Assembly: GCF_013337685.1 (NCBI RefSeq)
Contig: NZ_SUQN01000003.1
Span: forward strand, 124,001-188,000
DNA: 64,000 bases
Direction of reading: 5' to 3'
Source of the DNA: Citrobacter gillenii
GTDB taxonomy: Bacteria > Pseudomonadota > Gammaproteobacteria > Enterobacterales > Enterobacteriaceae
In this document: positions 1 through 64,000 of the stretch, one piece after another
Layout: each line of letters begins with the position of its first letter
How positions within the stretch are numbered: position 1 is the first letter of the stretch
Program-made: the position numbers and the translations under genes
Notes under the pieces: model-generated
Told to the model about the DNA's origin: nothing
Seen by the model: only the letters and a program-made list of their open reading frames with translations
Database searches by the model: none

Positions 1-665
1 GCGCCTTTACCGCTCTGATGCCAGATAGTCACCGCGTCGCCAAGCTTTGCAGCAACCTGCGGCAGCGTTTGGTTCAGCACGCGCGCGCCCTGAGACCCCC
101 CGACCACCAGCACGCGAACCGGACCTTCACGTCCAGCCAGGCGTTCTTCAGGTAATGGCAGCGCCAGCACATCGGTACGTACCGGGTTGCCCACCACTTC
201 CGCATCCGGGAAGGCGCCGGGAAACGCCTGCATCACCGTCGTGGCAATCTTTGACAGCCATTTATTGGTTAAGCCTGCGATGCCGTTCTGCTCGTGCAGC
301 ACGACCGGAATGCCTAACGACCAGGCCGCCAGACCACCGGGGCCCGAGACATAACCGCCCATCCCCAGCACCACGTCAGGTTTAAACTGCTTCATGATGG
401 CGCGAGCCTGGCGCCAGGCATTAAAAATACGCACGGGTGCGGCCAGCAGTGCGTTGAGGCCCTTGCCACGCAAACCAGAGATACGAATAAAATCAATGTC
501 AATGCCATGCTTCGGCACTAAGTCCGCTTCCATACGATCGGCGGTGCCCAGCCAACGAACCTGCCAGCCCTGGGCCATTAAATGGTGCGCAACCGCCAGT
601 CCCGGGAACACATGCCCACCGGTACCGCCTGCCATCACCATTAACCGCTTCGGTTGACCACTCAT
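1..665 (-). CDS. murG: MurG, lipid II synthase (3' end cut by window)
   Basis: Glycosyltransferase that adds UDP-GlcNAc to lipid I at the inner face of the cytoplasmic membrane, giving lipid II. About 221 N-terminal codons are present of the roughly 355 usual in the family; the rest lies left of the window. The glycine-rich loop [12 protein letters not shown] sits at residues 11-22 and a second stretch, [11 protein letters not shown], follows near residue 100. The start ATG (663-665) overlaps the ftsW stop as ATGA, so the two are translationally coupled. It is the last gene seen of the dcw run. Identification is secure from sequence and position. Confidence 0.97.
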
Positions 666-1906
666 CGTGCACCTCGTGTAAACGCCTGTGCTTTTTCCAG
701 ACGCGTTTCATAATCAATACGTAACAAAAACATGATGGCCGTCGACATGATCAACAGACTTGAACCACCATAACTAATCAGCGGCAGCGTCAGACCTTTC
801 GTGGGCAGCATACCTGCCGCAGCCCCAACGTTAACCAGTGCCTGAAAACTAAACCAAACCCCAATCGAGCAGGCTAAAAAGCCTGAAAAACGGTGGTCAA
901 TTTCCAGCGCTTTACGGCCAATCGACATCGCGCGAAAAGCGACGAAGAATACCATTAAAAGTGCCAGTACCACACCGATATAACCCAGTTCTTCCCCAAT
1001 AATGGCGAAGATAAAGTCAGTGTGCGCTTCCGGCAAATACTCCAGTTTTTGTACCGAATTCCCCAGCCCCTGCCCCCAAATCTCACCACGACCAAAGGCC
1101 ATCAGGGATTGCGTCAGCTGGTAGCCGCTACCAAACGGATCCTCCCAGGGGTTCCAGAAAGAGGTTACGCGACGGATACGATACGGTTCGGCGAGGATCA
1201 GCAGCACCACCGCCGAGATCCCCATGCCGATGATAGCGATGAACTGCCACAATTTTGCACCAGCCAGAAACAGCATCGCCAGCGTGGTAACAAACAGCAC
1301 CACCACCGTACCGAGGTCAGGCTGCGCCAGCAGTAGCACCGCCAGCACCAGGATTACGCCCATCGGTTTTAAGAAGCCGCGCAGGTTGTTACGCACCTCA
1401 TCCACCTTACGTACCAGGTAGTTGGCGAGATAACAGAACAGCGACAGCTTGGTAAATTCCGCCGGCTGAATACGCAGCGGGCCCAGTGCAATCCAACGTG
1501 ATGCCCCGTTAACCGAGCTGCCTACCACCAGTACGATCAGCAACATGATGATCGAGGCGATCAACATGGTGGTGCTGTACTTTTGCCAGAATTCCATCGG
1601 CAGACGTAGCGTGACCATCGCCAGACAGAACGCCAGGAAGATATACAGCGCATCACGTTTGGCGAACAGGAAAGGATCGCCCGCCAGACGTTGCCCAACG
1701 GGCATTGACGCCGATGTCACCATCACAAAACCAATCGCTGCCAGACCAAACGTCAGCCACAGCAACATGCGGTCATACATGATCAGGCTGTCCGCGTCTT
1801 TATCACGCGACGCCATCACCCAGCCTTTAAGCGCCGCGAAGATCCACGCCAGGACACCCCATCCCGGTATGCGCGGCATTCTCAGACGAGGGAGAGATAA
1901 ACGCAT
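662..1906 (-). CDS. ftsW: FtsW, septal SEDS peptidoglycan polymerase
   Basis: Integral membrane SEDS-family glycosyltransferase that polymerises lipid II at the septum together with FtsI. The 414-residue protein has about ten hydrophobic segments and the conserved motif GEELGYIG near residue 305. I chose the ATG at 1904-1906 rather than the TTG one codon upstream, because it gives the family length and overlaps the murD stop by one base (TGATG). The gene lies between murD and murG, the usual dcw position. Confidence 0.97.
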
Positions 1907-3222
1907 CAACCCAACTCCTTCGCCAGGCGGGTAAAGACATCGCCACGCTGCTCAAAGTTTTTAAACTGGTCGAGGCTGGCGCAGGCCGGCGACAGCAACA
2001 CCATATCGCCCGGTTTAACGCGCGGCGCGAGCAGACGCATCGCCTGCTCCATGGTTTCAGTTTGCTCGGCAACGTCTGGTCGCAGAGCGGCAAGCTGCGC
2101 CCCATCGCGACCAAAACAGTACAGACGAATACGATCGCCAACCAGATAACGACTGAGCGGAGAAAAATCAGCGGATTTCCCGTCCCCGCCCAGCAGCAGA
2201 TGCAGCGTGCCGTCAACGTGCAGGCCATTCAGCGCCGCTTCAGTACTGCCGACGTTGGTGGCTTTAGAATCGTTAATCCAGCGTACGCCGTTATGTTCCA
2301 GCACAACCTGAAAACGATGCGCCAGTCCGGTAAAGGTGGTTAGCGCTTTCAGACTGGATGCCCGCGGCAGGCCCGCAGCATCCGCCAGCGCCAGCGCTGC
2401 CAGAGCGTTGGTATAGTTATGCTGACCGGAAAGCGTCATCTCTTTCACGTTCAGCACTTTTTCGCCCTTCACCCGCAGCCAGGTTTCGCCCTGCTGACGA
2501 TTCAGGTGATAGTCACCCATATTGATGCCAAAGCTCACGCAGCGTTCATCAGCCCCGCGAACCGGCATCGTCAGCGCATCATCGGCGTTAACCACGCACA
2601 CTTTCGCGTTCTCATAGACGCGCAGTTTCGCTGCACGGTACTGCTGCAACCCAAACGGGTAGCGATCCATATGATCTTCAGTCACGTTCAGAATAGTGGC
2701 CGCCACAGCCTGCAGGCTGGAGGTGGTTTCCAGCTGGAAGCTGGAGAGCTCCAGAACGTACAGCTCGCGTTCAGCATCCAGCAGCATCAACGCAGGCAAA
2801 CCAATATTACCGCCGACGCCGACATTCACCCCGGCCGCTTTCGCCATTTCACCGACCAGCGTGGTGACGGTGCTTTTACCGTTAGAACCGGTAATCGCCA
2901 CGATCGGCGCCTGCGCTTCGCGACAGAACAGCTCAATGTCACCCACAATTTCAATACCAGCATCAGCGGCCGCACTCAGCGCTGGATGCGCCAGGGCAAT
3001 ACCTGGGCTGGCGACGATGAGATCGGCGGCCAGCAGCCAGTCATCATTCAGGCTGCCAACATGGCGCTCAACCGCTTCCGGTAATTTATCCAGCCCCGGT
3101 GGCGTCGTGCGGGTATCCATCACCCGCGGCGTAACGCCACGCGCGAGGAAAAAATCCACGCAGGACAGCCCAGTCAGCCCCAGACCGATAATGACGATTT
3201 TTTTACCCTGGTAATCAGCCAT
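1906..3222 (-). CDS. murD: MurD, UDP-MurNAc-L-Ala:D-Glu ligase
   Basis: Cytoplasmic ATP-dependent ligase that adds D-glutamate to UDP-MurNAc-L-alanine. The 438-residue protein has an N-terminal Rossmann-like uridine-binding region ([11 protein letters not shown], residues 10-20), a central ATPase with the P-loop GSNGKST near residue 110, and the C-terminal Mur ligase domain carrying INDSKATN near residue 315. It starts 2 nt after mraY and overlaps ftsW by one base, so it belongs to the single dcw transcript. Confidence 0.98.
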
Positions 3223-3224
3223 GA

Positions 3225-4307
3225 TTAACGTACCTTCAGCGTTGCCAGGCCAATCAGCACCAGCATCAGCGAAATAATCCAGAAGCGCACGATCACGCGC
3301 GGCTCCGGCCAGCCTTTCAATTCATAGTGGTGGTGGATCGGCGCCATACGGAAGATGCGCTGTCCGCGCAGCTTGAAGGAGCCAACCTGCAGAATCACCG
3401 ACAGGGTTTCCACCACAAACACACCGCCCATAATCACCAGCAGGAATTCCTGGCGCAACAGCACGGCAATAATGCCCAGTGCGCCACCCAGTGCCAGCGA
3501 ACCGACGTCGCCCATAAAGACCTGCGCCGGATAAGTGTTAAACCACAGGAAGCCTAATCCTGCCCCGACAATCGCCGTGCAGACGATCACCAACTCCCCC
3601 GCATGGCGTAAATACGGAATATGCAGATAGTTGGCAAAGTTCATGTTCCCGGTCGCCCACGCCACCAGCGCAAAGCCAGCAGCAACAAACACGGTCGGCA
3701 TAATAGCCAGGCCATCAAGGCCGTCGGTCAGGTTGACCGCATTGCCGGTACCGACAATCACGAAGTAGGCCAGCAGAACGTAGAACAGGCCCAACTGCGG
3801 CATGACGTCTTTAAAGAACGGCACCACCAGCTGCGTGGCGGGCGTATCTTTGCCCACCAGATACAGCGCGAAGGCCACACCTAGTGCAATCACCGACATC
3901 CAGAAGTACTTCCAGCGGGCGATCAGGCCTTTGGTGTCTTTACGCACCACTTTGCGGTAGTCATCGACAAAACCGATAATGCCGTAACCCACCAGCACCA
4001 CCAGCACGCACCAGACGTACGGGTTAGACGGGTAGGCCCACAGCAGAACGGAGATAACAATCGCGGTGAGGATCATAATGCCGCCCATGGTCGGCGTACC
4101 GCGCTTGCTGAAATGCGATTCTGGGCCGTCGTTACGCACAACCTGACCAAAAGACATTTTTTGCAGGCGGGCGATCATGCGCGGGCCCATCCACAACGAG
4201 ATGAACAGCGCGGTCAGCAGGCTGACGATGGCGCGAAACGTCAGATAAGAGAAGACGTTAAAGCCGGAATAATATTTGACCAAATGTTCGGCCAGCCAAA
4301 CTAACAT
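3225..4307 (-). CDS. mraY: MraY, phospho-MurNAc-pentapeptide translocase
   Basis: Ten-helix membrane enzyme that moves phospho-MurNAc-pentapeptide from UDP to undecaprenyl phosphate, making lipid I. The 360 residues include the aspartate motif FVDDYRK near 115, [10 protein letters not shown] near 190 and the HHHYELKG segment near 325, all typical of MraY active sites. The start overlaps the end of murF by 7 nt, and murD follows after 2 nt. Confidence 0.98.
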
Positions 4308-5659
4308 GTTGCATTCTCCTGTAATGCGCGTACTACCTCTTCCATAGCGGCACTACGTGAACCTTTCACTAAAATCGTCATCACCTGATGCTCGGCAATC
4401 AATGTCTTAAGATGCGCGGCCAGCGCGGGTTTATCCGCAAAATGTTCGCCAACACCGCTGGCATCGCTGATTGCCTGACTCAGTTTCCCTGTACTCAATA
4501 CGCGGTCGATACCCGCCGCCTTCGCAGCCTCTCCTACCTGTATGTGACAGGCTTCGCTTTCCGCGCCAAGTTCTGCCATATCGCCCACCACCAGCACGCG
4601 ATAGCCCGGCATTTCAGACAACACCTGTACCGCGGCGGTCATCGAACCGACGTTGGCGTTATAGGAGTCATCCAGCAGCAGCTGATTTTCGGCGAGCGGG
4701 ATAGGGAACAGGCGTCCCGGCACTGCGTGTAAATCTTTCAGGCCGGTTTTAACCGCCTCATGCGTCGCGCCAACCGCCATAGAGAGCGCGGTGGCAGCCA
4801 GGGCATTGGCAATGTTGTGACGCCCCGGTAACGGCAGCAAAACATCAATGCTGCCCGTCGGCGTGTGCAGCGTAAACTCGGTGCCGTGTGACGTAACATG
4901 AATGTTGGTAGCAGAAAAGTCGCTGTTGGCCGCATTCGGCGAGAAGCGCCAGACGGTGCGATCGCCAATAATGCTCTGCCAGTTCAGCCAGTCGTTGTTA
5001 TCGGCATTCATAATGGCGATACCGTTTTCCGCCAGGCCGGTAAAGATTTCGCCTTTTGCTTTGGCGACACCCGCCAGAGAACCAAAACCTTCCAGGTGAG
5101 CCGCCGCCAGGTTATTCACCAGCGCCGCTTCCGGTCGAGTTAATCCGACGGTCCAGGCAATCTCGCCCTGGTGGTTGGCACCAAGCTCAATCACCGCATA
5201 GTCATAATCGTTGTTCAGTCGCAGCAGCGTCATTGGTACGCCGATGTCGTTGTTCAGATTGCCCGCAGTGTATAACGTGTTCCCACACTGGCTGAGAATC
5301 GCGGCTGTCATCTCTTTGACAGAGGTTTTACCGGATGAACCGGTCAGTGCCACCACACGGGCCGGAACCTGAGCGCGCACCCACGCCGCCAGCTCGCCAA
5401 ACGCCAGGCGTGTGTCCTTCACAATCACCTGCGGCAGAGAAACATCCAGCGGACGACTGACCAGCAGCGCTCCCGCCCCGTTCTCCTTCGCCGTTTCGGC
5501 AAAATCATGGGCATCGAAGCGTTCGCCTTTCAGCGCCACAAACAGGCAACCCGGCGTGACTTTACGCGTATCGGTGGTCACCGCATCAAGGGTCAGATCG
5601 CCCCCTTTCAGTTCGCCACCGAGGATCTCCGCCAACTGGCTGAGCGTTACGCTAATCAT
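4301..5659 (-). CDS. murF: MurF, UDP-MurNAc-tripeptide:D-Ala-D-Ala ligase
   Basis: Adds the D-alanyl-D-alanine dipeptide to UDP-MurNAc-tripeptide in the cytoplasm, finishing the pentapeptide precursor. The 452-residue protein shows the Mur ligase P-loop GSSGKT at residues 107-112 and the motif [11 protein letters not shown] near residue 325. The start codon overlaps the murE stop by 4 nt (ATGA), and the end overlaps mraY by 7 nt. Confidence 0.98.
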
Positions 5660-7143
5660 GCGATCACCCCCAGCAAACGAGCGGCCGTCACGCGGTCAGA
5701 ATAGTCGAGGCGATGCGCGCCGACGATCTGGTAATCTTCGTGGCCTTTACCGGCCAACAGTACAACGTCGTTTTCTTTCGCCTGCATAATGGCGTTGGTG
5801 ACCGCTTCAGCACGACCTTCCATCACCTTCGCGTGCCCGGCATCCAGCATACCTGCCAGAATGTCGTTAATGATGGCGCGCGGCTCTTCAGTGCGCGGGT
5901 TGTCATCAGTGACCACCACAATATCCGCGAACTCTTCCGCGATGGCGCCCATCAGCGGACGCTTGCCTTTGTCACGATCGCCGCCGCAGCCAAAGACGCA
6001 CCACAGCTTACCGTTGCAGTGCAGACGTGCCGCCTGCAGCGCTTTTTCCAGCGCATCCGGCGTGTGGGCATAATCCACCACCACCGTTGTTTTGCCCGGC
6101 GCACTGAACACTTCCATACGCCCACAAACTGGCTGCAAAAGTGCCGCCGTTTTCAGTAAATCCGCCAACGGATACCCTAATGCCAGCAGCGTTGCCAGTG
6201 CCAGCAGCAGATTACTGACGTTGAAGGCGCCCATCAGGCGGCTTTCAATTTCACCGTCGCCCCAGGATGAGGTAAAGCGGATCGTCGCGCCGCTGTCGTG
6301 ATAATTCACCTCAACCGCTTTCAGCCAACGACCGTGGCAGTTCGGGTTAATATGGTCTTCCATCGAAACGGCGACCGCATCCGGCAATTTTGCCAGCCAG
6401 CGACGGCCGACTTCATCATCTGCATTGACGATGGCCTGACCGCAATGGTGCGTGGAGTACAGCAGCCACTTCGCGGCTTCGTAATGTTCCATATCACCGT
6501 GATAGTCGAGATGGTCACGGCTTAAGTTGGTAAATACCGACGCGGCAAACTTCAACGCTGCCACGCGATGCTGAACCAGACCGTGGGATGACACTTCCAT
6601 CGCGCCTAACGTGGCGCCCTGCTCAACCAGCCCCGCCAGCACATGCTGGACGTCAACGGCTGAACCGGTGGTATTTTCGGTCGGGATCACTTTGCCCAGC
6701 AGGCCATTGCCAACGGTCCCCATTACGGCGCTGGTTTCGCCCAACAGCTGGCTCCACTGCGCCAGCAGTTGGGTGGTCGTGGTTTTCCCGTTGGTGCCGG
6801 TGACCCCCACCAGACGCATAGTGTCAGAAGGCTCGTGGTAAAAGCGGCCCGCCAGTGCTGATAAACGTTCGTTAAGCTGGCTCAGATAGATAACCGGTAC
6901 GCCGTGCATTTCACGGATTTCACCGTCGGTTGCCTCATCTTTTGCCTCTGCAATAATGGCAGCCACACCTTGCGCTATCGCCTGCGGGATATATCGACGC
7001 CCGTCCGCCTGATGACCTACCACTGCCACAAAGAGATCGCCCGATGCAGCCACACGGCTGTCGAGCGTCATCTCCCGCAGTGCTCGCTCCGGTGCACCCG
7101 GCACCCATGGAGCAAGAAGGTCGCGCAAATTACGATCTGCCAC
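5656..7143 (-). CDS. murE: MurE, meso-diaminopimelate-adding ligase
   Basis: ATP-dependent ligase that adds meso-diaminopimelate to UDP-MurNAc-L-Ala-D-Glu. The 495-residue protein has the P-loop GTNGKT at residues 116-121. The motif DDNPRTEEP near residue 413 contains the DNPR signature found in DAP-adding rather than lysine-adding MurE enzymes, as expected for a Gram-negative wall. The gene starts 14 nt inside the end of ftsI and overlaps murF by 4 nt. Confidence 0.98.
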
Positions 7144-8896
7144 CTGTCGCCTCGCCTTGATTATTCACAAAATCACTTTTATCGCTCGTTGTCAGCGCAT
7201 CCGGCTCGATGTTCATGGTGCGCAGTACGCCGCCCATGATGGCACCGAAGACCGGCGCGGAAACGGCGCCACCGTAGTATTTACCCGCCTGCGGATCGTT
7301 GATAACAACCACCAGCGCGAAGCGCGGCTGACTCGCAGGCGCAACGCCTGCGGTATAAGCAATGTATTTGTTGATGTAGCGACCATCCGGCCCTACTTTT
7401 TTCGCCGTACCGGTTTTAATGGCGATGCGATAGCCTTTAATCGCCGCCTTCACGCCGCCGCCGCCGGGCAGCGCCACGCTTTCCATCATATGAACGACGG
7501 TACGTACGGTAGATTCCGGGAAGATACGCTCACCCGGAACAGGAGGATCAACTTTGGTAATCGACAGCGGGCGATAAACGCCATAGCTGCCGATCGTTGC
7601 GTAGACTCGCGCTAACTGTAACGGGGTTACCATTAGCCCATAGCCGAAAGAGAAGGTGGCCCTCTCTATGTCAGACCACCGTTGTTTTTGAGGATATAAG
7701 CCACTGCGTTCTCCGACCAACCCCAAATTGGTCGCTTTTCCCAGCCCAAAACGTGAGTAAGTATCTACTAACGCTGAGGACGGCATCGCTAACGCCAGTT
7801 TGGAAACACCGACGTTACTCGACTTCTGTAGTACCCCGGTCAGGGTCAATTCGCTATAACGCGCCACGTCTTTGATTTCGTGGCCATTAATTCGATAGGG
7901 AATGGTGTTCAGCACGGTATTTTCACGCACCACGCCGCGCTGCAGTGCCGTCATCACCACCATCGGTTTAACCGTTGAGCCCGGTTCAAATACGTCAGTG
8001 ATGGTACGGTTACGCATGACATCTTTTTGCGTACCGGAGAGATTGTTTGGGTTGTAGGATGGGCTATTCGCCATCGCCAGCACTTCGCCGGTGTTGACGT
8101 CTACCAACACGGCGCTACCTGATTCCGCTTTGTTAAACGCGACGGCGTTGTTCAGTTCGCGATAGACCAGTGCCTGCAAGCGCTCATCAATACTCAGCGC
8201 CAGGTTATGTGCCGCCTGACTGTCTGTTGAAGAAATATCTTCAATCACGCGGCCATAGCGGTCTTTACGCACCACGCGCTCGCCCGGCTGACCGGTGAGC
8301 CATTTATCAAAACTCTTCTCAACGCCTTCAATGCCCTGGCTGTCGACGTTGGTAAAACCGATGAGGTGAGCGGTCACTTCCCCGGAAGGATAGTAACGGC
8401 GGGATTCTTCGCGCAGATGAATCCCCGGCAGCTTGAGTTTTTTGATGTAGTCGGCCATGTCAGGGTTGACCTGGCGTGCGAGATAGATAAAACGCCCTTT
8501 CGGGTTGGCATTGATGCGAGAAGCCAGTTGGTCGAGCGGGATGTTCAGCGCAGTCGACAGCGCTCGCCAGCGTTCGCCAACGCTTACGCCACCCGCATCA
8601 TGCACTTCTTTCGGATCGGCCCAGATGGCCTTCACCGGCACGCTCACCGCCAGCGGACGGCCGGAACGGTCGGTAATCATGCCACGTGACGTGGAGACTT
8701 CCTGGACGCGCAAGGAGCGCATGTCGCCCTGACGCACCAGCATGTCAGGCGCAATAATTTGCAGCCACGCAACGCGTCCCAGCAGGAAGCACAGCGCCAG
8801 CAAAATACAGCCGCACAGTAACGCAAAACGCCAACTGATAAAGTTGGCTTGTTCTTCCTGGCGTTTTGGTTTGAGCGTCTTTGCCGCTGCTTTCAT
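7130..8896 (-). CDS. ftsI: FtsI (PBP3), septal peptidoglycan transpeptidase
   Basis: Monofunctional class B penicillin-binding protein of the divisome; it cross-links the peptidoglycan made by FtsW and is a beta-lactam target. The 588 residues hold a short cytoplasmic tail, one membrane anchor at about 25-42, a periplasmic pedestal and the transpeptidase domain. The active-site triad motifs are all present: STVK near 307, SSN near 359 and KTGTAKK near 494. It starts 15 nt after ftsL, and murE begins inside its last codons. Confidence 0.98.
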
Positions 8897-8911
8897 GCGT
8901 CGCGTTTATCC

Positions 8912-9277
8912 TTATTTTTGTACAACGATATTTTCTTGTGAGGGATCGACATGCTGCAACTGCAGCTTTTCCGTTGCGATCCGTTCAACACGGCTATGGT
9001 CACCGAGAGCGTTCTCTTCGAGGATCAGGTTACGCCATTCGATATCCAGTGCATCGCGTTCCAGAACTAACTGTTCACGCTGTGCGGTCAGTAACCGCGT
9101 ATGGTGCGCGGTCGTCACGACGGTGACCGCCGTCAAAATAATGCAAATGAACAGGCAGAGTGGCAGCTTCCCGAACCGCAAAAGATCGTCACCGATCACG
9201 CCAGGCAAAGCATGGCGCTCGTTACTTCCTATCGATCCTTTAACTTTGCTGAGGGCTTCTGTCACTCTGCTGATCAT
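8912..9277 (-). CDS. ftsL: FtsL, divisome subunit
   Basis: Small bitopic protein that forms the FtsQLB complex with FtsB and FtsQ and helps activate FtsWI. The 121 residues show a cytoplasmic N-terminus of about 36 residues, one membrane helix near 38-57 and a periplasmic heptad-rich coiled coil ([18 protein letters not shown]). The length equals the E. coli protein. The start overlaps the rsmH stop by 4 nt. Confidence 0.97.
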
Positions 9278-10215
9278 GCGTTCGTCCTCTCTGCAATGCG
9301 CAGAACTGAACTACGGGCACGAGGATTTTCTGCGACCTCTTCTTCACCCGGCATCAACTTGCCTAATGCTCTCAACTCACGGCCGCCCAGCTTTTGGATC
9401 TGCGCTTCGGTCATCGGGATCCCCGCCGGAACCTGAGGACCACGACTTTGTTCGCGCATAAAGCGCTTCACAATACGGTCTTCAAGCGAGTGGAAACTGA
9501 TGACAGAAAGGCGACCACCTGGAGCCAGCACGCTGAGCGAGCTTTTTAGCGCCTGCTCTATCTCCTCCAGTTCACTGTTCACCCAAATGCGCACCGCCTG
9601 GAAGGTACGGGTCGCGGGATGTTTGAATTTGTCTTTTACCGGCATGGCCGCCGCAATGACTTCCGCCAGTTGTTTGGTGCGGGTCATCGGTTCAACGCGG
9701 TTACGCTCGACAATGGCGCGAGCAATGCGTTTGCCAAAGCGTTCTTCGCCAAAGGTTTTAATGACCCAGGCAATATCCGCTTCATCTGCAGTTTGCAGCC
9801 ACTCGGCGGCTGACTGGCCGCGCGTTGGGTCCATACGCATGTCCAACGGACCGTCACGCATAAACGAAAAGCCGCGCTCCGCATCGTCTAATTGCGGAGA
9901 AGAGACGCCAAGATCGAGAAGGATGCCATCGATCTTACCGGTTAGCCCGCGCTCACTCACGTACTCAGCCAGCGCGGAGAAAGGTCCATGAATGATGGAG
10001 AAGCGGGGGTCGTTAATGCTCTGAGCCACCGCAATGGCCTGCGGATCGCGATCGATAGCCAGCAAACGCCCCTCTTCGCCAAGCTGCGAGAGGATCAGTC
10101 GTGAGTGACCGCCGCGACCAAATGTCCCGTCAATGTAGATGCCGTCCGGACGAATATTCAGACCGTTTACGGCCTCATCCAGCAACACCGTTGTATGTTT
10201 AAAATTTTCCATCAT
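9274..10215 (-). CDS. rsmH: RsmH, 16S rRNA m4C1402 methyltransferase
   Basis: SAM-dependent methyltransferase that N4-methylates C1402 of 16S rRNA (formerly MraW). I take the ATG at 10213-10215, which gives 313 residues beginning [16 protein letters not shown] and fits the family. The reading frame stays open 43 codons further upstream, but that part lies over mraZ and has no family similarity. The SAM-binding loop [10 protein letters not shown] is near residue 32 and [12 protein letters not shown] near 107. It follows the mraZ stop by 1 nt. Confidence 0.97.
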
Positions 10216-10216
10216 C

Positions 10217-10675
10217 TTATAGAGACAAATCCTGCAATCGTTCCGACAGCGCGCCGGTAACAGATTGCTCAGCGTCGATATCTTCCTTGACCTGTTGATA
10301 CCAGGTCGTTTCATCCCACAGCTCAAATTTGTTGAACTGCCCAACCAGCATCACTTCTTTTGTTAACCCTGCATGTTGCCGCAAAATGGGTGCTATCAGT
10401 AATCGACCGGCGCTATCCATCTGACATTCACTGGCATGCCCCAACAGCAGGCGCTGTACGCGGCGCTCGACCGGATTCATGCTGGACAGACGAGATAGCT
10501 TCTGCTCGATAATTTCCCATTCAGGCAGGGGGTAAAGCAGCAGGCACGGGTGATGGATGTCAATGGTGCAAACCATTTGACCGGTAGCACTCTCGAGCAG
10601 TTGATCCCGATACCGGGTAGGCACTGATAAGCGCCCTTTACTGTCGAGATTAACTAACGTCGCTCCCCGGAACAT
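10217..10675 (-). CDS. mraZ: MraZ, dcw operon repressor
   Basis: DNA-binding regulator with two AbrB-like SpoVT half domains, acting as a ring-shaped repressor of its own operon. The protein has 152 residues from the ATG at 10673-10675, which is preceded by a strong GGGGGTGAG ribosome site; 12 more in-frame codons upstream are not supported. The DSKGRL and DSAGRLLI loops mark the two half domains. It is first gene of the dcw cluster and lies just behind its own operator boxes. Confidence 0.97.
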
Positions 10676-10693
10676 GCCAGTCTCACCCCCGAT

Positions 10694-10719
10694 TACCACT
10701 TTGTCCCACAAAATCCCAC
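10694..10719 (-). promoter_or_regulatory. MraZ operator boxes
   Basis: On the minus strand three hexamers with 10-bp spacing read GTGGGA, GTGGGA and GTGGTA, directly between the promoter and the mraZ ribosome site. Direct GTGGGN repeats at this spacing are the described MraZ recognition elements. The third, nearest mraZ, departs from GTGGGA. Confidence 0.85.
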
Positions 10720-10727
10720 TTATAAGG

Positions 10728-10757
10728 AGTTTACGGAGCGGAGGAAAACCTTGTCAA
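10728..10757 (-). promoter_or_regulatory. Pmra, main dcw promoter
   Basis: On the minus strand a perfect TTGACA (10752-10757) is followed after 18 bp by TAAACT (10728-10733), placed just upstream of the MraZ boxes. The arrangement matches the E. coli mra promoter as I remember it. It would drive the whole mraZ to murG run. Confidence 0.8.
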
Positions 10758-11289
10758 GCAAGTCACGGCGCTTAGCGGAGCAAAAAACCCAATGTTTACG
10801 GCCAATATCAGCGTTGAACAAATTCCGTACAGCTAACGAAGCAAATTAACGTCATGAATATTTGTAAGAAAAAAATCCAACAACTCATCATTGTTTAAAA
10901 CAACTCAATATCATCTCGAGAAAATATAAAGTGTCAGTTTGCGACGCGAGCGGCATTTTAGGACAATATGCAGCGAGATAACAGTACCAGTTAATCGGTC
11001 TGTATGCCTTGTACGACCAAGGCAGGCGAGAAAAATCTGCAATACAGAAGCAAAGTGTTTGTTAATTCGGCAATTCCCTACAACGATGTAACAAATTAAT
11101 ACAATCGTAACGCGTCGTTACGTATCAATAACGTAAAAATGGTGGGTTGCGTTTTTAATCACGATATATAGAAATTGAATTTCAGACAATTCTAAAGAAT
11201 ATTCTTAAATATAATGAGGTTATTTCTGATAATTGAATAAATGACCGCGCCAGAAGGTTATCGCCTTCCAGCGCGTCCAGCAGAACACC
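10758..11289. other. AT-rich cra-mraZ intergenic region
   Basis: About 530 bp without a supportable gene. It is rich in A/T, has no open frame of note with a ribosome site, and contains a small hairpin (GCCTTG/CAAGGC) around 11006-11023. It separates cra from the dcw promoter, so cra read-through may be weak. Confidence 0.6.
11246..11275 (-). terminator. Stem-loop after cra, possible terminator
   Basis: An inverted repeat (arms about CGCGCTGGAAGG and CCTTCTGGCGCG, loop CGATAA on the minus strand) lies 14 bp past the cra stop. There is no uninterrupted U run after it, so intrinsic termination is uncertain. Confidence 0.5.
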
Positions 11290-12294
11290 TTAACTCCGAC
11301 TGAGAATACCGCGGCGATACAGGTTACGCTTGATGCGCGTTAAGCCTGGTTTTGGCTTACGCGGCTCATCCAGACTGGCCAACACGATTTCCAGTACGCG
11401 CTCTGCAACGTCGCGATGACGTTGCGCCACCGCCAGTACCGGGCACTGTAGGAAGTCGAGCAATTCATGATCGCCAAAGGTAGCAATCGCTAAATCAGAC
11501 GGTAGCTGCCCGTCACGACGTAATGTCACATCCATCACGCCCTGTAAAAGCGCAAAGGAAGTGGTAAACAACGCCTGTGGCATCGGGTGCGTTTCCAGCC
11601 ATTTATCAAACAGCTGCGCGGCGGCTTCCCGCTCATAACTGTTGGCATACAGGAAATTCACTTCACGCGGATCGTCCTTCCACGCGGTACGAAAACCCTG
11701 CTCGCGCAGGAAACTCACAGATAATTCCGGCAACGCACCGAGATAAAGGACGGTATCAGCCGGGAACTTACGCAATTCTTCCGCCAGCATTTCTGCATCG
11801 TCCTGATCGGCCCCGACAACGCTGGTGAAATGTTCACGATCCAGCGCGCGGTCTAACGCCACAATCGGGAATGCGCTGTTAGCCCAGCGCTGGTAAAACG
11901 GATGCTCTGGCGGCAAAGAGGTCGACACAATAATGGCATCAACCTGGCGTTGTAATAGATGTTCAATACAACGCATTTCGTTATCTGGCTGATCTTCAGA
12001 GCAGGCAATCAGCAGCTGATAGCCACGCTGACGCGCCTGGCGCTCCAGGTAGTTGGCTATCCGGGTATAACTTGTATTCTCCAGATCCGGGATCACCAGC
12101 CCGATAGAACGTGTGCGTCCAGCACGTAGCCCGGCTGCCACAGCATTTGGGTGGTAATTATGCTCGCGCACCACCGCCATGACTTTTTCAACCGTTTTGT
12201 CGCTTACGCGATATTGCTTTGCTTTGCCATTAATAACGTAGCTTGCAGTCGTTCGCGAAACGCCGGCCAGCCGAGCGATTTCATCCAGTTTCAC
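11290..12294 (-). CDS. cra: Cra (FruR), catabolite repressor-activator
   Basis: LacI-family regulator of central carbon flux that responds to fructose phosphates, activating gluconeogenic and repressing glycolytic genes. I use the GTG at 12292-12294, which gives 334 residues starting [16 protein letters not shown] with an AAGGGG ribosome site; the frame continues 16 codons upstream without similarity. The N-terminal helix-turn-helix occupies about residues 1-20 and the sugar-phosphate binding core about 60-334. It stands as a separate unit downstream of ilvH. Confidence 0.97.
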
Positions 12295-12419
12295 AATTGC
12301 CCCTTGCGTAAAATGTACCAACCATAACCTTTGAGATGGCATGGGTTAAACTCTTAACATCTAAGCGCAGAATAATGACCGCGGCAACCGCTTTTGTCTC
12401 TGGTTACCGCTGATTTCTC

Positions 12420-12449
12420 AAAAAAAAGCCCAACCGGTAGCATTGGGCT
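12420..12449 (-). terminator. Intrinsic terminator of ilvIH
   Basis: On the minus strand AGCCCAA, a 9-nt loop and TTGGGCT are followed directly by eight T residues, 24 bp past the ilvH stop. A textbook rho-independent terminator. Confidence 0.92.
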
Positions 12450-12473
12450 CACGAATTAATAACTGGGCCATGA

Positions 12474-12965
12474 TTAGCGCATGATTTTATCACCGCGAGA
12501 AAGCCCCACCACGCCGGAGCGCGCAACCTCGACGATTTTCGCCACTTCACGCAATGTAGCCAGGAAAGCATCGAGCTTATCGCTGGTACCTGCCAATTGT
12601 ACGGTGTAGATGGACGGCGTGACGTCAATGATTTGCCCGCGGAATATTTCCGTATTGCGCACCACTTCTTCACGACCGTAACCGCTGGCCTGAATTTTCA
12701 CCAGCATGATCTCTCGTTCAACATGAGCCCCCTGTCCCAACTCGCTTACGCGCAGGACATCCACCAGTTTGTGCAGCTGCTTTTCGATCTGCTCAAGGAC
12801 CTTTTCATCACCCACCGTCTGGATCGTCATTCGCGATAACGTCGGATCGTCCGTCGGTGCGACGGTCAGGCTTTCAATGTTGTAACCGCGCTGAGCGAAG
12901 AGACCAATCACTCGTGACAATGCACCCGACTCGTTTTCCAGTAATACTGATAATATCCGGCGCAT
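12474..12965 (-). CDS. ilvH: IlvH, acetolactate synthase III small subunit
   Basis: Regulatory subunit of the valine-sensitive acetolactate synthase III. An N-terminal ACT domain ([18 protein letters not shown], residues 4-21) binds valine, and a C-terminal domain contacts IlvI. The protein has 163 residues from the ATG at 12963-12965, preceded by GAGAGGA; ten in-frame codons upstream overlap ilvI and are not needed. The gap to ilvI is 2 nt and a terminator follows. Confidence 0.97.
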
Positions 12966-12967
12966 AA

Positions 12968-14692
12968 TCAGGTCCTCTCCGTTTTGCTTAACCACATTTC
13001 ATCCATACCGCCTCCGCGAATCTGCATCGGGTAGACATGTTCACTGCCATCAACGGTGACATCGACAAACACCAGACGATGGTTACGCACGTGTTCCAGC
13101 GCCTCACCCAATTTGCTCTCGAGTTCATCCGGATGGTTTATCTGGATACCAATATGACCATATGCCTCGGCAAGACGTACAAAGTCGGGCAGCGACTGCA
13201 TGTAAGACTGCGAGTGACGCCCGGAGTAAATCATGTCCTGCCACTGTTTAACCATGCCGAGGTAACGGTTGTTAAGATTGAGTACCAGCACCGGCAGCTC
13301 ATATTGCAACGCCGTCGACAGCTCCTGGATATTCATCTGAATACTGCCATCGCCGGTGACGCACACCACCGTTTCATTCGGTAGCGCCATCTTTACGCCT
13401 AATGCTGCAGGTAAACCGAATCCCATGGTGCCGAGGCCACCGGAGTTAATCCAACGACGCGGCTTATCAAACGGGTAGTACAGCGCGGCAAACATCTGGT
13501 GCTGACCAACGTCCGAGGTTACATACGCATCCCCTTTCGTCAGACGCCAGAGGGTTTCAATGACAGCCTGCGGCTTAATGCTCTCACTTTGCGTGTCATA
13601 TTTCAGACACTGGCGCGCACGCCACTGTTCTATCTGCTGCCACCAGTCGCGGTTATCATCAAGCGGTTGCTGCGATTTCTCCTGCGGTAGCAGTTCCAGC
13701 ATCTGATCCAGCACCAGTCGGGCGTCGCCGACAATCGGAATATCCGCAGTGACGGTTTTCGAAATAGAGGTCGGATCGATGTCGATATGCAGTACGGTCG
13801 CATTTGGGCAATATTTTGCCAGGTTATTGGTTGTGCGATCGTCAAAGCGAACACCAACGGCAAAGATCACGTCGGAATGATGCATGGTCATATTGGCTTC
13901 GTAGGTGCCATGCATCCCCAGCATGCCCAGCGCCTGACGATGCGTGGCCGGAAACGCGCCCAATCCCATCAACGAAGAAACAACCGGCAGGTTAAGCGCT
14001 TGTGCAATCTGGCCAAGTTGTTCATGACAGGCCGCATTGACCGCACCGCCGCCAACATATACCACCGGTTTTTTAGCCGCGACCAGCGTTTGTAGCGCGC
14101 GCTTTATTTGCCCCTTATGTCCGGTTGTCGTCGGATTATACGAGCGCATACTGACCGACTCCGGCCAGCTATACGGCAGTTTCTTTGCCGGATTCAGAAT
14201 ATCCTTTGGCAAATCCACGACCACAGGGCCTGGGCGACCGCTTGCCGCCAGCCAGAAGGCCTTTTTCAGGACCTGAGGAATATCTTCCGTTTGCTTAACG
14301 AGGAAGCTGTGCTTCACCACCGGACGAGAGATACCGACCATGTCGCACTCCTGAAAGGCATCGTAGCCAATCAGCGACGTCGCCACCTGCCCGGAGAGGA
14401 TCACCAGCGGAATGGAATCCATATACGCCGTAGCAATACCGGTAATCGCATTGGTTGCGCCCGGCCCGGAGGTCACCAGAACTACGCCGACGTCACCCGT
14501 GGCACGCGCCAGACCATCGGCCATATGTACGGCGGCTTGTTCATGACGGACCAACACATGATCGATTCCCCCGACCGTATGCAGCGCATCATAAATATCG
14601 AGGACCGCGCCCCCAGGATAACCAAATACCTGCTTCACACCCTGATCGATGAGCGATCGCACGACCATCTCGGCTCCAGACAACATCTCCAT
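12968..14692 (-). CDS. ilvI: IlvI, acetolactate synthase III large subunit
   Basis: Thiamine diphosphate and FAD enzyme that condenses two pyruvates to acetolactate, or pyruvate with 2-ketobutyrate, in branched-chain amino acid synthesis. The 574 residues contain the catalytic glutamate segment [13 protein letters not shown] near 47 and the ThDP/Mg motif beginning GDGSIQMN near 428, ended by NLNNRYLGM. The length equals the E. coli protein. It is first gene of ilvIH. Confidence 0.98.
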
Positions 14693-15011
14693 GGCTTGCC
14701 TCCACTCTTATAATGAATAACGGTTTAACAACACATTAACCGCTGAGGATGACGCATGGCAATTGACACCTAAGAGGGGGAATTCGCATGAATAAGAATA
14801 AAAAGGAGGTAAGCGCAGAATAAATGGAGATTTAAACCAGCATCCGCTAATGAAATGAGAAATAATCGCTTAAAAATGGAGACTTACAGCGATTAGTCTA
14901 TTTTTTTACACTTTTGGACAGATGCAGAAAGACAAGTTCAGCACAAAATCTTAGATAAAAAGCCAAAAGCAGAATAAACCAGACGTCTTGCCCGATTTAT
15001 TCTGTCGAATA
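14693..15011 (-). promoter_or_regulatory. ilvIH control region
   Basis: A 319-bp AT-rich gap between ilvI and leuO, with several A/T tracts (for example a run of seven T at about 14900-14906). In E. coli the equivalent region binds several Lrp dimers that activate ilvIH. I see AT-rich half matches but no site good enough to place singly, so Lrp control is inferred from homology. Confidence 0.55.
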
Positions 15012-15959
15012 CTACTGCTTACAGACGGAGACTAATAATTCTTCCATCCATTGGTGGCCTTTATCCCTGCCCGCAGCTTCATGCCAGGAAAGATAGCATG
15101 TACGGCTATTCAATTTTAATGGTAAAGGCAATATCTGTAGATCTAACTGCTCAGAGAATTCTTCCGCTAACCAACGTGGTGCAATAGACACCAGATGCGT
15201 TTGCGAAACAATATTCAACACGCTGATTAACGCCATACCTTGATAAGCGACACAAGATTGTTTATCCGCAGTGTCATACCAGGGTTGGCTAAATGATGCA
15301 AAGCGATCGAGAGATACCACCGCATGCTGTTCATTATAAACATCGTTTTCCAATAATGGGCCACTAATACGGGGGTGTTTTCTGCTCGCGACTAACACCA
15401 TCTCATCATTGAACAAGGGAATACTGGTGAATTCAGGGCGACGGAACTCTTCATAACTAATAACGAACTCAGTCTCCTGATAGCGTAATTGATGTTCGGT
15501 ATTTTGATTGAGTGAAGATTTAAATACGACATTAATGTTTGGCGCAACTTGCTCAACCCGATTATAAATCAAGGAAGTCAGAATATTATCCAATGGGCTG
15601 CATACGCAGAGGTTGAATACGCGCTCGCTGCTGGCAGGCTCAAACCCCGAACCCGGCAGTTCATTCTGTACCAGTTGCAATGCCTGACGGACGGAGCCAA
15701 AGAGTTGGAAGGCCCGCGCTGTCGGCTGGATCCCACGGCCATAACGAACAAAAAGTTCATCATTGAACATAATTTTCAAACGCGCCACAGCATTACTGAC
15801 TGCAGGTTGCGACATCCCCAGAGTATGCGCAGCGCGGGTAATATTTTGTTCCTGCATTACCGCGTCAAAGACGGTTAATAAATTAAGATCAACCATGCGA
15901 AGCTGCGGCTTTCCCATTGTTATAGGATTTGGTTTATCTATTATTTTCACTTCTGGCAT
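15012..15959 (-). CDS. leuO: LeuO, LysR-type global regulator
   Basis: LysR-family transcription factor known as an H-NS antagonist controlling many silenced genes. From the ATG at 15957-15959, preceded by GGAG, the product has 315 residues; the frame runs 52 codons further upstream but that stretch is AT-rich and unlike the family. The winged helix-turn-helix spans about residues 22-80 ([19 protein letters not shown]), followed by the effector-binding domain. The N-terminal tail ([16 protein letters not shown]) differs from my memory of the E. coli one. It lies divergent from the leu operon. Confidence 0.96.
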
Positions 15960-16550
15960 ATTTAACTCCACTGTCACTCTAAACTCCCTTTTCCCAGACG
16001 GAGTGAAGAAATAACCTCCGTTAATATGATTTACCATGCATATAAAATAAGAAAAAGGAAAAACATTAAAATTAGGAAAACATAAAGGTACGAACCTAAA
16101 TGAACAGAAACCCAATGCGAGCGCAGTGTGGCGGATGTCACTGCACGATGATTCATATGTTTAAATTTCACGAACAATATAACCATAAGCACGACGAATA
16201 CACAATCATACGTACGGTGAATATATATTTAAAATTTGATTAAATTTTTATATTATTAATACATTAAAAGTTAACATTAATTTATCAATCATTGATAAGC
16301 GTGCCCCCTGTACTCATTCATGGTCACTATAAAAACTGATAAATCATAAAGATAAAAAGTGTATCTACACCCCATCTCATCAGCATGCTGTCACAATAGT
16401 TGCAAACAAATATGCTCAAATATGTCAAAGCATGAAAAGTATGTACGAACGCACACTGATTTATTTTATGCTCCTCTAAAAATTCAGCACAATTCGCTTA
16501 GATTGCAGAGGTGTTTTTCTTCTGAATACGGACGTTTACCGGGAGCGGGG
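15960..16550. other. AT-rich leuO-leuL intergenic region
   Basis: About 590 bp of strongly AT-rich DNA between the divergent leuO and leu units, with long A/T stretches around 16195-16290. In related bacteria this interval carries the H-NS-silenced leuO promoters. I cannot place a leuO promoter from sequence alone. An 84-codon frame at 16359-16613 crosses the leu promoter and is probably not a gene. Confidence 0.55.
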
Positions 16551-16579
16551 TTGACATCAGCTTTCATATCCAGTACCAC
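16551..16579 (+). promoter_or_regulatory. leu operon promoter
   Basis: A perfect TTGACA at 16551-16556 with a weak -10-like TACCAC at 16574-16579 (17-bp spacing), about 35 bp before leuL. The position and -35 match the enteric leu promoter. The exact -10 is less certain. Confidence 0.7.
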
Positions 16580-16612
16580 TAAAGCATATCGCATTCGCCT
16601 GGAGCCTGATTG

Positions 16613-16693
16613 ATGACTTACATTGTTCGTTTTAACGGTCTACTACTACTAAACGCATCTTCGTTGCGCGGTAGACTGGTGAACGACATTTAG
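16613..16693 (+). CDS. leuL: LeuL, leu operon leader peptide
   Basis: A 26-residue leader peptide (MTYIVRFNGLLLLNA then a diverged tail) preceded by GGAG at 16601-16604. Codons 10-13 (16640-16651) are four consecutive CTA leucine codons, the rare codon used as the control run in enteric leu attenuation. Ribosome stalling there under leucyl-tRNA shortage would favour the antiterminator. Start-proximal residues match the family, while the tail after the leucines does not. Confidence 0.93.
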   Translation: MTYIVRFNGLLLLNASSLRGRLVNDI

Positions 16694-16719
16694 CATTACG
16701 TCAGCTCCAGTTAAGACAA

Positions 16720-16747
16720 AAACCCGCGCCGCTGCGCGGGTTTTTTT
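16720..16747 (+). terminator. leu attenuator
   Basis: AACCCGCGC, a four-base loop and GCGCGGGTT followed by a run of T, about 27 bp past the leuL stop and 42 bp before leuA. This is the terminator arm of the leucine attenuator. Confidence 0.93.
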
Positions 16748-16789
16748 ATGCTCGAAGCAAGGCGCCAAAAAAGACAAAGGACCTAAACC

Positions 16790-19452
<2,663 letters not shown>

Positions 19453-19454
19453 TC

Positions 19455-20855
19455 ATGGCTAAAACGTTGTATGAAAAGTTGTTCGATGCGCACGTCGTGT
19501 ATGAAGCGCAGGACGAAACGCCGCTGCTGTATATCGACCGCCATCTGGTGCACGAAGTGACCTCACCGCAGGCATTCGACGGCCTGCGGGCGCATAACCG
19601 TCCGGTTCGCCAGCCGGGTAAAACCTTCGCCACCATGGATCATAACGTCTCGACGCAAACCAAAGACATTAACGCCTCCGGTGAAATGGCGCGCATCCAG
19701 ATGCAGGAGCTGATCAAAAACTGCAATGAGTTCGGCGTCGAACTGTACGATCTGAACCACCCTTTTCAGGGTATCGTCCACGTGATGGGACCCGAGCAAG
19801 GTGTGACCTTACCGGGTATGACCATCGTCTGCGGTGACTCCCACACCGCCACACACGGTGCGTTCGGCGCGCTGGCGTTTGGTATCGGGACCTCAGAAGT
19901 CGAACACGTGCTGGCCACGCAAACCCTGAAGCAAGGGCGCGCCAAAACCATGAAGATCGAAGTCAATGGCACGGCAGCACCAGGAATTACTGCCAAAGAT
20001 ATCGTGCTGGCGATTATCGGTAAAACCGGTAGTGCAGGCGGTACCGGGCACGTGGTTGAGTTTTGCGGCGATGCCATCCGCGCCCTGAGCATGGAAGGTC
20101 GTATGACCCTGTGTAATATGGCAATCGAAATGGGGGCCAAAGCGGGTCTGGTCGCACCGGATGAAACCACCTTCAACTATGTACAGGGACGTTTGCATGC
20201 CCCTAAAGGTCAGGATTTTGCCGATGCCGTCGCCTGGTGGAAAACGCTGAAAACCGACGACGGAGCGACGTTTGATACCACCGTCACCCTGCAGGCAGAA
20301 GAGATTGCTCCGCAGGTCACCTGGGGCACTAACCCAGGCCAGGTAATCTCCGTAAACGATAACATTCCCGACCCCGCGTCGTTTAGCGATCCGGTTGAAC
20401 GCGCATCAGCGGAAAAAGCGCTGGCCTATATGGGGCTGAAGCCGGGCATTCCGTTGACGGAAGTGGCTATTGATAAAGTGTTTATCGGCTCCTGCACCAA
20501 CTCGCGTATTGAAGATTTACGTGCCGCAGCTGAAATCGCCAAAGGCCGCAAGGTCGCGCCGGGCGTGCAGGCACTGGTGGTACCGGGTTCAGGTCCGGTT
20601 AAAGCCCAGGCTGAAGCAGAAGGCCTGGATAAGATTTTCATTGAAGCCGGTTTTGAATGGCGCTTACCGGGTTGCTCAATGTGCCTGGCGATGAACAACG
20701 ACCGTCTGAATCCGGGCGAACGCTGTGCTTCCACCAGCAACCGTAACTTTGAAGGTCGTCAGGGCCGCGGAGGGCGTACGCACTTAGTCAGCCCGGCCAT
20801 GGCCGCCGCAGCCGCCGTTACCGGTCATTTTGCCGACATTCGCCGCATCAAATAA
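19455..20855 (+). CDS. leuC: LeuC, isopropylmalate isomerase large subunit
   Basis: Large subunit of the 4Fe-4S isopropylmalate isomerase that interconverts 2- and 3-isopropylmalate. The 466 residues carry the three cluster cysteines: one in [13 protein letters not shown] near 347 and two in [10 protein letters not shown] near 407 and 410. It starts 2 nt after leuB. Confidence 0.98.
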
Positions 20856-20865
20856 GGAAACTACC

Positions 20866-21471
20866 ATGGCAGAGAAATTTACCCAGCATACCGGCCTGGT
20901 TGTCCCCCTGGATGCCGCCAACGTCGATACGGATGCAATCATTCCCAAACAGTTTTTGCAGAAGGTGACGCGTACCGGTTTTGGCGCACACCTGTTTAAC
21001 GACTGGCGCTTTCTCGATGAGAATGGTCAGCAGCCTAATCCGGAATTCGTACTGAACTTCCCGGAATATCAAGGCGCGTCGATTCTGCTCGCGCGCGAAA
21101 ACTTTGGCTGCGGATCCTCGCGCGAACATGCGCCGTGGGCGCTGACCGATTACGGTTTCAAAGTGGTGATCGCCCCAAGCTTCGCCGACATTTTCTACGG
21201 CAACAGCTTTAATAACCAACTGCTGCCGGTGAAATTAAGCGACGACGAAGTGGATGAACTGTTCACGTTGGTACAGGCCAATCCGGGGATCCGTTTTGAG
21301 GTGGATCTGCAGGCACAGGTGGTGAAGGCTGGCGATAAAGCGTATCCGTTTGAAATCGACACCTTCCGCCGCCACTGCATGCTGAACGGTCTCGACAGTA
21401 TTGGGCTGACGTTGCAGCACGAAGACGCGATCTCGACTTACGAGAACAAACAGCCCGCGTTTATGCGCTAG
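20866..21471 (+). CDS. leuD: LeuD, isopropylmalate isomerase small subunit
   Basis: Small subunit of the LeuCD isomerase. From the ATG at 20866, preceded by AAGGAAA, the product has 201 residues; 12 in-frame codons upstream overlap leuC and lack support. The aconitase swivel motif [15 protein letters not shown] is near residue 72. It is the last gene of leuABCD and is followed by a REP cluster. Confidence 0.98.
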
Positions 21472-21481
21472 TGCTTGTTGT

Positions 21482-21574
21482 TGCCGGATAAGCATGCCGG
21501 ATGACGACGCAAAAGCGTCTTATCCGGCCTACGGAAAGATTTGTAGGCCGGATAAGCGCAGCGTATCCGGCACA
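21482..21574. repeat. REP/BIME cluster after leuD
   Basis: Inverted REP units (TTGCCGGATAAGCATGCCGG, CTTATCCGGCCTAC, TGTAGGCCGGATAAGCG, GTATCCGGCA) fill the gap between the convergent leuD and setA genes. Confidence 0.9.
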
Positions 21575-21578
21575 CCCA

Positions 21579-22757
21579 CTACACATCCTTCACTCGTCCG
21601 GTCATCACCAGCGTAACCACCGAAATTCCTGCAATCACCCAGTAGACGGCATAATGCCCATAACTTTGCGCCACCGCCCCCTGAATGACCCCCGCCAGAA
21701 TCACCCCCGTGGAGATACTATTGGTAAATAAGGTGGTAGCTGAACCCGCCCTGCCCGGCATCAGATCCTGAAACCACAGCATGCCTATTCCGGCAACAAT
21801 CCCGATGAATACCGCATTAAACAGCTGCAGGACCAGTAGCGCCGTATGGCTATGGAAGAAGATAAGCCCAAGGTAAAACAGCACGCCTGCCGCCACGGCG
21901 GTTATCATCATCCGCCGCTTACCAAAACGCTTCACGTAGTAACCCGCCAGAATCATTGCCGGAATTTCCAACCCGGCGGCGGTGCCCATCAGGATCCCTG
22001 CCAGTTTGTCCGGTAGTCCCAGTTCAAGGCTAATCCACAGCGGCATATCGATAATGTACATGGTGTTGCAGGTCCACATCAGCGTGGAGGCAATAAACAA
22101 CATGCGCACATTTTTGTCCTGCCAGCCGCCGGTCTGCTCAAGCGGGACATCGACAGGCTGCTCGACCCGCGCCACCGACGGCAGTATCAGCGCGATCAGC
22201 ACCAGGCTAATGGCAAATATCCCGGCAGCAATCGAAAACATCATCGTGAAGCCGTAATTTAACGCCAGCATAAACGCCAGCGGCGGCCCAATCACCCACG
22301 CCAGCGAAAGCTGCGCACGCATCACCGAGCTGAACATCACCACTTCTCGCGCCGAGTTATCGGCATACTCCCGCGCCAGCGCAAACAGCTGCGGCATGGC
22401 GGTATTTGCCAGCGAAGCCAGCAGCACCCCGCAGGTGATCAGCGTTAAATAGTGGCGGTTAAAGGCAAACAGCAACGCGTTGCCAATCGCCATCAGACAG
22501 CAGAACATGATCAGCTTACGCCGATCGCCCCGACTGTCGGATCGTTTCGCCAGACCAAGGCTGACCGCGATCCCGGCGATCGCATTGACGGTGTAAAACA
22601 GCCCAACCCAAAATGGCTGTGCCCCCACCTCGCGACTCAGAAACAGGCTCAGCGTGGGTGCCTGTAACGCGCCCGCCACGCCCATCATAAAGGCAACCAG
22701 CATAAACGCCGCATACACGCCGTTGAGGCGCCGTCCCATGGTCATAATCCAGAGCAT
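21579..22757 (-). CDS. setA: SetA, sugar efflux transporter
   Basis: Major facilitator protein of the sugar efflux family; exports glucosides and lactose analogues and helps recovery from glucose-phosphate stress. The 392 residues contain about 12 hydrophobic segments, with the loop AKRSDSRGDRRK near 75 as a variant of MFS motif A. The length equals the E. coli protein. It lies just downstream of sgrS on the same strand, so it is likely co-transcribed past the sgrS terminator, as in E. coli. Confidence 0.95.
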   Translation of the reverse strand: MLWIMTMGRRLNGVYAAFMLVAFMMGVAGALQAPTLSLFLSREVGAQPFWVGLFYTVNAIAGIAVSLGLAKRSDSRGDRRKLIMFCCLMAIGNALLFAFNRHYLTLITCGVLLASLANTAMPQLFALAREYADNSAREVVMFSSVMRAQLSLAWVIGPPLAFMLALNYGFTMMFSIAAGIFAISLVLIALILPSVARVEQPVDVPLEQTGGWQDKNVRMLFIASTLMWTCNTMYIIDMPLWISLELGLPDKLAGILMGTAAGLEIPAMILAGYYVKRFGKRRMMITAVAAGVLFYLGLIFFHSHTALLVLQLFNAVFIGIVAGIGMLWFQDLMPGRAGSATTLFTNSISTGVILAGVIQGAVAQSYGHYAVYWVIAGISVVTLVMTGRVKDV

Positions 22758-22785
22758 ATCTTTCCTTTTAAGCGCAGCGGAAACG

Positions 22786-23027
22786 AAAAAAGCCAGCAGA
22801 TAATACCTGCTGGCGCGGCGATTAACACCAATACTCAGTCACACATGATGTCTGCAATTCCCAATTCAGAGGTCAGTCTTGCAACTCCCACTGCATCAGT
22901 TCATCGAGCATCTTTAAGCGCTGCGGCGCACTCAGGCAAGCCAACCAGGACAAACGCGCTGTCGAGGTAAAGTACTTTAAATAGAACTGACGCATAGATG
23001 ACCCCTTCGTTGTCTCATCGCTTCATC
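22786..23027 (-). ncRNA. sgrS: SgrS, glucose-phosphate stress small RNA
   Basis: Hfq-dependent regulatory RNA that pairs with ptsG and manX mRNAs when phosphosugars build up. The 5' GATGAAGC (23020-23027), the conserved pairing region with CATGTGTGACTGAGTATTGG (about 22827-22847) and a final hairpin CCAGCAGGTA/TATCTGCTGG followed by six U (22786-22791) are all visible. The interval lies between setA and the divergent sgrR, its activator. The roughly 242-nt length is inferred from the E. coli ends, and the 5' region before sgrT is a little longer than I recall for E. coli. Confidence 0.93.
22873..22995 (-). CDS. sgrT: SgrT, PtsG-inhibiting small protein
   Basis: A 40-codon frame inside the 5' half of sgrS, starting MRQFYLKYFTSTARLSWL and ending WELQD, preceded by an AAGGGG ribosome site. 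It is homologous to SgrT, which blocks glucose uptake through PtsG. The E. coli protein has 43 residues as I remember it; the core MRQFY, YFT, LSWL and LDELMQW are shared or similar while the end is shorter. The coding region does not reach the ptsG pairing region. Confidence 0.9.
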   Translation of the reverse strand: MRQFYLKYFTSTARLSWLACLSAPQRLKMLDELMQWELQD

Positions 23028-23094
23028 GGAATTCATTATTGGCTTAATATGGGGATAATAAAATTGCTGAGTTTTCCGTGGGAGTTCCCCTTTT

Positions 23095-24750
23095 ATGTCT
23101 TCTGGTCGTTTGCAACAACAGTTTATCCGCCTGTGGCAATGCTGCGACGGCAAAACGCAAGACACCACGCTGAACGAGTTGGCAGAGTTACTCAGTTGCT
23201 CGCGCCGCCATATGCGCACCCTGCTCAACACCATGCAGGAACGCGGCTGGCTAACGTGGGAAGCCGAGGTCGGTCGCGGCAAACGTTCACGCCTGACCTT
23301 TCTCTACACCGGGCTGGCGCTCCAGCAGCAGCGGGCGGAAGACCTGCTGGAACAGGATCGCATTGATCAACTGGTGCAACTGGTCGGCGATAAAACAGCC
23401 GTGCGACAAATGCTGGTTTCTCATCTGGGCCGCAGCTTTCGCCAGGGGCGGCACATCATGCGCGTCCTTTACTATCGCCCGATGCGCAATCTGCTCCCCG
23501 GTACGGCGCTGCGCCGTTCCGAAACCCATATCGCCAGGCAAATCTTCAGCGCCTTAACCCGCGTAAATGAGGAAAATGGGGAACTGGAAGCCGACATTGC
23601 CCACCACTGGCAACAAATTTCGCCGCTGCACTGGCGCTTCTTCCTGCGTCCTGGGATCCATTTTCATCATGGTCGCGAGCTGGAAATGGAGGATGTGATC
23701 GCCTCACTGAGGCGGATCAACAGCCTGCCGCTGTACTCGCACATTACGCAAATTGCCTCTCCCACGGCCTGGACGCTGGATATCCATCTGGCGCAATCTG
23801 ATCGCTGGTTGCCGTGGCTACTGGGACAGGTCCCCGCCATGATCCTGCCGCGCGAATGGGAAACGCTGAATAACTTTTCCAGCCACCCGATTGGCACCGG
23901 TCCCTATGCGGTCGTCCGCAATACGAGTAACCAGCTAAAAATTCACGCTTTTGATGATTACTTTGGTTACCGGGCGCTGATTGACGAAGTGAATGTGTGG
24001 GTGTTACCGGACATCGCCGAAGAGCCTGGCGGCGGACTCACGCTCAAAGGCCCGACGGAAGATGAAAAGGCTATCGAAAGCCGGCTGGAGGAAGGGTGTT
24101 ATTACATGCTGTTTGATTCCCGCGCCCATCGCGGAGCCAATCAGGAGGTGCGCGAATGGGTAAGCCGCATACTCTCGCCGACGAATTTAATTTTTCAGGC
24201 TGACGAGCAGTATCAACGACACTGGTTCCCCGCATACGGATTACTGCCTCGCTGGCATCACGCCAGGCCAGGACTCGGTGAAAAACCGGCGGGACTGGAA
24301 ACACTGACGCTCACCTACTATCGCGATCATATCGAGCATCGGGTGATTGCGCAGATCATGAAAACATTGCTGGCGGAGCATCAGGTACAGCTGAATATTC
24401 AGGAGATCGACTACGATCAATGGCACGCAGGCGAGACCGTCAGCGATATCTGGCTCAACAGCGCCAACTTTACCTTACCGCTGGACTTCTCGCTGTTCGC
24501 CCATTTGTGCGAAGTCCCGCTGCTGCAAAACTGTCTTTCTCTGGACTGGGAAAGCGACGCCGCCCGCTGGCGCACCGGCGAGATGAGCCTCGCAGCATGG
24601 TGTCAGCAACTGCTTGCCAGTAAAGCCATTGTACCGCTGATCCATCACTGGCTGATCATTCAGGGGCAGCGCAGTATGCGTGGGTTACGCATGAATACGC
24701 TTGGCTGGTTTGATTTTAAATCAGCATGGTTTGCACCACCGGATCCTTAA
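23095..24750 (+). CDS. sgrR: SgrR, activator of sgrS
   Basis: Transcriptional activator of sgrS during glucose-phosphate stress. The 551 residues have an N-terminal winged helix DNA-binding domain (about 1-115, with [19 protein letters not shown] near 26) and a C-terminal domain resembling family 5 solute-binding proteins (about 160-550), thought to sense a small ligand. It is divergent from sgrS, with the 67-bp gap holding both promoters. The length equals the E. coli protein. Confidence 0.97.
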
Positions 24751-24781
24751 CGCCTTGTTCAGTAGGCGTAATCGGTGAAGA

Positions 24782-24863
24782 CAGTTTGAACACGGACAGC
24801 GCGGAAAAACCGGAGCGTACACGTAGTACGTGAGGATTTTGAGCACTGCCCAGGTTCAAACTG
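24782..24863. repeat. 82-bp imperfect palindromic element
   Basis: Perfect 10-bp ends CAGTTTGAAC (24782-24791) and GTTCAAACTG (24854-24863) close a long imperfect palindrome. Its centre, 24812-24832, read on the minus strand, matches the centre of the element downstream of the riboswitch at 20 of 21 positions. It carries no open frame of note. It resembles short non-coding palindromic elements seen in enteric intergenic DNA, but I cannot name the family. Confidence 0.75.
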
Positions 24864-24934
24864 GCAAACAAGATAGCCTAATGGACAAGGCTCTTGATTG
24901 CCGCATAGCAACAAAATCATTACACTAACGCCGT

Positions 24935-25096
24935 TCTCAACGGGGTGCCAATAAAAAACATACACAAAATCATTCATGATGCATCAAGGCGGCAAGCAAA
25001 CGCAGCCAACGCAGAGGCAGCTTGAAGGATGAAGTGTATGAGGCTGAGAGATACCCGTCGAACCTGATCCGGATAATGCCGGCGAAGGGATTTGAG
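24935..25096 (+). promoter_or_regulatory. TPP riboswitch (THI element) with long P3 arm
   Basis: Thiamine pyrophosphate-sensing leader of thiBPQ. Visible parts are the P1 arms TCTCAA/TTTGAG (24935-24940 and 25091-25096), the P2 strand CGGGGT (24941-24946) with TACCCG (25052-25057), the J3-2 signature GGCTGAGA (25042-25049) and the pyrophosphate-side ACCTGATCCGGATAATGCC to GCGAAGGGA (25062-25090). Between GCC (24947-24949) and GGC (25042-25044) lie about 92 nt instead of the short P3 loop usual here; CATACAC (24959-24965) and GTGTATG (25034-25040) can extend P3. TPP binding would repress thiBPQ. Confidence 0.93.
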
Positions 25097-25123
25097 GCTG
25101 TAGCTCAAGTCCTTTGCCACCTA

Positions 25124-25247
25124 ACTCGTCATACTTCAAGCTGCAGATGCGTTGGCTTTCCTCGCTCACCCCAGTCACGTACTACCTGTACGCTCCCGGG
25201 GATACGCTACGTCGCCGCCTTCCTGCAACTCGAATTATTGAGAGTTT
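25124..25247. repeat. Palindromic repeat element in the thiB leader
   Basis: An element of about 120 bp with related inverted ends (near CTTCAAGCTGCAG and CTGCAACTCGAATT) and a central CCCCAGTCACGTACTACC to TGTACGCTCCCGGGGAT palindrome. The family is common between genes in Enterobacterales, as I remember it. It sits between the TPP aptamer and the thiB ribosome site, so it forms part of the expression platform or leader. Confidence 0.75.
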
Positions 25248-25265
25248 TACTTTATGAGGTGCAAA

Positions 25266-26249
25266 GTGTTTAAAAAATGTCTTCCGCTTTTACTGCTGTG
25301 CGCAGCGCCTGCCTTCGCCAAACCCGTTCTGACCGTCTATACCTACGACTCGTTCGCCGCCGACTGGGGCCCCGGCCCAACCATCAAAAAAGCCTTTGAA
25401 GCCGACTGCAACTGCGAGCTAAAGCTGGTGGCGCTGGAAGATGGCGTCTCGCTGCTTAATCGCCTGCGCATGGAAGGAAAAAACAGTAAAGCCGACGTCG
25501 TGCTCGGACTGGATAACAACCTGCTCGACGCGGCAATGCAGACCAAACTGTTTGCCAAAAGCGGCGTGGCGAGCGATGCCATCAACGTTCCTGGCGGCTG
25601 GAAAAACGACACCTTTGTACCGTTTGATTACGGCTATTTCGCCTTTGTGTATGACAAAAACAAGCTGAAAAACCCACCGAAGAGCCTGAAAGAACTGGTC
25701 GAAAGCGACCAGAAATGGCGCGTAATTTATCAGGACCCACGCACCAGCACGCCGGGTCTGGGACTGCTGCTGTGGATGCAGAAAGTGTACGGCGATAAAG
25801 CGCCGGAAGCCTGGCAGAAACTGGCGGCTAAAACCGTCACCGTCACCAAGGGCTGGAGTGAAGCCTACGGTCTGTTCCTGAAAGGTGAAAGCGATCTGGT
25901 GCTGAGCTATACCACCTCTCCGGCGTATCACATCATCGAAGAGAAGAAAGATAACTACGCCGCCGCCAATTTTAGCGAGGGACACTATTTGCAGGTGGAG
26001 GTCGCCGCACGTACCGCCGCCAGCAAACAACCCGAACTGGCGGAAAAATTCCTGACATTTACGGTTTCTCCGGCGTTCCAGAACGCAATCCCCACCGGCA
26101 ACTGGATGTATCCGGTAACCCAGGTCACGCTTCCTCCTGGCATTGCACAACTGGAAAAACCGTCCACCGCGCTGGAATTCACCCCACAACAGGTGGCAAC
26201 TCAACGTCAGACATGGATTAACGCATGGCAACGCGCCGTCAGCCGTTAA
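25266..26249 (+). CDS. thiB: ThiB (TbpA), periplasmic thiamine-binding protein
   Basis: Binding protein of the thiamine/TPP ABC importer. I choose the GTG at 25266-25268, preceded at 5 nt by TGAGGT, giving 327 residues that start MFKKCLPLLLLC; an ATG four codons upstream lies within that ribosome site. Residues 1-18 form a signal peptide ending AFA. The rest is a family 1 solute-binding fold (VLTVYTYDSFAADWGPG). The end overlaps thiP by 25 nt. Expression is under the TPP riboswitch. Confidence 0.96.
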   Translation: MFKKCLPLLLLCAAPAFAKPVLTVYTYDSFAADWGPGPTIKKAFEADCNCELKLVALEDGVSLLNRLRMEGKNSKADVVLGLDNNLLDAAMQTKLFAKSGVASDAINVPGGWKNDTFVPFDYGYFAFVYDKNKLKNPPKSLKELVESDQKWRVIYQDPRTSTPGLGLLLWMQKVYGDKAPEAWQKLAAKTVTVTKGWSEAYGLFLKGESDLVLSYTTSPAYHIIEEKKDNYAAANFSEGHYLQVEVAARTAASKQPELAEKFLTFTVSPAFQNAIPTGNWMYPVTQVTLPPGIAQLEKPSTALEFTPQQVATQRQTWINAWQRAVSR

Positions 26250-27835
26250 TTCCCGGCTGGCTGCTCCCAGGGCTTTCGGCCGCTACGTTGATAGTGGCCG
26301 TCGCCCTGGCGGCGTTTCTGGCGCTGTGGCTGAACGCCCCTCAGGGAGACTGGCTCACGCTGTGGCAGGACAGCTACCTGTGGCACGTGGTGCGTTTTTC
26401 CTTCTGGCAGGCATTTTTATCCGCTGCGCTGTCGGTGATCCCGGCAATCTTCCTCGCCCGGGCGCTTTATCGTCGCCGTTTCCCTGGGCGTATAGCGCTG
26501 CTGCGCCTGTGCGCAATGACGCTGATCCTGCCGGTGCTGGTCGCCGTCTTTGGCATCCTTAGCGTCTACGGTCGTCAGGGCTGGCTGGCCTCACTTTGGC
26601 AGGCTCTCGGCCTGGAGTGGACGTTTTCACCGTACGGTCTGCAGGGCATTCTGCTGGCACACGTCTTTTTCAACCTGCCGATGGCCAGCCGTTTACTGCT
26701 GCAGTCGCTGGAGAATATTCCCGGCGAACAGCGGCAGCTCGCCGCGCAGCTAGGTATGCGCGGCTGGCATTTCTTCCGCTTCGTTGAATGGCCGTGGCTG
26801 CGCCGCCAGATCCCTCCGGTAGCGGCGCTCATCTTTATGCTGTGCTTCGCCAGTTTTGCTACCGTGCTGTCGCTCGGCGGCGGGCCACAGGCGACCACCA
26901 TCGAGCTGGCTATCTATCAGGCGCTGAGCTTCGACTACGATCCCGCCCGCGCCGCCATGCTGGCACTGATCCAGATGATTTGCTGCTTAGGACTGGTGCT
27001 GCTCAGCCAGCGCATGAGTCGAGCGATAGCCCCCGGCACCACGCTGGTACAAGGCTGGCGCGATCCCGACGACCGCCTGCACAGCCGAGTGACCGACACC
27101 CTGCTGATTATTCTGGCGCTGCTGCTGTTACTCCCGCCGCTGCTGGCGGTGATTGTCGATGGTGTTAACCGTCATATTCTGGACGTTCTCGCGCAGCCTG
27201 TATTGTGGCAAGCCCTGTGGACTTCGCTGCGTATTGCGCTGGCGGCAGGCCTGCTGTGCGTCATTCTCACCATGATGCTGTTGTGGAGCAGCCGCGAGCT
27301 GCGGGCACGGCAGCAAGTTTTAGCCGGTCAGGCGCTGGAACTGAGCGGCATGCTGATCCTCGCAATGCCGGGCATCGTGCTGGCAACCGGGTTCTTCCTG
27401 CTGCTCAATAACAGTATTGGACTGCCGGACTCTGCCGACGGCATTGTGATTTTTACCAATGCACTAATGGCCATCCCTTATGCGCTGAAAGTGCTGGAAA
27501 ACCCGATGCGTGACGTAACGGCGCGCTACAGCATGTTGTGCCAGTCTTTAGGCATTGAAGGATGGTCGCGGTTGAAAGTGATTGAGCTGCGTGCGTTGAA
27601 ACGCCCGCTGGCGCAAGCCGTGGCCTTCGCCTGCGTCCTGTCGATTGGCGATTTTGGCGTGGTAGCCCTGTTTGGCAACGAGGACTTCCGCACGCTACCG
27701 TTTTACCTCTATCAGCAGATTGGCTCCTATCGCAGTCAGGATGGTGCAGTCACCGCATTATTGCTGCTGATCCTGTGCTTTACGCTGTTTACTGTTATTG
27801 AGAAATTACCGGGTCGACATGTTAAAACTGATTGA
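26225..27835 (+). CDS. thiP: ThiP, thiamine ABC transporter permease
   Basis: Inner membrane permease of the ThiBPQ importer. The 536-residue protein is a fused double permease with about 12 membrane segments. Each half has an EAA-type loop that contacts Thi[22 protein letters not shown] near 180 and [18 protein letters not shown] near 440. It overlaps thiB by 25 nt and thiQ by 17 nt, so the three are translationally linked. Confidence 0.97.
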
Positions 27836-28517
27836 TATCACATGGCTGTATCACCATTTACCCATGCGCTTTACGCTGTCGGTCGCGCGCGGTGAACAGA
27901 TCGCCGTGCTGGGACCCAGCGGCGCCGGGAAAAGTACGCTATTAAACCTGATTGCCGGTTTTCTGGCACCGGCCAGCGGCACAATGATGATTGGTGGTGA
28001 GGATCATACCCGCACGCCGCCTTCTCGCCGCCCTGTCTCCATGCTGTTTCAGGAAAACAATCTGTTCAGCCACCTGAGTGTGCAACAGAATATCGCCCTC
28101 GGCCTTAACCCTGGGTTGAAACTGAACGCGCAGCAGCAGGAGAAAATGCGCCACATTGCTCAACAAATGGGACTCGACATGTTGCTGGAAAGGCTTCCTG
28201 GCGAGCTTTCTGGCGGGCAACGCCAGCGTGTAGCCCTGGCGCGCTGCCTGGTGCGGGAACAACCCGTGTTGCTGCTTGATGAACCGTTCTCTGCACTCGA
28301 CCCCGCCCTGCGTCAGGAAATGCTCACACTGGTGGCTGACGTGTGTCGTGAAAAGCAGCTGACGCTGCTGATGGTGTCCCACAGCGTAGAAGACGCCGCG
28401 CGCATTGCGCCACGTTCAATCGTAGTCGCCGACGGGCGCATTGCGTGGCAAGGTAAAACAGATGAGCTGTTGAGCGGTCACGCCAGCGCCTCGGCGCTGT
28501 TGGGTATTAAAGCATAG
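27819..28517 (+). CDS. thiQ: ThiQ, thiamine ABC transporter ATPase
   Basis: ATPase of the ThiBPQ importer. From the ATG at 27819 it has 232 residues; seven in-frame codons upstream lie inside thiP. Walker [10 protein letters not shown] is near residue 32, the Q-loop FQENN near 76, signature [14 protein letters not shown] near 128, Walker [12 protein letters not shown] near 150 and the H-loop histidine in MVSHSVED near 184. Confidence 0.97.
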
Positions 28518-28535
28518 TGGCGCAATTTGCGGCCC

Positions 28536-28567
28536 GTAGGCCGGATTAGCGCCAGCGCCATCCGGCA
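28536..28567. repeat. REP element between thiQ and yabI
   Basis: A single REP unit GTAGGCCGGATTAGCG followed by its partner CGCCATCCGGCA lies between two convergent genes. Confidence 0.85.
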
Positions 28568-28576
28568 AAATAAGCC

Positions 28577-29344
28577 CTAATAGCCCACCACTTTGCGCAG
28601 GATATCGATATACACCGGCATCAGCGGATGGCGGATCAGTGCGACCAGCGCCACCACGCCGATCCCGAGAACAAGCGGCGCCAGATACAGCAGTCGACCT
28701 CGCGGCAAATAAACGGTTAAGCGATCAACAGCCGCTTTGCCGCTACGCCATAGCCGCCAGCACAGCCATCCCCCGACCCACAGCAATAGTGCGGTCGCCA
28801 GCAATAGCCATTTGAAATCGCCGCTCTGTACATCTGAGGGAATATCAATTGCCGCGCCCGCCAGGATACCCGGCAGAAAATAAAACGGCGGCCACAGTAC
28901 GCAGCCAATGATATTAGGCACAATAAATTTAGCGACAGGCAGATCAAGCATCCCCGCCACCATTGGCACCAGCGGACGCGTCGGACCAACAAAACGACCT
29001 ACCAGAATAGTAAACATGCTGTGCTGATGAAGCGCATGTTCAGTTTTATCCAGTAACGCCTTGTTCTTTTTCATAAAAGACCAGCGGTGCAGCGGCTTTT
29101 TAAAACGCCAGCCCAGCCAGAAGGAGATCCAGTCACCCATCAGGCAGCCGACAATGCCCGCAAGCCAGGCATGCCAGAAGTTCAGTTCACCGCTACCAAT
29201 CAGCGCACCCAGTCCGGCCATCAGCACGGTACCGGGTAAAATTAAGCCCACCAGCGCCAGCGACTCCAGAAAAGCCACCAGCAGTACGGCTATCAAAGAG
29301 TATACGGCGGACTGGAGAATAAAATGTTCCAGCAATGCTTGCAT
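28577..29344 (-). CDS. yabI: YabI, DedA-family membrane protein
   Basis: DedA (SNARE-associated) family inner membrane protein of the group linked to lipid transport and membrane homeostasis; the precise role of YabI is not settled. The 255 residues have about five hydrophobic segments. The family motifs are present: GLILPGTVLMAGLGALIG near 36, GDWISFWLGWRF near 72 and GRFVGPTRPLVPMVAG near 115. I start at the ATG 29342-29344; nine codons upstream are open but unsupported. Confidence 0.93.
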   Translation of the reverse strand: MQALLEHFILQSAVYSLIAVLLVAFLESLALVGLILPGTVLMAGLGALIGSGELNFWHAWLAGIVGCLMGDWISFWLGWRFKKPLHRWSFMKKNKALLDKTEHALHQHSMFTILVGRFVGPTRPLVPMVAGMLDLPVAKFIVPNIIGCVLWPPFYFLPGILAGAAIDIPSDVQSGDFKWLLLATALLLWVGGWLCWRLWRSGKAAVDRLTVYLPRGRLLYLAPLVLGIGVVALVALIRHPLMPVYIDILRKVVGY

Positions 29345-29463
29345 AATGTGTCCGTCAGATTTACGAAGCAAGGATTCTGATAACCCTTCTCAACTTCGTC
29401 AAGCCATCATTCGTATGAATAGTTTGCGAGATATGACAACTTTTCGGACACATCATTCACTTT

Positions 29464-30309
29464 TTATTCACAGCCAGCGCGAAACTCGCTCGGGCTGGCG
29501 CCGGTACATTTTTTGAAAACGCGGGAGAAATAGAGCTGATCGTCAAACCCGACGTTGCGCCCGACGGTGGCGATCGGCATGCGCGTGGTGCTCAACAGGA
29601 GCTTCGCCTGGCTGATTCGCTGATCCTCACGCCAGCTGAGTACGCTGATGCCGAGCTGCTGGCGGAACAGGTGCGACAAACGAGACGGCGACAGGCAGAC
29701 ATGCTGCGCGACGCTGGCAATATCAAAATTGCTGTCCGCCAGGTGATCGCTGATGTACTGACAGGCATCACGCACGCGGTTATCCATGGGGGGATGCAGC
29801 GATTCATTAATTGCTTCCATACGTCTGAGCAGCAGTTGTTCCAGCAAATTGATCGCCAACAGCTCAGAGTAACGACCCTCCCGTTGCCCGGCGCTGATTA
29901 TCTGGCCGAACAGTTCGTTGAAGTGTGGCTGATGCGCTTCATCCGGGCGGAAAAAACCAGTCTGTGCAAAAATCGCCGGCCAGGTAAGCCACTCCTGCCA
30001 GTAGGCGCGAGGTCGAAAGTAGACCCACTGGTGGTACCATTCACTGGCATCGGGATGGCGGCCGTAATGGTGAACTTCACCCGGCGGAAACAGCAAAATA
30101 TCACCCGGTCGGCAAACAAACTGCTTACCTTGATTGTTGATGACCCCTTCCCCGCGAATGGTCAGGTTCAGGATATAGCCCTTCATTCCCAGCGGTCTGT
30201 CGATAAAAAAATCCAGGTATCCGTTCGCCTCAATAGGGGTTAATCCCGCCACTAAATGCGCGTTAAACGAGTAGCCCGGCAACAGGGGATCGTTTTGCGG
30301 TTCAGCCAT
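29464..30309 (-). CDS. araC: AraC, arabinose-responsive regulator
   Basis: Dual activator and repressor of the arabinose genes. The 281 residues divide into an N-terminal arabinose-binding and dimerisation cupin (about 1-170, with [12 protein letters not shown] near 73) and a C-terminal domain with two helix-turn-helix units (about 175-281, with [14 protein letters not shown] near 210). The protein is shorter than the 292 residues of E. coli because it ends earlier after the second helix-turn-helix, the length I recall for Citrobacter and Salmonella. Divergent from araBAD. Confidence 0.97.
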
Positions 30310-30342
30310 AAATTCAATACTCCCGGTGTTCTGATAAGAAAC

Positions 30343-30362
30343 AAATCGTCCATATTATGCAA
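30343..30362. promoter_or_regulatory. araO2-like AraC half-site
   Basis: ACAAATCGTCCATATTATGC lies just upstream of araC and resembles the E. coli araO2 sequence around the GTCCATATT core. It would form the repression loop with araI1, about 210 bp away. The exact edges are by analogy. Confidence 0.6.
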
Positions 30363-30489
30363 GATATCGTCACCGTCGCCCCTGTAGACCGTTATGGTTT
30401 CAGTGATGGACCATCAACCCCGCATGCGAAAAGCATTTTGTAAAAAACATGTCCTGCGCCAACGATAAAAACGGCTAACAAAAGTGTCT

Positions 30490-30518
30490 ATAACTACGGC
30501 AGAAATGTCCACATTGAA
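30490..30518. promoter_or_regulatory. araO1-like operator of araC
   Basis: TAACTACGGCAGAAATGTCC and the bases after it are nearly the same as E. coli araO1, which overlaps the araC promoter and mediates autorepression. Confidence 0.65.
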
Positions 30519-30519
30519 T

Positions 30520-30541
30520 ATTTGCACGGCGTCACACTTTG
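30520..30541. promoter_or_regulatory. CRP site of araBAD/araC
   Basis: TTTGCACGGCGTCACACTTT between araO1 and araI1 is conserved with the E. coli CRP site serving both divergent promoters; the right half CGTCACAC is the better match to the CRP consensus. Confidence 0.75.
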
Positions 30542-30550
30542 TGATGCCAC

Positions 30551-32358
<1,808 letters not shown>

Positions 32359-32368
32359 GGACACGACA

Positions 32369-33871
32369 ATGACGATTTTTGATAACTATGAAGTGTGGTT
32401 TGTGATTGGTAGCCAGCACCTGTATGGCCCAGAAACCCTGCGTCAGGTAACCCAGCACGCCGAGCACGTTGTTAACGCACTGAATACTGAAGCTAAACTG
32501 CCCTGCAAACTGGTGTTAAAACCGCTGGGAACATCGCCTGACGAAATCACGTCTATTTGCCGCGATGCCAACTATGACGATCGTTGTGCGGGCCTGGTGG
32601 TCTGGCTGCATACCTTCTCACCGGCCAAAATGTGGATCAACGGCCTGACCATTCTCAACAAACCGCTGATGCAGTTCCATACCCAGTTCAACGCCGCCCT
32701 GCCGTGGGACAGCATTGATATGGACTTTATGAACCTGAACCAAACTGCACACGGCGGCCGTGAGTTTGGCTTCATCGGCGCGCGTATGCGCCAGCAGCAT
32801 GCCGTGGTCACCGGTCACTGGCAGGATAAGCAAGCGCACGAGCGTATCGGTTCCTGGATGCGCCAGGCCGTGTCCAAACAGGATACCCGCCATCTGAAAG
32901 TATGCCGTTTTGGCGACAACATGCGTGAAGTTGCAGTCACTGACGGCGATAAAGTGGCTGCTCAGATCAAATTTGGTTTCTCGGTGAACACCTGGGCCGT
33001 GGGCGATCTGGTACAGGTAGTGAACGCGATTAGCGATGGTGAGATCAACGCGCTGATCGACGAATATGAAAGCACCTACACCATGACGGCAGCAACGCAA
33101 ATCCACGGTGACAAGCGTCAGAACGTGCTGGAAGCCGCCCGTATTGAACTGGGCATGAAGCGTTTCCTCGAACAGGGTGGATTCAATGCCTTTACCACCA
33201 CGTTTGAAGATTTGCACGGCCTGAAACAACTTCCGGGTCTGGCCGTACAGCGTCTGATGCAGCAGGGCTACGGCTTTGCAGGCGAAGGTGACTGGAAAAC
33301 TGCCGCGCTGCTTCGCATCATGAAGGTGATGTCAACCGGCCTGCAGGGCGGCACCTCATTTATGGAGGATTACACCTACCACTTCGAGAAGGGCAACGAT
33401 CTGGTGCTTGGCTCGCACATGCTGGAAGTGTGCCCGTCGATTGCCGTAGAAGAAAAACCGATCCTCGACGTGCAGCACCTGGGCATTGGCGGTAAAGACG
33501 ACCCTGCTCGTCTGATCTTCAACACCAAAACCGGCCCGGCCGTGGTTGCCAGCCTGATCGATCTCGGCGATCGCTATCGTCTGCTGGTCAACTGCATTGA
33601 TACAGTACAAACCCCGCACGACCTGCCGAAACTGCCGGTGGCGAACGCGCTGTGGAAAGCCCAGCCGGATCTGCCTACCGCGTCTGAAGCCTGGATCCTG
33701 GCCGGTGGCGCACACCACACCGTCTTCAGCCATGCGCTGGATCTGAATGACATGCGTCAGTTCGCTGAAATGCACGATATCGAGATCGCGGTGATCGACA
33801 ACGATACCCGCCTGCCGGCCTTTAAGGACGCGCTGCGCTGGAACGAAGTGTACTACGGGTTCAAACGTTAA
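32369..33871 (+). CDS. araA: AraA, L-arabinose isomerase
   Basis: Manganese-dependent isomerase converting L-arabinose to L-ribulose, the first catabolic step. The 500 residues match the family length. Candidate active-site residues lie in [20 protein letters not shown] near 280-305 and in [12 protein letters not shown] near 348, which holds the metal histidine. It starts 10 nt after araB. A REP pair separates it from araD. Confidence 0.98.
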
Positions 33872-33886
33872 TTATCGAAACGGATT

Positions 33887-33954
33887 GCCCGGTGGCATTT
33901 CATTTACCGGCCTACAAATCACCGTAGGCCGGATAAGCGTAACGCCATCCGGCA
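33887..33954. repeat. REP pair between araA and araD
   Basis: Facing REP units (TACCGGCCTAC and GTAGGCCGGATAAGCG with CGCCATCCGGC) fill most of the 96-bp gap inside the araBAD operon. Their hairpins could lower araD expression or protect the araBA message. Confidence 0.88.
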
Positions 33955-33967
33955 TTCAGGAGTTAAC

Positions 33968-34663
33968 ATGCTAGAAGATCTTAAACGTCAGGTCCTGGAA
34001 GCGAATCTGGCGCTGCCAAAGCACAACCTGGTGACCCTCACCTGGGGGAATGTCAGCGCCGTCGACCGTGAACATGGCGTGTTCGTGATCAAACCTTCCG
34101 GTGTTGATTACAGCGTAATGACCGCGGACGATATGGTAGTGGTCAGTATTGCCACCGGTGAAGTGGTGGAGGGGCAGAAAAAACCGTCTTCCGATACGCC
34201 CACTCACCGTCTGCTGTATCAGGCTTTCCCGAGCATTGGCGGTATTGTCCACACCCATTCACGTCACGCGACGATCTGGGCACAGGCGGGTCAGTCGATT
34301 CCAGCCACAGGAACGACCCACGCAGACTATTTCTACGGCGCTATTCCCTGCACGCGAAAAATGACCGATGCAGAAATTAACGGTGAATACGAGTGGGAAA
34401 CCGGGAATGTGATCGTTGAATCCTTTGAAAAACAAGGTATTGATGCGGCACAAATGCCAGGCGTACTGGTACATTCTCACGGCCCGTTTGCATGGGGTAA
34501 AAACGCCGAAGATGCCGTTCATAACGCGATTGTGCTGGAAGAGGTTGCCTATATGGGGATCTTCTGCCGCCAGCTCGCACCGCAGCTACCGGATATGCAG
34601 CAAACGCTGCTGGACAAGCATTATCTGCGTAAGCACGGTGCTAAAGCCTACTACGGACAATAA
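33968..34663 (+). CDS. araD: AraD, L-ribulose-5-phosphate 4-epimerase
   Basis: Class II aldolase-family zinc epimerase converting L-ribulose 5-phosphate to D-xylulose 5-phosphate. The 231 residues show the zinc histidines in [13 protein letters not shown] near 95 and [11 protein letters not shown] near 171, and the catalytic-region motif [12 protein letters not shown] near 28. A CAGGAG ribosome site precedes the ATG. Last gene of araBAD. Confidence 0.98.
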
Positions 34664-34674
34664 TCTTCTTTATA

Positions 34675-34697
34675 AGCGCGTAGATAAACTACGCGCT
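34675..34697. terminator. Stem-loop between araD and the orphan gene
   Basis: A perfect 9-bp stem AGCGCGTAG/CTACGCGCT with a 5-nt loop lies 12 bp past araD and 10 bp from the end of the convergent orphan gene. No long U run follows on either strand, so it may act as a weak bidirectional terminator or as an mRNA end protector. Confidence 0.6.
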
Positions 34698-34706
34698 CCA
34701 GTATCA

Positions 34707-35093
34707 TTATTCGCTGAAGTATTCAGCAAAGGAAGCTTGATATACGCAATCATTTGAGCAGAGATAGTCAATTACAGTATCACAATGCCCATTATCTTGA
34801 TCGCCCTCCACACAATGGAAAAAGACATAATCTGAAATTGTAGTCTGCCACTTCAGACCATTCACCACGTAATTAATAACCGTATCACGATGACCGTTAC
34901 TTTTATCACTACCCTGCCAATGGAAAAAAGCATTGCCATCATCAATAACTTCAGCATTCCACAGTTGACCGTTCCATGTTTTATATAAAATAAATTTACT
35001 CACGGTCTTTACAGCAGGGTTAGCCAGCAATGTATTAACAAACATATAGTTACTGTACTTGACGCTAAGTTGCTGTTTAGAGAAAATATTCAT
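34707..35093 (-). CDS. Orphan protein with internal repeats, unknown function
   Basis: A 128-residue protein that I do not recognise. It has a GGAG ribosome site 7 nt before the ATG. Two repeats are offset by exactly 35 residues: FFHWQGSDKSNGHRDTVINY (56-75) and FFHCVEGDQDNGHCDTVIDY (91-110). Each is preceded by NG..W (41-45 and 78-82). A third partial unit, NDCVYQASFAEYF (114-126), ends the protein. Cysteines 94, 104, 112 and 116 occur only in the later repeats. There is no signal peptide or clear membrane segment. AT-rich DNA and the absence of this gene from the E. coli order suggest acquisition. Confidence 0.7.
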   Translation of the reverse strand: MNIFSKQQLSVKYSNYMFVNTLLANPAVKTVSKFILYKTWNGQLWNAEVIDDGNAFFHWQGSDKSNGHRDTVINYVVNGLKWQTTISDYVFFHCVEGDQDNGHCDTVIDYLCSNDCVYQASFAEYFSE

Positions 35094-35549
35094 AAAGACT
35101 CCATTCTCATATTAATTACATGAAATATAATAAACATTTGAAGTATCCCAGTTAGCGCTAGAAATAAAATTATATTAAAATAAAAATCAAATAACACAGA
35201 GAGATAACCCGACGAAATCGAACTGAAATCCGTTTTTATTCAACAATAGAATCCCAGTTAAATATATTATATTTAACCTGCTAGCCCGAACACTTCGAAT
35301 AAAATTCTTACACCAACCTGTAATAAACACAAATAGAAAAAACATAATTTTCCATTTCCGAGAAATTAGTTGCATAATTAAATAAGCACAATTCCTAAAA
35401 ATCGACAAAAATCCGGAAATGGACTTGAATTCAACTCGCAATATATAAATCAGATAAGTAATAAAAAATTAAAAAAGTAAGCCTACGAATAAAATAATTC
35501 ATCCACCCAAATCTTCATCCTCGTATTCATGAATCAAATTCGTCATAAG
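35094..35549. other. AT-rich non-coding stretch upstream of the orphan gene
   Basis: About 450 bp of very AT-rich DNA (the 60 bases from 35161 contain 15 G or C by my count) with no convincing gene. It presumably carries the promoter of the orphan gene and is a likely H-NS target. An 84-codon frame at 35187-35441 has only a TTG start and no ribosome site. Confidence 0.55.
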
Positions 35550-35565
35550 CTGTATAAAAAAACAG
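35550..35565 (+). promoter_or_regulatory. LexA box of polB
   Basis: CTGTATAAAAAAACAG fits the LexA consensus CTG-N10-CAG and lies about 20 bp ahead of a TATAAT at 35586-35591. It matches the known SOS control of polB (dinA). Confidence 0.88.
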
Positions 35566-35620
35566 TACAACCAGATAAACCAGGCTATAATCATGCCGGG
35601 TTTTTTGATGGGTACGCAGC

Positions 35621-37972
35621 GTGGCGCAGGCAGGTTTTATTTTAACCCGGCACTGGCGGGATACCCCACAGGGGACAGAGGTTTCATTCTGGCTGGCAAC
35701 GGACGACGGGCCATTGCTGGTCACGCTTGCGCCGCAGGAGTCAGTTGCCTTCATCCCAACCAGCCAGGTTTCCCGCGTTACTTCACTATTACGCGCAGAA
35801 AACGGCTTTCGGCTGGCTCCGCTTAACCTGCAAGATTTTCATCGCCAGCCCGTTTCGGGGCTGTACTGCCAATCCCATCGCCAGTTGATGCGTCTTGAGA
35901 AGCTGCTACGCGAAAATAGCGTCACGGTCTATGAGGCCGACGTGCGTCCGCCGGAACGTTATCTGATGGAGCGCTTTATCACCTCCCCCGTTTGGGTGGA
36001 TGGCGATCGGTATAACGACACGCTGATCAACGCGCGGCTGAAGCCAAACCCGGACTATCGCCCCCCCTTAAAATGGCTATCGCTGGATATCGAAACCACG
36101 CGGCACGGCGAGCTTTACTGCATTGGTCTCGAAGGCTGCGGACAGCGTATTGTCTATATGCTCGGCCCGGCCAACGGTGATGCCTCACAGCTTGATTTTG
36201 AACTTGAATATGTGGCGAGCCGTCCGCAGTTGCTGGAAAAGCTCAACGCGTGGATAGCCCACCACGATCCTGATGTCATCATCGGCTGGAACGTCGTGCA
36301 GTTCGATTTACGTGTCCTGCAAAATCATGCCGAGCGTTACCGAATTCCCCTGCGTTTTGGCCGTGACAACAGCGAACTGGAATGGCGCGAGCACGGTTTC
36401 AAAAACGGCGTTTTTTTCGCCCAGGCCAAAGGCCGCCTGATCATTGACGGCATTGAGGCCCTCAAATCCGCGTTCTGGAACTTTTCCTCGTTTTCGCTGG
36501 AAACGGTGTCGCAGGAGCTACTGGGTGAAGGGAAATCAATTGATAATCCCTGGGACCGCATGGACGAAATTGACCGCCGATTCGCTCAGGATAAGCCCGC
36601 GCTTGCCACTTATAATCTCAAAGACTGTGAACTGGTCACGCGCATCTTTCATAAAACCGAGATCATGCCGTTTCTGTTGGAGCGCTCAACGGTCAACGGT
36701 CTGCCGGTCGACAGGCACGGTGGCTCGGTTGCGGCATTTGGTCATCTCTATCTTCCGCGCATGCACCGTGCCGGTTACGTTGCGCCAAATCTCGGGGAAG
36801 TCCCCCCCCATGCCAGCCCCGGCGGCTATGTGATGGACTCGCGTCCTGGTTTGTACGACTCGGTGCTGGTTCTGGATTACAAAAGCCTGTACCCGTCTAT
36901 CATCCGCACCTTTCTGATCGATCCGGTGGGACTTATCGAAGGTATGGCGCAGCCGGATCCTGAACACAGCACTGAAGGATTCCTTGGTGCCTGGTTTTCG
37001 CGCGAAAAACACTGCTTACCGGAAATAGTGACCCAGATCTGGCACGGGCGTGACGAAGCAAAACGCCAGGGAAATAAGCCGCTCTCGCAGGCGCTCAAAA
37101 TCATTATGAACGCCTTTTACGGCGTGCTCGGCACCACGGCATGTCGATTTTTCGATCCCAGACTGGCCTCGTCGATCACCATGCGCGGGCATGCGATCAT
37201 GCGCCAGACCAAAGCGCTGATTGAAGCGCAGGGTTATGACGTTATCTATGGCGATACCGACTCAACGTTTGTCTGGCTCAAAGGCGCACACGCGGAAGAG
37301 GATGCGGCAAGGATTGGTCGGGAGTTGGTCCATCATGTCAACACCTGGTGGGCGCAGTCGCTGCAACAACAAAACCTGACCAGCGCGCTCGAACTGGAGT
37401 TTGAAACCCATTTTCGCCGCTTTTTGATGCCGACCATTCGCGGCGCGGATACGGGCAGCAAGAAGCGCTACGCCGGACTCATTCAGGACGGGGACCAGCA
37501 GCGCATGGTCTTCAAAGGACTGGAAACCGTACGCACTGACTGGACACCGCTGGCACAACGGTTCCAGCAGGAACTCTATTTGCGGGTCTTTCGCCAGGAG
37601 CCGTATCAGGATTTTGTCAGGGAAACCATCGACCGCCTGATGGCCGGTGAACTGGACGATCAGCTGGTTTACCGTAAGCGCCTGCGCCGCCCGTTAAGCG
37701 AATACCAGCGTAATGTCCCGCCCCACGTTCGCGCCGCGCGGCTTGCCGATGAACAGAACGTCAAGCGAGGCCGTCCGCCGCAGTATCAAAACCGTGGCAC
37801 CATAAAATATGTCTGGACGATAAACGGCCCGGAACCTGTGGATTATCAGCTCTCTGCGCTGGATTATGAGCATTATCTCACACGCCAGATACAGCCGGTT
37901 GCCGAGGGAATTCTTCCCTTTGTTGATGATAACTTTGCTACACTACTCACAGGGCAACTGGGGTTATTTTGA
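35621..37972 (+). CDS. polB: PolB, DNA polymerase II
   Basis: SOS-induced family B DNA polymerase used in replication restart and translesion synthesis. The 783 residues start at GTG 35621, as in E. coli. The 3'-5' exonuclease motif [11 protein letters not shown] is near residue 153. Polymerase motifs [10 protein letters not shown] near 420, [12 protein letters not shown] near 493 and YGDTDSTF near 545 hold the catalytic aspartates. A LexA box lies upstream. Confidence 0.98.
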
Positions 37973-38147
37973 CGCGTGACGAAACCGTCGCCATCCAGTA
38001 CCATAGCGCCCTTTCCATTCCTGGACCCATTTAACACCACTACCACTGATTCACTAGCCTGGTAGCGGGGTCGTATGCTCTGAAAACTCGGGTTACCCGA
38101 TACATGACGAGTATTGCCTGCAATTAAAGATATAGAGCCGAACACAT

Positions 38148-41054
38148 ATGCCTTTTACACTTGGTCAACGCTGGATCAGCGATACAGAAAGCGAATTGGG
38201 ACTTGGTACCGTTGTCGCCATGGATGCGCGAACCGTCACCTTACTTTTCTCATCGACGGGTGAAAACCGTCTGTATGCGCGCAGTGACTGCCCTGTGACC
38301 CGCGTGATGTTCAATCCTGGTGATACGATCACTAGCCATGAAGGCTGGCAATTGCATGTCGATGAAGTAAAAGAAGAAAACGGACTGCTTGCCTATATCG
38401 GAACCCGCCTTGATACCGAAGAAACCGGCGTCGTGCTTCGCGAAGTCCTGCTCGACAGCAAGCTGGTGTTCAGCAAACCTCAGGATCGTCTGTTTGCTGG
38501 CCAAATCGACCGTATGGACCGCTTTGCGCTGCGCTATCGTGCGCGTAAATTTCAGAGCGAACAGTATCGTATGCCGTGGAGTGGTCTGCGCGGTCAGCGT
38601 ACCAGCCTGATCCCCCACCAGCTTAATATTGCCCATGATGTCGGTCGTCGCCATGCCCCTCGCGTTTTGCTCGCAGATGAAGTGGGCCTGGGAAAAACCA
38701 TTGAAGCCGGGATGATCCTGCATCAGCAACTGCTGTCCGGTGCCGCCGAACGCGTGCTGATCATCGTCCCTGAGACGTTACAGCACCAATGGCTGGTCGA
38801 AATGCTGCGCCGTTTCAACCTGCGCTTTGCGCTGTTTGATGATGAGCGCTATGCCGAAGCGCAGCACGATGCCTACAACCCGTTTGAAACCGAGCAGCTT
38901 GTCATCTGCTCTCTGGATTTTGCGCGTCGTAGCAAGCAGCGTCTGGAGCATTTGTGTGAAGCAGAATGGGATCTGTTGGTGGTCGATGAAGCTCATCACC
39001 TGGTGTGGAGCGAAGATGCGCCAAGCCGCGAGTATATGGCGATCGAACAACTGGCCGAGCGCGTACCGGGCATCTTGCTGCTGACCGCAACGCCGGAACA
39101 GCTGGGTATGGAAAGTCACTTTGCGCGTTTACGCCTGCTGGACCCAAGCCGTTTCCACGATTTCGAGCAGTTTGTTGAAGAGCAAAAAAATTACCGTCCG
39201 GTAGCCGATGCCGTCGCCATGCTGCTGGCAGGCAACAAACTGAGCAACAATGAGCTGAACATGCTCGGCGATCTGATTGGCGAGCAGGACATCGAGCCGC
39301 TGCTGCAAGCTGCTAACAGCGATCGTGAAGATGCCCAGAGCGCGCGGCAGGAACTGGTTTCCATGCTAATGGACCGCCATGGCACCAGCCGCGTACTGTT
39401 CCGTAACACCCGTAATGGGGTGAAAGGTTTCCCGAAACGCGAACTGCATACTATTAAGCTGCCGCTGCCGACCCAATACCAGACAGCAATCAAAGTCTCC
39501 GGCATTATGGGCGCACGTAAAAGCGCAGAAGAGCGCGCCCGCGACATGCTCTATCCGGAGCAGATTTATCAGGAGTTCGAAGGCGATACCGGCACCTGGT
39601 GGAACTTCGACCCACGCGTTGAATGGTTGATGGGCTACCTGACCAGTCATCGTTCGCAGAAAGTACTGGTTATCTGTGCGAAAGCGACCACCGCGTTGCA
39701 GCTGGAGCAGGTGCTGCGCGAGCGTGAAGGCATTCGCGCTGCCGTATTCCATGAGGGTATGTCGATCATCGAACGTGACCGTGCTGCCGCCTGGTTTAGC
39801 GAAGAGGACAGCGGTGCGCAGGTGATGCTGTGCTCGGAGATCGGCTCTGAAGGCCGTAACTTCCAGTTCGCCAGTAACCTGGTGATGTTTGACCTGCCGT
39901 TTAACCCGGATCTGCTGGAACAACGTATTGGACGTCTGGACCGTATTGGTCAAGCGCACGATATTCAGATCCACGTCCCGTACCTGGAAAAAACCGCCCA
40001 GTCCGTGCTGGTGCGCTGGTACCACGAAGGTCTGGATGCGTTTGAGCATACCTGTCCGACCGGGCGTACGATTTATGATACGGTCTATAACAACCTGATT
40101 GGTTATCTGGCAGAGCCGGAAAACAACGAAGGATTTGATGATCTGATCAAAGCCTGCCGTGAACAGCATGACGCACTGAAAGCGCAGCTGGAACAAGGGC
40201 GCGACCGTCTACTCGAGATTCACTCCAACGGCGGCGAAAAAGCGCTGGCGCTGGCTGAGAGCATTGAGGAGCAGGATGACGACACCAGCCTGATCGCCTT
40301 CGCCATGAACCTGTTTGATATCGTCGGTATTAATCAGGACGATCGCGGGGACAACTTAATTGTGCTAACGCCGTCCGATCATATGCTGGTCCCGGATTTT
40401 CCGGGGTTGCCTGAAGACGGCTGCACCATTACCTTTGAGCGAGATATTGCACTGTCGCGTGAAGACGCCCAGTTTATCACCTGGGAGCATCCGCTGATCC
40501 GTAACGGTCTGGATCTTATCCTGTCTGGTGATACCGGCAGCAGCACCATATCTCTGTTGAAAAACAAAGCATTGCCGGTTGGTACCCTGCTGGTTGAACT
40601 GGTGTACGTGGTCGAAGCGCAGGCACCGAAGCAACTGCAGCTCAACCGCTTCCTGCCACCGACGCCGGTGCGCATGTTGCTGGATAAAAACGGTAACAAC
40701 CTCGCCGCTCAGGTGGAGTTTGAAACCTTTAACCGCCAGCTCAGTGCCGTTAATCGCCATACCGGTAGCAAGCTGGTCAACGCCGTGCAGCAAGATGTCC
40801 ATGCGATTCTGCAGTTGGGTGAAGCGCAGGTTGAGCAATCTGCCCGCGCGCTGATCGACGCCGCGCGTAAAGAAGCGGATGAGAAGCTGTCTGCAGAACT
40901 GTCGCGTCTGGAAGCGCTGCGCGCCGTTAACCCGAACATCCGTGATGACGAACTTGCCGCGATTGAAAGCAACCGTCAACAGGTGATGGAAAGCCTGGAT
41001 CAGGCCGGCTGGCGTCTGGATGCCTTACGCCTGATCGTCGTGACGCATCAGTAA
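38148..41054 (+). CDS. rapA: RapA (HepA), RNA polymerase recycling ATPase
   Basis: Swi2/Snf2-type ATPase that binds RNA polymerase and helps release and recycle it. The 968 residues begin with Tudor-like N-terminal domains, then Walker [19 protein letters not shown] near 172-189, the DEAHH box near 280, and helicase motif VI in [14 protein letters not shown] near 592. A long C-terminal spacer and effector region follows. rluA starts 11 nt downstream. Confidence 0.98.
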
Positions 41055-41065
41055 CGGAGCCATAC

Positions 41066-41725
41066 ATGGGGATGGAAAACTACAATCCGCCGCAGGAACC
41101 CTGGCTGGTTATCCTGTATCAGGATGAACACATTATGGTGGTCAACAAGCCGAGCGGCTTGTTGTCCGTGCCGGGTCGCCTTGAAGAGCACAAAGACAGC
41201 GTGATGACGCGTATTCAACGCGACTATCCACTGGCAGAATCAGTGCATCGCCTGGACATGGCCACCAGCGGCGTGATTGTAGTGGCGCTGACCAAAGCGG
41301 CAGAGCGCGAGCTAAAGCGTCAATTTCGCGAGCGCGAACCGAAGAAGCAATATGTCGCACGCGTGTGGGGGCATCCCTCACCCGCCGAGGGACTGGTGGA
41401 TTTACCGCTGATTTGCGACTGGCCGAACCGACCAAAACAGAAAGTCTGTTATGAGACGGGCAAAGCCGCGCAGACTGAGTATGAAGTAGTGGAATTCGCG
41501 GCGGATAATACCGCGCGGGTGGTGCTGAAACCCATTACCGGGCGTTCTCATCAGCTACGCGTGCATATGCTGGCGTTAGGGCATCCGATTCTGGGTGACC
41601 GCTTCTATGCCCCGCCGGAGGCCCTGGCGTTAGCGCCACGCCTGCTGCTGCATGCCGAGATGCTCACCATTACTCATCCCGAGTACGGCAATAGTATGAC
41701 CTTTAAAGTCCCGGCAGATTTTTAA
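41066..41725 (+). CDS. rluA: RluA, dual 23S rRNA/tRNA pseudouridine synthase
   Basis: Makes pseudouridine 746 in 23S rRNA and 32 in several tRNAs. The 219-residue protein has the catalytic aspartate in the signature VHRLDMATSG near 62-71, and KPITGRSHQLRVH near 155, both typical of the RluA family. It probably shares a transcript with rapA, and REP elements follow it. Confidence 0.97.
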   Translation: MGMENYNPPQEPWLVILYQDEHIMVVNKPSGLLSVPGRLEEHKDSVMTRIQRDYPLAESVHRLDMATSGVIVVALTKAAERELKRQFREREPKKQYVARVWGHPSPAEGLVDLPLICDWPNRPKQKVCYETGKAAQTEYEVVEFAADNTARVVLKPITGRSHQLRVHMLALGHPILGDRFYAPPEALALAPRLLLHAEMLTITHPEYGNSMTFKVPADF

Positions 41726-41740
41726 ATTTTGTGCTGCTCT

Positions 41741-41816
41741 GTGCCGGGGGCGCTACGCTTGCCCGGCCTACATTCTTCAACGTAGGCCGGATAAGGCGCT
41801 AGCCGCCATCCGGCAA
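41741..41816. repeat. REP pair between rluA and djlA
   Basis: Facing REP units (GTGCCGGGGGCGCTACGC to GCCCGGCCTAC, then CGTAGGCCGGATAAGGCGC to CGCCATCCGGCA) sit between the convergent genes. Confidence 0.88.
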
Positions 41817-41829
41817 CTTATTCTGCCGC

Positions 41830-42642
41830 TTACTTGAAGCCTTTCTGTTCTTTAATTAACTCATAGGCCTTTTGAATTTCCTGCGCTTTCTGCTTGGCCA
41901 TTTCCATCATCTCCGGCGGCAGTCCTTTCGCGACCAGCTTGTCGGGATGGTGCTCGCTCATCAGTTTACGATAAGCGCGCTTAATAGTAGTGGCATCGTC
42001 GGTCGCTTTAACACCCAGCACATTACACGCATCTTCCAGCGTCGGGCCACGCTGCGCCTGCTGCCAGCCACCGCCAGACTGTTGCTGATATCCACCACCA
42101 AACTGCGCACCACCCTGCATCATGCGCAGATACTGATCAAATTGCGCGCGCGAGATCCCCAGCTCTTCAGCAATCACATACAGCACTTCACGTTCGTTAG
42201 GATGCAGCGACCCGTCCGCAAACGCCGCCTGGATCTGGATCTCCAGAAACATACGGATCAGGTCGAAGCGGCCAAAACAGACACTGCGAAACTGGCGCAT
42301 TTTTTCACGTAATGGGTAATTGTCTGATTTTCCCACCCGGAAGGCATGCTGCGCAGCGGTTCGTGAGTCACCGTGTAAATTCATCCGGTCCATCAGTTGG
42401 CTGGCGATATGAATATCGGCTTCCGTGACACGTCCTTTTGATTTGGTCAGGTGTCCCATCACCTCAAAGGTAGTGGCAAAAAACAGCGCCTGACGTTCAC
42501 GTTGATTGGCAAACCACGCCATTTTGCGCATGCGGGCTTTGTCGAACATATGACCCACAAGCAGGCCTAAAACCACGCCCCAGAAGCCGCCGCCCATCAT
42601 TAAGGCCACGGCGACACCAATAATCTTTCCCCAATACTGCAT
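41830..42642 (-). CDS. djlA: DjlA, membrane-anchored DnaK co-chaperone
   Basis: Inner membrane J-domain protein that works with DnaK and influences Rcs signalling. The 270 residues have one N-terminal membrane segment (about 7-30, glycine-rich), a central TerB-like helical domain (about 55-180), a glutamine/glycine-rich linker and a C-terminal J domain (about 205-270) with HHPDK near 233. It is divergent from lptD. Confidence 0.97.
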
Positions 42643-42897
42643 AGACTCCCCAAATCTTTACGCTGCCAGCCGGGCTATGTACCACAATATAAGGTGCTTT
42701 TACCGTTTTACGGCAGCGGTCAATTGTGGGACATCGCCTATAATTTGCATTATCATACCTGTCATTCAATGCCGTGCCTAACACCACGGATGCCTAAATG
42801 GGCAGGATTAACACTAGCGCAGTGAAGATGAGATAAGTTAGGCTGTGACCGTTTGTCACGCGCGACGCTACTGATGATGGAACAATAAATACAACGT

Positions 42898-45258
42898 ATG
42901 AAAAAACGTATTCCCACTCTTCTGGCCACCATGATTGCCAGCGCCCTTTATAGTCAACAGGGTCTGGCAGCCGATCTCGCCTCACAGTGCATGTTAGGCG
43001 TGCCAAGCTATAACCGTCCTCTGGTGCAGGGCGAGACCAATGAATTACCTGTTACCATCAATGCCGATCACGCGAAAGGGAATTACCCGGATGACGCCGT
43101 GTTTACTGGCAACGTGGATATCGCACAGGGTAACAGCCGCCTGCAGGCTGACGAAGTGCAGTTGCACCAGAAGCAGGCCGAGGGTCTGCCGGAGCCGGTC
43201 CGTACCGTCGATGCGCTGGGTAACGTCCATTATGATGACAATCAGGTCATTCTGAAGGGGCCGAAGGGTTGGTCAAATCTGAATACCAAAGATACCAACA
43301 TCTGGGAAGGTGACTATCAGATGGTCGGTCGTCAGGGACGCGGTAAAGCCGACCTGATGAAACAGCGTGGTGAAAACCGCTACACCATTCTGGAAAACGG
43401 GAGCTTCACTTCCTGTCTACCGGGTTCCAATACCTGGAGCGTTGTCGGTAGCGAAGTGATCCACGATCGCGAAGAACAGGTCGCGGAAATCTGGAACGCC
43501 CGCTTTAAACTGGGTCCGGTTCCGGTCTTTTACAGCCCGTATATGCAGCTGCCCGTCGGCGATAAACGCCGCTCCGGTTTCTTAATCCCGAACGCAAAAT
43601 ACTCCAGCAATAACTATTTTGAGTTCTACCTGCCGTATTACTGGAACATCGCGCCCAATATGGACGCCACCATCACGCCGCATTACATGCACCGTCGTGG
43701 CGGCGTGATGTGGGAGAACGAATTCCGCTACCTCAGCCAGGCCGGCACCGGTTTGATGGAGTTCGACTATTTGAACTCCGATAAAGTCTACGACGATGAA
43801 CATCCGAAGGATGACAACTCACGCCGCTGGTTGTTCTACTGGCAACACGCTGGTGTGATGGACCAGGTATGGCGCTTCAATGTCGACTACACCAAGGTTA
43901 GCGACACCAGCTACTTTAATGATTTTGATAATAAATACGGGTCCAGCACCGACGGCTACGCCACGCAGAAATTCAGCGTCGGCTATGCGGTGCAAAACTT
44001 TGATGCGACAATATCGACTAAGCAGTTCCAGGTCTTTGATGCGGCAAATAGCAACAGTTACTCTGCGCAACCACAGTTAGACGTCAACTACTATCAGAAT
44101 GACGTCGGACCGTTCGATACCCGAATTTATGGGCAGGCAGTACATTTCGTCAATACGAATGACAACATGCCGGAAGCGACGCGCGTTCACCTTGAGCCGA
44201 CCATCAATCTGCCGCTATCGAACAATTGGGGAAGCATCAACACTGAAGCGAAGCTGCTGGCGACGCACTACCAGCAGACAAATGTGGATTGGTACAATAA
44301 TAATCCTGCGAATGTGAACAAGCTGGATGAGTCAGCCGATCGCGTGATGCCGCAGTTCAAAATCGACGGCAAGATGGTCTTTGAACGCGATATGCAAATG
44401 CTGGCACCTGGCTATACCCAGACACTGGAGCCGCGTGCGCAGTATTTGTACGTGCCGTATCGCGACCAAAGCCATATCTATAACTATGACTCCTCTCTGC
44501 TGCAAGCTGACTACAGCGGCCTGTTCCGCGACCGCACCTATGGTGGTCTTGACCGTATTGCCTCTGCCAACCAGGTGACGACCGGGGTCACATCTCGCGT
44601 ATATGATGACGCTGCCGTTGAACGTTTTAACATTTCTGTGGGTCAAATCTACTATTTCACCGAGTCTCGCACCGGCGATGACAACATTAAATGGGAGAAT
44701 GATGACCAAACCGGCTCACTGGTATGGGCAGGCGATACCTACTGGCGTATCTCCGATCGCTGGGGTTTACGCAGCGGGATCCAGTACGATACCCGTCTGG
44801 ATAGTGTCGCCACCAGCAGCAGCAGCATCGAATACCGTCGCGACGAAAACCGTATGCTGCAGTTGAACTACCGTTATGCCAGCTCGGAATATATTCAAGC
44901 TACCCTGCCGTCGTACTACTCTACGGCAGATCAGTATAAGAACGGGATTTCTCAGGTAGGTGCAGTGGCCAGCCTGCCGATTGCTGACCGTTGGTCAATT
45001 GTCGGGGCGTACTACTTCGATACCAATGTGAACAAAGCAGCAGACTCCATGCTGGGCGTACAGTACAACTCCTGCTGTTATGCCATTCGCTTTGGCTACG
45101 AGCGTAAGCTGAACGGTTGGGATGATACGCAAAAACACGCGATTTATGACAACACGATCGGCTTTAACATCGAACTGCGCGGTCTGAGCTCTAACTATGG
45201 TCTCGGCACCAACCAAATGTTGCGTTCGAACATTTTGCCGTATCAAAGCGCTTTATGA
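42898..45258 (+). CDS. lptD: LptD, LPS-assembly outer membrane protein
   Basis: Beta-barrel that inserts lipopolysaccharide into the outer leaflet together with LptE. The 786 residues have a signal peptide (1-24, ending GLA), an N-terminal LptA-like jellyroll domain (about 35-200) and a C-terminal 26-strand barrel. The disulfide cysteines are present: QCMLG near 31, TSCLPG near 173 and the pair in [13 protein letters not shown] near 726. It leads the lptD-surA-pdxA-rsmA-apaGH run. Confidence 0.98.
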
Positions 45259-45312
45259 TCTGATTGATTTAAAACGTAATCCGCATTGCGGTTAATTAAT
45301 AATGGAAAAAGT

Positions 45313-46599
45313 ATGAAGAACTGGAAAACGCTGCTTCTCGGTATCGCCATGGTCGCGAATACCAGTTTCGCTGCCCCACAGGTAGTCGATAAAGTCGCAG
45401 CCGTCGTCAATAACGGTGTCGTTCTGGAAAGCGACGTTGATGGCTTAATGCAGTCAGTAAAACTTAATGCGGGTCAGGCGGGTCAGCAATTACCCGACGA
45501 CGCAACGCTGCGCCATCAGATCCTCGAACGTTTGATCATGGATCAAATCGTTCTGCAGATGGGTCAGAAGATGGGGGTGAAAATCACTGATGAGCAGTTG
45601 GATCAGGCCATCGCCAACATCGCTAAGCAGAACAATATGACGCTGGACCAGATGCGCAGTCGTCTGGCCCACGATGGTCTGAGCTATTCGACCTATCGTA
45701 ACCAGATCCGTAAAGAGATGACCATCTCTGAAGTGCGTAACAATGAAGTTCGCCGTCGCGTCACCATTCTGCCGCAGGAAGTGGATGCTCTGGCTCAGCA
45801 GGTTGGCAATCAAAATGATGCCAGCACTGAGCTGAACCTGAGCCACATTCTGATTCCGTTACCGGAAAACCCATCCTCCGACCAGGTTAATGAAGCAGAA
45901 AGCCAGGCGCGTGCTGTCGTCGAAGAAGCGCGTAACGGTAGCGATTTCGGTAAACTGGCGATCACCTATTCCGCAGACCAGCAGGCGCTGAAAGGCGGCC
46001 AGATGGGATGGGGACGTATTCAGGAACTGCCGGGCATCTTTGCACAGGCACTAAGCACTGCGAAAAAAGGCGATATCATCGGCCCGATTCGTTCAGGTGT
46101 CGGCTTCCACATTCTGAAAGTCAACGATATGCGTGGCCAGAGCCAGAGCATCTCCGTAACGGAAGTTCATGCCCGCCATATCCTGCTGAAACCGTCTCCG
46201 ATCATGACCGATCAGCAGGCGCGTCTGAAACTGGAGCAAATCGCGGCTGATATTAAGAGCGGTAAAACGACCTTTGCCGCCGCGGCTAAAGAGTTCTCTC
46301 AGGATCCTGGCTCTGCAAACCAGGGCGGCGATCTGGGTTGGGCGGCAGCGGATATTTTCGATCCGGCCTTCCGCGATGCGCTGACCCGACTGAACAAAGG
46401 TCAGATGAGCGCTCCGGTGCACTCCTCTTTTGGCTGGCACCTGATCGAACTGCTGGACACGCGTAACGTTGATAAAACTGACGCCGCGCAGAAAGACAGA
46501 GCCTACCGCATGCTAATGAACCGTAAGTTCTCAGAAGAAGCGGCGACCTGGATGCAAGAACAGCGTGCCAGCGCGTACGTTAAAATTCTGAGCAACTAA
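45313..46599 (+). CDS. surA: SurA, periplasmic chaperone/PPIase
   Basis: Periplasmic chaperone for outer membrane proteins, including LptD, encoded next door. From the ATG at 45313 (428 residues, [13 protein letters not shown]) a signal peptide of 20 residues ends SFA. Then come the N-terminal chaperone region and two parvulin domains, with [11 protein letters not shown] near 174 and [11 protein letters not shown] near 283. Nine upstream in-frame codons are unsupported. Its stop overlaps the pdxA start by one base (TAATG). Confidence 0.97.
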
Positions 46600-47591
46600 T
46601 GGTCCGTACTCAACGCGTTGTCATCACTCCCGGCGAACCCGCCGGGATTGGTCCGGACCTGGTGGTCCAGCTTGCGCAGCGTGAGTGGCCGGTTGAACTC
46701 GTCGTCTGCGCCGATGCCGCATTACTTTCGAACCGAGCAGCTATGCTCGGTTTACCGCTTTCGCTCCTCCCCTACTCTCCTGATATCCCAGCCAAACCAC
46801 AAGCAGCGGGCACATTGACGCTGTTACCGATTGCGCTGCGGGCCCCTGTCATTGCGGGGCAACTGGCGGTAGAGAATGGACCGTATGTGGTTGATACGCT
46901 GGCTCGCGCATGCGACGGTTGCTTACACGGTGAATTCGCCGCGCTGATTACTGGCCCGGTTCACAAGGGCGTGATCAACGATGCCGGCGTGCCGTTTACC
47001 GGACACACTGAGTACTTTGAAGAACGCTCGCAGGCGAAAAAAGTCGTGATGATGCTGGCGACCGAGGAGCTGCGCGTTGCCCTGGCAACCACGCACCTGC
47101 CGCTCAGAGACGTTGCCGATGCCATTACGCCCACACTACTGCGGGAAGTGATCGGCATTCTGCACCATGATTTACGCACCAAGTTTGGCCTGAACGATCC
47201 GCAGATTTTGGTCTGCGGCCTGAACCCACATGCGGGGGAAGGCGGTCATATGGGGACGGAAGAGATCGATACGCTCATTCCAGTACTGGATGAAATGCGT
47301 GGTCAGGGAATGAAATTACGCGGTCCACTGCCCGCAGATACCCTGTTTCAACCTAAATATCTCGATAGCGCGGATGCCGTGCTGGCAATGTACCACGATC
47401 AGGGTCTCCCCGTGCTAAAATACCAGGGATTTGGTCGCGGTGTGAATATCACACTGGGCCTGCCCTTTATTCGCACATCCGTTGATCACGGCACCGCACT
47501 CGAACTTGCGGGTCGTGGGCAAGCAGATGTCGGCAGTTTTATTACGGCGCTTAACCTCGCCATCAAAATGATTGTTAATACTAATGAATAA
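46599..47591 (+). CDS. pdxA: PdxA, 4-hydroxythreonine-4-phosphate dehydrogenase
   Basis: NAD-dependent, metal-requiring dehydrogenase of the pyridoxal phosphate pathway. The 330 residues include [11 protein letters not shown] near 11, [13 protein letters not shown] near 112, GHTEYFEER near 135 and the metal-site histidine region [16 protein letters not shown] near 263. It is translationally coupled to surA and overlaps rsmA by 8 nt. Confidence 0.98.
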
Positions 47592-48405
47592 TCGAGTCCA
47601 TCAGGGCCATTTAGCCCGTAAACGTTTCGGGCAAAACTTCCTCAACGATCAGTTTGTGATCGAAAGTATTGTCTCTGCGATCAACCCGCAAAAGGGTCAG
47701 GCCATGGTCGAAATCGGTCCGGGCCTTGCGGCATTAACCGAGCCGGTAGGTGAACGTCTGGACAAGCTCACGGTCATTGAACTGGACCGCGATCTGGCCG
47801 CACGCCTGCAAACGCACCCGTTTTTAGGGCCGAAGCTGACTATCTATCAGCAAGATGCTATGACCATGGACTTCGGCGAGTTGTCGCAAACCCTGGGTCA
47901 GCCGCTGCGCGTATTTGGTAACCTGCCATACAACATCTCCACGCCGCTGATGTTCCATCTTTTTACCTATACTGATGCCATTGCCGACATGCATTTCATG
48001 TTGCAAAAAGAAGTGGTCAACCGTCTGGTTGCAGGGCCAAACAGTAAAGCGTATGGTCGACTAACCGTTATGGCACAATATTACTGCCAGGTGATCCCGG
48101 TACTTGAAGTACCGCCATCCGCGTTCACGCCTGCGCCTAAAGTTGATTCCGCCGTTGTACGCCTGGTCCCTCACGCGACGATGCCGTACCCGGTCAAAGA
48201 CGTTCGCGTCCTGAGCCGCATTACGACCGAAGCGTTTAACCAGCGCCGTAAAACGGTACGTAACAGCCTCGGTAATCTGTTCAGCGTTGAAGTGCTGACG
48301 GAACTGGGTGTTGATCCGGCGCTGCGAGCGGAAAATATCTCTGTCGCCCAATACTGCCGGATGGCTAACTATCTGTCAGAAAAAGCGTCATCGAAGGAGA
48401 GTTAA
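47584..48405 (+). CDS. rsmA: RsmA (KsgA), 16S rRNA dimethyladenosine transferase
   Basis: SAM-dependent enzyme that dimethylates two adjacent adenosines near the 3' end of 16S rRNA, late in 30S assembly. From the ATG at 47584 it has 273 residues; four upstream codons are inside pdxA and unneeded. The SAM motif [13 protein letters not shown] is near 42 and the catalytic NLPYNIS near 113. apaG follows after 2 nt. Confidence 0.98.
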
Positions 48406-48407
48406 GC

Positions 48408-48785
48408 ATGATCAATTCGCCCCGAGTGTGTATTCAGGTACAAAGCGTCTATATTGAGGCGCAATCCTCACCTGATGATGAACGTTACGTTTTTGCCTAT
48501 ACCGTAACCATCCGCAATTTGGGGCGAGCGCCGGTGCAACTGTTGGGACGTTACTGGTTGATTACCAATGGTCATGGCCGTGAAACCGAAGTTCAGGGTG
48601 AAGGTGTGGTTGGCGTTCAGCCCCACATTGATCCCGGTGAAGAGTACCAATATACCAGCGGCGCGGTGATTGAAACCCCGCTGGGCACCATGCAGGGTCA
48701 TTACGAAATGATCGATGAGAAAGGCGTTGCCTTTACCATCGATATTCCCGTATTCAGGCTCGCCGTTCCAACGCTCATCCACTAA
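48408..48785 (+). CDS. apaG: ApaG, fibronectin III-like protein of unknown role
   Basis: Small cytoplasmic protein of the ApaG/DUF525 family with an immunoglobulin-like fold; its cellular role is not established, although it is regularly linked with apaH. The 125 residues show [13 protein letters not shown] near 26 and [22 protein letters not shown] near 64. It sits between rsmA (2 nt) and apaH (10 nt). Confidence 0.96.
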
Positions 48786-48795
48786 AACAATAGCT

Positions 48796-49644
48796 ATGGC
48801 AACATACCTCATTGGCGACGTTCACGGTTGTTACGACGAACTGATCGCATTGCTGCATCAAGTCAATTTTGCCCCTGGGAAAGATACCTTGTGGCTCACA
48901 GGCGACCTGGTCGCGCGTGGCCCCGGCTCGCTTGACGTACTGCGTTATGTCAAATCGCTTGGCGACAGCGTAAGGTTAGTCTTAGGTAATCACGATTTGC
49001 ACCTGCTGGCCGTATTTGCAGGCATCAGCCGGAATAAACCCAAAGACCGGCTCACGCCGCTACTCGATGCCCCGGATGCGGATTCGCTGCTGAACTGGCT
49101 ACGTCGCCAACCGCTGTTACAGGTTGATGAAGAGAAGAAGCTGGTGATGGCGCATGCCGGGATTACACCACAGTGGGATCTCCAAACCGCGAAAGACTGC
49201 GCCCGCGATGTCGAAGCCGTGCTGTCGAGCGACTCGTACCCGTTCTTTCTTGATGCCATGTATGGCGACATGCCAAATAACTGGACGCCGGAACTGACCG
49301 GATTGGCACGCCTACGTTTTATTACTAACGCCTTTACCCGCATGCGTTACTGTTTCCCGAATGGCCAGCTGGATATGTACAGCAAAGAGTCGCCGGAAGA
49401 CGCGCCCGCTCCACTGAAACCGTGGTTTGCCATCCCAGGACCGGTCAGTGACGCCTATAGCATTGCCTTTGGGCACTGGGCCTCGCTGGAGGGTAAAGGG
49501 ACGCCGGAAGGGGTTTACGCGCTGGATACAGGCTGCTGTTGGGGCGGGGATCTCACCTGTCTGCGCTGGGAAGACAAACAGTACTTTACTCAGCCGTCAA
49601 ATCGCCATCTGAAGCTGGATCCCGGTGAGGCGGTAAACGCCTGA
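48796..49644 (+). CDS. apaH: ApaH, symmetrical Ap4A hydrolase / mRNA decapping
   Basis: Metallophosphatase that splits diadenosine tetraphosphate to two ADP and removes Np4 caps from RNA. I start at ATG 48796 (282 residues, [16 protein letters not shown]); the frame is open 27 codons further up inside apaG without family similarity. The motifs GDVHGCYDE (8-16), [10 protein letters not shown] near 37 and LGNHD near 61 bear the metal ligands. The C-terminal tail is two residues longer than I recall for E. coli. Last gene of the run. Confidence 0.97.
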
Positions 49645-49652
49645 AATGTTTA

Positions 49653-49730
49653 TGCCTGATGGCGCTACGCTTATCAGCCCTACTCCAGTGCCGGATGTAG
49701 GCCTGATAAGGCGTTTCGCCGCCATCCGGC
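49653..49730. repeat. REP pair between apaH and folA
   Basis: Facing REP units (GCCTGATGGCGCTACGCTTA and TGTAGGCCTGATAAGGCG to CGCCATCCGGCA) sit between the convergent apaH and folA genes. Confidence 0.88.
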
Positions 49731-49740
49731 AATTACATGA

Positions 49741-50340
<600 letters not shown>

Positions 50341-50418
50341 TTAGTGGGCTGCCAGCATTACAGTAGTTCAAAAACAGTCAATTAGCAGTAAAGTTTGCAG
50401 AACATCACATTTTTTACC

Positions 50419-52281
50419 CTATGTTGACGGTTTCACTTCCGGCTCATCTGCGACGTCTCCCGTATGTTTACCTTCATCCGTGCCTTGCCAGCCATGGCGT
50501 TGAATCAGAGACAAATGCTGACGATCCTCGGTAATAATTTCACTCAACATGGCGCTGGTGCGCTTATATACCGCCGCGCGTGAAATCGCGTCGTTTTCAC
50601 CTTTCACCATTTCCTCAACCATCAGCGTATTGAAACGACGGAATAAATCGGCCCGCTCACGTGCTTCATAGCGCCCAAGCCCCAGACCCTCCAGCGCCAG
50701 GCGCCCGGTTTTCAACGCGCCTTCAAAGGTTTCACGCTCAGGCATCTCAACCCCCGCCTGACGCAAGCGAATGTAATGATCAACATCGCGCGCCCGGGCA
50801 ATAATTTGCAAGTGCGGGAAATGTGCTTTCACCATTTCGGTCAGTTGCAGACTGGTTTGCGGATCGTCAATGGCATTAATGATCACCTCCGCTTTCGCGG
50901 CCCCCGCAGACTCCAGTAGATCCATCCGTGTTGCATCGCCATAAAAAACCTTCATCCCAAATTTGCGCAGCGTTTCGATATGGTCCGGGTCATGATCAAG
51001 TACCACCATCTTCACCCCGCTCGACAGCAGCAAGCGACCGGTTATCTGGCCGAATCGACCAAACCCGGCGATAATCACCCGGGGTTGCTCCTCATCGATT
51101 TCATCCGCCTCACGCGCTTCACCGGTGGACGATTTTTCCAGCCGCGTCAGGACAACCAGCAAAATGGGCGTGGCCGCCATCGACAGTGCCACCGCCAGCG
51201 TCAGCGCTTTTGCCCATTCAGGATCAAGCACATTGGCCATTTGCGCCGCACCAAACACCACGAAGGCAAACTCACTCCCTTGTCCTAATAATACGGCAAA
51301 CCAGCGACGTTGCTTGTTCGGCACCTGCAACGGCTTAGCAATCACCCACAGCATGATGGTTTTGATTGCCAGGAAACCCGCCAGCAGAATAATAATACGT
51401 AGCGGATTATCAATTAGCGTGCCGAAGTCGATAGACATCCCGACGCCGATGAAAAACAGCCCCAGCAACAACCCTTTAAACGGTTCGATATCACTTTCCA
51501 GCGCATGACGATACTCCGAGCTTGCCAGCAAAACGCCCGCCAGGAATGCGCCCATCGCCATCGACAGGCCCACCTCTTCCAGCAATAAACCGAATCCAAA
51601 AACCAGGAACAGGGCGACGCCGCTGAACACTTCCCGCAGTCCGGAGCGCGCGACAAAACGCAGGGCCGGTCGTGTGACATAACGACCCAGAACCACCACC
51701 AACGCCAGTGCACCGGCCACTTTCAGCGCCGACAGCGCAAACGCTCCGAGCGTGGTTGACGCCCCGCTCGCCGCCAGCAGCGGGATCATGGCAACCAGCG
51801 GAATGGCGGCAATATCCTGGAACAACAGTACGGCAAACGCACTGCGGCCCATTTGCGACACCATCAGGTTGCGTTCATTCATCGCCTGCATGGCGATAGC
51901 CGTCGAGGAGAGAGCCAGCGTCATGCCAATAAGTACAGCCACCTGCCAGCGCAGGCCGAGGAACATACAGAACAAACCAATTAATCCGCCGCAGACCACC
52001 ATTTGCAGCGCGCCACCACCAAACACCGATGTCCGCAGCTTCCATAAACGTTGTGGGTCGAGTTCCAGACCGATGACAAACAGCATCAGCACCACACCGA
52101 TTTCCGCAAAGTGCAGGATAGATTCGGCGTCCGTCACCAGCCTTAAACCCCACGGGCCGATGATGCACCCTGCAATGAGATACCCCAGCACCGAGCCTAA
52201 CCCCAGTCGTACCGCAATCGGCACAATCAACGCCGCTGAGCCAAGATATATCAGCGCCTGTATCAGCGTGTGGCTATCCAT
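50419..52281 (-). CDS. kefC: KefC, glutathione-gated K+ efflux system
   Basis: Potassium/proton antiporter kept shut by glutathione and opened by electrophile-glutathione adducts, protecting through cytoplasmic acidification. The 620 residues have about 12 membrane helices (1-380), a short linker with acidic loop DEIDEEQ, and a RCK/KTN nucleotide-binding domain with [14 protein letters not shown] near 400. The start lies 8 nt inside kefF, its activating partner. Confidence 0.97.
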
Positions 52282-52804
52282 GATGTGCCTCCTGCCATTC
52301 CATTAAGCGCTGCTTGTAATGCCGCGCCTGCGCCTGCAGCGTTTCGTCATCACAGATGAACGTACAGTGCATCGCAAACGGCGGTAACCACTTAAGGCCG
52401 CAATATAACGCCGTGGCCTGCAACGGTTGAGAAAGCACGTCAAAACCTGGGTGTGAGCCGATATCAAAATGATTTTCACCGCCGCCGGTGGTGACCGCCC
52501 ACAACAAATGTTTACCGCGCAGCGCAGTGCCACCATGACCATACGCCCAGCCGTGGGCGAGGACTTTGTCCATCCACAGTTTGAGGAGAGGCGGTGTGCT
52601 GTACCACTGCATGGGATGCTGCCAGACGATGAGGCTCGCGCGTGAAAGCGCGTCCTGCTCCGCGGCGATGTCGATATTGAAGTCGGGATAAAGCTGGTAG
52701 AGCGAACGAACCTCTACGCCCTCCAGCGTCCTTGCCTGCTCAAGCATCCGCTTATTCGCATGCGAGTGCTGCGGATAGGGATGTGCATAAATGATGAGAA
52801 TCAT
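52274..52804 (-). CDS. kefF: KefF, quinone oxidoreductase and KefC activator
   Basis: Flavodoxin-fold FMN oxidoreductase that binds KefC and is needed for its full activity. The 176 residues match E. coli length and show the N-terminal [19 protein letters not shown], the [19 protein letters not shown] segment near 60-78 and [14 protein letters not shown] near 104. It is transcribed ahead of kefC and overlaps it. Confidence 0.96.
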
Positions 52805-52908
52805 GATTAGCCTGCTATCACTGCATTATTGTAATACCAGTGAGTTTAGTCAGTTAATCAGCAGGCTAAAAGTCAATATTATTGAGTAGCTGAATGGAGA
52901 AAACTGAA

Positions 52909-53142
52909 TTAGTTGTCGAGTTCGCTCATATCTTTCACTTGATCGCGGTTAATTTGTTCCGTTTTACCGGTTTCCGCATTTTCATACGACACCAGGCCTG
53001 TATCATCATCCACCTGCGGCTTGCCGTTGGTGACAATGGTTTTACCGTCGGTTGTTTTAACCGCCTGGTTGGAGGAACAACCGACGACGGTGAACAGCGC
53101 TGCTGCGGTAAAAATGGTGGTGATCAGAATATGTTTTTGCAT
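52909..53142 (-). CDS. YgdI/YgdR-like small lipoprotein
   Basis: A 77-residue predicted outer or inner membrane lipoprotein. The signal peptide ends in the lipobox VVGC, with the modified cysteine at residue 22, followed by SSNQ. The mature part (TDGKTIVTNGKPQVDDDTG, then YENAETGKTEQINRDQVKDM) fits the small SH3-like fold of YgdI/YgdR proteins. GGGAGA lies before the ATG. E. coli has no gene here in my memory, so the locus is variable. Function unknown. Confidence 0.85.
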   Translation of the reverse strand: MQKHILITTIFTAAALFTVVGCSSNQAVKTTDGKTIVTNGKPQVDDDTGLVSYENAETGKTEQINRDQVKDMSELDN

Positions 53143-53232
53143 GGTGTTCTCCCTGCTTTTCAGTCATTTTCAGTGATATACCGTTTAAGTTTAGGCTAAC
53201 TGACTGAGTAACAGGGAAAATACAGAACACTC

Positions 53233-54576
53233 CTAATGGCTGGCTCTCGACGCTGGCTTACTGCGGATCGTCATTTGGCTGGTCTGAGCCAGCGTCAGCC
53301 CCCGCGTTTCTGGCGCAAAGGCAATGGAAACCAGCAGGCCAATCAGCGAAATCCCGGCCCCCATCAGCATCACATGGCTGATCCCGTATTTGGTGATGAA
53401 TACTGGCAGCGCCCAAGTAGACACAATGGTTCCTACCCGGCTTAGCGACATGATCACCCCGACGGCGGACGCGCGAATATCGGTGGGGAACAGCTCATTG
53501 GGGTACAACCACTGAAGGTTCCCCGGTCCTCCTGAGAAAAACGCATACACGGCAAACGCCAGCACCACCAGCCAGACGCCCATATCAGGAATCAGCCCTA
53601 ACACCGCCAGCGCCAGCGTCATCATAATAAAGCTGCCGATCAACAGCGGCCTACGACCAGCACTGTTGAGCCAGAACATCGGTGGAATACAGCCCAGCAT
53701 AAAGCACAGGCTAATCACCACGTTACCCAACGCGGCGCTTTTCCCAACGCCGAGGCCGAGCAGCCCGACAATTTGTGGACCGAAGGTGTAAATGGCGAAC
53801 ATCGGGATCACCTGACAGGTCCAGATGGCGGCGACAAACAGGACAAACGGGAAATGGCGGCGATTAAACAACTGGAGAAAGCGTGTTTCCTGCGGTGCTT
53901 CTTCGTCGAACACCACCGGCTCGCCGAACAGCTTGATCATCATCGCGTCACACTCTTTTACCCGCCCTTTACGCAGTAGCCAGCGCGGCGATTCGGGAAG
54001 ATCAAAGCGACCGATGAGGATCAAAATGCAGGGGATCACCGCGCTGCCCAACATCCAGCGCCATCCACCCTCGACATCATACAGCCAGTAGCCGACCAGA
54101 TCGGCGCAGGTCGCACCGACATACCACATGGCAGCGATAAAACCGATGGAAAAGGCGCGCTGTCGGGTATTGGAAAACTCGGTGATCATCGAAGTGGCTA
54201 TCGGATAATCTGCGCCGATGACCACCCCGATCAACACCCGCATCACCAGCAGCTCTACGGGAGAAGAAACAAACATCGTCGCCGCCGATATCACGCCAAT
54301 GGCGATGATATCGATGATGAACATTTTGCGCCGCCCGACTTTATCGGAGATGTAGCCAAACAGCGACGTGCCGACAAACAGCCCGGCCAGCGTCCCGGCA
54401 CCTAACAGACCAATCCACTCCGCATCCAGCTTCAATGCCGGTGTGAGCTGCTCCAGTGCAACGCCAATCATCACCAGCACATAGCCATCCAGAAACGGTC
54501 CACCGCTTCCCCACAGCATTATTCGCCGGTGAATGGAGGTGAATTTGATGTCATCAAAGTTCCTGGGCTGCTGCAT
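53233..54576 (-). CDS. yaaU: YaaU, MFS sugar/metabolite transporter
   Basis: Major facilitator of the sugar porter type with unknown substrate. The 447 residues have about 12 helices. MFS motif A appears as GYISDKVGRRKMF near 75 and the sugar-porter signature PESPRWLLRKGR near 193. The C-terminus has GPGNLQWLYPNELFPT near 350. It lies next to fixX in the same orientation but is separated by a REP pair, so it may be transcribed with fix genes only in part. Confidence 0.92.
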   Translation of the reverse strand: MQQPRNFDDIKFTSIHRRIMLWGSGGPFLDGYVLVMIGVALEQLTPALKLDAEWIGLLGAGTLAGLFVGTSLFGYISDKVGRRKMFIIDIIAIGVISAATMFVSSPVELLVMRVLIGVVIGADYPIATSMITEFSNTRQRAFSIGFIAAMWYVGATCADLVGYWLYDVEGGWRWMLGSAVIPCILILIGRFDLPESPRWLLRKGRVKECDAMMIKLFGEPVVFDEEAPQETRFLQLFNRRHFPFVLFVAAIWTCQVIPMFAIYTFGPQIVGLLGLGVGKSAALGNVVISLCFMLGCIPPMFWLNSAGRRPLLIGSFIMMTLALAVLGLIPDMGVWLVVLAFAVYAFFSGGPGNLQWLYPNELFPTDIRASAVGVIMSLSRVGTIVSTWALPVFITKYGISHVMLMGAGISLIGLLVSIAFAPETRGLTLAQTSQMTIRSKPASRASH

Positions 54577-54602
54577 GGTGATGTCCTGTTTTATTTAACT
54601 TA

Positions 54603-54678
54603 ATGCCTGATGGCGCTGCGCTTATCAGGCCTACGTACTGTGCCTGTAGGCCGGATAAGGCGAAGCTGCCATCCGGCA
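54603..54678. repeat. REP pair between fixX and yaaU
   Basis: Facing REP units (ATGCCTGATGGCGCTGCGCT to ATCAGGCCTACG, and TGTAGGCCGGATAAGGCG to TGCCATCCGGCA) fill the gap. They may mark the end of the fixABCX message. Confidence 0.88.
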
Positions 54679-54684
54679 CCAGGT

Positions 54685-54972
54685 TTAGCCGTAGCGGAAC
54701 TCCACACCAAAGGTGCCGCGTGGGTATTCCCATTTCTCCAGCGCCGTATCGAGTCCGAGAATTCGACAAGTGCCGCATTCCAGGCAACCGGCGTAATCAA
54801 AGCGCACGCTGCCGTCATCCTGTTTTTTGTACAAGCCGGCCGGGCAGGCTTTGATCAGCACCTCCAGCACCTGTTTATCGGGCTGAGTTTTCAGAATGAT
54901 ATGCGGGCTTTCTTCATCGACATTGAATTTATTGACGCCCAGTTTGACGTCTACATTGACGGGAGAAGTCAT
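54685..54972 (-). CDS. fixX: FixX, ferredoxin-like protein
   Basis: Small iron-sulfur protein believed to take electrons with FixC from FixAB for carnitine/crotonobetaine reduction. The 95 residues contain the cysteine cluster CLECGTCR near 66 and a further cysteine in IKACPAGLY near 41. The start overlaps the fixC stop by 4 nt (ATGA). Last gene of fixABCX. Confidence 0.95.
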   Translation of the reverse strand: MTSPVNVDVKLGVNKFNVDEESPHIILKTQPDKQVLEVLIKACPAGLYKKQDDGSVRFDYAGCLECGTCRILGLDTALEKWEYPRGTFGVEFRYG

Positions 54973-56255
54973 AATACGGTCACTCCTTTAAGGCCATCCT
55001 TCATCAGGTTGATGAAGCCCACTTTCTTCGCATGACGCAGCAATGTTTTACGCATCGGGACCGGCGCTGAACCATCCACGGTAAACAGGTCGCGGGCGAT
55101 ATTCACTACCATTTCTGGATAGGCGGTAAACATGCGGGGGTTATCGAGGAACGCGGGCAGCTTCTGATACATGCGCATATCGCGCATCGGGCCGTCGTCC
55201 AAATGCTGGTGATATTCGGCAAGCGCTTGCTTGCTAAAATCGTCACGCTTCATGGCTGAAAGTACCGTTTTAGCGGCCGCTTCGCCTGCCGAGATAGCCA
55301 AATCCATACCGCGAATGGTGAAGCCAAGGTTCATACACATTCCGGCAGCATCACCAGCAATCAGTACACCGTCGCCCACCAGTTCCGGCTGCATATTCAT
55401 CCCGGCTTCCGGCACTACGTGAGCGGCATATTCCACCAGCTTGCCACCAGCAATCAGTGGGGCAACGGCCGGGTGCTGTTTGAAATCTTCTAGCATTTGC
55501 GGGACCGATTTTTTCGCGTCCTTCAGGTGATGAAGGCCGCATACCAGCCCTAAAGAAACAGTGGTTTCATTAGTATAGAGGAAGCCACCGCCCATCAGGC
55601 CGTCAGTTGGCGACCCAGCAAACAGACAGGCTGCGCCTTCGTTACCCTGCAGATGAAAGCGGTCTTCAATCACCGATTTCGGCAATTCAATAAGCTCCTT
55701 CACACCAACGGCCACATGTGCCGCATCAACGCGCTTGGCCATACCCAACTTTTCTGCCAGAAGAGAATTCACGCCGTCAGCGAGGATCACCACTTTTGCT
55801 TCAAGAATATCGCCATCGGCCTCCACACCCACGACCTTGCCATCACGCTGGACGACATTATCCACGCGGATACCGGTAATCAGCTGGGCGCCCGCCTCTT
55901 CAGCCTGCTCCATCAGCCAGGCGTCAAATTTACTGCGCAATACGGAATAAGAAACCTGCGACGCCGCCGCCTCTTCTCCGTTGCAATAATCCATCGTCAT
56001 CGCCCCTTTTTCAGTCATAAAGGCGAGTTTTTCGTGGGTGATCATGCGTTCAATGGGAGCATGCTCAGCAAAGCCGGGGATGATACGCTCCAGGCTGTGC
56101 GCATACATGCGCCCACCGGTGACATTCTTCGCGCCAGCAGAATTGCCGCGCTCGATAACCAGCACCTGTGCACCTTCACGAGCGAGCACCAGCGCCGCAA
56201 CCGAGCCAGCCAGCCCTGCACCCACGATGATGGCATCAAAGATATCTTCGGACAT
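54969..56255 (-). CDS. fixC: FixC, ETF-quinone oxidoreductase-like flavoprotein
   Basis: FAD protein of the electron-bifurcating type FixABCX complex in anaerobic carnitine metabolism. From the ATG at 56253-56255 it has 428 residues; two upstream codons add MY and are unsupported. The FAD loop VGAGLAGSVAAL is near 11-22 and GDGVLIAGDAAGMCMNLGFT near 300 marks the second FAD contact. Confidence 0.96.
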   Translation of the reverse strand: MSEDIFDAIIVGAGLAGSVAALVLAREGAQVLVIERGNSAGAKNVTGGRMYAHSLERIIPGFAEHAPIERMITHEKLAFMTEKGAMTMDYCNGEEAAASQVSYSVLRSKFDAWLMEQAEEAGAQLITGIRVDNVVQRDGKVVGVEADGDILEAKVVILADGVNSLLAEKLGMAKRVDAAHVAVGVKELIELPKSVIEDRFHLQGNEGAACLFAGSPTDGLMGGGFLYTNETTVSLGLVCGLHHLKDAKKSVPQMLEDFKQHPAVAPLIAGGKLVEYAAHVVPEAGMNMQPELVGDGVLIAGDAAGMCMNLGFTIRGMDLAISAGEAAAKTVLSAMKRDDFSKQALAEYHQHLDDGPMRDMRMYQKLPAFLDNPRMFTAYPEMVVNIARDLFTVDGSAPVPMRKTLLRHAKKVGFINLMKDGLKGVTVL

Positions 56256-56305
56256 ATACAACTCCTCTCAGCGGCAGAGTACTTTCGTACTCTGCCCGGA
56301 ATGGT

Positions 56306-57247
56306 TTAGCGCGCTAATGCGGCCGTCAGCGCAGGCAGGATCTTCAGCGCATCGCCAACGATGCCAAAGTCGGCGTACTGGAAAATCGGGGCATTCTTAT
56401 CTTTGTTGATGGCAAAAATCGTCTGTGCGCCGTTCGCGCCAACCATGTGCTGGATCTGCCCGGAGATCCCCACAGCCAAGTACAGGTCGGGCTTGAGCAT
56501 CAAGTTGGAGATCCCAACGTAGCGTTCGTGCTCCATCCACTTCTCGTTTTCAGCCACCGGACGGGAGCAAGCCAGCTCAGCGCCCATGGCCTGGCACAGC
56601 GCTTCCGCCAGCGAGATATTCTCTTTGCTGCCAATACCGCGTCCCACGCTGACCACCAGTCGCGCTTTGTCGAGATCGACGCTGTTGCTCTTGCGCGCTT
56701 GCGTGGCGGTACGGGTGACCGCGACGGCCGGAGCCTGCCACTGCACCTCATGCTTCTCACCGATGCGGGATGCCTCTGGCTGCATCGCGTCAAACGTTCC
56801 GCTGCTGAGCGTGATCACCGCAAATGGCGAGGCGATGGTTTCCGCCCCCATTGCCAGACCGCCATACACCATATGTTTGACCGCCACATTGCCGTCCTGC
56901 AACGTCACCGAGCTGGCATCGTTAGACACCGCAGCCGACAAACGAAAGCCCAGCTTTGCTGCCAGCAGTTTACCGCGACGAGTATTCGGCAGCAGTACCG
57001 CGCCACCTTCACTGTGCTGACGAATGGTCTGGGCCATCACATCCGCATAATCTTCGATCATACGGTCATCGGGTTTACCGCTGAGCAGCCAGACATGGTT
57101 GGCGCCCAGCTGGATTGCTGCCGCACTGTCAGCCTCGCTCAGTACGAACGTGTTGATTGACTCACCTAAAGCCTGCGCACCCTTCATCAGCTCCGGCAGA
57201 CGAGAAGGGGTATCGCTGAATACCCAGACACTGGAAAACTTGTTCAT
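56306..57247 (-). CDS. fixB: FixB, ETF alpha-like subunit
   Basis: Electron transfer flavoprotein alpha-type subunit, partner of FixA. The 313 residues end with the FAD-binding domain: [13 protein letters not shown] near 199, [19 protein letters not shown] near 263 and [20 protein letters not shown] near 284, as in the ETF alpha signature. It starts 15 nt after fixA. Confidence 0.96.
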
Positions 57248-57262
57248 AACATCCCCTGATAA

Positions 57263-58033
57263 TTAAATGATTTTGCGCAGGTTCTCGACAAACGCGGCGA
57301 TCTGTTCTTCACCGTCACCTTCAATCACAACGCGCTGACGCTCGCGTTGCTTCGGTGCAGCAACCTGTTGGGCGGAATACACATCCACGCTATTTAGCGC
57401 AATATCCGCTGGCGACCAGACCTGAACCGGTTTTTTCGCCGCGCCAAGAATGGCTTTCATGGAAGGGATTTGTGGGGTGTTGATGTCGGTAGAGACCGCA
57501 ATCACCGCTGGCAGCGGGATGCTCAGAGTTTCAATTTCATCTTCCAGCTCGCGTTCTACCGTGAGGGTGTTATCCGCCAGTGAGAGGATCTTGCTCACAC
57601 CGTTAATCGCCGGGATATTCAATGCTTCGCCCACCAGCAGACCGACCTGCTGGGCATAAAGATCGGAAGATCCATCACCACAGATAATCAGATCAAAACC
57701 GGATTTTTGTGCCGCGGCAGCCAGTGCTGTCGCCGTCTGCTGAGGCAGCGCCTGTTCGAATTGATCGTCAATCACCACGATCAGCTCATCCGGACCGCGA
57801 GAAAGCACATCTTTGCGCCCTTTAGCATTGGTCAACGCTTTGCCACCCACGCTCAGTGCAACAACCTGAACCTCTCCCAGCTGCTGTTTTAACTGGCAAG
57901 CAGCCTCAATCGCATTCAGGTCGTACTGACTGATTTTGGCATCAGCCTTGCTGAGATCCAGCGAACCATCAGCATTATTAATCGCAATATCCTGTTCGTC
58001 AGGCACGCATTTGTAGCAAGTAATTATCTTCAT
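57263..58033 (-). CDS. fixA: FixA, ETF beta-like subunit
   Basis: Electron transfer flavoprotein beta-type subunit, carrying electrons with FixB to crotonobetaine reduction. From the ATG at 58031-58033 it has 256 residues ([17 protein letters not shown]); 21 upstream codons are in the AT-rich control region and unsupported. The nucleotide-binding stretch [15 protein letters not shown] is near 117. First gene of fixABCX, divergent from caiT. Confidence 0.96.
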
Positions 58034-58163
58034 TGCATCTCCAGAAATCATGAAGGAAACGTTATTCATATCGGCTGTGTTAAATACAGATATCACGCTC
58101 TTTAATTCGGAAATAAAACATTAATCACCAATATTGAAAATGTCACACATTCATATTTGTAAC

Positions 58164-58198
58164 TTTCAATAGTGTTATGCATCTCAACAATATTGAAA
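58164..58198. promoter_or_regulatory. CaiF-type operator, fixA-proximal copy
   Basis: TTTCAATAGTG (58164-58174), 13 bp, then CAATATTGAAA (58188-58198). Inverted 11-bp repeats with a 13-bp spacer are the arrangement reported for CaiF sites in the E. coli cai-fix region. The left arm has one mismatch to the perfect arm. Confidence 0.75.
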
Positions 58199-58220
58199 AT
58201 CACCTGTCAAATATGAAAGT

Positions 58221-58255
58221 TTTCAATATTGTTTGCTGGTTCAACAATATTGAAA
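58221..58255. promoter_or_regulatory. CaiF-type operator, caiT-proximal copy
   Basis: TTTCAATATTG (58221-58231), 13 bp, then CAATATTGAAA (58245-58255), a perfect 11-13-11 inverted repeat. Its centre is 57 bp from the other copy. The two would allow activation of both divergent operons under anaerobic carnitine growth. Confidence 0.82.
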
Positions 58256-58350
58256 GACAACGACTTATAAAACTTAAAAAACCAACATCAAGATACTGAT
58301 TTAAAACAATAAATGACAAAAAATCCAACAAAATAGCCAGCATAAAAAAG

Positions 58351-58366
58351 TGTGACGCACATAACA
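58351..58366 (+). promoter_or_regulatory. Possible CRP site before caiT
   Basis: TGTGACGCACATAACA keeps the left TGTGA half and 4 of 5 bases of the right half. CRP control of cai-fix is known in E. coli; this site is a candidate by sequence only. Confidence 0.45.
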
Positions 58367-58487
58367 GAACCACCGCTAACGAATACCCATTATGAGTTAC
58401 TCACAGAGGCGCCCCAGAGGTTAAATAGTTATCAACAAATTATTAATAATAAATATACAAAACAGCACAATCGGGAACGCTAAATAA

Positions 58488-60032
<1,545 letters not shown>

Positions 60033-60065
60033 GTTTAATTAACCCATTACTGAAGAGGCTTGAAG

Positions 60066-61208
60066 ATGGATTTCAATTTGAATGACGAGCAGGAACTGTT
60101 TGTCGCAGGTATTCGTGAACTGATGGCCAGTGAGAACTGGGAAGCTTACTTTGCCGAGTGCGATCGTGACAGCGTCTACCCAGAACGTTTTGTAAAAGCG
60201 CTGGCGGATATGGGCATCGACAGCCTGCTGATCCCGGAAGAACACGGCGGTCTGGAAGCCGGTTTCGTCACCGTTGCCGCGGTGTGGATGGAATTAGGTC
60301 GCCTTGGCGCACCGACTTACGTGCTGTATCAATTGCCGGGAGGTTTTAACACTTTCCTGCGTGAAGGCACCCAGGAACAAATTGATAAAATCATGGCGTT
60401 CCAGGGCACCGGTAAGCAGATGTGGAACTCCGCTATCACAGAACCGGGAGCTGGATCGGATGTTGGCAGTCTGAAAACCACTTATACACGCAAAGATGGT
60501 AAGGTTTATCTTAATGGCAGTAAGTGCTTTATCACCAGTAGCGCCTATACCCCGTATATCGTGGTGATGGCTCGTGATGGTGCATCGCCGGATAAACCGA
60601 TTTACACCGAGTGGTTTGTTGACATGACGAAAGCCGGTATCAAAGTCAATAAGCTGGAGAAACTCGGCCTGCGCATGGACAGTTGCTGTGAAATTACCTT
60701 TGATGACGTCGAACTGGATGAAAAAGACATGTTCGGTCGGGAAGGTAATGGCTTTAACCGCGTGAAAGAAGAGTTTGACCACGAACGTTTCCTCGTCGCC
60801 CTGACCAACTACGGTACAGCAATGTGCGCCTTTGAAGATGCGGCGCGCTACGCCAATCAACGCGTCCAGTTTGGCGAAGCAATCGGTCGTTTCCAGCTCA
60901 TTCAGGAGAAGTTTGCGCATATGGCGATCAAACTGAACTCCATGAAAAACATGCTGCTGGAAGCCGCGTGGAAAGCAGATAACGGCACCATTACCTCGGG
61001 TGATGCAGCAATGTGCAAATACTTCTGCGCTAACGCCGCGTTTGAGGTCGTGGACACCTCCATGCAGGTACTCGGCGGTGTGGGTATTGCGGGCAATCAT
61101 CGCATCACGCGCTTCTGGCGTGACCTGCGTGTTGACCGTGTTTCCGGTGGCTCTGATGAAATGCAGATCCTGACGTTGGGTCGTGCGGTACTCAAGCAAT
61201 ACCGCTAA
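60066..61208 (+). CDS. caiA: CaiA, crotonobetainyl-CoA reductase
   Basis: Acyl-CoA dehydrogenase-family flavoprotein that reduces crotonobetainyl-CoA to gamma-butyrobetainyl-CoA. I start at ATG 60066 (380 residues, [12 protein letters not shown]) rather than the TTG two codons earlier. The FAD/substrate motif [15 protein letters not shown] is near 124-138, and the C-terminal helix has [12 protein letters not shown] near 338. Electrons come from FixABCX. Confidence 0.97.
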
Positions 61209-62486
<1,278 letters not shown>

Positions 62487-62549
62487 ACGCGATGCGCTGA
62501 CCGGCTTTGCGGGTTAGCGCTCACGCCTGATTTCAGTGGATAAGGTAAA

Positions 62550-64000
62550 ATGGATATCGTTGGCAGACAAAACTTACGTCAGATGTGGGACGACCTGGCC
62601 GGGGTGTACGGAGATAAAGCAGCACTTATTTTCGAATCCTGCGAAGGAAACGTTCGGCAGTTTAGCTATGCCTCACTTAATGAAGAGATTAACCGTACGG
62701 CGAACCTTTTTCATTCATTGGGCATACGCAAAGGCGATAAGGTCGCATTACATCTGGATAACTGCCCGGAGTTCATTTTTTGCTGGTTTGGGCTGGCAAA
62801 AATTGGCGCCGTGATGGTACCGATTAACGCCCGCTTGCTGGGGGAAGAAAGCGCCTGGATCCTGCAAAACAGCCAGGTCAGCCTGCTGGTCACCAGCGCT
62901 CAGTTTTATCCAATGTACCGCCAGATAAAACGGGAAAATACCACCCCGCTTAATCACATTTGTCTCATCGGAGAGCAGGTTCCGGCTGACGATGGCGTGA
63001 GCCATTTTTCTCAGCTCAAGGACCAGCAGCCGACAACGCTGTGCTATACACCACCGTTATCCACTGATGACACGGCAGAAATTCTGTTTACCTCAGGCAC
63101 CACCTCGCGTCCCAAAGGGGTGGTGATTACCCACTATAACCTGCGTTTTGCCGGTTACTACTCCGCCTGGCAGTGCGCCCTGCGCGATGACGACGTCTAC
63201 CTGACGGTCATGCCCGCTTTCCATATTGACTGCCAGTGTACGGCAGCCATGGCGGCTTTTTCCGCAGGCAGTACCTTTGTGCTGATAGAGAAATACAGCG
63301 CCCGGGCCTTCTGGGACCAGGTACGTAAATATCAGGCGACGGTGACGGAATGCATTCCGATGATGATCCGCACCCTGATGGTACAGCCCGCAAGCCCGAC
63401 TGACAGGCAGCACAAGCTGCGCGAAGTGATGTTCTACCTCAATTTATCGGTGCAGGAAAAAGATGATTTTATCACGCGCTTTGGCGTTAGGCTGCTGACC
63501 TCCTACGGCATGACGGAAACCATCGTCGGTATTATTGGTGACCGCCCCGGTGACCAACGGCGCTGGCCTTCCATTGGCCGCGTGGGCTTTAGCTATGAAG
63601 CCGAAATCCGCGACGATCATAATCAGCCGTTACCTGCCGGAGAGATTGGCGAAATCTGCATTAAAGGCGTGCCGGGTAAAACGATATTTAAAGAGTACTA
63701 CGCACAGCCACAGGCCACGGCCAACGCGCTGGAGCCGGACGGCTGGTTGCATACCGGTGATTCCGGCTACCGGGATGAAGACGGCTTTTTCTATTTCGTT
63801 GACCGGCGCTGCAACATGATTAAACGCGGTGGGGAAAATGTTTCCTGCGTCGAGCTGGAAAATATAATCGCTGCTCACCCTAAAATTCAGGACATTGTCA
63901 TTGTCGGTATTAAAGACGCTATCCGCGATGAGGCGATTAAAGCCTTTATCGTATTGAATGAGGGGGAAACATTAAGCGAAGCGGAATTTTTCAGTTTCTG
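62550..64000 (+). CDS. caiC: CaiC, betaine/carnitine CoA ligase (3' end cut by window)
   Basis: AMP-forming acyl-CoA synthetase that activates carnitine, crotonobetaine and gamma-butyrobetaine. About 483 codons are present from the ATG at 62550, starting [18 protein letters not shown]; the last 35 or so residues lie beyond the window. The P-loop [12 protein letters not shown] is at about 181-192, SYGMTET near 320 and the hinge region [17 protein letters not shown] near 398. The stop is outside the window. A short frame at 62536-62814 is a shadow in another frame. Confidence 0.95.

Follow-up and report, generated by a model that had tools for sequence, protein, structure and literature searches.

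A thiBPQ TPP riboswitch of Citrobacter gillenii whose long P3 arm is an internally deleted ERIC repeat

Published data on thiamin pyrophosphate (TPP) riboswitches upstream of thiB come from two other species. In the sections of PMC11487190 that deal with its timing, the riboswitch of Escherichia coli tbpA (thiB) is thought to sense TPP in the interval between completion of the aptamer and formation of the anti-P1 pairing. The thiBPQ riboswitch of Klebsiella pneumoniae, Kp01, is reported to be thiamine-responsive (PMC12632268); the main text of that paper discusses extended P3 arms and does not contain the word "ERIC". ERIC (also RU-1) elements are characterised in the relevant passages of PMC2229807 by a TA and a terminal repeat at each end, features shared by the element described below, in which the repeat measures 7 nt. 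The ERIC2 primer is published and is printed together with ERIC1R in 199 papers of the literature searched.

The window analysed here, a stretch of 64,000 nucleotides from Citrobacter gillenii, contains a match to the Rfam TPP family RF00059 at 24931–25108 on the forward strand (cmscan, 60.9 bits, E = 1.7e-9; gathering score 54.3). The core motifs CTGAGA, ACCC, GAACCTGAT and GGATAAT and helices P1, P2, P4 and P5 are present, as judged from the Rfam alignment and from a comparison of the core in 91 loci. The genes downstream of the aptamer are thiB, thiP and thiQ, all of which exceed the cut-offs of their NCBIfam equivalogs (for thiB, TIGR01276 with 597.8 bits, cut-off 317.15). The initial annotation had described a TPP riboswitch here, with all conserved aptamer parts intact, and the Rfam match confirms that reading.

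In the aptamer, the P1 5′ strand CTCAA (24936–24940) pairs with TTGAG (25092–25096), and the P3 5′ strand GCC (24947–24949) faces GGC (25042–25044). Direct reading of the window gives exactly 92 nt between the two P3 strands, in agreement with the earlier estimate, and Rfam places the GCC strand at the same position; its alignment carries a 90-nt local insertion at P3. The 3′ part of the core runs from CTGAGA to GGGATTTGAGG (25044–25097) and comprises the 3′ strand of P2, P4, P5 and the 3′ strand of P1. A whole-genome scan also returns a second, weaker RF00059 placement (25004–25107, 45.8 bits, below the cut-off), the 5′ half of which lies within the insert, and we prefer the 60.9-bit placement for the thiB aptamer. 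The remaining two TPP matches in the same genome span 97 and 123 nt.

The expression platform includes a combined anti-P1 and anti-SD strand, CTCAAGTCCTTTGCCACC (25104–25121), assigned from the conserved string CTCAA..TCCTTTGCC and from the anti-P1 mechanism set out for E. coli tbpA in the corresponding part of PMC11487190. The SD strand GAGGTGCAAAG occupies 25256–25266, and its motif AGGTGCAAAGTG is identical in 91 of 91 loci. By analogy with the GUG start given there for tbpA, thiB likely starts at GTG 25266 and extends to 26249; the mechanical list of open reading frames has ATG 25254 instead. All of these features lie on the forward strand. A promoter scan returned no sites. Elsewhere in the window, SgrS RNA (22785–23027, reverse strand) and a leucine operon leader (16599–16747, forward strand) are ordinary Rfam matches.

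The length of the P3 arm is explained by an ERIC mobile repeat, to judge from its sequence an internally deleted one, that inserted at this place. The element (24961–25038, forward strand) has TA at both ends (24961–24962 and 25037–25038), and its terminal inverted repeat consists of CATACAC (24959–24965) and GTGTATG (25034–25040). A search of the same genome with window positions 24900–25260 gave 60 matches, the query itself included (in a first look, 40 of 74 candidates were scored). The insert (24959–25041) matches a copy on contig 4 over its whole length (87% identity over 83 nt), and in alignment both of its ends match the ends of many own-genome copies of about 125 bp, the centre of which is missing from the arm of the window. 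The same centre is retained in the 135–140-nt arms of relatives. A member of the same repeat family (L104) matches the ERIC2 primer at all but one of 22 positions; the exact primer occurs in none of the 172 loci fetched. At 78 bp, with its centre deleted, element 1 lacks the full length of about 127 bp and the ERIC-primer region, and we therefore file it as an ERIC deletion derivative. Its copies elsewhere in the genome rule out a chance sequence in P3.

A second ERIC (25122–25249, reverse strand) lies opposite in orientation to element 1, between the anti-SD and SD strands and thus within the hairpin loop that masks the ribosome-binding site. This element, identified from own-genome copies and from a primer match, is of full length (128 bp), has TA at both ends and agrees without mismatch with 16 nt of the ERIC2 primer (within 25161–25178, reverse strand). 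By chance, the primer pattern that we searched for would be expected 0.01 times in the window, and it is present once. Element 2 is found at the same site in 6 of 17 Citrobacter genomes, two of which (G010 and G001) have about 75 additional nucleotides within it, and a near-empty site, CCACCCTACTTTTTGAGG, is seen in G011 (L125). Insertions of about 75–77 nt nested in ERICs are a wider observation, made in P3 arms, in element 2 and in one copy elsewhere in this genome (L038, L051, L106, L123, L131). A third dispersed repeat of about 115 bp lies at approximately 24764–24894, between the sgrR stop codon and the riboswitch; it has matches of 73–91% at eight further sites of the genome.

Long P3 arms are common among relatives. 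P3 measures 95–214 nt in 8 of 17 Citrobacter genomes, is reduced to a 38–42-nt remnant in 6 and has 15–17 nt in 3, so that the description of the arm as unusually long does not hold for this genus; the arm is well above the 16 nt of E. coli E69 (L061), a length in line with the short hairpin that the initial annotation gives for E. coli thiB. Thus, 14 of the 17 genomes have an ERIC or its remnant in P3, and only 5 have both a P3 ERIC and element 2. In the Klebsiella group (Klebsiella and Raoultella), 18 of 20 genomes show stretches of 39–261 nt with ERIC-like ends, the other two having 7 and 10 nt. We also examined the 80 named thiB loci nearest to this ThiB (out of 355), 79 of which have a readable aptamer; the exception, L100, lacks the aptamer core. 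The stretch from GGGGTGC to CTGAGA is 9–22 nt long in 63 of these 79 and 41–261 nt long in the 16 that have an ERIC arm. Across relatives, P3 is empty or holds a remnant, a deleted or full ERIC, a nested insertion or a tandem, including a nested 77-nt insertion in C. braakii and C. amalonaticus and a tandem double ERIC of 261 nt in R. ornithinolytica.

A search with part of the leader of G412 found two Klebsiella records, both from K. pneumoniae and both with a full ERIC in a 136-nt arm; in one, an annotated thiB follows as the next gene. Both are filed as plasmids, one being chromosome-sized at 5.4 Mb. The published P3 of K. pneumoniae thiC is found exactly in G412 alone among the 20 Klebsiella-group genomes. 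A pattern joining the ERIC end to CTGAGA hits 13 of 392 genomes of the family, all 13 at thiB and none at thiC or thiM, but the pattern is strict and misses the arm of the window itself, so absence of ERIC arms outside thiB is only weakly indicated. For E. coli, megablast found no place covering 80% of the leader in any of 5426 genomes and a match of any kind in only one, in a mode that is also blind to ordinary leaders with a short P3. One record titled Chryseobacterium (L080) contains a thiB locus of enterobacterial type whose P3 arm is a full ERIC; since the same arm is present in G271 (L150), this record may be mislabelled or contaminated.

Position and sequence suggest that the P3 ERICs probably stem from one old insertion, with later loss, decay and exchange of leaders as the simplest account. 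The element has an identical place and orientation in all aligned arms, the tandem arm of Raoultella not being part of that alignment. Of 17 full-length arms, 14 have the centre CATAGATAACTATG unchanged and 3 differ from it by one base, whereas all 20 own-genome ERIC copies depart from it by two bases or more, the comparison being with ERICs of this genome only. Because the arm in the window has lost this centre, its relationship to the others is judged by site, orientation, flanks and relatives. In most Klebsiella, and likewise in Enterobacter kpr-6, the A-rich left flank reads TAATAAACA; most Citrobacter have TAAATAAAAA(A)CA, and Raoultella differs. In a rapidly built tree of 91 thiB genes, which does not distinguish gain from loss and in which 7 rows were chosen by their match to the ERIC pattern and inflate the share of carriers, presence of the insert changes at least 12 times, also between sister species (79 nt in K. 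oxytoca versus 10 nt in K. grimontii). An exact pre-insertion P3 site was not seen among the relatives compared.

The aptamer core and platform around the insert are almost invariant. All 27 carriers have one of three near-identical 3′ cores, and the letters of core and platform are about equally conserved in the 27 carriers and 64 non-carriers. The distance from CTGAGA to the SD is 86–93 nt in 86 of the 91 loci, the other five all having element 2. Covariation in the terminal helix of the ERIC is weak, with the sixth pair being A-T in 12, G-C in 12, G-T in 8 and an A-C mismatch in 5 of 37 cases. Long ERIC arms in P3 are probably tolerated, because the K. pneumoniae records carry the full form and the published K. 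pneumoniae thiBPQ riboswitch responds to thiamine.

Standard annotation deals unevenly with such leaders. At the gathering score, Rfam found 26 of 26 leaders with a P3 of at most 99 nt and none of 14 with at least 135 nt, in a test of two sets of 20 leaders with 13 found in each. K. pneumoniae thiB is among the 14 missed, three of which are near-copies from this species (L170–L172); L127, L134, L136 and L137 come from genomes of named loci and are also counted among the 79 named leaders. With relaxed E-values, all five missed leaders that we tried gave 46.2–51.1 bits over 103–130 nt and, by position, started inside the ERIC. In the alignment of L136, the ERIC's own GGGGTG takes the place of the aptamer 5′ core; the ERIC sequence ACTGGGGTG resembles that core and leads the Rfam model to place its 5′ half wrongly (L136:326–454). 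The longest ERIC arms are therefore easily missed by a standard TPP search. Additionally, ERIC-bearing arms draw sub-threshold matches from RF02818, Vibrio RNA AS5 (L127:388–511, E = 9.9e-10; L170:154–277, E = 3e-7), and this family may for that reason itself represent an ERIC-like repeat.

When folded in isolation, the arm of the window has a predicted energy of −25.2 kcal/mol (z = −3.1 relative to shuffled sequences) with both the terminal helix and GCC/GGC formed. The initial annotation had proposed that CATACAC and GTGTATG close an extended helix. This helix is indeed predicted, but the A-rich flank AATAAAAAA (24950–24958, forward strand) forms a putative 9-nt bulge that parts it from the P3 base, and pairing of that base is no better than in shuffled arms (probability 0.55, shuffled arms averaging 0.57). 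Among 27 isolated arms, the P3 base pairs clearly better than in shuffled versions in just two, both from Raoultella, for which 1 and 2 of 100 shuffles reached as high a value. We then calculated for 12 leaders the cost of forcing P1, P2, P3 and P5. This amounts to 9.3–11.4 kcal/mol for short-arm leaders (n = 3), 10.0–14.2 kcal/mol for ERIC-arm leaders without element 2 (n = 3) and 11.7 kcal/mol for a remnant-arm leader with element 2 (L131), which suggests that an ERIC in P3 alone is neutral for folding. As to the earlier suggestion that the insert could alter folding or create a new regulatory arm, the P3 element by itself looks neutral in energy; a competing fold is predicted only with the second, inverted ERIC, which the initial annotation did not mention.

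Taken together, we consider it very likely that this is a thiBPQ TPP riboswitch whose P3 was invaded long ago by an ERIC and whose SD-hiding hairpin took up a second, inverted ERIC, the arms being mostly neutral passengers. The sequences show the identity of both elements, their insertion points, the occurrence of this arm across several genera, how it was remodelled there and the conservation of core and platform; that the riboswitch of this strain works, that all P3 ERICs go back to one insertion and that the arms are mostly neutral passengers is what we infer. The miniature transposable element would have entered P3 and, because ERIC RNA folds back on itself, a longer hairpin would have taken the place of the P3 loop, leaving the binding core and the spacing between aptamer and platform untouched. 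TPP would close P1 as before, the anti-SD would pair with the SD, and thiB would be repressed. Since P3 is presumably finished before the aptamer is complete, its extra length should not shift the interval from aptamer completion to anti-P1 formation. In the lineage of this window, the inverted ERIC would have entered the loop of the SD-hiding hairpin, lengthening a hairpin from inside once more.

A neutral role is doubtful in the five leaders that have both ERICs, because in all five the free minimum-energy fold is predicted to lie 23.6–40.1 kcal/mol below the forced aptamer, against only 11.7 kcal/mol in L131. This free fold gives 62–104 bases of P3 partners beyond the arm, chiefly in the platform loop; the SD pairs with the 5′ strand of the aptamer in four of the five leaders. 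The inverted pair of this window could therefore compete with the aptamer, and one might see in it a functional third state, in which the P3 arm pairs with element 2, P3 is dismantled and TPP is sensed only during transcription, before element 2 has been made. The better sensing of TPP by E. coli tbpA during than after transcription, as reported in that section of PMC11487190, is in line with such a state. However, complementarity comes free with any inverted ERIC. In a 5 × 5 table, element 1 pairs as well with element 2 of other genomes as with its own, and with 17 other own-genome ERICs in the orientation of element 2 it reaches −58.1 to −111.6 kcal/mol, compared with −65.4 kcal/mol for its own partner (−35.1 to −52.4 kcal/mol for same-orientation ERICs). 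Own pairs being no stronger than swapped ones, we reject selection for the pairing, and unless an experiment shows otherwise the pairing is a by-product of orientation, since it is not specific to its own partners. Furthermore, both hairpins would form locally first, so that the duplex may never be reached, and only 5 of 17 Citrobacter genomes have both elements. We regard a functional third state as rather unlikely, and it is likewise unlikely that pairing of the opposite ERICs dismantles P3, leaves the finished mRNA blind to TPP and makes sensing a one-time event in transcription.

The ERIC arm might instead serve as an entry site for RNase E or RNase III, with P3 then also governing the stability of thiB mRNA. 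ERICs in Yersinia transcripts expose an RNase E site in an orientation-dependent manner, according to the review sections of PMC2229807 and PMC10969869, and tbpA mRNA levels depend on TPP in the data presented in PMC11487190. An arm that is lost, shortened or doubled in close relatives is nevertheless unlike a conserved site, and this role seems quite improbable to us. Lastly, the fall of Rfam scores below the cut-off at arms of 135 nt or more could be taken as a sign of a decayed, non-functional riboswitch, to which we give almost no credence: carriers keep core and platform about as well as non-carriers, for which reason we reject decay, the poor score of the alignment shown (L136) is due to wrong placement of the 5′ half, and Kp01 is reported to be active (PMC12632268, in the part concerned). 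A known riboswitch and a known repeat are here combined in an unexpected place, a combination that we did not find in print; titles and abstract openings in the literature searched, which covered few subscription papers, revealed no ERIC within a TPP riboswitch. The locus places a mobile element within an RNA domain that binds a metabolite, and the relatives provide a natural length series for testing the role of P3.

Among comparable known systems, E. coli tbpA shares with the locus the gene, the aptamer core, the anti-P1/anti-SD platform and the GUG start (as described in PMC11487190); the E. coli leader differs in its P3 of 16 nt (L047, L061) and in a platform loop without element 2. Kp01 probably resembles the window in having an ERIC in P3, as inferred from the two other K. 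pneumoniae records, and by the same records it would differ in carrying the full 136-nt ERIC and no element 2. If Kp01 has the arm of these records, a working ERIC-bearing aptamer has already been shown. The K. pneumoniae thiC riboswitch Kp04 and plant TPP riboswitches likewise combine a long P3 with an intact core, but the P3 extension of Kp04 is given as 24 nt in PMC12632268. In sequence, terminal inverted repeat, TA at both ends and hairpin RNA, the elements of the window resemble the ERIC, IRU or RU-1 elements portrayed in PMC2229807, and the copy in P3 differs by its place inside a ligand-binding aptamer. The BOX element of the pneumococcal trp leader is similarly a small bacterial repeat in a riboswitch leader; by the account in PMC3049150 it sits between two T boxes, whereas element 1 lies within an arm of the aptamer itself.
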